Shown here: positions 1 through 64,000 of the stretch, piece after piece
Position numbering within the stretch: the stretch's first letter is position 1
Layout of the letters: the number at the start of each line of letters is the position of its first letter
Origin: Brassica napus
Lineage: Eukaryota; Streptophyta; Magnoliopsida; Brassicales; Brassicaceae
DNA: 64,000 nucleotides
NCBI RefSeq assembly: GCF_020379485.1
Contig: NC_063445.1
Span: 52,353,422-52,417,421, forward strand
Reading direction: 5' to 3'
The notes under the pieces: generated by a model
Seen by the model: the letters and a program-made list of their open reading frames with translations, nothing else
Database searches by the model: none
Told to the model about the DNA's origin: nothing
Program-made: the position numbers and the translations under genes

Positions 1-70
1 AGATTCAATGGCTTAGTGGTAACTGTCCTATATTTATGTCATACTAACCCGGGTTCGATACTTTCTTTCG
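1..70 (+). repeat. tRNA-derived SINE-like head (fragment)
   Basis: Positions 8-18 (tggcttagtgg) match the RNA polymerase III A-box consensus TRGYNNARNNG, and positions 51-61 (ggttcgatact) resemble a B box, about 33 bases downstream as in tRNA-derived SINEs. No cloverleaf can be drawn: acceptor arms are absent and the anticodon region is AT-rich, so this is not a functional tRNA gene. The window edge truncates the left side. Confidence 0.35.
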
Positions 71-1067
71 CATTGTTTTTTCATTTTTTACGAAAAAATA
101 AATGAGATGACGTGACAACTTTGGGCTCTCTGATTGGTTGATTTTCCTATCCTACGTGGACACCCTCTCCATGACTTATATTTGCCTTTTAGTATTGTAT
201 ATTGATTGGGAGCTTGGGCTACCTAATTGAATAAACATTGATATCCCTTTGCTATTTGTTTCTCTCCATGTTTGGTCTCCTCAGGTTAGAATTCATATGG
301 CTTACGTTATATTGAAACAATCATCAAATCCCTGTGTCTAACATACTCTTTAATATCTCTGCCCTGGTCGCCCAGGAGTTTCTCACTAAAGCCCTGGTCG
401 TTTCTCTGATGCAGCGTTAGAGGCAGCAACCAAAATAAACAAACAGATGCGAGCAATTTTAATGGTGTATTGCTATACAGTTGCCGCCGGCGACTGATAC
501 TGTTCGTCATTTCTATATTATTAGTTGTCGCTGTAAAAAACAGCGTCTCTACCACAATCTGTTCGTTCCTTTCTTTCACATTGTTTTTCATTTTTTACGA
601 AAAAATAAATGAGATGACGTGGCAACTTCGGGCTCTCTGATTGGTTGATTTTCCTATCCTACGTGGACACCCTCTCCATGGCTTATATTTGCCTTTTAGT
701 ATTGTATATATTGATTGGGAGCTTGGGCTACCTAATTGAATAAACATTGATATCCCTTTGCTATCTGTTTCTCTCCATGTTTGGTCTCCTCAGGTTAGAA
801 TTCATATGGCTTACGTTACATTGAAACAATCATCAAATCCATGTGTCTAACATACTCTTTAATATCTCTGCCCTGGTCGACCAGGAGTTTCTCACTAAAG
901 CCCTGGTCGTTTCTCTGACGCAGCGTTAGAGGCAGCGACCAAAATAAACAAACTGATGCGAGCAATTTTAATGGTGTATTGCTATACAGTTGCCGCCGGC
1001 GACTGATATTTTTCGTCATTTATATATTATTAGTTGTCGCTGTAAAAAACAGTGTCTCTACCGCAAT
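61..1067. repeat. 508-bp direct tandem duplication
   Basis: About 61-568 and 569-1067 are near-identical direct copies. Both start with ctttctttc-cattg, share the stretch from aaaaaataaatgagatgacgtg, and end with the same GTCGCTGTAAAAAACAG segment. Differences are scattered single bases. Neither copy has a credible gene; the short reading frames (one per copy) are the same shadow frame duplicated. Confidence 0.85.
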
Positions 1068-2578
1068 CGGCGATGTGTCACTAGCGGCGGAAGTTAGCAC
1101 CTTCTAACTCTCTATTTTGATTGGTTGTTGAGCTGTCATTAATTTTTTTTTTTGCATTTTGTTGATTGCTGCGTCAAATACAAGCGTTCTCGGAACGAAC
1201 AGATTAAGTGAAATAACTTCTGGATTCGAGACTAATGTGAACTGTCTTCGAGTAGAAAAAGGTATATACAATAGCTTTTTTTTTCCTTTCGTGTGACAAA
1301 ATGATTTTATATAGCTAATGGATTAAAGAAGTCATAAGAGGATCGTGCTTTATGTGCTTTTGCGCTGCCTACAAAGGAACTCAAGTTTGCGATTGGACCT
1401 ACATAATGCCCTAGCAGGTTGATGTAATATTTTCAATTTCCTTTCCACAGGTGGTAAGCCCCAACCGCGTACCAGCATCATGCTTATAGGACAAATAAGC
1501 TCCCACCGAAGTAAATCTTTAATGGAGTCTATATGCACACTTCTTGATGTCATGAATTCAATAAGAATTTCTTTTTACTTTGCATATTGTACTTAAATTC
1601 AAACTGTGTTACTTGTAACCTGAAGATGATTTGCCAACATGAAGACTGCATACGACAAGGGTTGCAAGAGTTTCTGGGTTTTTATAGCATTCTACAATGA
1701 CCACAAACTAATTTTCACACTTGCACATATACAGAAAAAATCCAAGAAAGCCGTGCAGTGTGAGAAATCAAGCAACAACAATACAACGTTGATCTATAAG
1801 AACGTTGATGCATGTCAAATCTGATGGATTGTAAAGGAAAACACAAGGATTTTGATAAGTTTTGTTGGTGACTCAGTCACTTACCTTCTCTATTCACATG
1901 GCTTCTTTAGCTGGACTAAAAGCGTTCAATATAGATGTTTTCTTTTCCTCCAATTGAATATTGTATGTTCTATCGATGCTACAGTTAAATTGACTTGCGG
2001 AGCAAGGGTTCAGCTCCTAAGACACTCAATCGGAAAGGATTTAGCTGGCAACATCATTGGATGATCTATACGCGGACGGCATAGAAAAGCTTTCACGGTC
2101 ACTCAAACGCGTATTGTACAAGTAAGGAAACAAAAACAATCTTTCATGCTTTTAATATTTTTGGTTGCTGTGAATTCTAACCTCAGCTCTTTTTATTCAT
2201 TACAAGATCGATGCTCCACTGAATGAGAGGGATGGGAGACTTCTAATGATGGTTCTACTTCTCCACCACAATGGAGCTGCGAAAATAGGAACAAGCTTCC
2301 AGTAAATTAAGGTAAATCATAAGAGAAACCCCATTCAAAACTCATTGTGTCAACATAGAATAGAAGTTCTAGTTTTTCAAAATCAGGTTTTGATTTATCA
2401 TGCAGGTCTGATTAATGTGTTTGTCACTGGTTGTTCCCAACTCTGATTGTGCTATGTACAATTATGCAAGTGTTTGTCTCAAGCTGTCTAATTATTTCTC
2501 TAACGATCTATAACTATTTGGATGAAGAGAGACGATATACTAGGTATGTTTTCACGTGCTAACTAGCGGCTGAGGAAG
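1068..2578. other. Intergenic, no supported gene
   Basis: Only short reading frames without recognisable motifs. A stretch near 2060-2290 could be decayed exons (two short open blocks separated by a possible GT-AG interval), but nothing identifies a family. Confidence 0.5.
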
Positions 2579-4279
2579 TTTGCAAGTAACTATCTTTTTT
2601 TTTGTCAAACAAACGATTATATTAAATCTAAAAGGGTTTTAAGTTATTACATTCGGAGCTATGCTCAACGGTAACAAGATAAAAACTGGAGGGAAACTCG
2701 ACAGTTTGATGAACACCAACAAAACAGAGACAAAACATAACAAACTTAACGAGAGATACTTGCTCGACAACCGGAGAACCGTGGGAAATCACCAGATGCA
2801 CCCCTAAGTAGGTTACTACCACGAGCATGAAATATTCGGAATCGACGTTGAATAAACCAACCAGCAAAGCTTGGAAGGAGGCGGAACGAACAAGAGCAGC
2901 TCTAACTCCGACGAAGCTCTCCGAAGAGACTAGGTGAATCTCAACAGAAACGGAGAGTATACCAGTCTTGGATTTGTCGCTGATGAACCGACTGGATGGA
3001 CCTTGAAACCGAATAGCGCAAGTGACAAAATTAGAGTTACTGCAAACTCTACTGACGTGTGATGGCTAGACAAATAGTGTTCTTAAGTTAAGCATAACAT
3101 CGCGGCTTTGGGCTAGGTGAACCCTGTACACTGAGGCTAAAGTTGTCTCCAATCCCATATAAACGATTGACTTCTCAAAGACCTCAGACCAACTAATATA
3201 GATAACGTAACTAGAATCCATGGTAAAGCGAGGACCTTGTTTAAAACGCAGCTTTGGACACCAACATTACCGTGCTGGAACACTCGAGCTTTTGCTGAAC
3301 CGAGTCTGGTTTGCTGTTTCATGGAATCCGTCAAGCTATAGATTAAGTATTGATCGTCTGAGCTGGGTTCCGAGTCTTTGATGAACCGCGAGGGGGGCTC
3401 TGAAAACCCACTGGAGGCGCAGTCTGGAGGGTTTGGCAGGTCCAACCGTGGAGGAAAGAACAGACCTTTGGCGGATTCAGTTCCTGGCTGAGGAAGGAGA
3501 CAAGGCCATAGTGGTCCACATATTGCAGATGATGGAGTTGGTGATAACCTTAAACTGTGTAGCTCAGCTCCGTTGAGAACATGCCAGGATGGAGCTGCCT
3601 CAATGTTAGATGAAAGCTTGTCGGCATAAAGACCAAGGAGGCAGTTAGCGAAGGTTGGTGAAATTCGGTTGGAGATGGTGACTGGTACCAGCGACTGAGG
3701 AGAACTGAGCCGAGCATGTGTGCTCTGTATAGACGTCGTAGGCGCCATATGAATAGATTCGGTGAAGGTACACACAGATTTAACACATCCACTCGCCTCA
3801 GTAAGTTGAGCAGTGACGAGAAGGGTAACAGACACGGGGGTGACGGCGAGCTGAGAAGGGGCATGGACGACGACCAAGCTAGAAGCAACAGAGATAGCAA
3901 CCAAGCGGCTGCGAGTAACTGTAGAAAGCACTGTTGAGAGGAGCAACCAGATGGAGAGAGCCATAGCTATATCTGGTTCCAAGGCTCGATTCCTTTGTTT
4001 CTGTCGTTGGATCCATGGAGGGCCCTTGCTGCCGAAGATTAGTTACAGAAGAAGCGGATGAAAGCAGAGACCGAGGTAGAAGACGACACTGTAGACGAAG
4101 AAAGAAAGCAGATCCGGCGGAGAGGAGTCCCGACGCCGGCGAGAGAAATCACCGGCGCCGGAAATCATGGCTTGGAGGTATGCCTCGGAGACTGTGCCTG
4201 GGAGGTTATGCGGCTAGGGCGAACTCAAACTCAACAATGATTATTGTTTTTGTTTGATGCATTTGCAAGTAACTATCTT
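2579..4279 (-). mobile_element. Poly(A) retroposon with 18-bp target-site duplication
   Basis: The 18-mer tttgcaagtaactatctt occurs at 2579-2596 and again at 4262-4279, flanking a 1665-bp insert (2597-4261). On the minus strand the insert ends in a poly(A) tract (the T run at 2597-2603), as expected for target-primed reverse transcription. A 281-residue minus-strand frame (3137-3982), rich in Ser/Leu/Val, shows no reverse transcriptase, endonuclease or zinc-knuckle motif. The 3' part (about 2600-2940) is homologous to the insert at 40839-41458: both translate to an LFNVDS-(D/E)-YF motif and end in a TTTGT(T)GAC-poly(A) tail. Most likely a non-autonomous LINE-like family or an amplified retrocopy; the source is not identifiable here. 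Confidence 0.8.
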
Positions 4280-4432
4280 ATTATATAAGATACAATCATG
4301 TGTCAGAGTGGCCTAAACATTATTTTTTCACTCTCTGAACTTTCATATCTCTTTTAGTTTAGATTATTAGAATTGCTAAGTAATCAGCAAGGCTTTATTA
4401 CAATCTAAATTTGATGTCCTGTTTGCAATACC

Positions 4433-4731
4433 CATGTTCGTTAAACGAACGCTGCGGCAGTGACTATAGATCAAAATTTAGAAGGAAACAAGAGTATCCA
4501 AAGGGATAGGGAGAAGAAAAGGTGACGCCGCCTCTCTGTTTTCAGTCGCCGAAAGGAGCAAAAAATGAAGAACAATGGTCGCTACTTTTTCTGGCGTCAG
4601 CGGCAACACCGGAAAGCTTCATTTTTCTGACGCAGCGTCTTTGTTTTTCAATTCATTTAATCAACGATGAAGAAACTTATGAACAAATCTCAGATGCCAA
4701 TGCCGAACGCAGCGTTCGTTAAACGAACATG
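4433..4731. mobile_element. Candidate MITE with palindromic terminal inverted repeats
   Basis: The left end (4433-4456, catgttcgttaaacgaacgc...) is the inverted complement of the right end (4708-4731, ...gcgttcgttaaacgaacatg) over about 24 bases with one or two mismatches. Each arm contains the 15-bp palindrome GTTCGTTAAACGAAC. The 299-bp interior has no credible coding capacity. I could not find a clear target-site duplication, so the exact borders and superfamily are open. Confidence 0.55.
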
Positions 4732-6287
4732 AGTAATGTTTATTTTCTAATCTTGGGAAGGTTTGGTGATCAAATCGGACTGGATGGGAAGACTTTACCT
4801 GACGGAGAAAGAAAGAATTATCAAAGATAAATTTACAATTGTAAGAGCTTCCACATGCATCACATGGTCTGTAAAAAAGAATATTCTTTGCTTTGAACAT
4901 AACATAATTGTTACAGGTAAGGTGTTATCGCAAAATGATTACAAAATTACATTAACTCACTTTCCAATTTTTAGATTCTTTCTCCTTATTTTCAAAAAGT
5001 TTATTACTTCCTTTAATATTATTCACTTCAAAATTGTAATTCTATTTTATAAAATCATAAAATATGTTCATTAGGCCTTTTATATTTTTATTGGTCACAC
5101 TTCACTTGATATTTGTTATTGACCATCTTCTGCGATTTTTTCAAGATCACTAATGTTAAAGAAATGGTAAAATATGATCTCAAAAAATCAATGACAATGT
5201 CAGTACAAAAAAAAGAGAGATAAATGACAATGTAAAGCCCAATTTAAGCCAAATTGGTATATGTAAATATGGATAGAATTGGTTAAGCATGTATTATATA
5301 AAATTACATATATAAATATAATTACTGGATGAATTAAGGTTAAGTAGTCCGGTCTAACTAGTGACCAAGGAATGAAAGGAAATAATGTATTCATTACTAT
5401 TCCTAATTTTGTTTTACTATTTATAAGGAATAGTTTTTTCTTTTCATTATTTTTCATTCTTTTTATTTTAGAGGAATATAGAACAAATTTGTTCGTCACT
5501 AAAATTGATAAAGAATAATCTTTCTTGTCATAAATTTATTTCTCTTCATTTTTTTCCTACTCATTTCTAATGTTTCTATAATGGTCACCGGTTAGACCCA
5601 AAATATCACACATGGCTAATAAGTTTAAATGCTATTTTCGTAATTAAAAATGGATGTTAGTTAGTTGGCTAGTAATATTAATAAATGGTATGAATTATTT
5701 TCTAAATACTATTTTAGTGATAAAACTAAAAAGTGCTATTTGTGAGATTTGCCAAAGAAAACAAGTTGTATGGTAAATATTTTTTTTTATCTAGTTGAAA
5801 ACAAGTTGTATGGTCTACCACGAGATTGTGAATATTTCATATAAATTCATAGAGTAGTAGGGGGAAGGGTTAAAGGAGAAAATATTAATCATAGATAGGA
5901 TGCACTTGATGTAAAAAAAGTTTTTTGGATAAATAAAATTTAACATTCATTCGAAAAAAAAAAATAATTAAAGATCAAGTCATTTCCATGTATCCCTTTC
6001 GTATATCAAAAGTTGCATTGAAACTAAAATCGCTGGGATATTTTATTTTACTGATCTGAGCACGTCTAAATATTCCTGACCTGATCATAAATTAAAGAAT
6101 ATGCTATTTTCGGGTGATAAATTTGCATTCTTTCAAACCCTTAGTGTGCTGTAGCAAATTCAGTGGTAACAGAAAGTAGCTGGTATTTTTCACTACATTA
6201 TATCAATTATTCCCATTTTAACATAAATGATCATTTCATTATTCACTGATATAATAGCTAGAAATATTTTCAGATTCGATATTATCA
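4732..6287. other. AT-rich intergenic / upstream region of ankyrin gene
   Basis: No coding region supported. AT-rich with several homopolymer runs; includes the presumed promoter of the ankyrin gene starting at 6288, but no unambiguous TATA box could be chosen. Confidence 0.5.
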
Positions 6288-9200
6288 ATGGGAAGGCCTG
6301 ATGTGGACTTTGATGGACGAGTAGCACAACCTTCAATACCACCAATAAACAATATTATATCCACACCATCTCTCAATGGTGAAACTATATCGATGGATCC
6401 AAAGACGATGTCTGCCGTAAGAGCGGGTAATGTAAATTACCTGAGAGATAACTACAGTTACGTTAGACTTGCTCCACGCTTAGTGACCAATCATGGAAAT
6501 ACAATGCTTCATCTTGCTGCATCATCGGGTCATGCCAGTCTAGTCCGTTATCTGATCAACGAATGCCCAAGTTTGCTAATGAAGTCAAACCTGATGGATG
6601 AAGTTGTTCTCCATGTTGCAGCAAGAACAGGCCATCTTGATGTTACGTTGCATCTAGTTGGTTTCATAAAAGAGATATCTCGTAATGCTGTCGGTGTTGC
6701 AAAAAGGATATATTTTGCTAAGAACAAAAACCAAGACACTGCTTTGCATGTTGCCTTAAAAGAGAAACACATGTTGGTCGCTTCCTATTTGGTCTCTGCA
6801 GAGAAAGATTTGTCTTTCGTTGCCAACAGCGATGGGTTTTCTCCCTTGTACCTTGCTATAGAAGCTGGACAGGCAGATCTTGTAGCAGCTATGTGTCACC
6901 AATCATCTGATTTACGTTCAAAGGTTGGAGGAAGATCCATCGTACATGCGGCACTGAAAGCTAAGCGGAAAGGTTTGTTGTTAATTTGCCACTAAACATA
7001 TATAGACCTTTAAGTTTCTTGTTCATGCTACTCATATTATTTCTCGAACAGATATCCTTACTGCTTTACTCAGCAAAGATGCAAGTCTTATTGACTTGAG
7101 AGATGAAGGACGGACTTGTCTTTCTTTTGGAGCGTCCATAGGATATTATAAAGGGATCTGCTATCTCTTGGACAAATATCTAGACATGGTTTATCTCAGC
7201 GATGATGATGGCTTGTTTCCCATTCATATGGCGGCCAAATATGGCCATGTCAAAATTCTTGAGGAAATACTTAAACGTTGTCCGGAGGCACTTGAGTTGA
7301 TTGACAAAGACGGTCAAAATGTTCTTCACGTTGCAGCAAGGAATGGAAAACTTGAACCGATCAAGTTTATCCTAAGAATTTATAAGGATAAGAACAAGAA
7401 TAAGTTGATTAATGAACAAGATGTGGATGGAAATACACCGTTGCATCTAGCCACCAAAAATTGGCACCCTAAAGTTGTTAGTATGCTTACTTGGGACAAT
7501 AGAGTTGACCTTAAGAAAACAAACAACAAGGGTTTCACAGCTTTGGATGTCGCCGAGGATAACATTGTTTCAGACTATGTATTCCATCAGGTAATATGTT
7601 TCTTCCATTCATGGTAGTTTCAAACTATTTCAAGGTTATGTGAAGCTTTTTTTAATTAAACACCAGTTTTTTTTCTTTTATTTTCCCTTTTATTCAACTA
7701 AAAAGAACCCCAGTTACTGGGCTGGACATGATTTTTTTTAAAAATCAAGTGAAATAACAAATCAATAAATTTTCTTATTTTTAAATTCGTGGAAAGTATC
7801 AAATATCGTTATTTGGATACTTGTTTGTTGTTTGTATCGTTATGTGTTACGTGTTAGTTGTTCAAGAAAATATTTGTTACTCAGTAAATTACGTGTTATC
7901 CGCTAAAATGTATTTGTTACTCAGTAAAAAGTACTTTTTTACTCGTTAAAAGTAGGGTTGGGCAACAAAACCGAACCGAACCGAGTCAAACCGAACCAAC
8001 CGAACCGTAACCGATTCAAACCGAACCAAAGTCTATTTCAAACCATTCGGTTGAAGATTTCCCTAACCCGAATGGTTCGGTTCGGTTTAAAACCGAACCG
8101 AACCGAGAAACCGATGTGTTTTTGTAATTATTTAAATTAAAAAAAATTAGTAATACCAATATACTAAAATTCTAATACTAAATCACATATTTTTCCATTT
8201 TTATCCATTAACATATATTCTTCTAACCTAATATGTAATCATCAAAATATTTGATTTAAAATATTTCATTCATTGCAGGTTTTTTAATTTTAATGATATA
8301 AGATACATTAGTTATGATGTCGAGTTTTTTTTTACTTTAGTTAATTTTCATTTGTTTTAATTCTTATATATACTTTTTGTGACTTTTAAAAAGTTTTTTT
8401 TTTCATTTTTATATTGAATTTAGTTCACATAGTTATGGTTACATAATTTATGTTGTAAAACATAATTTCTCTTAGAAAAATTAAACTAAGAAGAATCTAA
8501 TTAAACCGATCCAAAAAATAAACTGAACCGAATACAAACCGAACCGAATATAAACTGAACCGAACACAAACCGAACCAAACTAACTATGGTTTACTTCAG
8601 TTGGAAAAATACTAGAACCGAACTAACCAAATCGAACCGAACCGAACCCGAACCGAACAGAGAAAATAACTGAAGTGCCCACCCCTAGTTAAAAGGTAAT
8701 AGTATTTGTTACATATATTTTGTTTTCAAATACTACTAGTTGATGTCCCGCACCTTGTGCGGAATAATTCTTAATTCTAATGTTTATTTTCAATAAAAAT
8801 AATTAAATTAGATACTAATTTAGGTTCATTATAATTATAAAACTTCAATATTCATATTGCTAATAAATGTGTTAAATTACCTTCCTTTGTTTCATATTTT
8901 TATTTATGGGATGTGGATTTTGGATTAAAAAAAATTCTATAGTAATAATCAAATTAGAAAACTTGGATTTGAAATCAAACACTTATTGTATTTGGACTGA
9001 ATGGATTACAATTAATTACATCCCATAAAACGTTAACAAAATAACAATAGCCTATGGATGTTCAATTCGGTAAAACCGAACCATTTAAAACTGAACCGAA
9101 ATAGAATAGATAGTTTGGATTTAGTAGTATCAAATAAACCGAATGAATGTTATTTTGAAAACCCCAGTATATGGATATGGTTCAGTATATTAACCGATCC

Positions 9201-10483
9201 AACCGAATAAACCGAAGAAACTAAATAATTAAAATATATTAGTATACTTATATATAAATTTATAATAATATGTATTTGGATCACTATTTCCAATAAAATC
9301 AGAGAAACTGGCTATAATATTAGTCATTAAAACCATAAACTAAATATAAGATAAACATAATCATGATATTATCCGTAAATATTGTTAACATCAATTGTTA
9401 ACGTATATTTAATTAAATGTTCTAAATATCATGATAATTATATATTAATTTTTTTAAAAAATAATAGTATATATATGTGTAGAATAGGTTAATGTATATT
9501 TATTATCTTTAATAGATTATGATAAATTTATATATTAAAAAATATATATATATATTATTAATTAAACTGATGATTTATCGTAAAATAATGGAGAATGTGA
9601 CAAGTAAGCAATTCCACTAAAATCATGGAGAATATGACAAGTAAATAAATTCACTTTTCAAATAATAGTATAGATAATCAAGTATTTTGTAGATAAGCAT
9701 TTAATTTTTTGACAAGTAACGATTCAAGTCAAATAACTTGTAGGTATTAATTTTTTTCGTGGTATTTGATCCAACAAGTCAAGTAAACCAAATTACTTAA
9801 ACTAGCTTAACCCGAGTTGCCTGCCATGTGTAAATTTTCCATACAAATCTGTGTATTTGTATGTACAGAGATTGACTTGGTTGGCTTTGTGGAGTGGTGG
9901 TACACCAAGGAGTCCAACTACAAATGATCGTAGAATAATCATGAAGTTAGCAGATGGTGGGAGGTACAAAGATCAAGTCAATACTCTTCTGCTGGTTGCA
10001 ACTCTTGTAGCCACCATGACTTTTACTGCAGGACTCACATTACCAGGTGGTTACAACGGTTCTGCTCCCAACTTGGGAATGGCCGTTTTGACCAAGAAAA
10101 CAGCTTTCCAAGTCTTTCTTGTATGCGACACATTGGCAATGTACTGTTCCATCATTATTATAGTTGCCCTCCTTTGGGCACAGCTCGGTGATATTTCTAT
10201 CATACTCAAAGCGTTCTACATGGCACTTCCATTTCTCGGACTTGCGCTTACATCAATGTCGATAGCGTTTATGGCTGGCACATATGCAGCGGTAAGCCAC
10301 GTCCCTTTGCTTGGTTGCTTCGTTTTGGGTATCGGTGTCATCTTCCTGCTGGTCTTGTTGCTGTTCCTTGTTCCTTATGTGGCTCCAATTGGTAATATCC
10401 ATTCCTTTCTCGGACACCTTTTATACTACCCCTATTTCCTTAGGCTTTTGGCTGCTGGTGACAACAATAACAATAATGACTAG
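6288..10483 (+). CDS. Ankyrin-repeat / PGG-domain membrane protein (ACD6-like)
   Basis: Three exons, 6288-6972, 7052-7590 and 9869-10483, join in phase (685+539+615 nt) to 612 residues. Residues ~64-400 carry at least six ankyrin repeats (recurring TxLHxAxxxGH pattern, e.g. NTMLHLAASSGH, LFPIHMAAKYGH, NTPLHLATKNWH). The last exon encodes the PGG domain (RYKDQVNTLLLVATLVATMT then the LPGGYN motif) and about four hydrophobic segments, ending in a short Asn-rich tail. This architecture is that of the ACCELERATED CELL DEATH 6 family, plasma-membrane/ER proteins that act in salicylic-acid-dependent defence; the role of this member is inferred only from the family. The 2278-bp second intron is inflated by a hAT-type MITE and a Helitron, while all splice sites and the frame remain intact. 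Not one of the collinear chromosome 5 genes I recognise, so possibly a lineage-specific copy. Confidence 0.9.
7945..8695. mobile_element. hAT-type non-autonomous element in ankyrin-gene intron
   Basis: The 8-bp duplication gttaaaag at 7945-7952 and 8688-8695 flanks a 735-bp element (7953-8687). Its ends are inverted: left tagggttgggca, right tgcccacccccta-type (tgcccacccc-ta), the T/CAGGGGTGGGCA terminus common in plant hAT elements. Both sub-terminal regions are packed with ACCGAA/CCGAAC repeats (7970-8105 and 8500-8655), a frequent hAT sub-terminal pattern. No transposase. Confidence 0.9.
8736..9674 (-). mobile_element. Non-autonomous Helitron in ankyrin-gene intron
   Basis: Read on the minus strand the element begins TCTATACTATTATTTG at 9674 and ends with the hairpin CCGCAC-aag-GTGCGG, eight bases, then CTAG at 8739-8736. 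It is flanked by A (complement of 9675) and T (complement of 8735), the A^T insertion site of Helitrons. 939 bp, no Rep/helicase. It lies 40 bp downstream of the hAT-type element in the same intron. Confidence 0.88.
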
Positions 10484-11672
10484 AGAATCCTGGCTAAGCA
10501 ACTTTCAGGTTTCTTGTTAGTAACTCTGACCCCCAAATAAAACCTAACTTTCATGGTTATTGATTGTAAAGAACAATCATTTGTCCAATGCATGTAATAA
10601 TAAATAATTAATAATAATATTTTGTCATATGTTAAATGTAAAATCATAATAAATATTTTGCCAAAATATTATGTCAACTAAGTTTGGCAAAATATTAGGC
10701 AACTATCTGTGGTGTGTATTGAAAGCCTTGTATAATAAATAAGAAGGCTTGGAGTTATAATCCATACCATGTGAGTTGAGAGAGTTAAGTCCTAAAGAGT
10801 CTCTTGAGTCCTTTGTAATATGTTTGAGTGTTCTTAATAAAAATACATTTTTGTCTTATAAAGTATTTGCGTCTATATTCAAACACCTTATCGATATTCC
10901 TTTGATCTTAAACACATCATTTATGGTTGTACCTACTATGTATTTGTTATATTGGTATAACTGATTGCATTGACTGCATGAATGAAAGTTCAATATGTGT
11001 TATTTTAATTGAATTGGTTTGGTTAAGTGTGCTTATTTTTCGGTAAGTTATCCTATAAATTCATAGTTAAGCGTGTGTCTGAGACTTTGAGACGAAGTAG
11101 TGGAAAGATACCTGATATTTCGAAAAGTGATGCAGCTTAGTCACATTTGTTGGGCTTAAAGCAAACTTATTCATCAACCAAAGTCACAAAACATCCATTG
11201 CAATAAAAGGAAAAACAGGACACCGAATCAATAAGAGTTTCTGTCATAGAGTGAATTATTTAGGAAAAACAAAAAAAAACTACCCACCACATGGTTTCCT
11301 CTCTCACAAAGAGAGAATGTTATTATAATACTGAGATTAAAAAAAAACAAAATAAAAACTCCATAGATGTCGCAGACACACGACACGACCAAGGCTAACA
11401 CAACCATAGCAAAGCTTGCTCATTCTCCAACTGTTTCACTCTCCACCTGTTTTAATTAGTACCATATTTAGATATTAACCTAACCGTTACACAAAAAAAC
11501 ACAGAACCAGGTTTGAAACTTTCAATAGATATCCTTTACCTTGGCTAAAAGATGCTTTCTTCATTTAATTTCGAGTTATCTTCTGCGTGACCCCGCTAAC
11601 CCGCGCAGGCTGGTTCAGCCTTGGTGGTGTGCCATCTTCCTGAACCAGAGAAGGTGATGATTCCATTGATTG
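10484..11672. other. Intergenic between convergent ankyrin gene and eRF1
   Basis: Contains the 3' UTRs of the ankyrin gene (plus) and of eRF1 (minus); AATAAA-like signals occur near 10600. No further gene seen. Confidence 0.6.
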
Positions 11673-12929
11673 CTACTCAGACTCATCATCATCACTAACA
11701 TCCAAATCCTCTTCTTCATCAAAGTCAGCAACATCAAGCTGGTAACGAAGTATCCCTCCAACTCCTCCAAGCCCTTTGCAAAACGTATCCCCTTCCTGCG
11801 ACTTGTTGGTTACAAACTCCAACGCACAGCCGAAACGCTTGTACTCGTTAGCCAGCCACTCCAGCAACAACACCTTGTCCTCCACGGAAAAGTCACTATT
11901 GACTTCCTCTTCCTTGTTCAAATGCTTTATCACAGTCTCACCAGTCACGCTGTTCTTCAACACGTATCTGTAGATGTCAAGATTCTCCCACACGATCAGT
12001 GTCTCAACGGCACCAGAGTCGAAAGCGTTTAACGTGTCCTCCACGCCAACCACATACTTCCCCGTTCCCTGGTTTACCTCGTTAAAGTACTTCCCTATCA
12101 AAAGGATCTCAGATGACTTCTTGATAGCTTCATTGAAACCAATATCTCCTCCGTGCTGAACCTCCACCACGTTTAGTATCTTGGCCCTAAGCCGGGGATC
12201 AAACATATCTGACTGGCTTAGCTTGGTCTTGAAATCAGCTGAACCGGCAAGTATCAGACCAGACACATTAGGCTGATTCGTTGAAGGGCTGATGTAATAC
12301 TGTGTGGCGAGCTCAGCTGTTTTCCTCAAGTAGTTGTGACGTTTCTCCTTACCGAGACGGTGAAACCTAAGAGCTGATTGTCCCCCTCTTCCGTGATTCT
12401 TCGGAAGATCGACAGTAAACTTGTGAAGCACGTCACTGGTGCAACCACTCAGAGTTCCAAAGAGTGTCCCCTTCCCGTCCATTACAATGAAACCAAACTT
12501 ATCATGTGACTCCAGCAACTCATTAATAGCCTCGGTGTGGAACTTGTTGTCACAGAGGTAGAGAGTGTTGTTGATGGGCCTGAAAGGCTCAAAGTCAATA
12601 GTAACCTTCTTCTCCTTGCCTTCTTCGTTGACAATGGTGCCAGTGTAGAGGACGAGACCATTGGGAGGGACCCTGTTGTAAAGCTTCAGCCTTTGCTGTG
12701 CAGAAGTAATGGCTCCCAAGACAGAGAGGCGGTTGACTCTGCTCTTGATGTTTGAGGCGGTTCCGTACTCATCGCACAACAACTTGGTGGCACGAGAGAT
12801 GTGATCGCGTGGAGGCATGATGAGTGAGATCATGCTGGTTCCATTCCCTTTAGCAGCTTCAAGGGACTTGATCAGCTTCTTCATCTTCCAAATCTCAATG
12901 CTCTTATCGTCGTTGTGATTGTCTCCCAT
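11673..12929 (-). CDS. ERF1: Eukaryotic peptide chain release factor 1 (divergent copy)
   Basis: Intronless 418-residue frame. eRF1 recognises all three stop codons in the ribosomal A site and triggers peptidyl-tRNA hydrolysis with eRF3. The stop-codon reading motifs are present: NIKS at residues 60-63 and YLCDNKF (YxCxxxF) at 124-130; the catalytic GGQ is at 182-184 within [11 protein letters not shown]. It is shorter than the usual ~435. About ten residues normally found between the helix ending SxEIL and LIGKYF are missing, a second gap precedes the LLEW segment, and residues after GGQ read [13 protein letters not shown] where family members have RFARLRMEKRHNY. The acidic C-terminus is kept. 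An acceptor-like TAACAG|GT 16-21 bp upstream of ATG could end a 5' UTR intron, but it lies in the LTR-like sequence. Divergently paired with the complex I B8 gene as in Arabidopsis At5g47880/47890. Confidence 0.95.
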
Positions 12930-12949
12930 TGTGAGACGAAACAGGGACC

Positions 12950-13336
12950 TGTTAGGATTTGAATCTAACTTGTGCTTTAGAATAACAGTGAATCAAAACG
13001 TGTCTTTTATTCAAGAATGCAAAAGAGTCGCACAATAACAACTATTAGAGATCACAAGTTTAATAAGTAAACGAAGCCTGTTTAATATTGCTCTTTGATC
13101 TTTCTCTCTTGCTCGTTATTGGATGATCCTTAAAGCCCTTGACTACCTCTCTATTTATAACTCCAGCCACCGTCATTAGATTTCCTATTCCTGATTGTAC
13201 CCAACGCTTTATCTCTTGTTGAATGTGAAAAGGAAACTAACGTGATTATTCCTTTTGTTGCACGTCTTGCTGGACTTGTGTGGGCCAGGAATTGGGCCTT
13301 GACTTCACAGAAGCTAGTTAAGCATGTACCTTAACA
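12950..13336 (-). mobile_element. Candidate solo Copia-type LTR in the shared eRF1 / B8 promoter
   Basis: 387 bp bounded by TGTTAGG on the left and CCTTAACA on the right, i.e. TG...CA with short inverted ends. On the minus strand it has LTR order: U3-like segment, TATA box TTATAAATAG (13160-13151), then AATAAA about 145 bases later. No 5-bp target-site duplication is visible (flanks ggacc and gatta), so it could be a recombined or old insertion. It occupies nearly all of the 440 bp between the two start codons and is oriented toward eRF1. Confidence 0.55.
13151..13160 (-). promoter_or_regulatory. TATA box (TTATAAATAG) of LTR-like sequence, facing eRF1
   Basis: A strong TATA match on the minus strand 222 bp upstream of the eRF1 ATG, with no other comparable TATA between it and the start codon. 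If used, eRF1 would be transcribed from an LTR promoter. Confidence 0.5.
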
Positions 13337-13369
13337 GATTAGTGTACCTGAGCCATCGAGAGAGGAGCA

Positions 13370-14150
13370 ATGGCGTGGAGAGGAAACATATCGAAGTCTC
13401 TCAAAGAGCTCAGGATCCTTCTCTGTCAATCTTCCCCGGCTAGCGCTTCCGCCAGGTTTCTCCTCCACCCTTCCCTTTCGCTCTCGTCTCCGATCGAATC
13501 AAACTCTGTTAAGATCGGCGGTTCAATCTCCGTTGTGCGTGACTTTGAGCTGTTTGGATTCAGGACGTTCGTGGAGAAGAATTACAGAGATTTGAAGTCT
13601 CTAAACCCTAAGTTCCCCTTCATGATCCGCGAATGCACTGGGATCCAGCCTCAGTTGTGGGCACGATATGGTAATGTTCAGTGTGCTTATTGGGTAAACA
13701 TGTTGGTTGTTGGTGATTGTGAGCTGTAAGTTCTTTAAAGGTTTGATACGATGAAAATGTTATACGCATATTGGTTAGTGCTTAGTTTACATGAATTGAT
13801 TCTTGTGAGTAAAACCTCTAGGGCCTTGGCTGAAAATGTAATGTTTGTATCCATCAATTGACTTGACATAATTTCGGCTAAGACTCAGCTCCTCTTGGCT
13901 ATTAGAGTTTAGCTGAAGGATGGTGATGCTTTCTTTTGGCTAATATGCTCGTTTAAAATTTATGTTCTTGTAATCGACCTTGTTCAACTAGTTATTATGT
14001 TAGTGTGTGTATCCGCTAATTTTGTGCACACATACAATTGTGGCAGATATGGGAGTGGAGAGGTGTGTAAACTTGGATGGGATGAGCGAGTCACAGATTC
14101 TCAAGTCTCTTGAAGACCTTGTGAAAGCCGGAGGAGCTACGAAAGCCTAA
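13370..14150 (+). CDS. NDUFA2: NADH dehydrogenase (complex I) B8 / NDUFA2-type subunit
   Basis: Three exons, 13370-13455, 13564-13670 and 14047-14150, give 98 residues in phase (86+107+104 nt). The spliced product begins MAWRGNISKSLKELRILLCQ, continues with TFVEKNYRDLKSLNP, PFMIREC and QPQLWARY, and ends near LVKAGGATKA. This is the small thioredoxin-fold B8 accessory subunit on the matrix arm of mitochondrial complex I. The first intron (108 bp) has no stop in the exon frame, so an unspliced reading appears to insert ~36 extra residues; GT-AG sites and family length support splicing. Downstream neighbour of eRF1 in Arabidopsis as well (At5g47890). Confidence 0.92.
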
Positions 14151-15729
14151 GGTTATTTGTTTTTTGTTTTTGTTTTTTTTTTTCCAGATGATCCCGAATA
14201 AAGCTTTAACCGGAAACACTCATTTGACATTTTCATGTCAATCTACTATCTATTACTTTCGTTTTGAGTTGTTTTTTTTTTTTAATGATGTAATCCTTGA
14301 ACTTGGTATACATCAAACCATTTCCATATGATGATATGATTGAATTCATAAGAAAAGAGGAAACAAACATAACAACTGTAGGCCATTTAAAGCAATTATG
14401 GGTAGTGTGAAGTGCGTTTCCGAATCATGATTTGTCAATTCTAGCCATATGAATTTGCAAATTCAATGATCTAACATATACTACAATTCACGTTTGTAGC
14501 CCAAAATCGTTAGTTTGCTTGGATCAACATGAAATTGTAAATTTGCGTAAGCTGCGACCATAGCAACTTGTCGAATCTCCTAAAAGGAAGGGAGCTGAAG
14601 AAGCGTACCATTACTTGTTGACAAGCTCCAATCTTGTTAACGCACGAGTTGATACGGCAAAGAAGATTAAGCAGTACTATAGAAAACAATGTAGCTATAC
14701 TAATTCCTCCTAATTACCGTATTGTTAAACGTGAGATCAGTGGTGATCTTTGACCATGTTTAGCTATAAGCCGTCGTAGATGTAACTTACCAACCAAACC
14801 ATGTCTAATACAGATACATCGTATGTTATAAAAGTTATTGGTATTGGAAGATTAATAAATACTAAAAAAAACTTATGTTAGAGGTTCTAGAAGCTAAAGG
14901 CACTAACTAATGTTTGAAAGAGGAGAGAGGGACCAATGTCGTTATTGACAATATAATATCAAAATTCACTTTAGCATTTACCACGCCAACCCCTTTTTCA
15001 TTATTTTAAATTCAGTTTTTTCCTTTCTAAAATGAAGTATTTTCTTGGTTTCAACCAATATGATATATAAAATCTGCAACAAATTGAGACCATATATGTT
15101 AATGATAATATAGTTATAATTAATATTTTAGATGTTACAAAAAAAATTATATAGAACATTTAATTTAAGTTATGTGGGAACTCTTTAAATTGACAATAAC
15201 TTAGATGTTTCTCAAACAGTTTTTTATTTAATTTCCTAATAACTCTTTAGCTATTCTAAATTTATAATAGAAGCATTTTAACTTTTATTTTTTCTCAAAA
15301 ACTAAAAACTAAAAAAAAAAAGAACTGAGAAATTCCTATGTAGATTGATTTTCCAGAGTCCACGAAAAACGGCTAATTCTAAATGTCATTGTCTACGTAT
15401 AGAATATCAATCAACCTTCATGCCTAGATATAAGTCTTGTTGAAATAAGATAACATACGCGTACGTAGTAGATAACAACAGAAGCGTTTCAAACAAATAT
15501 TCAACGCACATGTGGAGAAGGTTTGCTGATCTAATGGAAGGTTTAGCTACGTGTGAAGTTAGGGATTAATGTTCACATTTCTATATTAGAGGATTTTAAA
15601 TGAAAGGATTTTGTACGTAGATCACATATAAATATTAGGTTAATTACGTATAACCTTCAAATGTAACCAAGATGTATGACGACTGATAATTTTTTGGGCG
15701 TGACGGCAAGATTTTTGTTCTCTAAAAAG
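14151..15729. other. Intergenic, no supported gene
   Basis: AT-rich; only short random frames. In Arabidopsis a membrane acetyltransferase-like gene (At5g47900) follows B8; I see no trace of it here, consistent with loss. Confidence 0.5.
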
Positions 15730-16075
15730 TTAGAGCACTTGCAATGGTCATCCCCACATTGGGATCTTTGGCAATTGTTTAATATATATATATATATATA
15801 TTTATTTTTTTTTTGAACAGTGAAGGATTCGAGTCCAAAAAGCTCGTCCAATGGTGATTCCGAAGACGGAGTCCTTAGCAATAAAATATTATTATTATTA
15901 TTTTAAAAAAAATTAAAATTGAAAATTTATTAATTGCATAATTAAAATAAAAGGTACAAGGATTCAATTTAAAGATACAAGGATTAAAAGATACAAGGTT
16001 TAAATATAAAGATACTAATTATTAATCTTCATCGCCAAATTTATTCCAAATGTTTTCGATCAAATCATTCTTCAA

Positions 16076-17320
16076 TCATTCACGAGTTTGCCTATCACGA
16101 AGATCATTTCGGTTGGGAAATATATTATTGAGAATTGTCGGGATTTCGTTTAGTGTAGGGTTTGTGTTTAGGACCTCCGAAGTTCTGGAAGATGCTCCTT
16201 CTTCAAATTCTGAAATATCGTACCGCATTGAATAACCATCTCGTTCATCTTCAACTATCATATTGTGTAGTATGATACATGCTCTCATTATCTTCCTTAT
16301 CTTCTCTTTGGCCATTGTACGAACCGGGTTTTTCACAATCGCAAACCGAGCTTGCAATACTCCAAAAGCCCGCTCGACATCTTTTCGGACTGATTCTTGA
16401 ACTTGAGCAAATAACTGTTGTTTAGGACTTTGAGGGAGTGTGATAGTTTGGATAAATGTTGACCATTTTGGATATATACCATCTGTGAGGTAATATGCCA
16501 ACTTATACATGTGGTTGTTGACCATGTACCTCACCCTGGGAGCTCGACCTTCTAAAATGTCATCAAACAGAGGAGATCGATCGAGGACATTAAGATCATT
16601 TAAGGTACCTGGAAGACCAAAAAATGCGTGCCAAATCCAAATATCTTGTGAAGCTACGGCCTCTAGGACAATAGTCGGTTTTCCGTGGCCACGGGCGTAC
16701 TGTCCTTTCCAAGCGGTTGGACAATTTTTCCACTCCCAGTGCATACAGTCAATGCTCCCGACCATCCCAGGAAACCCTCGTTTCTCTCCCATATCGAGTA
16801 GTCGTTGAAGATCCTCTGCTGTGGGTCGTCGCAGATACTCATCTCTGAATAACTGTATTATCTCATCAGTGAAATGATGTAAACAAGAAAGTGCAGTGCT
16901 CTCACCAAGTCGGAGATATTCGTCAACCGTGTCAGCCGAATTTCCATAAGCAAGTAGACGAATTGCTGCCGTACATTTTTGTAGTGCAGTAAGACCCCAC
17001 CTACCCGTTGCATCTTTTCTTTGCTGAAAGAATGGAAAGAATTGTTCAAGGCCATCGACAATACGTATGAATAATCCCTTATTCATGCGGAATCGGCGTC
17101 TGAAAGTTTGTATCGAATATATCGAATGGTCGTCGTTGAAGTAGTCATTGCTTAGTTGGTGCTGTCCTCCTTCGCGGTGTCGTTCAGTATAACTACGGGT
17201 CCTTTGCGGTATGGGTTCGGCCTCCACTATATCGTCGTAAATTTCGTCAATGAAATCTTCGATAATATCATCCAATCTCTCCTCGATTTCATCATTTTCA
17301 TCAGACGAAGATGACGACAT
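16076..17320 (-). CDS. PIF/Harbinger DDE transposase (HARBI1/ALP1-like)
   Basis: 414 residues, single exon, ATG at 17320. Acidic N-terminus (residues 1-40), then the nuclease region. The first catalytic Asp lies in GMVGSIDCMHWEWKNCP, the second in PGTLNDLNVLDRSPLFDD, and the Glu in QESVRKDVERAFGVLQARFAIV, followed by the MRACIILHNMIVED signature of the family. It cuts and rejoins element ends, normally needing the Myb-like partner for nuclear import and TIR binding. The frame stops at a TGA at 16078-16076, but the next 20 codons stay open and encode a tail (KNDLIENIWNKFGDED) that the related copy at 29890 has with an ordinary codon at the TGA position. So the protein has probably lost about 20 C-terminal residues by one recent mutation; the catalytic core is intact. 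Confidence 0.93.
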   Translation of the reverse strand: MSSSSSDENDEIEERLDDIIEDFIDEIYDDIVEAEPIPQRTRSYTERHREGGQHQLSNDYFNDDHSIYSIQTFRRRFRMNKGLFIRIVDGLEQFFPFFQQRKDATGRWGLTALQKCTAAIRLLAYGNSADTVDEYLRLGESTALSCLHHFTDEIIQLFRDEYLRRPTAEDLQRLLDMGEKRGFPGMVGSIDCMHWEWKNCPTAWKGQYARGHGKPTIVLEAVASQDIWIWHAFFGLPGTLNDLNVLDRSPLFDDILEGRAPRVRYMVNNHMYKLAYYLTDGIYPKWSTFIQTITLPQSPKQQLFAQVQESVRKDVERAFGVLQARFAIVKNPVRTMAKEKIRKIMRACIILHNMIVEDERDGYSMRYDISEFEEGASSRTSEVLNTNPTLNEIPTILNNIFPNRNDLRDRQTRE

Positions 17321-17402
17321 TGCTTATCCTGCTGGATAAATAATAATTTGCTTAGAAGGTTTCTTATATTTTTTTGTCTTATAAGTTAAAAATATTTAAA
17401 TT

Positions 17403-17620
17403 TCTTATACTTTTGAATCTTTTCTATTTTTTTTTCTTCTACTTTTAAATATTTAGATTTGTTCTACTTTTGAATCTTTTCTATTTTTTTTTCTTCTACT
17501 TTTAAATATTTAGATTTCTTCTACTTTTGAATCTTTTCTATTTTTTTTTCTTCTACTTTTAAATATTTAGATTTGTTCTACTTTTAAATCTCTTCTATTT
17601 TTTTTTCCTTATAAGTTAAA
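17403..17620. repeat. 57-bp tandem repeat upstream of transposase gene
   Basis: Unit cttctacttttgaatctttt... repeats about 3.5 times with a 57-bp period (starts near 17404, 17461, 17518, 17575), pyrimidine-rich on the plus strand, just upstream of the transposase ATG. Could be part of its promoter or 5' leader. Confidence 0.8.
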
Positions 17621-18290
17621 AATATAATAATTTCCTCTAAGTTTGAAAAATCTCTTCTATTTAGTGAATCTGATATATTTTTTTATCTATTCAATTGGAG
17701 TTTGTTATAACTTTTAAAAAACCAGCGTTTACTAACAACTTTTAAAACTAAATTTTACTAAATGGTTATGATGAAAAAAAAACAAGAAGCAAGTAGCGAA
17801 ACCTGATTATTACAATGGTTATGGTAATAACTTTCAAAAACAAGAAAACGAAAACAAAAACAAGAAGCGAAACCTGATTATGGTTATGGTACGAGAAGCA
17901 TGTTGATGAGATGGATACAAAGGATTGAGAGAAGCAAGTAGTAGAAAAATATTACAATGGTTTTCATTCCAAAATATTACAAAGGTTTTGGTGATAAGGT
18001 TTTTGATGTTGAGGAGAAAGAGATACATATCCGAGTACTTATACTACAAGAAGGGAAAACCCGTGACTTATGAGCAGGAGCTACATGCCAAAATGCTCTC
18101 AGTACTCTAAATCCACCCGTGACAACTCCGCATTAGCTAAGGAACAAAAGAACTCCTATCCTCCCGTGACTACCTGCAACAACACGTTTAAAAAATGGTT
18201 AGTTTAGCTGTAACAACTAAGCAAGTACACACATCACACAACAAGTACTAACTTTTCCTACAAGTGACCTCAAACAACACACAGTACACA

Positions 18291-19178
18291 TCATAACATT
18301 TCAGACATAAGCTTCATTTTTAGTGTTGTTTCGATCTCAGACAATGGCTCTTTCTTGGCCAGCAAGCGATCAAGGAGTTTATTTCTAGACAGTTTTTCCT
18401 TAAGTTCCAAAACGCCTTGTAGCTTATACAACTCCTCATCTCGACCACTCTTCTTCTTCTTACTGGCACCTTTGGCAGCCTTTACCCCGACTGGTCTATC
18501 CTCATCTTCTCCAATAACATTTTCTCCTGGTCCGTCAAGATCCACCACTAGCCTCCGCTTTTCCTTTCCACCATCCTTAACCATATAAGTGGAGGCCCAT
18601 TTCTGCTCATGCCTGAGCTCTCTCCAGCAGTGATCGAGTGTGAACTTGGTATCGTACTTGGTGAAGAATATGTCGTAAGCAGCTTTGATCACATCATTAT
18701 CATTTTGGCCGCTTCTCTGCTCCCCCAGCGCCTGGTTGTAGCAACCAGTGAATCTGGATACTTCATGATTGATCCTAGACCACCTCTGCTTACAAGAAGT
18801 AACCTCTCGTGGTACTTCCCCAACGAGCTGAGGGCTGGCGTTGTAGTAGTCTACAATACGCTTCCAGAAAGCAACAGCTCTCTGCTCGTTGCCTACGAGA
18901 GGGTCCTTACTGGTGTTAAGCCAAACACCAATAAGGATCCTATCCTCTTTGGGTGAATATTTCCTTCTATCTGCAAAGGTCTTAACAGACTCCTCAGGGA
19001 CTTGCCTACGAGACTGACCAGGGACTTGCCTACGAGACTGACCAGGGACTTGACTAGGACACTCAGGTGGGATTTCGCTAGGAGAATCATCAGGAGCTTG
19101 ACACCCGAGCCAAAAAGGCTCGGGTGATTCAAGATCTACTGGCATTTGACTGTACAGCAGGTGTCTATAACCCGACAT
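18291..19178 (-). CDS. Myb/SANT-like DNA-binding protein of PIF/Harbinger element
   Basis: 295 residues, one exon. A Pro/Ser-rich N-terminus contains an eight-residue tandem repeat (VPGQSRRQ twice, then VPEES). Residues ~75-190 form a trihelix-type Myb/SANT domain: KYSPKEDRILIGVWLNTSKD, AFWKRIVDYYN, CKQRWSRINHEVSRFTGCY, then DHCWRELRHEQKW. A basic linker (SKKKKSGRDEE) could act as nuclear signal, and the C-terminus is a predicted coiled coil (LQGVLELKEKLSRNKLLDRLLAKKE). This is the second ORF of plant PIF/Harbinger elements, often misannotated as a glutathione S-transferase-like protein. It would bind sub-terminal motifs and recruit the transposase encoded 970 bp downstream. No stop or frameshift. 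Confidence 0.9.
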   Translation of the reverse strand: MSGYRHLLYSQMPVDLESPEPFWLGCQAPDDSPSEIPPECPSQVPGQSRRQVPGQSRRQVPEESVKTFADRRKYSPKEDRILIGVWLNTSKDPLVGNEQRAVAFWKRIVDYYNASPQLVGEVPREVTSCKQRWSRINHEVSRFTGCYNQALGEQRSGQNDNDVIKAAYDIFFTKYDTKFTLDHCWRELRHEQKWASTYMVKDGGKEKRRLVVDLDGPGENVIGEDEDRPVGVKAAKGASKKKKSGRDEELYKLQGVLELKEKLSRNKLLDRLLAKKEPLSEIETTLKMKLMSEML

Positions 19179-19548
19179 GGCTGTAAAAATGCTCTGTGTT
19201 ACTCAAGTAGTTACACAGAGCCTTAAGTAATACATGTTCCAATTTATTATACAATAAAAGCCTATCAAATCTGAGCAGTTAGGAAGATAGGAAGCAAACT
19301 AAAAGCAATTTAACCAAACACCATTCAAAATCAGTGGCAAAAATCAGTAGCAAAATTAAATCCTATGTACTATAACAGCTATTTAACCAAACACCATTCA
19401 ATTAATCTACAGCAATTTAAACGTAGAACCTTTAAAACCAATCAAATCACACGGGTTGGGAAGATATAAAGCAAATCAGTAGCATTTATTAATACAGTCC
19501 TAGTAGTTTTTTATCTACCTACAAAAACCATTCAATTAATCTACAATA

Positions 19549-20245
19549 TTATTTGAATTTTTTTTTTACGGAATATACATTGTCAAGTGATAGAAAAGAA
19601 AAGCAGAGTACCTTTACTTTTTTGGCCATTGGACAGGTGATAGAACACTCCTCCATTGAAGCCTTTGAAGCTACTCCTATAAACAAGTAACATTAGGCAG
19701 TCAAATGTTTTAATACAAACGCATAAACTGAAAATGAAATCCAAATAAGTCGAGAACTTACCATGTAGAACCAAGATTACCAAACCTATGACCACTAGCA
19801 GGCACACCATTAGCTTAACTCGTGTGGTATCCTTTCCTGCGTCGTACACAGTCTTCTCTAGCAGCAGCAGCTTCTTCTCTCTCTCTGCAACTGCTTCCTT
19901 AAGCCGTCTTATCTCCGTCTGAAATTCCCTCATCTCCTCCATGACCGCGTCATCCCACCACTTCCAGATGTGAGTGGCTCCATCAACGACATTGTTGCAG
20001 GTGAAATACCTACGGCCTGGATCTTTTTCCGTGTAGGCTGTAGCAACAACCGGCTCACTCCCACAGTAGCAGATCGTCGGGATGCCATCATCCCCCTCAG
20101 GTTGAGGTTGGTTCTGAAACGGCTCTCCATTATCGAAGCTACTCTGAGCTTCATCGGCGTACAACTGAGCTTCAGCGTCGAGAAGTGAGGTGATGTCGAT
20201 GGACGCTGATGATGAGGACGGCTGGCTATAGCTATACCTTCCCAT
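19549..20245 (-). CDS. GRF-type zinc-finger protein with C-terminal membrane anchor, inside Harbinger
   Basis: Exon 1 is 20245-19762 (161 codons plus one base), followed by a GT-AG intron. An in-phase exon 2 from 19676 runs to a TAA at 19549, giving ~203 residues; the last exon may end earlier by another splice. An acceptor-like TTTGCAG 12 bp upstream of ATG suggests a 5' UTR intron, also present in the copy at 28752. Residues ~55-100 match the GRF zinc finger (CYCGSEPVV...KDPGRRYFTC...HIWKWWDD), a fold that binds single-stranded nucleic acid in APE2 and topoisomerase III alpha. Then come a coiled coil (EMREFQTEIRRLKEAVAERE) and a hydrophobic helix (VCLLVVIGLVILVLHG). The fourth zinc ligand is lost: GATHIWK where the other copy has GGCHIWK. 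Function in the element is unknown. Confidence 0.78.
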
Positions 20246-20383
20246 TTTCCTTAACCTGCAAAGAAAGAGACAAGCAAAAAGCAAAGATTAGCATTGATTT
20301 TGAAAAACAATAAGAAAGACGAACACCATTCGACACTAAATAGAGTCGCAACCCTAAATCGAATGGAAAAAATGCACAATTTA

Positions 20384-20510
20384 CAAATCCCTAAATCGAT
20401 CGAGACCCAAAAGGGTTTTCAAATCCCTAAATCGATCGAGACCCAAAAGGGTTTTCAAATCCCTAAATCGATCGAGACCCAAAAGGGTCTTCAAATCCCT
20501 AAATCGATCG
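20384..20510. repeat. 36-bp tandem repeat in Harbinger 5' region
   Basis: Three full copies plus a partial fourth of a 36-bp unit starting caaatccctaaatcgatcga, each containing ATCGATCGAT-like palindromic bases and cccaaaaggg. Located between the right TIR and the GRF gene, where transposase/Myb binding sites or the promoter would lie. Confidence 0.9.
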
Positions 20511-21024
20511 AAAACTAATCGAAACCTGATTTAAACGGAAAATAATCAATTGAAACAAAACAAAATCGATTGAAACGAAAGCAAATCGATTGAAAATAAA
20601 AAATCCCCAAATCGCAGATTTTTTTTCGAACCCTAATTTTGATATGAAACGATTCCAACTCTATTGAATATAAATGGAAACAATCTAGTTCGATTAATAT
20701 AGAAAAAAAACGCTTCTACTTACCTTGACGATCAGACGGAGTTGAATCGCGAAGGTGGGATCCGACAATCGCCCTAGAGAGTTGAGAGGTTTTTTTTTTC
20801 TTTGCTTTCGTCGAAATGACGATTTTTTTTTCCCGCCAATACCAAACACCTTCGCGCCTCCGTCCAATCTATTTCCGCCACGTCGCCCACGGACCGGGTC
20901 CGTCAAGATGCAATTTACGGATCAATCCGTCAAATGGGCTGGGTTTATATTAGTTAAAAAATCCAAAAAGTGCAACGGACCGGGCTGACGGATTCGTTGT
21001 CATGCCCCGTTGCAAGTGCTCTTA

Positions 21025-22050
21025 TCATCAGTAAAACACACAAGAAAGTTATGAGGAAAAGAAAATACGCCAAAAATATAAAAATTAGATTGAACATCAG
21101 CTGACCATAGTATGTCGTCTACTTGTAGAAGTTGGAACGTAAGCTCTACCATCTTATTCTTTCTACTTAAAATCTTATACTTACAGTTTTAGAATATGAT
21201 TTCTCTTTTTTCATTTTTATCAAATACATTAGTCAAATCCATCTAAAGTATCATGAATCATATTCTTGATCACCAATCGGAATAGTAATATTCTGTGACT
21301 TGATGGTAAACATCGTTTTCTGTTTTGTTGGATAGTACGACGTATGTATTATGGTAACGTAAGTTATTAGTATGGTATGTCTTTTGGAATTTAGGATCAG
21401 TTTAATTGCATGTGGAAAGCACTCACGGCTTTGATATTACATACAAAGAGCATAGCAAAGGAGATATTTAAAGATTCCTCCACTCATAGACTCGCAACGA
21501 TTAGCCACCTTTCCTTCTCATCGGTCCTGATAAAATAGAGACAAAACAAAGTAAACCCCATCTACTTGTACTATGCGCCCTCAACTATTCATATGTTTTG
21601 TCCTCATATTATCTCTCGTTTGTCTCTTTCTTTCTTTTTTTGATTTTGCTAAATTGTGTCTCTCAAACTGACTTTTCTCTCGTGGCGGCCTCGAAGCAAT
21701 ATCTGGTTCATGAGTAGAGACATCTTATATGTTCATGCCTGCTGCAATTCTCTATTGATATTCATTAGGCTCCCATTTTCTTAAAGGACATTCTTCGATT
21801 TATCTTTCTTTCGAATAATCTGTATATTTTGTAGATTTACATCATACAGAGTTCATGAACTACATATTTAAAATACTTCGATATACTAGAGAAAAAATGG
21901 AAAATCATATGAACTACAAAAGTAAACTTTTGACATATCTTTTAACCGGTGTTTAAGATGGTTTTTATAAGGAATTGTCTATACCGGATTCAGATACCGG
22001 GTATCCAAAGGATATTGTACCAAGACTTTTAATGTGAGTACTAATTGTAA
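21025..22050. other. Intergenic, no supported gene
   Basis: Separates the Harbinger from the first Copia element. No reading frame or structured repeat worth calling. Confidence 0.5.
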
Positions 22051-22055
22051 GTTTG

Positions 22056-22187
22056 TATTGTGTATAATACCGGTTTAAATTAGATAACCAATACGGTTTA
22101 GTTTCCTTTTGCTTAAACCGTGTATATATATACACTTGATTGTAACAAACTTTGGTTAATCAATTCAATCTATTCTTTCATTCAATA
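22056..22187 (+). repeat. 5' LTR of Copia 1
   Basis: 132 bp, TATTGTGTATAATACC ... CATTCAATA, with a TATATATATA segment near 22125-22135. Followed at once by the primer-binding site. Confidence 0.9.
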
Positions 22188-22199
22188 TGGTATCAGAGC
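22188..22199 (+). promoter_or_regulatory. Primer-binding site (initiator tRNA-Met type)
   Basis: TGGTATCAGAGC directly after the LTR, the standard plant Copia primer-binding site complementary to the 3' end of initiator methionine tRNA. Confidence 0.9.
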
Positions 22200-22252
22200 T
22201 GAGACATTTCCTCCCATAGTGATTCCGTGATTTCAATCATCATGAGTCTTTC

Positions 22253-25200
22253 TTGTTCTCAGATTCTTCTTCAGTTCGTTTTCGATTTGATTCTTCTCGA
22301 GTTGGAAATCATCACCTTCGTTTACATTCTCTTGGTTCTCCTTTTCGCATTCTGAATCAAGACTCGTCGATCTCTAAAGTCGATTCATCACTTGAATCGA
22401 GCTCTCATCTTTCAACATTCGTTTTCGTCTTCGCCTCTATGAATCCTAATATAGCTCTGGAAACTACATTCTTGGATCAGTACGAGAATCCCTACTACAT
22501 TCATAGCTCCGATCATGCCGGTCTCATCTTGGTCTTCGATCGTCCTCTTCCGGTGTGGAGTTCCACTCTTGGCGTTGATCGGTGCGTATGGCTCTCAATG
22601 TCCGTAACAAACTCGGATTCATCGATGGTATGATCCCTAAACCTCCGGATAATCATATGGATTCTGGTTCTTGGTCATGATGTAAGGATATGGTAGCTAC
22701 ATGGCTGATGAACTCTGTATCGAAGAAGATAGGTCAAAGTCTCTTGTTTATGTCGACCGCTGATTCGATCTGGAAGAATATACTCTCGCGATTTAAACAG
22801 GAAGATGCTCTGCGGGTTTATGAGATTGAACAACAATTGAGTCGCTTACAACAAGGTTCAATGGATATTAGCACCTATTATACTGCATTGGTCACATTAT
22901 GGGAGGAGCACAAGAACTATGTTGACTTGCCAGTTTGTACTTGTGGCCGTTGTGAATGCAATGCAGCAGCGTTATGGGAGAGTCTTCAACAACGAAGTCG
23001 TGTGACTAAGTTCTTGATGGGACTCAATGAAGCATATGAGCCTACTCGTCGCCACATCTTAATGATCAAGCCAATCCCATCCATTGAAGACGTCTTTAAT
23101 CTTGTCATTCAGGATGAGAGGCAGAAATCTATCAAGTCATCCTTAATACCGGCTACGCAGTCTTTCAGATCTCGGGTCCTGCTTAGTCTCTCTTGAATGC
23201 TGCCTCTCCGTCTGAGAATCCTGTCATGGTTGCTACTCACTCTATTGGTGGCTTTCGTCCAAAGTCTAGAACTCTCTGTACCTAATGTGGTCAACTCGGT
23301 CATGTGGTTGCTAAATGTTTCAAACTCCATGGCTATCCCCCTGGCCATCGCAACAACAGGTCTTCTGCTTCAGCATCTGGCTTTGTACCAAGAGGACAAA
23401 ACAATTATCCGCAACCACGACCACAGATTCATAACAACTTCATACCTCAGCAACCACAATACGCTAATCAAAATGTTGCTGCGAGTGTTCTTCCGGAGCA
23501 GTCTGGTCAGTCTTCAGGACATATGGACAGAAGCCAACTACAATCTCTGATTCAACAGCTCCAGGCCTTTATGACACCTGCTGTGAATGTTGTCACAACT
23601 CAACAATCAACGGTTAATGAAAATGGATACATGGATCCTCAATCCTCAGCTGGTAATGTCTCTTTTGCACCCCTCCTTTCATCACCAAATATAACCATTT
23701 CATTTCCATCAAGTAGCCTTCGTTTTGATAACAATATCCTCACTTTTCAACATCAATGTATTTCTTCTCTTTCCAATGCAATGCCCAATGGTGCTTGGAT
23801 AATTGACAGTGGAACAACTACGCATGTATGCTCAAATATGTCATTGTTTATTCAGACTTCTCCTGTAACTGGCGTTACAGTCTCTCTCCCTAATGGCATT
23901 AGGGAATCAATATCTCATATTAGAACTATGCAATTATCAAAATCTCTTAAATTGCATAATGTTCTGCATGTTCCATCTTTTCGGTTCAATCTTATTAGTG
24001 TTTGTACACTCTTGCATGATAATCACTTGTCTGCTCACTTCTATCCTGATCATTGTTTGATACATGAGTCTACTCAGGGCTGGATGATTGGTAGATGAAG
24101 TTTATTGCGCAATCTATATGTTTTTGAACCTGCTGTTGATTCTTCTCTGGAATTCTGTGGATCCTTGCAAGTAGATGAGAACCTATGGCACCAGCACCTT
24201 GGACATCCATCAACTTCCAAGTTAAAGTATCTTACTGGTACATTGTCTATAACCACGTCTAGTCTACATAAGTCTAAATTTTGTCTTGTTTGTCCATTAG
24301 CTAAACAAAAAAAGATTGCCATTTGTATCGAATAATAACATGTCATAGTCTGCTTTTGATTTGGATCACTTAGATGTATGGGGTCCCTTTGGTATTGAGT
24401 CAATAGAAGGATACAAGTATTTTCTTACATTAGTCGATGATTGTACACGAGCTATTTGGGTTTATATGATGAAAAATAAATCAGATGTTTCGAAAGTCTT
24501 TCCACTTTTTTTTAAGCATGTCAAGACACAATATAAAACTGATGTTAAAGCGATATGTAGTGACAATGCACCTGAACTTGTATTCACTCAACTTCTTCAA
24601 GAACATAGCATTTTTGATCAATACTCATGTGCTTATACTCCACAGCAGAACTCTGTTGTAGAGAGAAAGCATCAACATATTCTTAATGTTGCGAGAGCTT
24701 TGTTATTTCAATCTAACATCCCACTAATATACTGGAGTGATTGCATATGTACTGATGCCTTTCTCATAAACATAACTCCTTCTGCTTTGTTACATGATAA
24801 ATCACCTTATGAGGTCTTGCTTAAGAAAGTTCCTGATTACTCTTTCTCAAAACATTCGGTTGCTTATGTTATGCATCTACTTTACTTAAAGACAGAAACA
24901 AATTCTCTGCTAGAGCTGATAGATGTGTATTCTTAGGTTTTCCGAGTGGTTACAAAGGCTATAAAGTGCTACATCTTGATTCAAATAATATCACTGTTAC
25001 ACGAAACATTGTCTTTTATGAAAACGCATTTCCATTTATTGATACATCTTTCTCTGTTTCACCTTCTCTGAACATCTTTGATAGAACTATCTTGCCTGCT
25101 CATATTCATGTTGTCCTTGATTCTGTGATTCCAACACCTATAGTTCCTAATGCCACAAACATACATAGAGAGACTATTCCAGTAGCTACAGGGCAAGGAC

Positions 25201-26878
25201 GACTACTCGGTGACAGACCTAAGTGTCATACCAGAGCTCATGGTTACTTATCTCAATACCATTGTGCTCTTGCTCAGAGTATTCTTGTTCTAACCCCTTT
25301 AACACATTCATCTCCTGTTTCATATCCTATTTCCTCTGTTCTAGCCTATGATAAACTTAATTCCCTTTATAAATCTTATGTTATTTCCTATTCTCTTGAG
25401 ACAGAACCAACATCTTTTAAGCAGGCCATGTTATCTCCACATTTTCGAAAAGCCACGATTGATGAGTTGCAGGCTATGGAGGCAAATAAGACATGGACTG
25501 TTGAATCTTTACCTCCGGGTAAAAATGTAGTTGGTTGCAAATGGGTATATACCATTAAGTACAATACAGACGGTACCATAGAGCGTTATAAAGCACATTT
25601 GGTGGCTAAGGGTTTCACACAACATGAAGGGGTAGATTTCACTGATACATTCTCACCAGTGGCTAAACTTGCTAGTGTGAAACTTCTTCTTGGTATTGCA
25701 GCTATACAAGGATGGAGCATGTCTCAAATGGACGTCTCTAATGTGTTTTTGCATAGTGATCTTGATGAGGAAATCTTTATGAGCATTCCTCAGGGTTATG
25801 TACCCGTTTCTGGCTCTCTTCCTCCTAATCCAGTATGTCGACTTCACAAGTTGCTCTATGGATTGAATCAAGCCTCACGTCAGTCGTACCATTGTCTTTC
25901 TGAGGTCTTCTTCTCACCTGGTTATACTCAATCTCCAGCGGATAACACATTCTTTGTCAAGCAACAAGGCTTTGTTTTCACTGCAGCTCTTGTTTATGTC
26001 GATGACATTATGATTGTTGACAATAATGATGAAGAAGTTGCTTCCCTCAAGAAGACTCTGAGTTCTCGTTTCAAGATCAAGGACTTAGGACAACTACGTT
26101 TCTTCCTTGGCTTGGAGATTGCACGATCATCTGAAGGCATCTCTATCTCTCAACGAAAATATGCGTTGAGTCTTCTATCTGATGCTGGTCTTCTTGCTTG
26201 TAAGCCGAGTTCTGTACCTATGGATCCTTTGGTTAAGTTGAGTAAAGAATATGGTACTCTGCTTCAAGATCCCAACAGCTACTGTGCCTTGATTGGTTAT
26301 CTTCTATATCTCACAATCACTCGTCCTGACATCACCTTTGTGGTACATTGTCTGAGACAGTTCATGCAATCTCCTACGGATATTCATCTCGAAGCAGCTC
26401 ACAAGATACTCCGGTACATCAAGAACAATCCCGGGCAGGGACTATTCTACTATGGTTCTTCTCGGTTGTGTCTTAATGCATTTTTTGATGCTAATTGGGG
26501 AACATGTCATATGATAGTAGACGCTCTCTTACTGGTTATTGTGTCTACCTTGGAAACTCCTTGATCACATGGAAGTCGAAGAAATAGGGCGTGGTTAGCC
26601 GGAGTAGTACGGAGGCTGAATATCGCAGCATGGCGCATGCTACTTGTGAGTTAATTTGGCTACAACAGCTTCTCACGAATCTTAACATCAAGGTTTCGAC
26701 AAATGCAAAGCTCTTCTGTGATTATAAGTCTGCAATGCATATCGCCACCAATCCGGTCTTCCACGAACGAACGAAGCACGTGGAGAAAGATTGCCACACC
26801 GTCCGTGATCAGGTCAAGAAAGGCTTCATTACACTAATGCACGTCTCAAGTGCTAATCAGCATGCTGATATATCATGA
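22253..26878 (+). pseudogene. Broken gag-pol of Copia 1
   Basis: Translation shows the Copia order in several frames: gag (FLDQYENPYYIHSSDHAG near 22460; KFLMGLNEAYEPTRRHI near 23010), protease (WIIDSGTTTHVCS near 23795), the integrase zinc region and core (ENLWHQHLGHPS near 24178; SDNAPEL near 24560; TPQQNSVVERKHQ near 24640), reverse transcriptase ([11 protein letters not shown] near 25535, YVDDIMIV near 25995) and RNase H (SSTEAEYRSMAHATCELIW near 26600). Stops or frameshifts break it near 22630-22690, 23200-23300, 24100, 24335, 24936 and 26564-26590, so no polyprotein can be made. The gag zinc-knuckle region spans a frameshift. RT catalytic YVDD is retained. Coding decay looks heavier than the ~3% LTR divergence would suggest, hinting that the element was copied in trans. 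Confidence 0.92.
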
Positions 26879-27061
26879 CGAAGCCTCTCCACTCTGGACC
26901 ATTTCATTCTATTCTTAACCGTATGTCTATCCCAAGTCTCTTCCTTCCACCTGATGGTTCAGTTTCAGCGAATTGACTGTGGCATATTGTGTATAATACC
27001 GGGTTAAATTAGATAACCAATACGGTTTAGTTTCCTTTTGCTTAAATCGTGTATATATATA

Positions 27062-27251
27062 CACTTGATCAAGGCCGGCCCTGAGATTTTGGAGGCTTGT
27101 GGGTGTGTCTATGTAAAAAAAAAAATTTACAAATCTGGGGGCCTAAAATTTTTTTTCGGGGGCCTATTCGTATGTAATTTTTTTAAAAAAATTTGGAGGC
27201 CGGTTGCAAATGTTTCACAACGCATTCCCTAGGGCCGGCCTTGCACTTGAT
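27062..27251. mobile_element. 174-bp hAT-like MITE inside Copia 1 LTR
   Basis: 8-bp duplication cacttgat at 27062-27069 and 27244-27251; element 27070-27243 with perfect 13-bp inverted ends CAAGGCCGGCCCT / AGGGCCGGCCTTG. The interior contains GGGGGCCTA motifs and poly-A/T runs, no coding capacity. The 5' LTR of the same Copia element shows the empty site, proving insertion. Confidence 0.95.
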
Positions 27252-27275
27252 TGGAACAAACTTTGGTTAATCAAT

Positions 27276-27617
27276 TTAGGAGGTGTTATTGGTTTATATA
27301 TTTTGATTGATTTAGAAATCCATATAGTATTTATAAATCCAAGTAAAATATGGAAATCTGGAGGTTTTCCCTCGGATTTGAGTCTTTGTATTTTTAACTA
27401 AAAAAATCCAAACAAATCCATTCAAATCCATTATTAAATCAAATATATTAGTAAATCCGTACGATTGAATAACACTTGATTTGATATAGAATTTATGAAT
27501 CATTAAACCAATAACACATGATTTTAATACAGATTTGAAAATCATAGAACCAATAACACTAGATTTAGTTCGGATTTTCAAATCCATTAAAATACAACAA
27601 CTAATAACCCCTACTTA
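27276..27617. mobile_element. 336-bp Tourist-like (PIF/Harbinger) MITE inside Copia 1 LTR
   Basis: 3-bp duplication TTA at 27276-27278 and 27615-27617; element 27279-27614 with inverted ends GGAGGTGTTATTGGTT / AACTAATAACCCCTAC-type. Interior is rich in AAATCCA/TGGATTT inverted motifs. The empty site is seen in the 5' LTR. Its TIR differs from that of the GRF-carrying Harbinger family. Confidence 0.9.
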
Positions 27618-27642
27618 ATCTATTCTTTCATTCAATAGTTTG

Positions 27643-28098
27643 TAACGTAGTTAGTTTCCTGTTACATGACCCTGAGGTTCACGCGCATGGCTTAGTAGAC
27701 CTAAAGGTGTCTTAAATACCTTGTTCTCAGGAGATATGCTTTGATATGTCCCATTCTGAAGTACCATGTGCGTAAGGTTTGTTAGTTTCTTTCGCTCTTG
27801 ATAGACTTCGAAGTCTACTTATACAATGATTATGCGGGAGATGTGTCCTCGAATAGTTCCTCACGGATCTAAAATCCACCTGTTGTTGTACCATACCAAT
27901 ATTGCTGATAACCAAATAGTAACCGCATAGATGGAAATTACTTCTAAGATCTATAATAAATTACTACTCTTTTAGTATTAGAAACAAGAAAAAATATTTC
28001 AAAAAGATACATCTCACGTGGAGCTGTACATGAATGATGTCCGGCTATAACTTTAGGTGCGGTAAATTACAAGTCAAATGTCGAAAGCAACATATTTA
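27643..28098. other. Intergenic, no supported gene
   Basis: Short stretch between Copia 1 and the Harbinger derivative; nothing recognised. Confidence 0.5.
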
Positions 28099-28751
28099 TT
28101 AGACCAGCCGCAACGCTGATCCTTAATAGATCCTTAGCGCCTAATCCGATGGTTATCGGAATAAAGAAATATTATTTAACCGAAATAATCAAAGGATCAA
28201 TCCGTAAATAAAGATTTAACGGAGTTGATCCTTAGAGACGTGGCACGTTTTGGTTCGTCCGTCGGCTTTGTCATTCGTACGTATCAAAAAAAAATTATTC
28301 ATTTTCGACCAAAGGCGAGGAAAAAAGAAATGTCTCGAGTGAAGGCGATATCAAAGGCGATTCGATCCATCCCGAGAAGAAGGTAAATCGTAGGGTGATT
28401 TTGTTGATTTATGCGTCGAGATTTTTTTTTCTTTGTTGTTTTCTCCTCAAATTAGGGTTAGGTTGTGAAGATTCAATCAATTTGTCTTTTAAAATTAGAG
28501 TTTCAATCGATTTGGGGTTTTCACTCGATTTAGGGTTTTCAATCTATTTTGTTTTGAAATGATTTGCGGATATTCTCGTTCAATTACAATCTTCTTTGAT
28601 GTCCTTATTTGTGTTAGCTTACAGTTTATATGTGATTCATGTTTGCTTACGGTTTGTTCAATCCGTGCTCGTTTCTAAAGATCTGTGGTTGTTGTTGTTT
28701 ATATCATCTTCGTTACTAAGAATCTTGGTTTTCTTTCAGGTTTAACCAATC

Positions 28752-29349
28752 ATGGGACAAGACTATTCGTACAGCCAGCCGTCTTCGTCAGATGAGTTCG
28801 ACATGACGTACCTTCTTGAAGCAGAGGCTGCTCTTTACGCGGATGAAGGACAGAGTAGTTTCTCTGTTGGCGAGCCGGTTCGCAACCCACCTGAGGCTGA
28901 TGATGGCATCCCAACGAGATGTTACTGTGGCAGTGAGGCTGCTATTGCAACATCTTACACGCGAAAAGATCCAGGGAGGTTGTACTAGACGTGCGAGAAT
29001 AGAGATGATGGGGGCTGCCACATATGGAAATGGTGGGATGTGGCAGTTACGGAGGAGGTGTTTGAGGTTCAAAGAGAACTCAGGCTGCTTAAGGAGCAAG
29101 GTTTCGAGTGTGATCAGAAGCTGCTTAAGCTACATAAGACCGTCTGTGAGCTCAAGAAGAACAAAGAGTCTACAAATGGCTATGCATTGGAAGTTTGTGT
29201 AATGGTCTCCGTATTGGTTTTTCTAGGTTTGGCGCTTATGTTTGTCAATGGTACGTATCTCTCTTGAGTTTTTATTTGTTCTTCATGATATTTTGTAAAA
29301 CTTATGACAATTTGATCTAATGTTTATGCAGGAAGAGCTTCAAAGATGT
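28752..29349 (+). pseudogene. GRF zinc-finger gene with in-frame stop (Harbinger copy 2)
   Basis: Begins MGQDYSYSQPSSS, paralogous to the copy at 20245 (MGRYSYSQPSSSS). The GRF finger reads CYCGSEAAIATS...KDPGRLY, then a TAG at 28986-28988, then TCENRDDGGCHIWKWWD, so all four cysteines are present but the frame is cut inside the finger. Downstream are the same coiled coil (VQRELRLLKEQG) and hydrophobic helix (VCVMVSVLVFLGLALMFVNG). A conserved GT-AG intron follows VNG (donor at 29251) with the last exon ending TAA at 29347-29349. The 5' UTR acceptor TTTCTTTCAG is also conserved. Apart from the single stop the gene is well preserved. Confidence 0.85.
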
Positions 29350-29585
29350 AAACGAGAGTGTCGAGAAGCTCGAGTCTCTCTTTAGGTACGATACCACAAC
29401 TGCCTAGTCTCTTTTCTAATAACTATAAACGTATAGTAGTGTATTTGTATTTGTATTTGTATACCTCATAAATTGGTTCTAGTTTAGTAGAAGCTAGTTG
29501 TTTGGTTTCTCTGCATTGGTGGTAATTGCTAGTTAAGTAGAACCTATTTAGTTTGGTTTCTATCTTCCTACCGCCATAGATTTGA

Positions 29586-29893
29586 TTGTTTTGCGATTGT
29601 GAAGAACCCGGTAAAAACATTGGACAAAGCAAAGATAAGCAAGATTATGAGAGCATGTATCATACTACACAATATGATAGTCGAAAATGTACGGGATGGA
29701 TACGGTACATAATTTGATATATCTGATTTTGAAGAAGGGAACGTAACCAGAAGTTCACGGGTGGAAGCCAACATGCCTACAAATCTCAACAACATATTTC
29801 TCATTCGGAATGTGTTCGGGATACTCGTATACATGAACATTTGAAAACAGATCTAATTGAGCATATTTGGAACAAATTTGGTGAAGAATATTA
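29586..29893 (+). pseudogene. C-terminal fragment of Harbinger transposase (copy 2)
   Basis: Translates to FAIVKNPVKTLDKAKISK, IMRACIILHNMIVENVRDGY, a stop, FDISDFEEG and, after a frameshift, the KTDLIEHIWNKFGEEY tail ending TAA at 29891-29893. It aligns to the last ~100 residues of the transposase at 16076. At the site where that gene has a premature TGA, this copy has a CAT codon. Confidence 0.88.
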
Positions 29894-30233
29894 ATAAGTC
29901 TTGTATCTTTTTATTGAATCATGAATAATAAATAAAAATTTTAATTTCATTTTTTTTTTTAATTATTTATTTATTCCTAAGGATTCCAAATCGAGTATCA
30001 ACATTGCACATGCTCTTACAAGGTTCAATAACTCTAGTTACAAGTGTAGACAAAACCTAAATAAAGTAAACCATCTAGTTCTTCTACGAAATTGAAGTCT
30101 CTCTTTTCCTCTGTGCAAGTTCACACGGGTTTATATATGTGGACATATTAATGACTCGTTGATGATGTGTAAAATGACTCGATAGAAATAGTAAACAACC
30201 AAAATACAAAGACAATTAAAAAAAAATTTATAG

Positions 30234-30842
30234 AGGTTCACCAACCAATAGGATTGTGTTATTTTATATTCGATATCTTTTATAAAAGAAAACAAAATAT
30301 TGTCAAATTATATTATGTTTTTAAAATAAAAAAGTAAAAAAAAAATAACAGTAATTACAAAAAAAAATATTTTTAACGTCGTCAGCAAAACACTAAACCC
30401 TAAATCCTAATCCTTAAACCATATATCCTAAATCTTAATCATTAAACCCTAAATCCAAAATTTTAAACGCTTGGATAAACTCTAAACCATTGGATAAATC
30501 ATAAACTCTAAATAAAAAACATTAAACACTGAAATACTCAAGGGTTTAGGGTTTAGAGTTTTAGTGTTTAGTGTTTAGTGTTTTTGATTTAAAGTTTATG
30601 ATTTATCCAAGGGTTTAGGGTTTATCTAATGGTTTAGGATTTAGGGTTTAGGGTTTAGGGATTAGAATTTAGGGTTTAGTGTTTTGCTAACGAAGTTAAA
30701 AAAAAAATTAATATTTTTTTCTCTAACTACGATTTTTTTTTATCTTTTTAATTTAAAAACATAATATAACTTAACAATATTTTGTTTCATTTTCTAAAAG
30801 ATACGAATTTAAAATAATGAAATCCTATTGGTTGGTGAACCT
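30234..30842. mobile_element. Fold-back element 1 with telomere-like core
   Basis: Arms of ~130 bp are inverted copies (AGGTTCACCAACCAATAGGATT at the left, AATCCTATTGGTTGGTGAACCT at the right). The centre is a long imperfect palindrome of AAACCCTAAA on the left and TTTAGGGTTT on the right (30390-30680). No coding capacity; terminal target duplication not resolved. Confidence 0.75.
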
Positions 30843-30909
30843 AGAAGTTTAACATAGGACTGAACCCAAGAATAACTCTTAAAAAACAGTCAAATAAATG
30901 GTAAGAAAA

Positions 30910-31529
30910 GACTTATTATTGGGTTCACCAATCAATAGAATTGTATTATTTTATATTCGATATTTTTTATAAAAGAAAACAAAATATTGTCAAGTTATAT
31001 TATTTTTTAAAAAATAAAAAGATAAAAAGAAATAAATAAAAAAATAGTAGTAATTACCAAAAAAATATTTTTAACGTCGCCTAGAAAAAATTAAACCTAA
31101 ATCCTAATCCCTAAACCCTAAATTTTAAAACCTAAACCCTTGGATAATTATAAACTCTAAATCAAAAACACTAAACACTAAAACACTCAAGAGTTTAGGG
31201 TTTAGGGTTTAGGGTTTAGGATTTAGGGTTTAGTGTTTTAGTGTTTAGTGTTTCTGATTTAGAGTTTATGGTTTATCCAAGGGTTTAGGGTTTACCCAAA
31301 GATTTAGGATTTTGAATTTAGGTTTAGGGATTATGAGTTAGAGTTTAGTGTTTTGCTGACGATTTTTAAAAAAAAAAATTCTGTAACTACTATTTTTTTT
31401 TATATTTTGATTTTTTAAACCTAATCTAACTTGATAATATTTTGTTTTCTTTTCTAAAAATACCGAATTTATATCGTTCAAGGGTTGGTTAACCTGAGAT
31501 TCACCCTGGAGTGAACCCAAGAATAACTC
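30910..31529. mobile_element. Fold-back element 2 with telomere-like core
   Basis: Second copy of the same family, same architecture: left arm GACTTATTATTGGGTTCACC, right arm GTGAACCCAAGAATAACTC, core AAACCCTAAA ... TTTAGGGTTT (31090-31345). It ends about 280 bp upstream of the RBOHD start codon. Confidence 0.75.
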
Positions 31530-31656
31530 GTCAGAAAATGGTTTGACCGGACCGGAGACGTCCATTTATCCACAGTTTCGCACTACCTTCCGATATATAT
31601 CACATTATGAATTGCAATTTGCATGTACATTTATTTCATCTCTTCTTCATTTACTC

Positions 31657-31665
31657 TATATATAT
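31657..31665 (+). promoter_or_regulatory. Probable RBOHD TATA box
   Basis: TATATATAT in context ctctatatatatttt, 144-152 bp upstream of the RBOHD start at 31809 and downstream of fold-back element 2. Confidence 0.5.
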
Positions 31666-31808
31666 TTTAAGCAAAACTCAATTTTTTCCATATACAAAAA
31701 AAAAAATCAAACACCTTTTGGGAGCAGATTTCTCTCTTGATTAGTAGTATAGTAAACTCACAAATATCGTTTACTCTTGAAGAGATCTCTGTGGCTTTTC
31801 TTGTCAAT

Positions 31809-33727
31809 ATGAGACGAGGCAGTTCAGGTAACGACCATGAACTTGGGATTCTACGAAGAACTAACTCGGACACCAAGTCCGACAACGAAACCATCCCCAG
31901 CAACCGTTCCGCCTTCAGCGGCCCGCTTGGCCGCCCAAAACGCGCGTCCAAGAAAAACGCTAGATTTGCCGCGGATCACCCAAGGAGAAGCAACAGTATC
32001 AGCGGTGTCGGTGGTGGCCGTGAAGACGATGAGTACGTGGAGATCACGCTAGACATCAGGGATGACTCGGTGGCTGTCCACAGCGTCCAGCAAGCGAGTC
32101 CCGGAGGACCTCAGAATCTTGAGGATCCAGAGCTGACACTCTTGACCAAGAAGACGCTCGAGAGCAGCCTCAACAAGTCCAGCTCACTTTCCTTCTTCCG
32201 TAGCACCTCCTCGCGCATCAAGAACGCTTCACGCGAGCTCCGCCGCGTGTTCTCCAGACGCCCTTCCCCCGCCGTGCGGCGGTTTGACCGCACTAGCTCC
32301 GCCGCCATACACGCTCTTAAAGGTCTTAAGTTCATCGCCACCAAGACCGCCGCGTGGCCTGCCGTGGAAGAACGGTTTGATAAACTCTCTCTTGAGTCCA
32401 ACGGCCTCTTACTCTCTTCCAAGTTTTGGGAATGCTTAGGTACATATTAACTCTAATTCAAGCACTAATGTTTATGCTACATATGTTTTCCACTTATGTT
32501 AATTTTGGACTTTCTTTAGGAATGAACAAGGAATCAAAAGACTTTGCTGACCAGCTCTTTAGAGCACTAGCTCACCGGAACAACATCTCCGGCGATGCAA
32601 TCACCAAGGATCAGCTCAGGTTCTTCTGGGAACAGATATCAGATGAAAGCTTTGATGCAAAACTCCAAGTCTTCTTTGACATGTAAGCTTTTTCTTATCT
32701 TCACCTACCCAATAACCCACTAATATCTACGGTTGATAGATCATCACTATTCACTATGGTTGTTTAATTATTAGTGTTTTTGAAATTAAACGGTCACCAG
32801 AAGTTGAGGATCAATATAATACTACTTAGTTATTTTTATCATTTTTGAGGTTTAGTGCATTTGTAACTGAACAAATGATGTCATTGTGTGGTCAGGGTGG
32901 ATAAAGATGAAGATGGGCGAGTAACAGAAGAAGAGGTGGCTGAGGTGAGAAACCACACACCGTTCATTATTTATCATCTTTCTATCATATTTTATTTTTA
33001 TATATTCTTCTTACTAGTGACCAAAAAACATATATATCCTTTAGTTGATTACCTTGACAAATTTGTCCACGCGCAAACCCCACTGACTTTATCTGTTAAT
33101 ATCATAAATTTCATTAACTGCATGTGAACACGACAATAATGGTAATTTATTAGATGGAGTAGTGTTTATTACTTTTGTTTAGGCTATTAATTTATGTCAC
33201 ACTTTTTGGTGATTAATTGCAGATTATTAGTCTTAGTGCTTCAGCAAACAAACTCTCCAATATTCAGAAGCAGGCCAAAGAATATGCAGCCCTGATAATG
33301 GAAGAGTTGGACCCAGATAATGCTGGTTACATTATGGTACGTATGGTCCACCTTCACCACTCAGCCACTAGTGGTACATATTGTAAATTCACCACGTTTA
33401 AAACACTAGAAGCAACCTAAAAAGAATCCATGGTTATAAAAATCTTGGTCAAGTTTAACGGGACTCTTGATAAATTAATCAACAGAAAGCCGTCAAGCGT
33501 TGATAAAATGATAAGAGACTGATTAATTAGGTATAGGTGTGTTACCTAGTACTATATCTACATAATTTTTTTTTAATATAGTAATACCAGGAAAAAGATA
33601 AAACAATAAATAGTGACCAAATAGTAAAAATGAAAATAGTAAATTTATACTCATTCCTTAAAATTTATATAAATTATAAAGAATATATGTTATACATGTT
33701 CCCTTATTATTTCTCTAATTCTAAGAA

Positions 33728-33774
<47 letters not shown>

Positions 33775-36264
33775 ATATATATATCAAAATTTGAAAGGAA
33801 TAATGATAACTATTCCTTTTTATTTTTCTTATATTGTTCACAATAATATTTTCTTTTTATTTATACTGTTCATTTAATGAAATACCAGTTATGTTCTTAG
33901 GTATTATACGGCATCTAAATATCCGAGTATTTAAAAAAAAATTGGAAACTGATGTAAAATGTTTAAAAATGAATTTGTAACGTTAATATTGGAATGTAAT
34001 ATTATAGTTAAATAATATGACGTGAAAACTGGTGTAACAGATTGAAAACTTGGAAATGCTGCTGTTACAAGCACCAAACCAGTCTGTACGGATTGGAGAC
34101 AGTAGGATACTAAGCCAAATGCTAAGCCAGAAACTGAAACCGACTACAGAGAGCAACCCTCTGGTGAGATGGTCAGAGAAAATCAAATATTTCGTAATTG
34201 ACAACTGGCAGAGAATATGGATCATGATGCTATGGCTTGCCATCTGTGCCGGCCTATTCACCTACAAATTTATTGAGTACCGGAACAATAAGGACGCCTT
34301 TGGCGTGATGCGTTATTGCGTTTGTGTCGCCAAAGGAGGCGCAGAGACTCTCAAATTCAACATGGCTCTTATATTGCTGCCTGTTTGTCGCAACACCATC
34401 ACTTGGCTTAGGAACAAGACCAAGCTAGGTGTTGTTGTTCCGTTCGATGATAATCTCAACTTCCATAAGGTTATTGCAAGTGGGATTGTGGTCGGGGTTT
34501 TGCTCCATGTAGTGTCGCATTTAGCGTGTGATTTCCCGCGCTTGCTTGCCGCTGATGAGGAGACCTATGAGCCGATGATACAGTACTTTGGAGAGCAACC
34601 GGAGAGCTACTGGCATTTTGTGAAGGAAGTGGAAGGGTGGACTGGTATTGTGATGGTTGTGCTAATGGTTATAGCTTTTACACTCGCTACGCCTTGGTTC
34701 CGTCGTAACAAGCTTAACTTACCTAACTTCCTCAAGAAGCTTACAGGTTTCAATGCCTTTTGGTACTCTCACCATTTGTTCATCATTGTTTATACTCTTC
34801 TCATTGTCCATGGTATCAAGCTCTACCTCACAAAGAGTTGGGAAAAGAAAACGGTATGCTCTTCAAACCTGACTGCTATGTTTTCTTATCTAATATTATT
34901 CCCTTTTTGGTTAGTTAATACTTCATGTTTGTATCATTTTTGCAGACATGGATGTATCTGGCGGTACCAATCCTTCTGTATGGGTCGGAGAGGCTGATCC
35001 GTGCTTCCAGATCAAGCATCAAACCGGTTAAGATTGTCAAGGTCAGATATACATACCTAGATTTCTAGAAAAATAAGTGATTGAGTTGCACATTTTTTAT
35101 ATACTAAACATTATTTTTCTAAATTTTTCAATGGGAGACATTAATTGATATCTCAATATATCGTATTTCAACTAATACTTTAAATCCATTTTATATCAAA
35201 AAACTTATTTGATTTAAAGTAGAGAAAATTTCCTTTGAACAATTTTTTTAAATAGTTTGTATATATGTAACAACTAGGTGGCTGTTTACCCCGGGAACGT
35301 GTTGTCTTTACACATGACGAAGCCACAAGGATTCAAATACAAAAGTGGACAGTACATGTTCGTGAACTGTAGAGCCGTCTCTCCCTTTGAGTGGCATCCT
35401 TTCTCCATCACATCCGCACCAGGAGACGACTACGTGAGCGTGCACATCCGCACGCTTGGTGACTGGACACGTAAGCTCAAGACCGTGTTCTCTGAGGTAT
35501 GCAAACCTCCTACTGCGGGTAAAAGCGGTCTGCTCAGAGCGGACGGAGGAGACTCCATCGCCTTCCCAAAGATCCTCATCGACGGTCCTTACGGTGCTCC
35601 AGCACAAGACTACAAGAAATACGACGTGGTACTCCTCGTAGGTCTTGGCATTGGAGCCACCCCTATGATCAGCATTCTCAAGGACATTATCAACAACATG
35701 AAGTCTCGTGACCGTGATAGTGACATAGAGAACAATAGTAGTAATGGGAATAGTAAAGGGTTTAGGACGAGGAAAGCTTATTTCTACTGGGTGACTAGAG
35801 AGCAAGGATCGTTTGAGTGGTTTAAGGGGATAATGGACGAGGTTTCGGAGCTGGACGATGAAGGGATTATCGAGCTACACAATTATTGCACGAGTGTGTA
35901 CGAGGAAGGAGATGCTAGGGTTGCTCTTATTGCCATGCTTCAGTCATTGCAACACGCTAAGAACGGAGTTGATGTCGTCTCGGGGACACGGGTCAAGTCA
36001 CACTTCGCTAAACCTAACTGGAGACAAGTGTACAAGAGGATCGCTGTTCAGCATCCCGACAAAAGAATCGGTAAGTAACTAACTAATCTTGACCGCTTTA
36101 ATCTTGTTATCATGTGATAAACGACTTAAATTAAATAAATGAATTTGATTGCAGGAGTCTTCTATTGTGGGGCACCAGGACTGACAAAGGACCTAAAAAA
36201 TCTAGCTTTGGATTTCTCTCGAAAGACGAGCACCAAGTTTGACTTCCACAAAGAGAACTTTTAA
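31809..36264 (+). CDS. RBOHD: Respiratory burst oxidase homologue D (NADPH oxidase)
   Basis: Eight exons (31809-32439, 32520-32682, 32896-32944, 33223-33336, 34041-34853, 34946-35041, 35278-36070, 36155-36264) join in phase to 922 residues, the expected size. It moves electrons from NADPH through FAD and two haems across the plasma membrane to make apoplastic superoxide in immunity and stress. The N-terminus ([36 protein letters not shown]) is RBOHD-specific. EF-hands lie at ~266-278 ([13 protein letters not shown]) and ~311-322 (DPDNAGYIM). Haem histidines occur in [25 protein letters not shown] and [11 protein letters not shown]-binding HPFSIT starts near 662; the NADPH-binding [12 protein letters not shown] follows, and the C-terminus is FDFHKENF. 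I chose ATG 31809 because the family starts at MRRG; an in-frame ATG at 31737 would add 24 unrelated residues. Intact. Confidence 0.97.
33729..33784. repeat. (TA)n microsatellite in RBOHD intron 4
   Basis: About 50 bases of near-pure TA repeat with one TTTA interruption, inside the 704-bp intron between the second EF-hand exon and the transmembrane exon. Confidence 0.9.
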
Positions 36265-36732
36265 TTCCAATATATATCAGCTGGGAGGAAGTTGCGTCGA
36301 GAAATAAAACAAGAAACTGCATATAGATATTTTTCTTTTATAAAAAATATTTGAGTTGTATTCCTTCGTTTCTTTTTTCTTACTTTATGTTCAGTTTTAC
36401 GGAATTTAGTTTAATGCCGAATTAAGTATAAAATCGTAGAAGTATAGTTGCAGACTTGGTGTTGTGAACATGTACTTATGGAGTTAATGCACCATAGTTT
36501 TCTACTCGTAATTATCATATCTTTAATGAGTACACAAGGTTTTGATTTTGAATTTTGATACTTATTACTCCTTTTCCGACACACTTTATTTCCGCAAAAG
36601 AAAACAAGCTGCAGGTCCTTTATTTACCCATTATCAATTTAGGCTTGCGTTTTTTTTCTTGATTAAACTTATCTTTTATATACTAAAACGCAAGTCGCCG
36701 GGTTAATAAAAATTGGCATGTGGCAAAAAATA

Positions 36733-36772
<40 letters not shown>

Positions 36773-38598
36773 GAGAAAAATACTCAGACCCCACTCAGTT
36801 TTACTTTCCGTTACATATATTTTGTGTCAAAATTAATTGGAAAAAAATTAAAATGCATCATTAGTATCCTCGGATTAAAAATGAGAAGTTTCATTTTCAT
36901 TCGAGGCCACGACTCCACCATTTTAGAAACTGCTTAGTACCAATTTTAAAAACTTAAAAATTATATTTTCGTCAAAAAAAAACTCGAAAATGATTTTATC
37001 AACAAATTAATTTTATTCCCCCGTTTTGCGTTTTGAAACCATGATCCCCACCACTTTTCACTTTTCACTTTTCCCCACCTCTTTCACATAACCTGAGATC
37101 AGTTCGATCATCAACAAATTTATATACAAGTTCATTAAAAAAACAAAAATCTTCAGTCTTTTACTATCTTCGGTTGCTCAGAGAAACAACTAATCATTTA
37201 CCTTTACTAAAGTTTATTTTTTTGCACCAATGTGAAACTTCTATGTTTCATCGTGGACAAGTTTATCTAAAGCATGCATATTTTGATCGATATACATGTG
37301 TTCTCTTTCAAAGCATCGAGTTTTAATCATCGACTCGGAAGAGATTGCCATTGGGGTATGGCGATTATGGAGAGATTCATCTAACCAAAGGATTTTGTTG
37401 CATGGTTTCCAGAATATTCAGGTATATTCATGCATAACCAATTCATAAGAAACTAATTCTCTAAAATCTGAGTAAACAAAAAAAGCATAAATATATGTAT
37501 TGTTCAGTTTTTAAATTATCTTTATTTGCTACAGACATGCATATGCAGGAGACATCAAAGCTGGTTGAAAATTAGATGAGATCTATTCTACACTAAATCT
37601 GGCGAAGGTCGAAGACGAGTGGGTTAGATAAAATGAGATGCAAAACGTTTAACCAGTCAAAATTCAGGTAAAAATAATTTTATTTGCTTTTTAGTTTTTA
37701 CACATAAATAGTTAGGGCCTCAGTGCTCTAAATTATTGTTTGACCATTTCGGCTGTCTTAGTCAAGACAATGTGTAAAATAGTTTAAAAAAGTTTCAATA
37801 ATTTCTGTAAATACTTATCGTTAATTAACTACATTCAACCACTAAAAATAATTTGAAAGCATTCCAGATGTCAGTCACAAATGCATCCAACTGTTTGTAA
37901 ACTCAGAAGAACGAGTTTTTTTAATAAAGAAGGTAAATGCTTTCGTGTGTATACTTATTCGTACATAACATTAGAGAACAGTTAAAGGAAACTGAAACAT
38001 GGAAAAATCATTATGATTATGTGTTCTTCAAAATAACGGATTATCCACTTATATTTATAATTTTTTTTACTGTAATTTCAAATTAACATGTCAAGAAAAA
38101 TATTCAATCCACTTTCCATAGTTTAGTTTTTTTTTGTCCATGCTTTAGTTATTTCTGAAATGAGCTTATAATTTGTGTCATATATATATATATATATATT
38201 CAAAAGTTATAGTAGTATACATGAAGCAGTAAAAAAATTATTAACTGAAATGTGTTTATTTGCAAGAAAAAATATTTCGATGCTTCGTCAATACTAGTAT
38301 AGATATAATTGCCAATCACAATCACTTCATAGTACAACCAACTTCAAACATTTATTTCTAAAGAATATTGCACTGTATATTGTTACGGACCTGTCAAGTC
38401 GGTTGATAACTCCATTCCACCAACTCTAACTTTCTTGTGATTCGGCACATGCATGTTCTTAAACACATATAGACATTTTAGTGACCTTTGCAGTGCAACC
38501 ACAAAAGTTACAGACATCTACACCTTTGTTAATTCTGGAAAAATCTTAAACCTATGAACATCAGTACGAGTTTAAAGGATTATAAATTTATCATATAC
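36265..38598. other. Intergenic downstream of RBOHD; TA microsatellite and transposon remnants
   Basis: RBOHD 3' UTR at the start, a (TA)n run at ~36738-36766 and another at ~38181-38200. The segment ~36664-38303 starts TCTTTTATATACTAAAACG and ends with tactagtatagata, resembling Helitron ends, but the two ends do not agree in polarity. No coding region. Confidence 0.45.
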
Positions 38599-38603
38599 AC
38601 AAT

Positions 38604-38971
38604 TGTTGTGACGGACGTGAAAAGGAACAAATGCGGAAACAGATGAATAAAAACGATGTAACTACGACACAAATATTTAACGTGGTTCACTCCTAGGGCT
38701 ACGTCCACGAACAAAAAGATATTTTATTATTGGAGGCGATATTGAGCTTACAAAGTACAAGTTTAGGGTTACTTCGAATACAAGATATATATAGTAGCAT
38801 CCCGTATCTAAAACCCTAGACTTTATGAACTCATGGGCCTAAGCCCACGATCAGATGTAATATCCATAATAACTTGATGCAACGCTCTTGATGCAACCGA
38901 GTCGGTATGATGTACGTGATGTAACATCAACCGCCTAGATGTTACATCCAGATTCAAGGCATATCAACAAC
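38604..38971 (-). mobile_element. Solo LTR of the Copia 2 family
   Basis: 368 bp flanked by ACAAT at 38599-38603 and 38972-38976; ends TGTTG...CAACA. On the minus strand the sequence CGTGGACGTAGCC, GAACCACGTTAAAT and the end CGTCCGTCACAACA match the LTRs at 57022 and 61191, identifying the family. No internal region remains, so it arose by LTR-LTR recombination. Confidence 0.93.
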
Positions 38972-39496
38972 AATCAATATAAAAATCTTAAACAAATATT
39001 TAATTCAATTCGTTTTGCTTTCTTAAATTTCTTTATCTTCTTCTAAGTTAATTCACTTATCTTCGTAAAAGTTTTTTATTTGTCACCTTATAGATTAATA
39101 AGAACTTTAGTAATTAACAACTGCTTGTCTTGATTCGAATAAATTTAACATTCGTTAAAAAATAACTACTTGTCAATGTAATAGTTAAGAACCTGACTAA
39201 CTGAAATTTATAAGCCAAAAAAAAAAAGAATGCCCAATATTATAGCATATTAAATATTTTAAACATATAATACGACCTCGAGGAGGAAGAAACACGCATT
39301 GCAAAACAGATCCTTCCTTTGTCCCAACTTAATAACTGAAATCATATTAAATAGATCATGATATTTTATCCTAAAAATGAGAGGCTGGAAGGATTTATGA
39401 TTGACAACACAAAATATGAACGTTAGCACAAATCGTAATATGAATCTATTCTTCATATCTATGCCAACGTGTATAAATATATATAGGTGTGTGATT

Positions 39497-40051
39497 TTAT
39501 GTGCCTCGGGCTAGCATTTCTTGATACCTCTTAAAGGACAAGAGTTTCTGAAGCTTCATCTGCTTATGAAACCTTGAAATGAAGAGATCCGCAACATGGT
39601 CGATCTCATCTTCTAGCTTGAAACTCTCTCCTTCTTCTTTCTTCGAGTTCCTCACCATATCTATGACAGAACTTCCTTGGCCTTCCTCCAAGTCCCCAAA
39701 ATCCTCCTCACCTTCGAACAACGTGTGCCTCAGATCAGGATACTTGTCACATTCCTCGCCTTGTACGTCATAACTCTCACAGTGAGCCACTTCCCCGTTG
39801 TTGTAGAGGATTATAGCCTTGCTATTGTCTTGTTCATGGTCGTAGTCTTGCTCTTGATCTGAATGCCCTAGGAGGTTGTGGATCTTGTTGGAAATTGAAC
39901 GGAACCCGAGCTTCTCATGTTTCACAAGGGACAACATGAGGAGTCTTGTCTTGAAAGCACTTGTTTTATTCTTTATGGCTATAGATTTCGCCTTTGCTGC
40001 GGAACTCAACAATGCAACGACATGTTTCATCAATGCCGTAGCTTTCTTCAT
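39497..40051 (-). CDS. DUF761-domain protein (At5g47920-like)
   Basis: Intronless, 184 residues. N-terminus is basic and Ala/Lys/Ser-rich (MKKATALMKHVVALLSSAAK), the middle is acidic (EGEEDFGDLEEGQG), and the C-terminus has the DUF761 signature: DEIDHVADLFISRFHKQMKL followed by SFKRYQEMLARGT. DUF761 proteins (cotton-fibre expressed family) are plant-specific, of unknown biochemical role. Position between RBOHD and RPS27 matches the Arabidopsis order. A TATA box lies ~95 bp upstream of the ATG. Confidence 0.9.
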   Translation of the reverse strand: MKKATALMKHVVALLSSAAKAKSIAIKNKTSAFKTRLLMLSLVKHEKLGFRSISNKIHNLLGHSDQEQDYDHEQDNSKAIILYNNGEVAHCESYDVQGEECDKYPDLRHTLFEGEEDFGDLEEGQGSSVIDMVRNSKKEEGESFKLEDEIDHVADLFISRFHKQMKLQKLLSFKRYQEMLARGT

Positions 40052-40145
40052 TTCTCTCTTTGTAATATAAGCTTTAGTAAATAAATGTTATTGGTGTTAC
40101 TTAGCTAGCATGGGAAGGAACATTGGTGGTGAGAGCCTTTAGGGG

Positions 40146-40155
40146 TTTATATAAG
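40146..40155 (-). promoter_or_regulatory. TATA box of DUF761 gene
   Basis: CTTATATAAA on the minus strand, 95-104 bp upstream of the start codon at 40051. Confidence 0.65.
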
Positions 40156-40822
40156 AGTGTACTCAAAAGCTAACGTAACGAGTCGTCTTTATGAGTCTTG
40201 TCGTATTGTTTAAATTTAATTAATGGCTAAATGGTTTACTTAATGGCGGAGCAATCTTCTCACAATTTGACACGTCGAGATTACACCATTTGATGTAGTG
40301 GACGACTTACTTTTAATGTTTAACCTTTATGGCTTTATGTCACGCTCCCTTTCAAATTGCATCGTGCCTACAATTTCACAAACGTATGCAATTAAAATGT
40401 CTTTTACTTTGTTCAAGATTCTCGAGATACTAATTTTGTTGTTAATTTTATATATAAATGTGACCTAACGGGTTACTTTGGAGATGAGTCGGATAGGTTT
40501 TATTTTCATATTATAAAGTCTCAGACCTACCATTAAATTTGAAACGAATAAAAATGTTTGCTTAACTTGGTTCGTGTTCGCTACGTCATAATAGATGTGC
40601 AACATGTGTAAGTAGACGTGTAGTTTTCTCAAAACAAAAAAATTAGACGTGCAGTCGCAGAAGCCCATGGAGCGTCTTTAGCTGATTGTCTAGTGCATGC
40701 AATGAGGAGAGAATTAGTACGGCGAACTAACTATGTTAATGTTTTGAGGGGTTAATTAGGTAGATAGCCTTTAAAGGTTTATTTGTACAGGAGACCTTAA
40801 ACAAGTTGATTTGTTTGTGTTT

Positions 40823-41474
40823 ATGTCAACTAGTAGCTTGTGCTCTGCACTACAACGACGAGTCCCACCGGACGTGGAGAGTTTGATTTATCATCGCTCT
40901 CTGGTGAGCAATCTGAGAACGACTGGCGCGACATACCTCTCAGCAAAACCCTATATTGGAATTTTAAATCTAAATTCAGGCATTTCAGGCATTTCAAGCT
41001 TTCTGGTCACTGTTACGGAGTTTCTCAACTCTTAACAGCCATGCTTTCCGACTTATTTGAGATTCACATAGTCTCGTCGGAAAGTTCAGTCGGTGTTAGT
41101 ACCGATTTCGCTGGTCTAATGGGCTGCTCAGCCACATCCAGCTCCTCAACAGGTAGTTTTGCCGTCCAAACCTATCTGTTAGGTCTCTTCAACGTCGATT
41201 CCGACTATTTCTTGCTCGCTGCTGTGAGCATTGTTTCAAAGGTACAAGTGAAGTCTTTTCAGAGGTTTCTTTACTTTGAGCAAGTCTCCCTTTGTAACAT
41301 ATCTATCCTTTGTGTTATTGTTCGACATTTGTTGTTAGTCACACTGTCGAGTATACCTCTAGTTGTTATCTTCTTGTCGTTGAACACTGTTCCAGTTGTA
41401 GTTCGTCTAAGCCGTAGGGCTTTTTAATTTTAATATAATCAGTTTGTGACAAAAAAAAATGTCAACTAGTAGCT
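40823..41474 (+). mobile_element. 5'-truncated poly(A) retroposon with 16-bp target duplication
   Basis: atgtcaactagtagct at 40823-40838 and 41459-41474 flanks a ~620-bp insert ending in TTTGTGAC plus nine A residues. A 195-residue frame (40840-41427) contains LLGLFNVDSDYFLLA, homologous to the frame in the 2579-4279 element, which runs ~1 kb further 5'. This copy is thus a 5' truncation of the same family. It also repeats the motif TCGTCGGAAAGTTC(A)GTCGG seen in the longer element. Confidence 0.85.
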
Positions 41475-42708
41475 AGTTTTTTTTTTGTCATCGACTTAAA
41501 CAAATTCAACTAAAACTTTGCAAACATGTACCTAGTTTGTGTTTGAGCTCATACATGTTTTCCGGACTCAAAATAGAAAGACAAATAGTATTCCACGCGG
41601 TGAAAAGAGTCAACCGTCCTATATCGTTTATATCTATTATAACACGGTAACAAAAAAAATAACATACAATTCTGTTTTTTGGTCTATTTATTTATGATTT
41701 TATCAACGTATTATACTTTATACTTGTTAACTAGTGCATCTGATAACAAGACTCGCTATTCATGTAAAATTCACAAGGAGTCCAAACCATTTTCCATTTC
41801 TGTTCAAAGATTTTATTGAATAACGACTAGTCGAGTTATTAAATGTGATTAACTTTTCCTACAAAAGCAACTTTACAACCAAATCATCAAAACAAAAGTG
41901 TTATTTCTTACCTAAAAGAGGTTTCATAAAATTTATGAAAAAAAGTATCAGAATGGGAGAAGATGCTTGGATAAAGTTACAGACAGCTTAAGCTATCCAG
42001 CGGCGACGTAATTTCATTGTACTTCTCTTTAAATCGTAGCTTTAACAAGTACTTTTCTAATTTTTCTTCTTTATTAAAGTTATTCTTTATTTACTTTTCT
42101 AAAATCCGGGGAAGGAAACTGATTGCATGTGATGGTTTTGTATAACTGGAAAGTGCTTACGCACTTTGGTCTCACATTTCAAGGCGCCACGAATTTTCTT
42201 GCTCAAATGATATCTAAAGCTTTATAAGATTCTATTTCCCTTGTCACCATACTTTAATCCCTACTCTAGAATTCTAGATATTTTAGAATTTAGATATTAT
42301 ACTTTGTCTTGTCGTGTATCAACATTAGTTAAAGTATGTGATCTCAAATTCAAATCTCACACTCAATAAGATGTTTAGTGGATATCCGAATTGAGATTTT
42401 TTTTTAGACAAAAAGGAAACAAGGCATACTCAAATCATTTGCGCTGGTTTATAAGCTTAATAAAAAAAAATCGAAATCGAATGTAACTTTTATCTCAGAA
42501 AATATAGCATGTGTTTAAATATGTGAAGTGTGCTATAGTTTACCAAGCGGTCGTGACAGAAAATATGAAAATTTTGTATCTTGAGCTCAAGTTGTAGATT
42601 TAATATCATATTACGTATTTCCAGTAGTACGTAAAACCGATAAGAAGATTTTACAAAACTAGATTTCTCCTGAGGAATTAAAATGTCACGTTAGATATTA
42701 TTATATCA
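41475..42708. other. Intergenic, no supported gene
   Basis: AT-rich sequence between two transposons; no frame or structured repeat called. Confidence 0.5.
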
Positions 42709-43910
42709 AAGGTTTTTGGGGAAAATGGGCTGTTAATTCCCAATCTTTTTGAAATAGGCAATTTAAATACCGAATTATTGGTTGCGCGATTTAATGCCCC
42801 AACTAGTAGTTGACTTGGCAAATTAAAGACTACGAAAGTCAGCAGTTAAATCATAAAACTTTGTCGTTAGTTTTAATTCCCCTCAGTTACGATATAACTC
42901 AAAATCCCAAATTTGGAACCCTACTTTCGACAGGGGCAATTCCGGCGAGCGAGAGGTGATTTCCGGCGGGATAAGAGAGCGAATCCGGAGACCTCATGAA
43001 GAACTTCGAGAAGAACAAGAAGCTTTGTCGGGAAACAGTTCAAATAGCTTCTGGACATCATCCCCACTATCGTCATCACCCTCGTGGTATTCATTTCCAT
43101 CTTCACAGCCAGCCTCTCTAAAGTGATCCTCTTCACGGATTGGTACATCGATAAACTCATTATCATCCGACTGCAGCACCGGTTCAGACTCCTTGTATCC
43201 AGCCATATCTTCAACAATGACCTCACAATCATCTCCCTCAACGGATGAATTCTCACGCGACTCAATAGCTTCTTGTTCGTTTTGATGTTCCATAGTTTCT
43301 TCTTCATTCTCATGTACTGTTGTTTCTTCTTCATGTACCATTGTTTCTCCATCAAATCTAGACACATCGACATCTTGTGTCCTAATACAAAGTCCACATG
43401 TAAAGAGAATCATTAAGAACGAGAATCAATAACAAGAATCAAAAATAAAAATTAGTAACAGGGATAGTAACATGAAAAGAACTTATTTTACCTTTCTCTC
43501 TCAGCATCTATGGGAACTTCAGAAACGTTTGGACCTGCAAGAATGTTGGGAGCATCAGAAACATTGGGAACTTCAGGAACTATGGGATTTGATGATCCTC
43601 TTCGGGTTTGAAGCTTATTCCGTGCTCCTCCTCGTCTTCCGGTGAACGTCCTCACCATCACGCCGGAAATTTCTTTGCACTCAATCTAGGGTTTCAGATT
43701 GGGGATTTCTGAGTTTTTAAGAAAAGTCGAAAACAATGTTTCACAGTACTAACGGGTTCCGTTTAAAACATGACGTCTGACTTCTGTAGTCTTTAATTTA
43801 CCAAATCAACAACTAGTTGAGGCATTAAATCACGTAACCAATAGTTTGGTATTTAAATTGCCTATTGCAAATAGATTGGGAATTAAAAGCCCATTTTCCC
43901 AAGGTTTTTG
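42709..43910. mobile_element. Long-TIR Mutator-like element (MULE) carrying a gene
   Basis: 10-bp duplication aaggtttttg at 42709-42718 and 43901-43910 flanks an 1182-bp element (42719-43900). Inverted repeats of ~124 bp: left GGGAAAATGGGCTGTTAATT..., right arm reverse-complements to GGGAAAATGGGCTTTTAATT..., both running on through TTAATGCC(C/T)CAACTAGT to AAATTAAAGACTAC and GTCAG. No MURA transposase. Between the TIRs lies a single two-exon gene on the minus strand. Confidence 0.93.
42994..43658 (-). CDS. Unknown acidic protein encoded inside the MULE
   Basis: Two exons, 43658-43492 and 43381-42994, join in phase (167+388 nt) to 184 residues with no stop. The N-terminus is basic (MVRTFTGRRGGARNKLQTRR), followed by a PxVPNVSDAPN-type Pro/Val repeat. 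The rest is strongly acidic, with EETxxHE repeats (HEEETTVHENEEETMEHQNE), a DDCEVIVEDM segment, DDDSGDDVQKLFELFP and a Ser-rich end. I do not recognise a family; there is no transposase, protease or zinc motif. It could be a captured host gene (Pack-MULE), a MULE accessory protein, or a fossil. The intact splice sites and frame argue for recent constraint or recent capture. The gene lies wholly between the TIRs, which would supply its promoter. Confidence 0.75.
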
Positions 43911-44042
43911 GCTATTTGCTTTCGGACAGCGCGCCTCAAAGGTTACCTTTCGAATCTTGAGAACTGAGGTCGCCAAGGTAAAATAATATTTACATGTTTT
44001 ATTCTTGGGCTGAGGGATAACGGCACAAAGGCCCATACTCCT

Positions 44043-44400
44043 AGCATATCCAACCCCATTCTATTTTTTCTTCTAAAATAAAGTTTAGAGCAAAAATACT
44101 CAAATAGTACTCTATTTTCTATTTTATAATAATGTAAACCTACTTTTTTACTCTATATATAGAGTAATTTTTTTATTTTTTGTTCATCACTCTATTTTTT
44201 ACTCTAAAATCGAATACCATTGCAGCAACATCCAAGACCAACTCTATTACAAAGTTACTCTATTTTAGAAGAAAAAATATAAAATAGAGGAAACCATAAC
44301 CTTATAATAGAGATGGGGCAAAAATAGAGATGGTGTTTTCGTTTGGATGTGTTCCTCTATTATAGAGATTTCTATTATAGAGGTGGGTTGAAGATGCTCA
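44043..44400. mobile_element. Candidate MITE (CATCTCCAACCC-type ends)
   Basis: Left end tagcatatccaaccccattctatttt and right end aaaatagag...ctattatagaggtgggttgaagatgctca are imperfect inverted copies (~24 bp). The interior is built from CTCTATTTTA / TAAAATAGAG motifs in both orientations. Target duplication unclear. Confidence 0.6.
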
Positions 44401-44800
44401 GCAATCTGCTACATTCAGTCCTACGGCTACAACAACCTTACCAATGTGGGGGTTTCTTTCCAAGTCGTAGCAATACTACAAATGCTTTCCCACAAGCCAT
44501 TCAATAAGTCTATATAGAACTACAAAGCTTCCATTGGATTAAAGAATGGCTGTTTAGAAATGACAAAACAACAGACATGTAGACAATAAACAAGAGCCGA
44601 GACAGTTGATGCGAGAATAATTTATAACTAAATGAAAGCAGAGGAATTAGAATCCAACTAGTGGTTTGATGATAGTTTCAAAATCTTCTCATAATCAAAA
44701 AAAAAAGAAAGAACGTCACAATACAATAAGAAGTACTAAGCAAACTGAATAAAGATCTTGACTTCCCTCACAGCAACATTTGTAAAAAGATGAATTATTC

Positions 44801-45433
<633 letters not shown>

Positions 45434-46512
45434 TGTTGCGTTGAGGAAAATGCGACGAAGACGAGCTGGTGAAAACCCTAGACGGAGGATGCAAGAGAAA
45501 TCACTCTAAAATGACAATTTTTGTGGACTATATATATATATATGGCTGTGTGTGGGCCTACGTTGGGCTCGATAGGCCCAGCCCATTACTCGTTCTGGTT
45601 CGGATTGTAGTCTCCAGTATCACGAAGACAAGTTCAGCAAACATGTCTTCACTCTTGCTCCAACAGAGACTGAAGATTCAAAGCTTGTCTAGACTCTAGA
45701 CTCTAGTATCAGTTTAGCATGTGTGCGTGACTCATGAGTCTACCTCAAATAACTTAGTGACAGAATATATTAGCTGCAACTTGACTGTTAATTTTTGGAA
45801 TATAATGGTGTCGAAAGACTTATTCCATTGATTCTAAACGATATTTCACTATTCGACACGAATGGAGTTGAATACTTGTTCCATCAATTCCACAACTAAA
45901 TATATAAAATACAAAGAGAATCATTCCATAACAAATTTGATTATAAATGAAAGGAATAAATTCTATTTCAATTTTTTTTGTATTCCATTCCATCGGTTCT
46001 TAAATATTTTAGCAGTTACAGCCATTGTATATTTGGTAACATGTTAGATTTCATTAACAACAAAGAACCGAGTCATGGTTGAAAAAATTGGTAGACATGT
46101 CGGGCTTGCCATGGCGTATACATTTAGCAGATATGTCATGAGAACAATTAATTGTTCTTTCATCTGATAAATCCATAAGGTTATTGCTGAACACCATAGG
46201 ATCATAATTGAAAGTTCCTGAACAGCAAAGTTATGATAAGAGTAGATCTGATGTGTTCAACCCTCCATTGTATCCACAGAGAAAATGGTTCAGACAAAAT
46301 CTTACTACTTTTAGAGAGTAATATTTAAAATGGTTCCACAATCAAATTTTCTATAGAATCAGTTCGAAGGAATAAAAAACAAAAACAATACACCCTTTCA
46401 CTAATTTCTAACGCAACATGATCTCAATCATGTCTGAGTTGTATCTCCATTAAGAAGATGATCCAAGAAGGTTTGCTGATACTGCCAGGCAACAAAAACA
46501 ATACTCTTTCAC
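45434..46512. other. Intergenic, no supported gene
   Basis: Arabidopsis has about ten genes between S27 and GFA2; none is visible here, so this is probably a fractionation gap. No structured repeat beyond short TA runs near 45530. Confidence 0.55.
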
Positions 46513-49500
46513 CTAGGAAGATGCAGAAGCTGTACGCTTCTCATAATCGCCTTGCTCTTCCTTAATGAACTCCTCTAGCAGCTCACGCTGTCTCTGCGTT
46601 ATATTTCTGCCAAAGTACATAAACAAAAACATAAGAGATCACGATGCCTCACATGAAAACAACACAAGTTATGGGGGAGGACTTACGCAGGGATGCTGAC
46701 GTTGAAATGCACGTATTGATCCCCAAATTTAGTTGACTTTCTTGCTCGAATACCTGTGTTTGTATCGTAATGTCAATTGATAAGTAAACAAACAGAGAAG
46801 CATCACACTCACAGCTTCAAGTATTCTAAAACTGACACAAGCAAAACAAAAAAAAAAAGAAAGCTCACCTTTATTTCTTAGCACTACCTTCTGACCAGGT
46901 TGGGTTCCAGGACGGACCTGCACCAAAAAGAGTTTCCGAGTTTAGAATTTCTAAGGCAGTTCCAAGAGCAGCCTTTAAACTAAACTGAAACTGTAATTAA
47001 CTAGCAATTAACCGGCAAGTTACGGTAAAATTTAAAAACATGTAAGAAATGTGAAAAATATTCAAAAACCTTCACAACAACATCACCGGTGAGGGTTGGA
47101 ACTTGAATGGTTCCTCCAAGAATGGCCTGACAAGATGAAGAATATACAATTAGTTAAAAATGGTCTCATGGACACTACACTAGAAGTTCAAAGCACCTAT
47201 GAACAATTTAGAGACATGATTGACAAGAGATGTTACTTCACCTGAGTAACACTGATAACCGAATTCACATGAATATCTGATCCCTCTCTGCGGAAGACAG
47301 GATCTTCACGAACCTGAAAACGAACACAACCGAGTTATTGAGAATACAGTAACAACGTTGTTAACTACGATTGTCCATTGGAAAGTATGTAACTAAGTAA
47401 AGTCACCTTAAAAATAACATATAGATCTCCAGGTTGGTCACCATCAGGATCAGCCCCACCAGACTTTGACACCTTTAAGGTATCGGTATTGTCAACCCCT
47501 GCAAAGATTCAACAAATGTGTACAACTCAAGAGCTTGAAGGAGAGTGAAGACTACACAGATTTTTCTTTTGCTGCTCTCAAATCGGATTTAAACAAAACA
47601 ATTTTTCTAGACCGATAACACTCAAAATATCTAGACGCCAGCCTAATCAATAATCTCAATTAAAGCGTCAAGCGATTATGGATAATATATGCAAAAAAAA
47701 ATATATATATATATTACCTGGATCAATATTGACTTTCACTGTCTTCTGTCCTCGAACCACTCTACCCCCTCTACAGGATTTGCAAATACTCTAGCAAAAC
47801 CCCAACATAAGAAAATTGATGAGTGGTCCAAACCTACTTTAAGGACCAAAACATTTGGGATGGATCTAATAGAAAATGGGATATTTAGACATACACACAC
47901 AGATAAACACTATTCATATGACATGATATATAAAGTGTAATATGACATACTGAGAAGGTTTGACCAGCTCCACCACACTTGTCGCATGTTCGTTGGATGC
48001 TTAACATACCCCTTCTCATTGTTGTCTGAAAAAACGTAACAGTCTCACCTTAAAAACCATTTAAAACAAAAAAAAAATCATAATTACAGTGGCCAAACTA
48101 GAGTTTTGTAACATGACACTGACCATCCCAGAGCCGTTACAGGCTTTACATCTTTCACGTTTGGTCCCAGGAGGAACACCTTGTCCACCTAAATGTAAGA
48201 GGACGAACAAAAATTTAACTTTAGATTGATACAATATCAACATATAAATGATTGTGTAAGAGTATACACATACCACAAGTGTTACAAGCAAGTTCGGTTT
48301 GAAAAGTCACGGTTTTGGAGCATCCTTGAACAGCTTCCATGAAAGAAAGCTCAAGCAAAACCTTACAACAGTACACAAGGAAGAAGAAAAAAAGAGAAAA
48401 GTATTAATCATGGAGCATAAAAGTTACTTCTTAAAAAAAAATAAGCAGATGGTAATATACCTTGACATCTTGGCCTCCGAACTCTTGCTTGTTCCTGCTG
48501 AAGATCTGATAATTTAAAAAAGAATTAGCGTTTTAACATTTGCATTCAAAATATCAACATATTATATGAAAATAAAAGTATTACATCGAAGATATCAAAT
48601 GGGTTAAACCCTTCACCGAAACCTCCATCATTTGGATACCCACCGCCGCTAGCATTTTGCTCAAATGCTTCATGCCCAACCTGCAGACATTACAACAAAC
48701 TTAGATCACATCTGCACAAACATTTACAGCTTGTAATAACGAAACTCAAAATAAAATAAGAGGCCTATGTACCTGGTCATATAGGTCACGCTTCTCCTTA
48801 TCTTTCAAAATCTAATCAAAAAAAAAAAAAAAAAATTCCCTTCAGTATAAGATTCTAAACAGTTCATACCAAACGGTTTCATCCAAGATGTGGAGACAAA
48901 CTCACTTCATAAGCTTTTGAGACCTCTTGGAACTTCTTCTCAGCTTCAGGGTCATCTTTATTCATATCAGGATGGAGTTTCTTAGCTAGCTGCAAAAAGC
49001 AAAAGCATCAACCAATGAGAAACCAGCAGGCATATCAAATGAACAAACTAAACGATGCAAGCACACAACCATACCCCATAATAAGCCTTCTTGATTTCAC
49101 CTTCTGGAGCATTCTTGCTCACTCCAAGAACTTCATAGTAGTCCTTAGCCGACATAAACGACGAACCTGATTATTCAAAAGACCGTTAGAGATTCAGTTA
49201 CAAAACAACCTAACAATTTTCAGAGTCAAGGAAGCTCCCAAGGCTAACCTGTTCCATGAATAGACCTTGTCGAACCAAAACTAGAATTAAAACCTCCAAA
49301 ATTGATCCATTTCCGACCATCCCCTTCATTACAAGAACATAAGTAATGTCAACCTCTCCGACAACAACTCAATTTGACTCATTAACACACACAAACCAGT
49401 TCACAATTTTACCAGATTTAGAAGCGTAATCTCCAAGAAACTTGGCAGGATTGGTAGTACCAGTATTCAATCTCCTAAAGCTCCCAATAGCTACTCCCCT

Positions 49501-49669
49501 GAGTCTCTGCAGATTCCCATGAACTGAGAGTATTAGAGAGGTAGAAAGAGAGATAGAGAGAGATTGAGAGAGACGAACTGACTTGATTGGTAAGATCTTG
49601 TACAAGCGGTGAGGAGAGACATCGACGAGTCAACAAGCGAAGAACCCTTGCGCCATTGGTAGGGATCAT
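46513..49669 (-). CDS. GFA2: Mitochondrial DnaJ (Hsp40) co-chaperone GFA2
   Basis: Eighteen exons, from 49669-49583 ([20 protein letters not shown], an Arg-rich mitochondrial presequence) to 46606-46513, join in phase to 447 residues. Domains in order: presequence; J domain ([12 protein letters not shown] ... KKLHPDMNK with the HPD motif); a Gly/Phe-poor linker ([23 protein letters not shown]); the cysteine-rich zinc domain with [24 protein letters not shown] and CKSCRGG; and the C-terminal substrate-binding region ([19 protein letters not shown]). It stimulates mitochondrial Hsp70; Arabidopsis GFA2 is needed for polar nuclei fusion and synergid death. The linker is shorter than I recall for Arabidopsis. 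Internal exons (coding): 49506-49413, 49323-49249, 49166-49075, 48989-48906, 48811-48773, 48680-48585, 48505-48461, 48361-48274, 48188-48124, 48025-47951, 47790-47718, 47498-47407, 47313-47242, 47126-47070, 46917-46869, 46753-46687. Confidence 0.95.
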
Positions 49670-50088
49670 TCTTCCTCGAAGACTTTAAAGATTCGATTTT
49701 TATAAATATCTAATGCTCGAATTAAATGGAGATTTTAGGGTTCAGGGGAGCCTCAGACAGAACAGCCAAACAGCTTAAAACCCTAGCAAAACCCTGTTTT
49801 GGAAGATGCTGCTGCTTCAGAACTTTGTAGAAGACGCAGTTTCTGTTTGCTAGCCACACAATACCGGGTCAACCCGACCCGGAATATTATTGCCTTTAAA
49901 TGGGCCCACTGGCCCATTAAAAAGCCTGAACTCAATTAGTAATGCTTCTTCTTATTCTTAATCAACTTGTGGAAATTAATTCACACAAAGTTTTAGGATT
50001 ATTACATTGGAGTAAATTTAGGTTATTACAACAATAATTTACAACAGAATAAAGACATGATAGTGATTTTACATAATTGGATTATTAA

Positions 50089-53000
50089 TTAGTAACAAGG
50101 AGGCAAGTCAGGAGGTGGAGGCAGAATCTGCTGGTTTAGTCCTCTTCCATTCTTGACAATGAAGACCACTTTCATTCCCCACGTGAGATGTCTATCAAAG
50201 TGGCAGTGCATGAACCATACCCCTACACAGACACAAATTACAAACACTACTATAATAATGAAGAAGACACCAAGGTAACGTTGATTCTAGGTTTATAACG
50301 AGGACCATGGTTTTGAAGCAGCATCTGTTTACAACTCTCACATATGCAAATGGAACATTCTAGAATTCTAAAATTGTAAGAGTTAATATAAATTACATAA
50401 ACCTTAGTTTTTTTTTTCTTTTTTTATCGTTTATATTTTGTAAACTTTGGCTTTTATTTCTTGAAATGATATACATTTTTAGAAGAATTATTTATAAACC
50501 TTTGAATTGTTAAAAACTGAAATTTTATGTAAAATGTTTGTAGGTCCAAAAATTTAAGGGCCGGGCATATTTATAATAAGCTTTGTATGAATAATGCAAT
50601 TTACGTACCAGGATTGTCAGCTATGAATCTGATAGCGACCCAACCGTTTCTTGGCACAGTCGCAGTATTTTTGTACGGAGGATCTTTGAGGTTATAGTTC
50701 GACGGAGCTTCAGTTACGTTATAGTTACCAAACCCGACACCAACCATGTAGAAACTAAAACCATGGAGATGCATGGGATGATCGATTCCACCACCAACTA
50801 AACTCGTCCCTTGGAGAACAATCTCAACACTTTCCCCAAACTTAAGTATTTTCACCTCCGTAGCAAGTCTTGGAGTCTGCAAAAACAACGGTTGATCATC
50901 CGCGGTAAAGTTGAAAACGAGCGGTGGAAACTCTGGAAACCGCGTTCCGTAAACTCCCTTAATGTGATAATAGTAAGCTTTTAGTATGTCCACGTGACTC
51001 GGTGTAACGAACGATATGTTGTTCATGCTCGCCGCTAGTCTCGATCCGTTTGGACCTTCACACGAGTTGTTAGGACACATGAGAAGGTTTATTGAAACCG
51101 TCGAGATTATTCTACGTGAGATCTTGACGGGAACTTGTCCGGAGTATAAGCTTGTGATGTTGGTAAAGAATGCGAAAGCTGCTGACGTGTCGTTGTAATA
51201 AGGAAGGTTTGGGTAACGTTTTGAAGACGACGACGTTTTGGTTTTACTTGAAGAGTTGTAACATAAGATCCCGATAGTTGTGGAGTTGTTGAAGCTGATG
51301 TTAAGGTTGCTATGGTAAGCTCTTGCGGCCATGTAATAAGTGCTTTTTGGATTTTGGTCGGCGTGTAATAACAAGTCTAGCGTTTGGCCTGGAGAGATGG
51401 TGATGTAAGTAGCGTTTATTGGTTTGGTGTAGTGGCCATCGGCGGCAACCACGGTGAGATTGTGTTTTGCGATTGCGAAGAAGAGGATTAAGTTCATTGC
51501 GGCGTTTACCATCCGAATGCGATAGGTTTTGCTTTTCTCCACCATGAACTCGAATGTATCTGTTTAGCATATATACATGTCAAATAACGAATTATTTAAA
51601 TAAATTTAAACTTTAAACATGCATATGCATTCATATTGCTTTTTCAAATATATAACACAACTAGATATCAAACCGCACGACCGTGCGGTGGGATTATGTA
51701 TAAGTTATTAATAATTTTTAAATTTATAAAATAAATAGTTCTGTTATTAATAATTTAACTAACATTTTCTTTCTGGTTAACATATATAATAAAATTATAT
51801 TTGGTATTTTTAGTTTCTATATATTATGTGCATAAAATTTATGAATAATTTGATGATGGGTGATATATGGAAAGAAATTCATTATGTTATTATGTTTTGT
51901 GATTTATTTATATAATATATCTTTCTTACTTAAAATTAAAGAATTATTGTTTATTTTTCATTTGATTAATTGTTTTGACCTAATTTAAAGATGTTTGGTA
52001 TTAATTAATATTGTTAATAGCATTGATCTGTTTGGGCCAATTATTTTAGTAAAATGGCAGTGTATAGTATTTAGTAGGCTAAATTAAAATTATTTCAATA
52101 TGATAATTGGGCCACTTCTAATACCTACATTTTATTATTTTGTGTCTACTACACGCAAGCCCGCGTAAAAAAACACCTAATTACTAACAAACATATTTAT
52201 AATGAACAACAAAACTTCATTTAATTAAATACTAGGTAATAACATGCGCCTTGCGCGGGATGTGCTTATTACTTTTGTTATTTTTTTAATAAGGAGATAT
52301 TAAATCTGTTTAATCTGGATATCGGTTCGGTTTTAGGTATTTTTTTAATCTCCTAAAATATAGTTATAATTCTAAATCAATATTTATTTTGGTTTGTTCG
52401 GTTCAAATTGTTGATGTTTTTAGTTTTTCCGGTGATAACGAAAAAGTATTCTTATTTGTTTGGTTTCAGATTATATAAATTTTACATAATTTTGATGTCG
52501 AACCAATGATTTCATATTATAGTTTCTAAACATAACAAATAATAGTTAAAGAAAAGAAAAATAAAATAATTAAGATAAATCTTTTCACCATAATTTGGTC
52601 GATAGTGAAAGAAACATTAAAAATGAATATTCCAATTTCTAAAATAATTAAATACTTCAGTTATGATGAATATTTAACTATATAGATATTGATGTCAATG
52701 TTCATATGTATGTGTATGTAAAGTATATAAAAATGGTTGGTAAATATATAAAGATACTGTTAATCAATATTTTCTATTCAGAATAACATATGAAAGATAA
52801 AAATTTTAAAATAAAATTAATTAAAAAAATAAGCCTAGACATTAGTAAATTTTCTTTCATGTAAAGAAAATAATTATATCCGTAAATAGATGGTGGGAAC
52901 GGATCGAGTATCCGGGTATTTGGAGGTATTAGTATCGACTATATCCGTAGCCACCCGGATATTCGGTGTCTCGGATATCTGAATTTTTATAGAATTTTCA

Positions 53001-55651
53001 CGGATATCCGATTTGATCCGTAAATAAAATAAAAATTTAAAAAATAAATGAAAAATCTAAAAATAATATAAAAATAATAATATTTCATTAAAAAATAAAT
53101 TATTATTTAACCTTTTAAATTCTAATACCTAATATAATAAGTTTAATACATAAAAATATTGTAAAAATCATATAAACTATATTATAAATAATTTTTATAT
53201 ATATATATATATAATTATTTAAATATATGTATATATATGCATATAACGGATCTAATGGATATACATTCCTAAAATATTAGTATTTTTGATTTGCTTTGTT
53301 TTTTAGCAGACATTGCATTTTAGTATTTGATTTGCTTCGTAGTGTTACGGATATTCGGATTTTTCAGTTCGGATAACGAATCAAATCAAAAATTTACGAT
53401 TATTTTTCTCAGACTATCCGTAAATAATAAAAATAATATATGTATAACTGGACTCTCGATTCGTTATCTTTTTTGATTCGAATCGAAAAATCTGGATATT
53501 GTGAGTTTTATTGGAACATTACATGTTTTTTTTATATTTAAAAACAAAACGTAAATTACATAGTATGAACACATTTATGTAGAGTTTGGTTTAAAAGCTT
53601 TTTGCACGTGACACGTCACCGTGTTCATTCTCAAATTGCTGTAAAGCAGCCATATGTCTATTATAGTGTGATCGCATTTATTACTATGTTTCTCTTTTAA
53701 TATATAAGAGATAACTATATAAGTATTGCCTATTCTAGATTGAGACCCACTTAATGATTCCAGCAGAAAGAAAAGTGTAACTTATGAATTTAAGTGAGTC
53801 TAAATTTATAAGAGTAAGTGTATTAAATTTAAAAACTTACAAAACAATAGTTAGGTCTAATTTAATGTTTGTGTTTTAATAATATAGATATATAAAAAAA
53901 GCAGAGAATCAGAGTTCCTAACGAGTAACAACCAATATAATCAAATACAGTTAATATCTGATCAAATCCCAATTAACTAACCTATGTACCTAATTATAAA
54001 ATTTATTATATTTATATTAAATAAGATAGAAAGGTAACGATCTTTTGCTTGCATGCAAACTTAATTAATTAACGCTATAAATTTTGTTTTTCATATATAA
54101 AACTATATTCAGTTTTCTTAACTAATGGATATTCGGGTGCCTCTAAAATGAAACATATATTTCCCTCTCTGTTTAAACTATAAATAATGATAAAATTAAT
54201 TTTGGGATAATTACTTAAAGTATATAACGTTTTAAGCTAAATAATTTTAGAATTTTTTTTTTGAAAATTTTTGTTTTTGATCAAACACTATGATTAACTA
54301 ATTAGATGGGTAACTTTTTGAAAACATTTAGTAAAAAAAAAAATATATTAAAAACATCGACATTTTATTTTTAAAAACGATTACTTGAATTTGTTAAAAA
54401 AATACGATTACTTGAAACAAATGCTCATTTGAATAATTTTACTTATTTTCTTAATCTATTATATAACACTAATGTTTCCACAATTTTTATTCATAGTCAT
54501 ACTCATGACCCGTACATCGGTACATGTCTCTTTTCATCTCCATTTAAAGTTTTATCCAAAAGTTATAATCAAAAATCAAAAACCGAAAGAAAAAAAAAGA
54601 TTAAGAAAGTACTCATTATGGAGAAAGGGATAAGATTATAAAAAATAAAACCTGATTTAGAGCAAGGATACAAGAAACCAGGATGTCCATTGATGGTCAA
54701 AGCATCGGACACATTTGGGTCACCTCCTGTCCACGTGAACAGTTCCACTACTTCCCTCACATCCTTCTTCCACCACTCTCCTAAACATTTTTATGAAATT
54801 TAAACATTTTGTTCAGTTAAGAAAAGTATATACTATATGCTTTGTTTTGTACCCAAAATCAAGGGGACTTCATGATCAGCTTTTGGAAAAGGGAGGGATT
54901 TCGGGGGGCGAGGATACACAAAAATAAGACCGTGTACGGTAGCACGCGTCCAAGAGCTATGAGCATGCCACCAAACAGTCGTGTCTTCGGTGGAAAATAT
55001 GACTTCATACATGAAATCAGACCCAGGTCGAATTGGGCATTGTGTGATGTATTCTGGTCCATCTGACCATGGGTTTCTCGGCTGCTCTACACCATGCCTG
55101 TGTTTATTCAACCACCGAGAAATCGTTATATGTTTGTAATAGGCACGGTCGGATTCGAGATTGATAAAGCCATAAACATTTTTAGGTTAATTTCAATTAA
55201 TATTTTTTTTAATAACTTTAAAATTTGAGGACCAAGACGAATGTTTCATCGGGATTTGCTAAAAATAGACCTTGGTGATAAGTATAATGTACTCAAAAAG
55301 GGGTAAAAAAGAAGAAGTGGTTTTAGATTTACCAATGCATGGTGATATTTTCACTAGCTCGGTTACGAACGTTAACGTAAATGGTGTCTCCTTTGTAAAC
55401 CTTTAGAGTTTGTCCAGGAAACTGACCATTAACTGTTAAAATCTTCTTCGTGCTACACAGTTTCTTATATGGAACTTCCTTAACCTGCCAGTAATCAACT
55501 CTTACTTTATGACCGATCCAAGTTAGTTTACTCACGTCCTATTGAGTGATCATTGAAAAAAAAAACTCACCGTGAATGTGTAGCGATGTGCAGTGCAACT
55601 ACTGTAGAGGGAAAGAGAGATTAGAAAGTAAATGAACAAAGGATGTGACAT
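50089..55651 (-). CDS. TT10: Laccase-like polyphenol oxidase TT10 (LAC15)
   Basis: Six exons (55651-55571, 55484-55333, 55097-54853, 54780-54652, 51559-50609, 50222-50089) join in phase to 563 residues, close to the 565 of TT10. An N-terminal signal peptide ([21 protein letters not shown]) sends it to the apoplast. All four copper-ligand segments are present: [25 protein letters not shown] and [14 protein letters not shown]10 oxidises flavonoids and proanthocyanidins in the developing testa, giving brown seed coats; this ortholog assignment rests on sequence resemblance and position (At5g48100). Many N-x-S/T glycosylation sites occur. Intron 4 (51560-54651, 3.1 kb) is expanded by Helitrons yet no exon is touched. 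A TATA box lies ~70 bp upstream. Confidence 0.96.
51661..52180. mobile_element. Helitron-like segment with a 3'-type hairpin at both ends (TT10 intron 4)
   Basis: On the minus strand the left end is CCGCAC-ggtc-GTGCGG, TTTGATAT, CTAG at 51664-51661 then T, a Helitron 3' terminus. On the plus strand the right end is ACGC-aagccc-GCGT, eight A/C bases, CTAA at 52177-52180 then T, again a Helitron 3' terminus. So two 3' ends point outward. No convincing 5' TC end was found for either, so this could be two truncated elements or one unusual composite. Confidence 0.55.
52232..53888 (-). mobile_element. Non-autonomous Helitron in TT10 intron 4
   Basis: Minus strand: begins TCTATATTATTAAAACAC at 53888 after an A, ends with hairpin GCGC-aag-GCGC followed by ATGTTATTAC and CTAG at 52235-52232 before a T. 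1657 bp, no Rep/helicase frame. The interior has repeated CGGATATCCG motifs (52900-53020). Confidence 0.8.
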
Positions 55652-55720
55652 TTTGAGAGTGCTTTAGCAAATGCTTATTGGAACAAAGGTTAAGCGGAGA
55701 AGATAGAGGCTTGCGTGTGT

Positions 55721-55730
55721 ATTTTATATA
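55721..55730 (-). promoter_or_regulatory. TATA box of TT10
   Basis: TATATAAAAT on the minus strand, 70-79 bp upstream of the start codon at 55651. Confidence 0.7.
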
Positions 55731-57016
55731 CGCCTCTCTCCACGTCTTTCTCAAGTTGGTTAGTTTCGTATATAAGAACTAGGAATTACAAATTTACAAT
55801 ATTAGTATGTTCTTCCATTGATGTTCATACACAAATCCTGTATTTATAACGTAAACTTTAAATATAAGATATATACTCCATGACTATATATATATATATA
55901 TATTATTACTAAAAATCATCACTATAGTCTATATATGTTGTTGATCAAAAAAAAAAAAAAGAGGTCTATATATGTTATATAGTACTTTGAATATTTAAGT
56001 AATTTTATTAATTGTTTTAATGATTTAATTAATTAAGGTAAAACTAGCAATGTGTTTCTAGAACAATTTGCGAAAGAATTTTATGAATCTGAATTTTTTT
56101 GGTCGACAATGACAATAAATGTAACATCTCTTTTGTCCAATTTTGACTTATGGGTTTCACATTGTCAACAAATATGTAACAACATCGCTTTGGTCAAACG
56201 AAACGTTCAATTTAGCTAAAACAGTATAGTCGTTAAGAGTGGAAAAATGAATTTTCATTAATTTGAGTAGTAGTTAAAAATTATTACTATGTATTCCAGA
56301 TCATTTGAGAACTTTTAGGTGTATTTTAAACATCTTAAATTTAATCGCCTAACCCATTCTCATACCGTTCGAATATATTGAGTTACCTCAAACATATAAC
56401 ATTTCAACAGATATGTTGTACTTGTATAGGTATGTGACGAAACAATTGAAACTTATAATATTCCATAGCATTTATGTCACTATAAATAGTCGAAACTTTT
56501 ACACAACTATAGAGATATATCCTTGGAAATTTCTAATGTATCTAAACTACATAATCGAATCTTATTTGATATCTAACACAAACATGTTCGCAAATGGACA
56601 AGTTTGATTTCTAGTTAAACAACATTGAGTTTGATTAGTTGAAGCTTTCTTCCTTTATAGAAAATCCAAAACAAAAAATTTAGAAACTCGTTAACTTGTA
56701 TTCTTGTGATGTTCGTAATATCCGTGAGCTAGCATTACCCTAAAGCGAAGGAGATGTTTATTACCTTATACCGAAAGAATGTTATAAAGGTATCTTTGCG
56801 AATATTTGCCCAAGTTAATGTATATATGTACAACACTGAAACTTTTAAACCGAGACAGGTGAAATGTCGATTTATATAATCCATTACCGACAGACTAGAA
56901 TACGCTAACTTTTCTTCTATACTTCACAAATACACATAACATTTTGAAATTTGTCAAAGCTTTTCCACTTCATTCTGAGTCATTTTCGATTAGAATCCTT
57001 AGTTTTATTCCAAGTG
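55731..57016. other. Intergenic upstream of TT10
   Basis: AT-rich, with a short TA run near 55885-55905; no gene. Holds the distal TT10 promoter and the insertion site of Copia 2. Confidence 0.5.
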
Positions 57017-57021
57017 GTTTC

Positions 57022-57310
57022 TGTTGAATAATTCATTGAATCTTTTGGATCTTAATCTTTTGAGGTCCATTAGTGCTAGGGTTTTCTGAGACACAACTAT
57101 ATATATTTTGTGTCTCCTCTAAACCTAGTTAGCAGCTGTAGAGAAACTAGATCTGATCTTCTTGTAGACAGATCTTTGTAATTCTTCAATCAATAAAATA
57201 TCTCTTTGCCCGTGGACGTAGCCGTTAGGGGTGAATCACGTTAAATCTATGTGTCTTTCTTTATTGTTTATCCATCTGTTAATCTCTATCTTCTCACATC
57301 CGTCACAACA
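57022..57310 (+). repeat. 5' LTR of Copia 2
   Basis: 289 bp, TG...CA, with ACTATATATATTTTG as TATA-like segment and AATAAAA near 57193. Confidence 0.93.
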
Positions 57311-57312
57311 AA

Positions 57313-57324
57313 TTGGTATCAGAG
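57313..57324 (+). promoter_or_regulatory. Primer-binding site of Copia 2
   Basis: TTGGTATCAGAGC begins two bases after the LTR, complementary to initiator methionine tRNA. Confidence 0.9.
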
Positions 57325-57348
57325 CTTCGGGTTAAATCTGGTGAGAAG

Positions 57349-60300
57349 ATGTCTAGGATGAATATGAAGATCGATAAGTTTACTGGAAGGAACAATTTCA
57401 GTCTCTGGCAAATCAAGATGAAGGCGTTGCTGAAGCAACAAGGTCTTTGGGCACCGTTGTCAGGGAAGAAGGTTGAACCTGTTACTACTGAGATGGAGGT
57501 TACTGAAGAGAAGGCATATTCAACAATTTTGTTGTGTCTGGCAGATGAGTTCATCATCGAAGTTTCCGGTGTTGATGTTGCAGCTGATTTGTGGTCGAAG
57601 TTAGAGAACCTATACATGACGAAGTCTCTGACTAAGAAGCTACTTTTGAAACAACGTCTTTTCGCTCTGAGGATGCAAGAAGGTACACAACTCCAAGATC
57701 ATCTTGACAGTCTAAATTCCATCTTATTGGATCTGAGGAATATTGATGTTAAGGTGGAAGATGAGGAAGCGGCACTGATTTTGTTGGTATCACTACCAAA
57801 CTCCTATGAGAACTTTGTTCAGTCATTCATAGGGAGTAAGGATACAGTGAGTTTGGAGGAAGTCAGGTCAGCACTTCATAGCAGGGAGTTGCGACACAAG
57901 GCATCTGGTTCTGGTACAGATGACCAAGCTTCTGGGTTGTTTGTAAGTGGTGGAAAGAACTTTGGAAAAGACAAGAAGTCGAAAGACAAAAGGTCGTTTT
58001 CAAAGGGTCCTAAACCAACTGATATTTGCAATTACTGCAAAGAGAAAGGACATTGGAAATCTGATTGTCCTAAGAAGAAGAAGCAGACTGCGCTGGTTGC
58101 TCATGGAAAAACACATCCTAGAGATGTGTGGGTCCTGGACACATGCGCATCTTATCATATGTGTCCAAGGAGAGAATGGTTCTCAGAGTATGAGGCAGTG
58201 ACTGATGGCAAGATCAAGATGGCGAATGACTTTGCTTGCGATATTGCAGGAATCGGTTCTATTAAGCTCATGACACATGATGATAGAGTTTGCACGTTGA
58301 CTGGAGTTAGACATGTTCCATCTATGTCCAAGAACTTGATCTCAGTTAGTCTTTTGGATAGCAGAGGTTTCAAGTATTCAGGTGGAGATGGAGTTCTGAG
58401 TGTCTACAGGGGTTCAGATGTGATTCTCAGAGGTTTCATTCATGGTACTTTGTATTTGCTGGAAGGTTCTACGGTTTCAAGTTCAACAAATGTTGCATCT
58501 CCAGAGGTTCGCAAGGAAGATATGGACAAGTTGTGGCATATGAGGCTTGGACATATGGGCGAGCGTGGGATGCAGATTGTGTCGAAGCAGGATCTTCTTT
58601 GTGGTCATAAGACTAAGAGCCTTGAGTTCTGTGATCACTCTTTGTTTGGGAAGCTGCACAGAAAGAAGTTTCCTAAGGTTGTTCATAAAACAAAAGGCAC
58701 GCTGGATTACATCCATTCAGATTGTTGGGGGTCCCTCCAAGGTGGAGTCGCTGAAGGGTCACAGGTATTTTGTGTCCATGATTGATGACTATTCGAGGAA
58801 GACTTGGATAACATTCATGAAGCACAAAAGTGAAGCTTTCAACAGCTTCAAGGAGTGGAAGATAATGGTGGAGAATCAAACTGAGAAGAAGATTAAGAGG
58901 CTTTGTACTGATAATGGTCTGGAATTCTGTTCAACAGAGTTCAATCAGTTTTGTAAGGATGCATGGATTGCTAGGCATCATACAATCAGGTATACACCAC
59001 AGCAGAATGGTGTAGCAGAGAGAATGAACCAGACATTGCTGGAGAGAGCGAGGTGCATGCTTTCTAATGCTGGTTTAGAGAAGAGGTTTTGGGCTGAGGT
59101 AGTGAACACGTCTTGTTATTTGATCAATCTTGGACCGCATACAGGGATCGAGTGTCGAATACCTAATGAGGTATGGTCAGGCAGATCTGCTGATTATTTT
59201 ATTCTGAGAGTCTTTGGTTGCACGGTTTACTATCATGTTAATGAAGGAAAGCTGGAACCAAGAGCGAAGAAGGGAGTGTTTATGGGCTATGGAGATGGTG
59301 TAAAGGGATACAGAGTTTGGTCTCCATCTGAGAAACGGGTTGTTATGAGCAGGAACGTTGTGTTTGATGAGAGTTCTATGTTCAAAGTTTCAGCTGAGTC
59401 CATTTCAGAAGCAGATCAGGAGGATGTTGACAAGCAGGTGGAGCTGCAGGAAGTGCAGTCAGACTACCCAGGATCAACCGATCCAGTGTCAGGGAGCGAT
59501 CGATCTATGCCAGACACAGGATTGGGTGATGGCAGAGATCTCCGATCGATGTTTGACAACACGAGATCGATCAATCCTCAGGAAGAGAGCGAGCGATCGA
59601 CGTCTGATGAGCAGCCTCAATCTTCTAATTCTAGAAATCAACGTATTGGGTCTGAAAAACGCAGTATTGCTAAAGACAGACCAAGGAGGGTTGATGTTAG
59701 GCCACCAGAGAGATATCGGTTTGAAGATATGGTGGGTTATGCACTACAGGTTGCAGAGGAAGTGGACACATACGAGCCGTCTACTTACAGAGAAGCCATT
59801 TCAAGTTATGCATCTGAGAAATGGTTTGCTTCAATGGGAGATGAGATGGAATCTCATGAAAAGAATCACACATGGGATCTGGTCACACTACCACCTGGGA
59901 GAAAAGTTGTGACTTGCAAGTGGATTTATAAGCTAAAAGAAGGTCAGTCACCAGAAGAGGGAGTCAAGTATAAATCTCGAGTTGTTGCTAGAGGTTTCAG
60001 TCAAAGAGAAAGCGTGGACTACAATGAGATATTATCACCCGTGATCAGACACACCTTTATCAGAGTGCTATTGGCGTTAGTAGCACGTCAGGATCTGGAG
60101 TTGGAGCAACTTGATGTGAAGACTGCTTTTCTTCATGGAGAGCTTGAGGAGGAGATCTATATGACTCAGCCTGAGGGTTTTCTATTTCCTGGTAAAGAAG
60201 ATCATGTGTGCAAGTTGAGGAAGTCGATGTATGGACTTAAGCAGTCTCCTAGACAGTGGTACAAGAGGTTTGACAGTTATATGGTCAAGTTGGGCTACGA

Positions 60301-61185
60301 CAGGAGTCCTTATGACTGTTGTGTCTACATGAGCAAGGTGGAGGATGAGTCGTATATCTACCTGGTGCTGTATGTAGACGACATGCTGATAGCTGCCAAG
60401 AAGAAGTGTTATGTTCAGAAGCTGAAAGAACTACTGAGTTCTGAGTTTGAGATGAAAGATTTGGGTGCTGCGAGGAAGATTCTAGGAATGGAGATCTTCA
60501 GGGATAGGACGAAGAAGAAGCTGTTCTTGTCACAAAAGGCCTACATTGAAAAGGTCTTGACAAGATTCGGGATGCTTAATGTTAAGCCTATCGATACTCC
60601 ATGTGCTGCAAATTTTCATCCTACCATGAGTGATGAAATGTCTGAAGGGGAAATCGATTATATGTCACGTGTTCCTTATGCTAGTGTTGTAGGAAGTTTG
60701 ATGTATGCTATGGTTTGTACAAGACCAGATCTTGCACACGCAGTCAGTGTTGTGAGTAGGTTCATGGTTCAGCCGCGAAAGGAGCATTGGATCACTGTGA
60801 AGAGGATTTTCCGGTACCTTAAGGGTATATCTGATGTTGGTCTTGTCTATGGAGACAAGGATCCGAGACTGGTTACTGGGTATTCTGATTCGGATTATGC
60901 AGGAGATCTATGATTGGTTACGTATTTACTTTGGGTGGTTCTGTTGTGAGCTGGAAGGCGACTTTGCAGTCGACAGTGACTTTGTCTACAACTGAGGCAG
61001 AGTATATGGCATTGACAGAAGCTGCTAAGGAGGCAATATGGTTGAGAGGATTGGTCAGTGATCTTGGTCTTCATCATGATCAGGCTACTGTGTTTTGTGA
61101 TAGCTTAAGTGCTATCTGCTTAGCCAAGGATCATGTTCATCATGAGAGAACCAAGCATATCGGTGTAGGATTCAAGTCAAGGTGA
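57349..61185 (+). pseudogene. Broken gag-pol of Copia 2
   Basis: Gag starts MSRMNMKIDKFTGRNNFSLW and has a CCHC knuckle (CNYCKEKGHWKSDC near 58028). The protease active-site block reads VLDTCASYHMCP near 58130, with the Gly of D-S/T-G replaced by Cys. The integrase zinc region (LWHMRLGH then FCDHSLFGK, expected Cys replaced by Ser) and core (DNGLEFC, TPQQNGVAERMN) follow. RT carries YVDDMLIA (near 60380), then comes RNase H (STTEAEYMALTEAAKEAIWL). Breaks: a frameshift at the G run ~58725-58730, a frame change with a small deletion at ~60905, and a deletion after HHERTKHIGVGF that removes the end of RNase H. It cannot encode a working polyprotein. Upstream of each break the frame is long, so decay is moderate. 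Confidence 0.93.
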
Positions 61186-61190
61186 AGATT

Positions 61191-61479
61191 TGTTGAATAA
61201 TGCCTTGAATATTTTGGGCCTTAGTCTTTTGAGACCCACTAGTGCTAGGGTTTTCCGAGACATAACTATATATATTTTGTGCCCCCTCTAAACCTAGTTA
61301 GCAGCTGTAGAGAAACTAGATCTGATATTCTTGTAGACAGATCTCTGTAGTTCCTCTATCAATAAAATCTCTCTTTGCCCGTGGAAGTAGCCGTTAGGGG
61401 TGAACCACGTTAAATCTCTTTGTTTTTTTTTATTGTTTATCCATCTGTTAATCTCTATCTTCTCACATCCGTCACAACA
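61191..61479 (+). repeat. 3' LTR of Copia 2
   Basis: 289 bp, TGTTGAATAATGCC ... CACAACA, preceded by the purine-rich aaggtgaagatt polypurine tract. Confidence 0.93.
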
Positions 61480-61484
61480 GTTTC

Positions 61485-61852
61485 AGTTGTTATGCTGATC
61501 TTCTACCTCGGATTGTCTAGAAGAACTAAAAATAGTTCTCTCATGTGCCACAACTTGGATGTCCTCGAGAAATAGGGTGCATATTTAATTTTGATTAAAA
61601 AAGTATTATGCAAATTATAAGAAACAAACTAGTTTTTCACTCTTAGCAAATGGAAAAACTTCACAAAAACGTTACCACCGCATTCACCGAGCCATCGATA
61701 AATCATAAATCCCAGGTTGGTCATCTGGTCATCGCACAAAGGCTGGTTTTCACCTTCCTTACAAGTCAACACAACTTTTGCTATCACCTGATATTCTTCA
61801 CTATCCCTCCACCCCTTCATATCCATAGCTTTGATACCATATTATATAGTTT
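61485..61852. other. Intergenic downstream of MMS19, no supported gene
   Basis: Sits between Copia 2 and the short retroelement; nothing recognised. Confidence 0.5.
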
Positions 61853-62168
61853 AAGGAACTAGATGTCATGTGGTTAGTCGGATGAAGATTGAAAGGAAAG
61901 TGAAATTGCAGTGCTTGGCTTGATTTCGGTTAAGTTGGCGATGGATATCTGGCGAAGATGTGGGATCAGTTTACAATCCGTTGAGGCTTAGATTTTTTTT
62001 CTCCTATTGTAGTTTCTTTTCTCTCTTTGTATGTTTAGTCATCAACATTATCTATTTGTGAGAACCACTATTTCTTTGACAGCCAGCCGGAACTGGAAGC
62101 TCTGTTCTGGTGCCCTAGTCAGGATTATTATTTTAATTGATTTATATCTTAAAAAAGGAACTAGATGT
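61853..62168 (+). mobile_element. Short 5'-truncated poly(A) retroelement with 14-bp target duplication
   Basis: aaggaactagatgt at 61853-61866 and 62155-62168 encloses 288 bp (61867-62154) ending in an A run. The 3' half (GTAGTTTCTTTTCTCTC, TATGTTTAGTCATCAACA, then TTTATATCTT-poly(A)) looks like a plant LINE 3' UTR; no coding remnant is recognisable. It does not resemble the 2.6-kb/40.8-kb family. Confidence 0.75.
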
Positions 62169-62396
62169 AGTGTAGTGAAAGTCTAGATCATAGATGAAGA
62201 CTTGTCTATTAGTATCCTTCATATATAACAGAATAGCAAATAGGGGTATAAATGCATCATAAAGACCCAAAGACTTTAGACTCAAGAGGATACATGTGCC
62301 AGTCCCGGTAAGGAAACTAACTCTATAAGAATACAGTAAAGATACTGCATTGCTTCAAGAAACATAACTTGGCTTCATGAAACTCTGAATCAAACT

Positions 62397-64000
62397 TCAG
62401 AAAGGGGTACTCCTGGATGAGATCGACGTCCTGCTTTTGACAATTCATCAGAATCATATCCCAAGATAATGGCTAATACGAGTCATAAAAAAGACTATTA
62501 ATCAATTTAATGTTGACTTACCAAGCCTGCCTGCATTTAATCGCTTCTTCTCTAACTCTACGTTTTGGATCATCGAGTGCCTTTGTTACTGCTTGTAAAA
62601 CCTTAAAGCATAATTTCAAAGTCATAAAAACTCAGTTGTTACTCTCATATTAAAAACTTTGTGTTAAGATCTTTCAACTAACCTCTCTTCTGAAAGGATA
62701 GATTCTTCCATGGGGCAATTCCAACAAAGTAGCAAGACACTGAATCGCCGTCTCCCTTACAACCTGCACACCGTTTTAACATAAAAATCTCCTTAGAAGA
62801 TCCAAGAATCAATCCCACTGGGAGCAAAAAGAAGATATAGAAGATGCTTCTGCAGAGAAAATGATTTGTTACCATTAGATGTGGGTATGATGTAAGCTTG
62901 ACCAGGCATTCGATGATTCTGTGTGCATTATCACTGACTGATTGTTGACCTGCCAAACAGAGCAACGAGGTTTCATATAATGCAATAGCTTTCACATTCC
63001 AGCATCTAATTTTTCTTACCTTTAATATCAGTAAGCGTTCCAGATAAAACCAGTAACAGACTGAAAAGTGTTTCTTTATGCACAGAGTCAACGCTTAAGA
63101 CAGACAAGCCTTCCAATATCACCGAGAGCAGCTGCACTGACAATGGTCTACTAAGAAACTGTTTATAAAGGTAGAAAATACAAACTCTATCTTGCGGCTT
63201 ACCTTTTTGGTATTGTCCAATATGACCGTAACTGGAACGTTGGATACAACATGCGCGAGAGCGACATGCAACATTGTCCTGAAACAATGACAAAACTAGT
63301 CAGCTGGAATTGGTTGCCACAATACGTAGAAACTATTATGACTTTCATTCAAACCTACAGCATATAAAGAAGTAACTAGAAATAGAGTTAAAGATTGGTC
63401 TACCTTGAGAGTGGAGTCTGGGAATTCACAATCAACGACTCCAAAATAGGAACTGTTATAGAGAAAAACCGTTGCTTATAGAGTGGCCGTATAACTGCAT
63501 GAAACTTTCTGTTCAGACACACTTCCGAATCAGACATTAGTGTGAGGAATGCATCAGCTGCATGTTTCATGGCAGAAGGATGCAGAGCATTCCCGGAACT
63601 GTTAGTTGATTTTAAGCATTCCATTAGTACCAGAGCTATTTCATTAACTCTTTTATCACCCCGCATGAGTAAACCTTTCCCAATCCACGCTAGACCTGTG
63701 ATGGCGCGGGTCTGAAGGTCCAGCGAACCACAGAAACCTAAACATATCTTTCCCAAAAATGTCTCACTTCCACATATAGTTTTACTAGAGTCGCTCTCGT
63801 GAAATATTATATCACATGCTTCTTCCAAGGAACAATCGGTTGAGATATTTGTTCCACCAGAACCCGTCACCAATTTGTTAATCATTGAACCCAAAGCTTG
63901 AGCCGCTCGGATATAACCCTTAAGAAAGGATACCAAAAACAGATCTACAAGTGACTTCACATCTGGAATGGATGCCTTGGGAGATGCACCTATGATAACT
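62397..64000 (-). CDS. MMS19: MMS19 cytosolic Fe-S assembly / DNA repair protein, C-terminal part
   Basis: Seven exons are inside the window: 64000 (open at the edge) to 63404, 63278-63203, 63131-63020, 62949-62873, 62763-62683, 62601-62522 and 62430-62397, all in phase, ending TGA. They encode ~350 residues of HEAT repeats: QTRAITGLAWIGKGLLMRG, TMLHVALAHVVSNVPVTVIL, EGLSVLSVDSVHKETLFSLL, HRIIECLVKLTSYPHLM, RETAIQCLATLLELPHGRIYPF, DDPKRRVREEAIKCRQAW. MMS19 is the scaffold of the cytosolic Fe-S targeting complex serving DNA helicases and polymerases; the HEAT C-terminus binds CIAO1 and clients. The last exon reads TSISSRSTPF after RQAW, longer than the Arabidopsis end I recall (ASIA), so the C-terminal tip is lineage-specific or misplaced. 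The N-terminal two thirds lie outside the window. Confidence 0.93.

Follow-up and report, generated by a model that had tools for sequence, protein, structure and literature searches.

A predicted membrane-anchored third protein with an optional GRF-type zinc finger in a clade of Brassica PIF/Harbinger transposons

It is usual to regard cut-and-paste transposons as machines that work solely in the nucleus, and those of the PIF/Harbinger kind are recognised by a TTA/TAA duplication, short terminal repeats, a DDE transposase and a Myb-like second protein. In a stretch of 64,000 nucleotides of Brassica napus DNA (hereafter the window), one such element carries an additional gene. An earlier note regarded its product, a GRF-type zinc finger protein, as an established cargo or accessory factor of the family, and named two findings that would speak against this, namely that most related elements lack the gene or that it evolves neutrally. 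This raises the question of whether the third gene is a regular constituent of these transposons and, if so, which part of its protein is of use to them. Two open reading frames are described for PIF and Pong elements in the available part of PMC5543537, while the 'third ORF' mentioned in the available part of PMC7998251 concerns retrotransposons, that is, other elements. No description joining a GRF-type finger with a Harbinger or other transposable element was found in open-licence papers, an earlier description elsewhere, including in repeat databases, being possible.

Element 1 and its three genes

Element 1 is complete and extends over 5289 bp (15733..21021, minus strand), with an identical TTA target site duplication on both sides (15730-15732 and 21022-21024) and paired ends. 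The terminal inverted repeats, located at 21008..21021 (third-gene end) and 15733..15746 (transposase end), both on the minus strand, read GAGCACTTGCAATG on the left and GAGCACTTGCAACG on the right (reverse strand), and 13 of their 14 bases pair, with one mismatch. The third gene, the Myb-like ORF and the DDE ORF follow one another in this order on the minus strand, which bears out the TTA-flanked element with a GRF-type finger, coiled-coil and hydrophobic-helix gene, a Myb-like gene and a DDE gene on a single strand that had been read at this position. The DDE ORF (16076..17320, minus strand, 414 aa) matches PF04827 with an E value of 3.4e-109 and PF13359 with one of 6.2e-14. By its target duplication, its short terminal inverted repeats and its Harbinger-kind DDE transposase, element 1 is a PIF/Harbinger transposon, and together with its putative Myb-like protein these features liken it to the two-gene elements of this group (rice Ping/Pong, grass PIF), whereas the clade to which it belongs differs from PIF and Pong in having a third gene.

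The Myb/SANT-like ORF (18291..19178, minus strand, 295 aa) yielded sub-threshold Pfam matches only (PF13873, E 0.044; PF14303, E 0.00026; Myb_DNA-bind_5 and NAM-associated), and some of its database relatives carry the name 'Myb-like domain-containing'. Among its database relatives the name 'glutathione S-transferase T3-like' is also frequent, a misleading annotation that probably stems from host GST genes in which a domain of this kind has been fused. A conserved 29-nt hairpin (CTCTGTG...CACAGAG; 19192..19220, minus strand) lies just 5' of the Myb ATG, and recurs about 5-14 nt before this codon in both close and distant elements (L032-L037, L069 and L070). When five examples were folded, no more than 3 of 200 shuffled sequences surpassed each of them (z -2.4 to -4.5), and the evidence from pairing is mixed, since an A.A mismatch is replaced by a C-G pair in 6 of 9 sequences while two other pairs are broken in two and three sequences; no Rfam match was obtained within element 1. 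Between the Myb and DDE genes, tandem-like AT-rich repeats occupy 17360-17640, and repeated matches are also seen there in related copies.

The third gene (20245-19549, minus strand) comprises 203 codons in two exons, its splicing being predicted from the sequence and from a spliced database relative (P0005). Exon 1 (19762..20245) encodes a YSYSQPSSS motif, an acidic helix, the GRF finger, a coiled coil and the hydrophobic helix, directly after which an 85-nt GT..AG intron (19677..19761) is followed by exon 2 (19549..19676), ending in TAA and encoding a tail of 41 aa for the window copy, as compared to 19 aa in P0005, whose tail is in a different frame. A second hydrophobic stretch, present in the unspliced ORF of 220 aa, was rejected as a part of the protein as it lies within the intron. 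A splice-acceptor-like sequence (CAG followed by GTTAAGGAAA; 20246..20258, minus strand) was read just 5' of the ATG, and since CAG precedes this codon in 13 of the 14 elements read (GAG in L072), an intron in the 5' UTR is likely. Several database gene models (P0003, P0033 and P0165) fuse the third gene with the Myb gene; as they do so at varying points they were read as annotation artefacts rather than as a GRF-Myb fusion made by alternative splicing, though the two genes may share a transcript.

Within exon 1 (all features on the minus strand), the N-terminal motif (residues 1-12; 20210..20245) is the most conserved part and is present in finger-type as well as fingerless forms of the protein. 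The predicted GRF-type zinc ribbon (residues 58-98; 19952..20074) matches PF06839 with an E value of 0.00062 and a score of 20.3 bits, short of the 25.9 that the curated cut-off demands, and a match to DUF730 was likewise below cut-off. In the subfamily of the window the fourth zinc-binding Cys is replaced, here by Thr (CNNVVDGATHIWKWW as against the usual ..DCHIWKWW), and the four-ligand pattern is consequently incomplete. An AlphaFold model of exon 1 (161 aa, 103 sequences; mean pLDDT 77.4, pTM 0.43) predicts helices at residues 18-38, 49-52 and 97-160, with a small ribbon ahead of the long helix, and the two top Foldseek matches in the PDB are Zf-GRF domains of NEIL3, with weak E values of 0.5 and 0.57 (probability 0.84 and 0.69, rmsd 2.1 and 2.4). 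The coiled coil (residues 97-137; 19835..19957) forms part of this one continuous predicted helix, in keeping with weak profile matches to PDB entries which were mostly coiled coils (GCN4, coronin; best E 0.009), and the C-terminal hydrophobic helix (residues 144-161; 19763..19816) is a predicted tail anchor. A coiled-coil helix that runs into a hydrophobic stretch and a short tail is the plan of a tail-anchored protein, and the model thus suggests a membrane-anchored adaptor. N-myristoylation of the MG start was considered and dropped, the consensus fitting only part of the family.

The window contains a second, internally deleted relative, element 2 (28102..30015, plus strand), which is flanked by TTA on both sides and whose ends pair at 9 of 14 bases. 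It does retain a GRF gene and a transposase tail, as previously claimed, yet in this third gene (28752..29267, plus strand, the frame being followed to a second stop) codon 79 (28986-28988), inside the finger, is an in-frame stop that disrupts the gene, and the remnant of the transposase C-terminus was delimited approximately, by eye, at 29590..29890 (plus strand). Retrotransposon-like sequence, of Copia type by appearance, lies between the two Harbinger elements at about 22000-27100.

Constancy of the third gene among related loci

The 997-Mb Brassica napus assembly was searched and the best candidates were scored (DDE, 101 of 3100; GRF, 150 of 1094; Myb, 133 of 2052; in further searches, the best 150 each of 944, 826, 462 and 615), and since the counts given below rest on best-scoring candidates they describe this clade rather than Harbinger elements at large. 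Sixteen close copies with both ends visible entered the analysis through the third-gene search, and identical TAA or TTA trinucleotides border 15 of these 16, element 1 included (the exception being L018+L042); L029 and L030 have common flanks and probably represent one site. As these copies were found by means of the third gene, they are uninformative as to how often it is present, for which reason its frequency was determined from the Myb and DDE genes.

Among the DDE loci (best 101 of 3100), 77 of 101 have a GRF match on the same strand no more than 8 kb upstream, at a median distance of 2879 bp, compared to 0 of 101 with a match downstream and 2 of 101 with one on the opposite strand, an asymmetry which shows that the association is not due to chance. 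Once fingerless forms are added, the same 101 loci comprise 77 finger-type, eight fingerless, one partial and 15 without a third-gene match. Where a Myb gene accompanies the DDE gene, among these best candidates, the third gene lies upstream on the same strand in 70 of 72 loci (61 finger-type and nine fingerless or partial), while it is found in 16 of the 29 DDE loci without Myb (again of the best 101 of 3100). The Myb loci (best 133 of 2052) give a similar picture, with 108 finger-type, 14 fingerless, three partial and eight lacking the gene. In the close family (DDE identity of at least 92%), a reading of the match lists places the third gene, in some cases as a fragment, in 19 of 21 loci. 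The two without it, L041 and L047, which also figure among the 15 DDE loci without a match (best 101 of 3100), have kept the 5' end and suffered internal deletions by which the Myb gene, too, was lost wholly or in part.

The notion that related elements lack the third gene was accordingly rejected, as L072-L075, at first sight devoid of it, carry it in a fingerless form and, of the 15 DDE loci without a match, L041 and L047 are internal-deletion copies. Gene order is also preserved in the distant finger-type elements L069-L071, whose frames are mostly open, that of the L071 DDE being interrupted. Of these, L070 is complete (4719 bp, TAA duplication, 13 of 14 terminal bases paired); the terminal-repeat scan that was used for element 1 returned a low-complexity candidate with three mismatches in L069 and nothing in L071, L073, L074 and element 2. 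This gene is therefore a regular member of the gene set of these transposons and no one-off capture, in agreement with the earlier note, whose alternative of a gene missing from most related elements is contradicted by its presence in 70 of the 72 loci mentioned above. The relatives named among the protein matches listed (best 120 of 134, 564 and 673, many rows being nameless) belong to Brassica, Raphanus, Sinapis and Eruca, and a clade of PIF/Harbinger transposons with three genes exists in Brassica and its close relatives. Six near-identical copies of the third gene and Myb, without a DDE match among those listed, were observed at C243:48809432-48896795 and C717:35051; five of them are clustered on a single contig in a span of about 90 kb, seemingly as a result of segmental duplication.

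Divergence of the third gene follows that of Myb closely (Mantel r 0.80, p 0.0001, 12 elements) and that of DDE less so (r 0.54, p 0.0075, nine elements), the value for Myb against DDE being 0.58 (p 0.006, 11 elements). These figures derive from a blast-based extraction without L036, to which 18 chosen representatives were offered; with a rougher ORF extraction, which admits L036 and truncated Myb and DDE reads, they fall to r 0.27 for third gene and Myb (11 elements, p 0.13) and r 0.33 for third gene and DDE (seven elements, p 0.06). Between L069 and L073, DDE differs by 7%, Myb by 33% and the third gene by 56%, a discordance which indicates that elements have exchanged the DDE and the third-gene/Myb blocks with one another. 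A simple joint inheritance of the three genes was thus rejected, DDE having been swapped relative to the third gene and Myb.

Loss of the finger and selection on the third gene

In L072-L075 the third gene occupies its usual place and retains the N-terminus (MGQ.YSY.QPSSS; the start is missing in L075), the coiled coil and the hydrophobic helix, while the zinc ribbon is absent; a Pfam search with three fingerless proteins, one per type, detected no GRF domain. Genome searches with two fingerless proteins (best 150 each of 462 and 615) revealed 12 copies of fingerless family A, eight of which are without a stop, and four, five and five copies of B1, B2 and B3, respectively, all without a stop, in addition to one split copy. 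The break points differ, as A has no trace of the finger, B1 and B2 have retained only CGGH, and B3 has kept the first strand and lost the rest. In coiled coil and anchor, A is 58-62% identical to the window clade and B about 40-48%, and this closeness of A, as compared to B, calls for at least two separate losses of the finger, and probably three. From these comparisons the finger is a dispensable part of the protein, which at least two lineages, and probably three, have deleted while keeping the N-terminal motif, the coiled coil and the hydrophobic helix.

Ligands were counted in 216 third-gene proteins (168 from the database and 48 from the loci): 150 have all four, in 28 another residue stands in place of the fourth Cys (19 of these being loci of the window subfamily), 22 are fingerless (among them L036, whose frame is broken) and 16 are of other or partial form. 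The C-terminal hydrophobic helix exceeds the cut-off in 171 of 213 proteins, and many of the 42 that fail appear by eye to be short or fused gene models. This degree of conservation makes a membrane anchor, which the earlier note had proposed, a fair prediction. That the protein handles single-stranded DNA, as the same note had suggested, sits poorly with the deletion of the finger in several lineages that keep the rest, and with the loss of one of its four zinc ligands in element 1 itself.

Between elements, 11 finger-type genes compared in 55 pairs yield a dN/dS of 0.38 for the third gene (ratio of means), as compared to 0.27 for Myb (21 pairs) and 0.20 for DDE (45 pairs), the sets of elements differing in part from that of the third gene. 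By pair, 45 of the 55 values lie at 0.25-0.45 and eight at 0.46-0.82 (L037 and L038 against L064/L069, and others), while the remaining two (3.8 and 5.3) come from close-family pairs in which synonymous change is nearly absent. Region by region (pN/pS, 10 elements), the finger scores 0.37, the N-terminus 0.50, the coiled coil 0.61 and the hydrophobic helix 0.62, and being the best conserved region where it is present, the finger is not idle there. Pooled pN/pS of the fingerless forms amounts to 0.47 for A (five genes) and to 0.33, 0.35 and 0.24 for B1, B2 and B3 (four genes each). The third gene is thus under purifying selection between subfamilies.

Inside the close family, where mean dS is 0.015-0.036, the third gene has a ratio of 1.47 over all pairs, as against 0.50 in Myb and 1.06 in DDE, and for changes seen in a single copy the ratios are 0.65, 1.37 and 1.05, respectively. 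Shared changes, counted as nonsynonymous to synonymous, stand at 15.5:1.5 for the third gene, 9:13 for Myb and 15:10 for DDE (L012, L014-L017 and L029 were dropped from the single/shared division as segmental duplicates). The third gene differs in this respect from Myb (Fisher p 0.0007-0.003) and to a lesser extent from DDE (p 0.016-0.08); relative to neutrality it is not clearly different (p 0.07-0.20), while Myb (p 0.0002) and DDE (p 0.04) lie below it. In the window subfamily, where the ligand is lost, the third gene is either relaxed or quickly changed, and neutrality, which the comparisons between subfamilies contradict, is compatible with the data inside this young group.

Possible role of the third protein

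We lean towards the view that the third protein, with its predicted membrane anchor, serves the Myb/transposase pair as an adaptor or regulator, the GRF finger being an optional addition to it. Its parts would be an N-terminal motif with an acidic helix, the zinc ribbon where present, and a long coiled-coil helix leading into a C-terminal membrane anchor. Such a protein would reside in the membrane of the ER or nuclear envelope and oligomerise through its coiled coil, and its N-terminal half may hold the Myb protein and/or the transposase and so set, by retention or by delivery, how much of these reaches the DNA, with the finger, in those forms that have it, adding a contact to nucleic acid. 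Control by location would be in line with a known theme, as rice ORF1 and TPase, which move elements in yeast, were optimised for it by strengthening the nuclear localisation signal and taking out the nuclear export signal, according to the available part of PMC9921582; the same rice proteins work there without a third protein, indicating that the latter is not needed in general. Against an adaptor role are the lack of purifying selection on the third gene among shared changes in the close subfamily of the window, the partial decoupling of the third gene from DDE (L069/L073), the 42 of 213 proteins which fail the hydrophobic-helix cut-off and the 15 of 101 DDE loci (best 101 of 3100) without a third-gene match. 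A more specific form of this model is put forward only tentatively. In it, the tethered protein would bring the Myb/transposase complex to the ER or nuclear envelope and regulate how active the complex is, with the anchor and coiled coil as the selected core and the finger as an exchangeable module (kept, degraded or deleted).

The GRF finger might instead be the main part, binding single-stranded DNA or recruiting repair factors at excision or insertion sites while the helix merely positions the protein. The four ligands are kept in 150 of 216 proteins, no other region is as constrained as the finger in the forms that have it (pN/pS 0.37), single-stranded DNA is bound by the Zf-GRF of APE2 (available part of PMC6122073) and the top PDB matches of the model are NEIL3 Zf-GRF domains (weak E values, 0.5 and 0.57); however, several multi-copy lineages with open frames have deleted the finger, the window subfamily has spread recently without the fourth Cys (28 of 216 proteins), 15 of 16 copies having intact duplications, and a membrane anchor would be ill suited to work at chromosomal breaks, for which reasons we regard this explanation as unlikely. 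A function in protecting the element from its host, with the protein serving as a membrane-bound decoy or scaffold against silencing or repair signalling and not acting on the element's own proteins, would accommodate the excess of shared changes (15.5:1.5) alongside a constrained Myb as the outcome of an arms race, though this excess is not significant against neutrality (p 0.07-0.20); co-divergence with Myb and a fixed place beside it point rather to the element's own machinery, and such a function also seems improbable.

Least probable in our estimation is a passenger, i.e. a host gene that was captured once, has hitch-hiked since and is kept for its place between terminal repeat and Myb, for instance because it would carry the promoter. 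The third gene is indeed the first after the terminal repeat, an upstream noncoding exon is probable, any promoter role being putative, the close subfamily is without purifying selection on the gene, and several database models (P0003, P0033 and P0165) fuse it with Myb. A dN/dS of 0.25-0.45 in 45 of 55 pairs, the many fingerless copies with open frames and the conservation of motifs at both ends of the protein nonetheless speak against a passenger.

The predicted zinc ribbon of the third protein resembles that of the Zf-GRF proteins APE2 and NEIL3, the GRF domains of the latter being the top structural matches (at weak E values), and topoisomerase III alpha is another protein with such a domain; unlike APE2 and NEIL3, the third protein is small, a predicted tail-anchored coiled coil without an enzyme domain, in which the finger is optional and, in the window, short of one ligand. 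By name and Pfam match, many third-gene proteins resemble the At4g04775-like or DUF730 plant proteins, annotations which mention no transposon, whereas at the B. napus loci studied these genes sit within transposons. Next to Ulp1-protease ORFs (PF02902) at L004 and L008 stand further GRF genes, which are similar in having a GRF finger, a possible coiled coil by appearance and a probable mobile-element neighbour, but no comparable Myb or DDE ORF occurs within these 3-kb loci and the association is a separate one; L001 contains a GRF protein that has DUF7900 and, by appearance, a hydrophobic tail. Recruitment of GRF proteins may have taken place in several groups of transposons.

A conserved, predicted membrane-anchored protein inside cut-and-paste transposons would represent a new kind of accessory factor, and raises the testable question of whether transposons regulate themselves through membrane tethering of the proteins they encode, for which the natural fingerless forms provide ready-made domain deletions. 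Many Brassica genes currently annotated as 'At4g04775-like' or GRF-type would, moreover, be reclassified as transposon genes.
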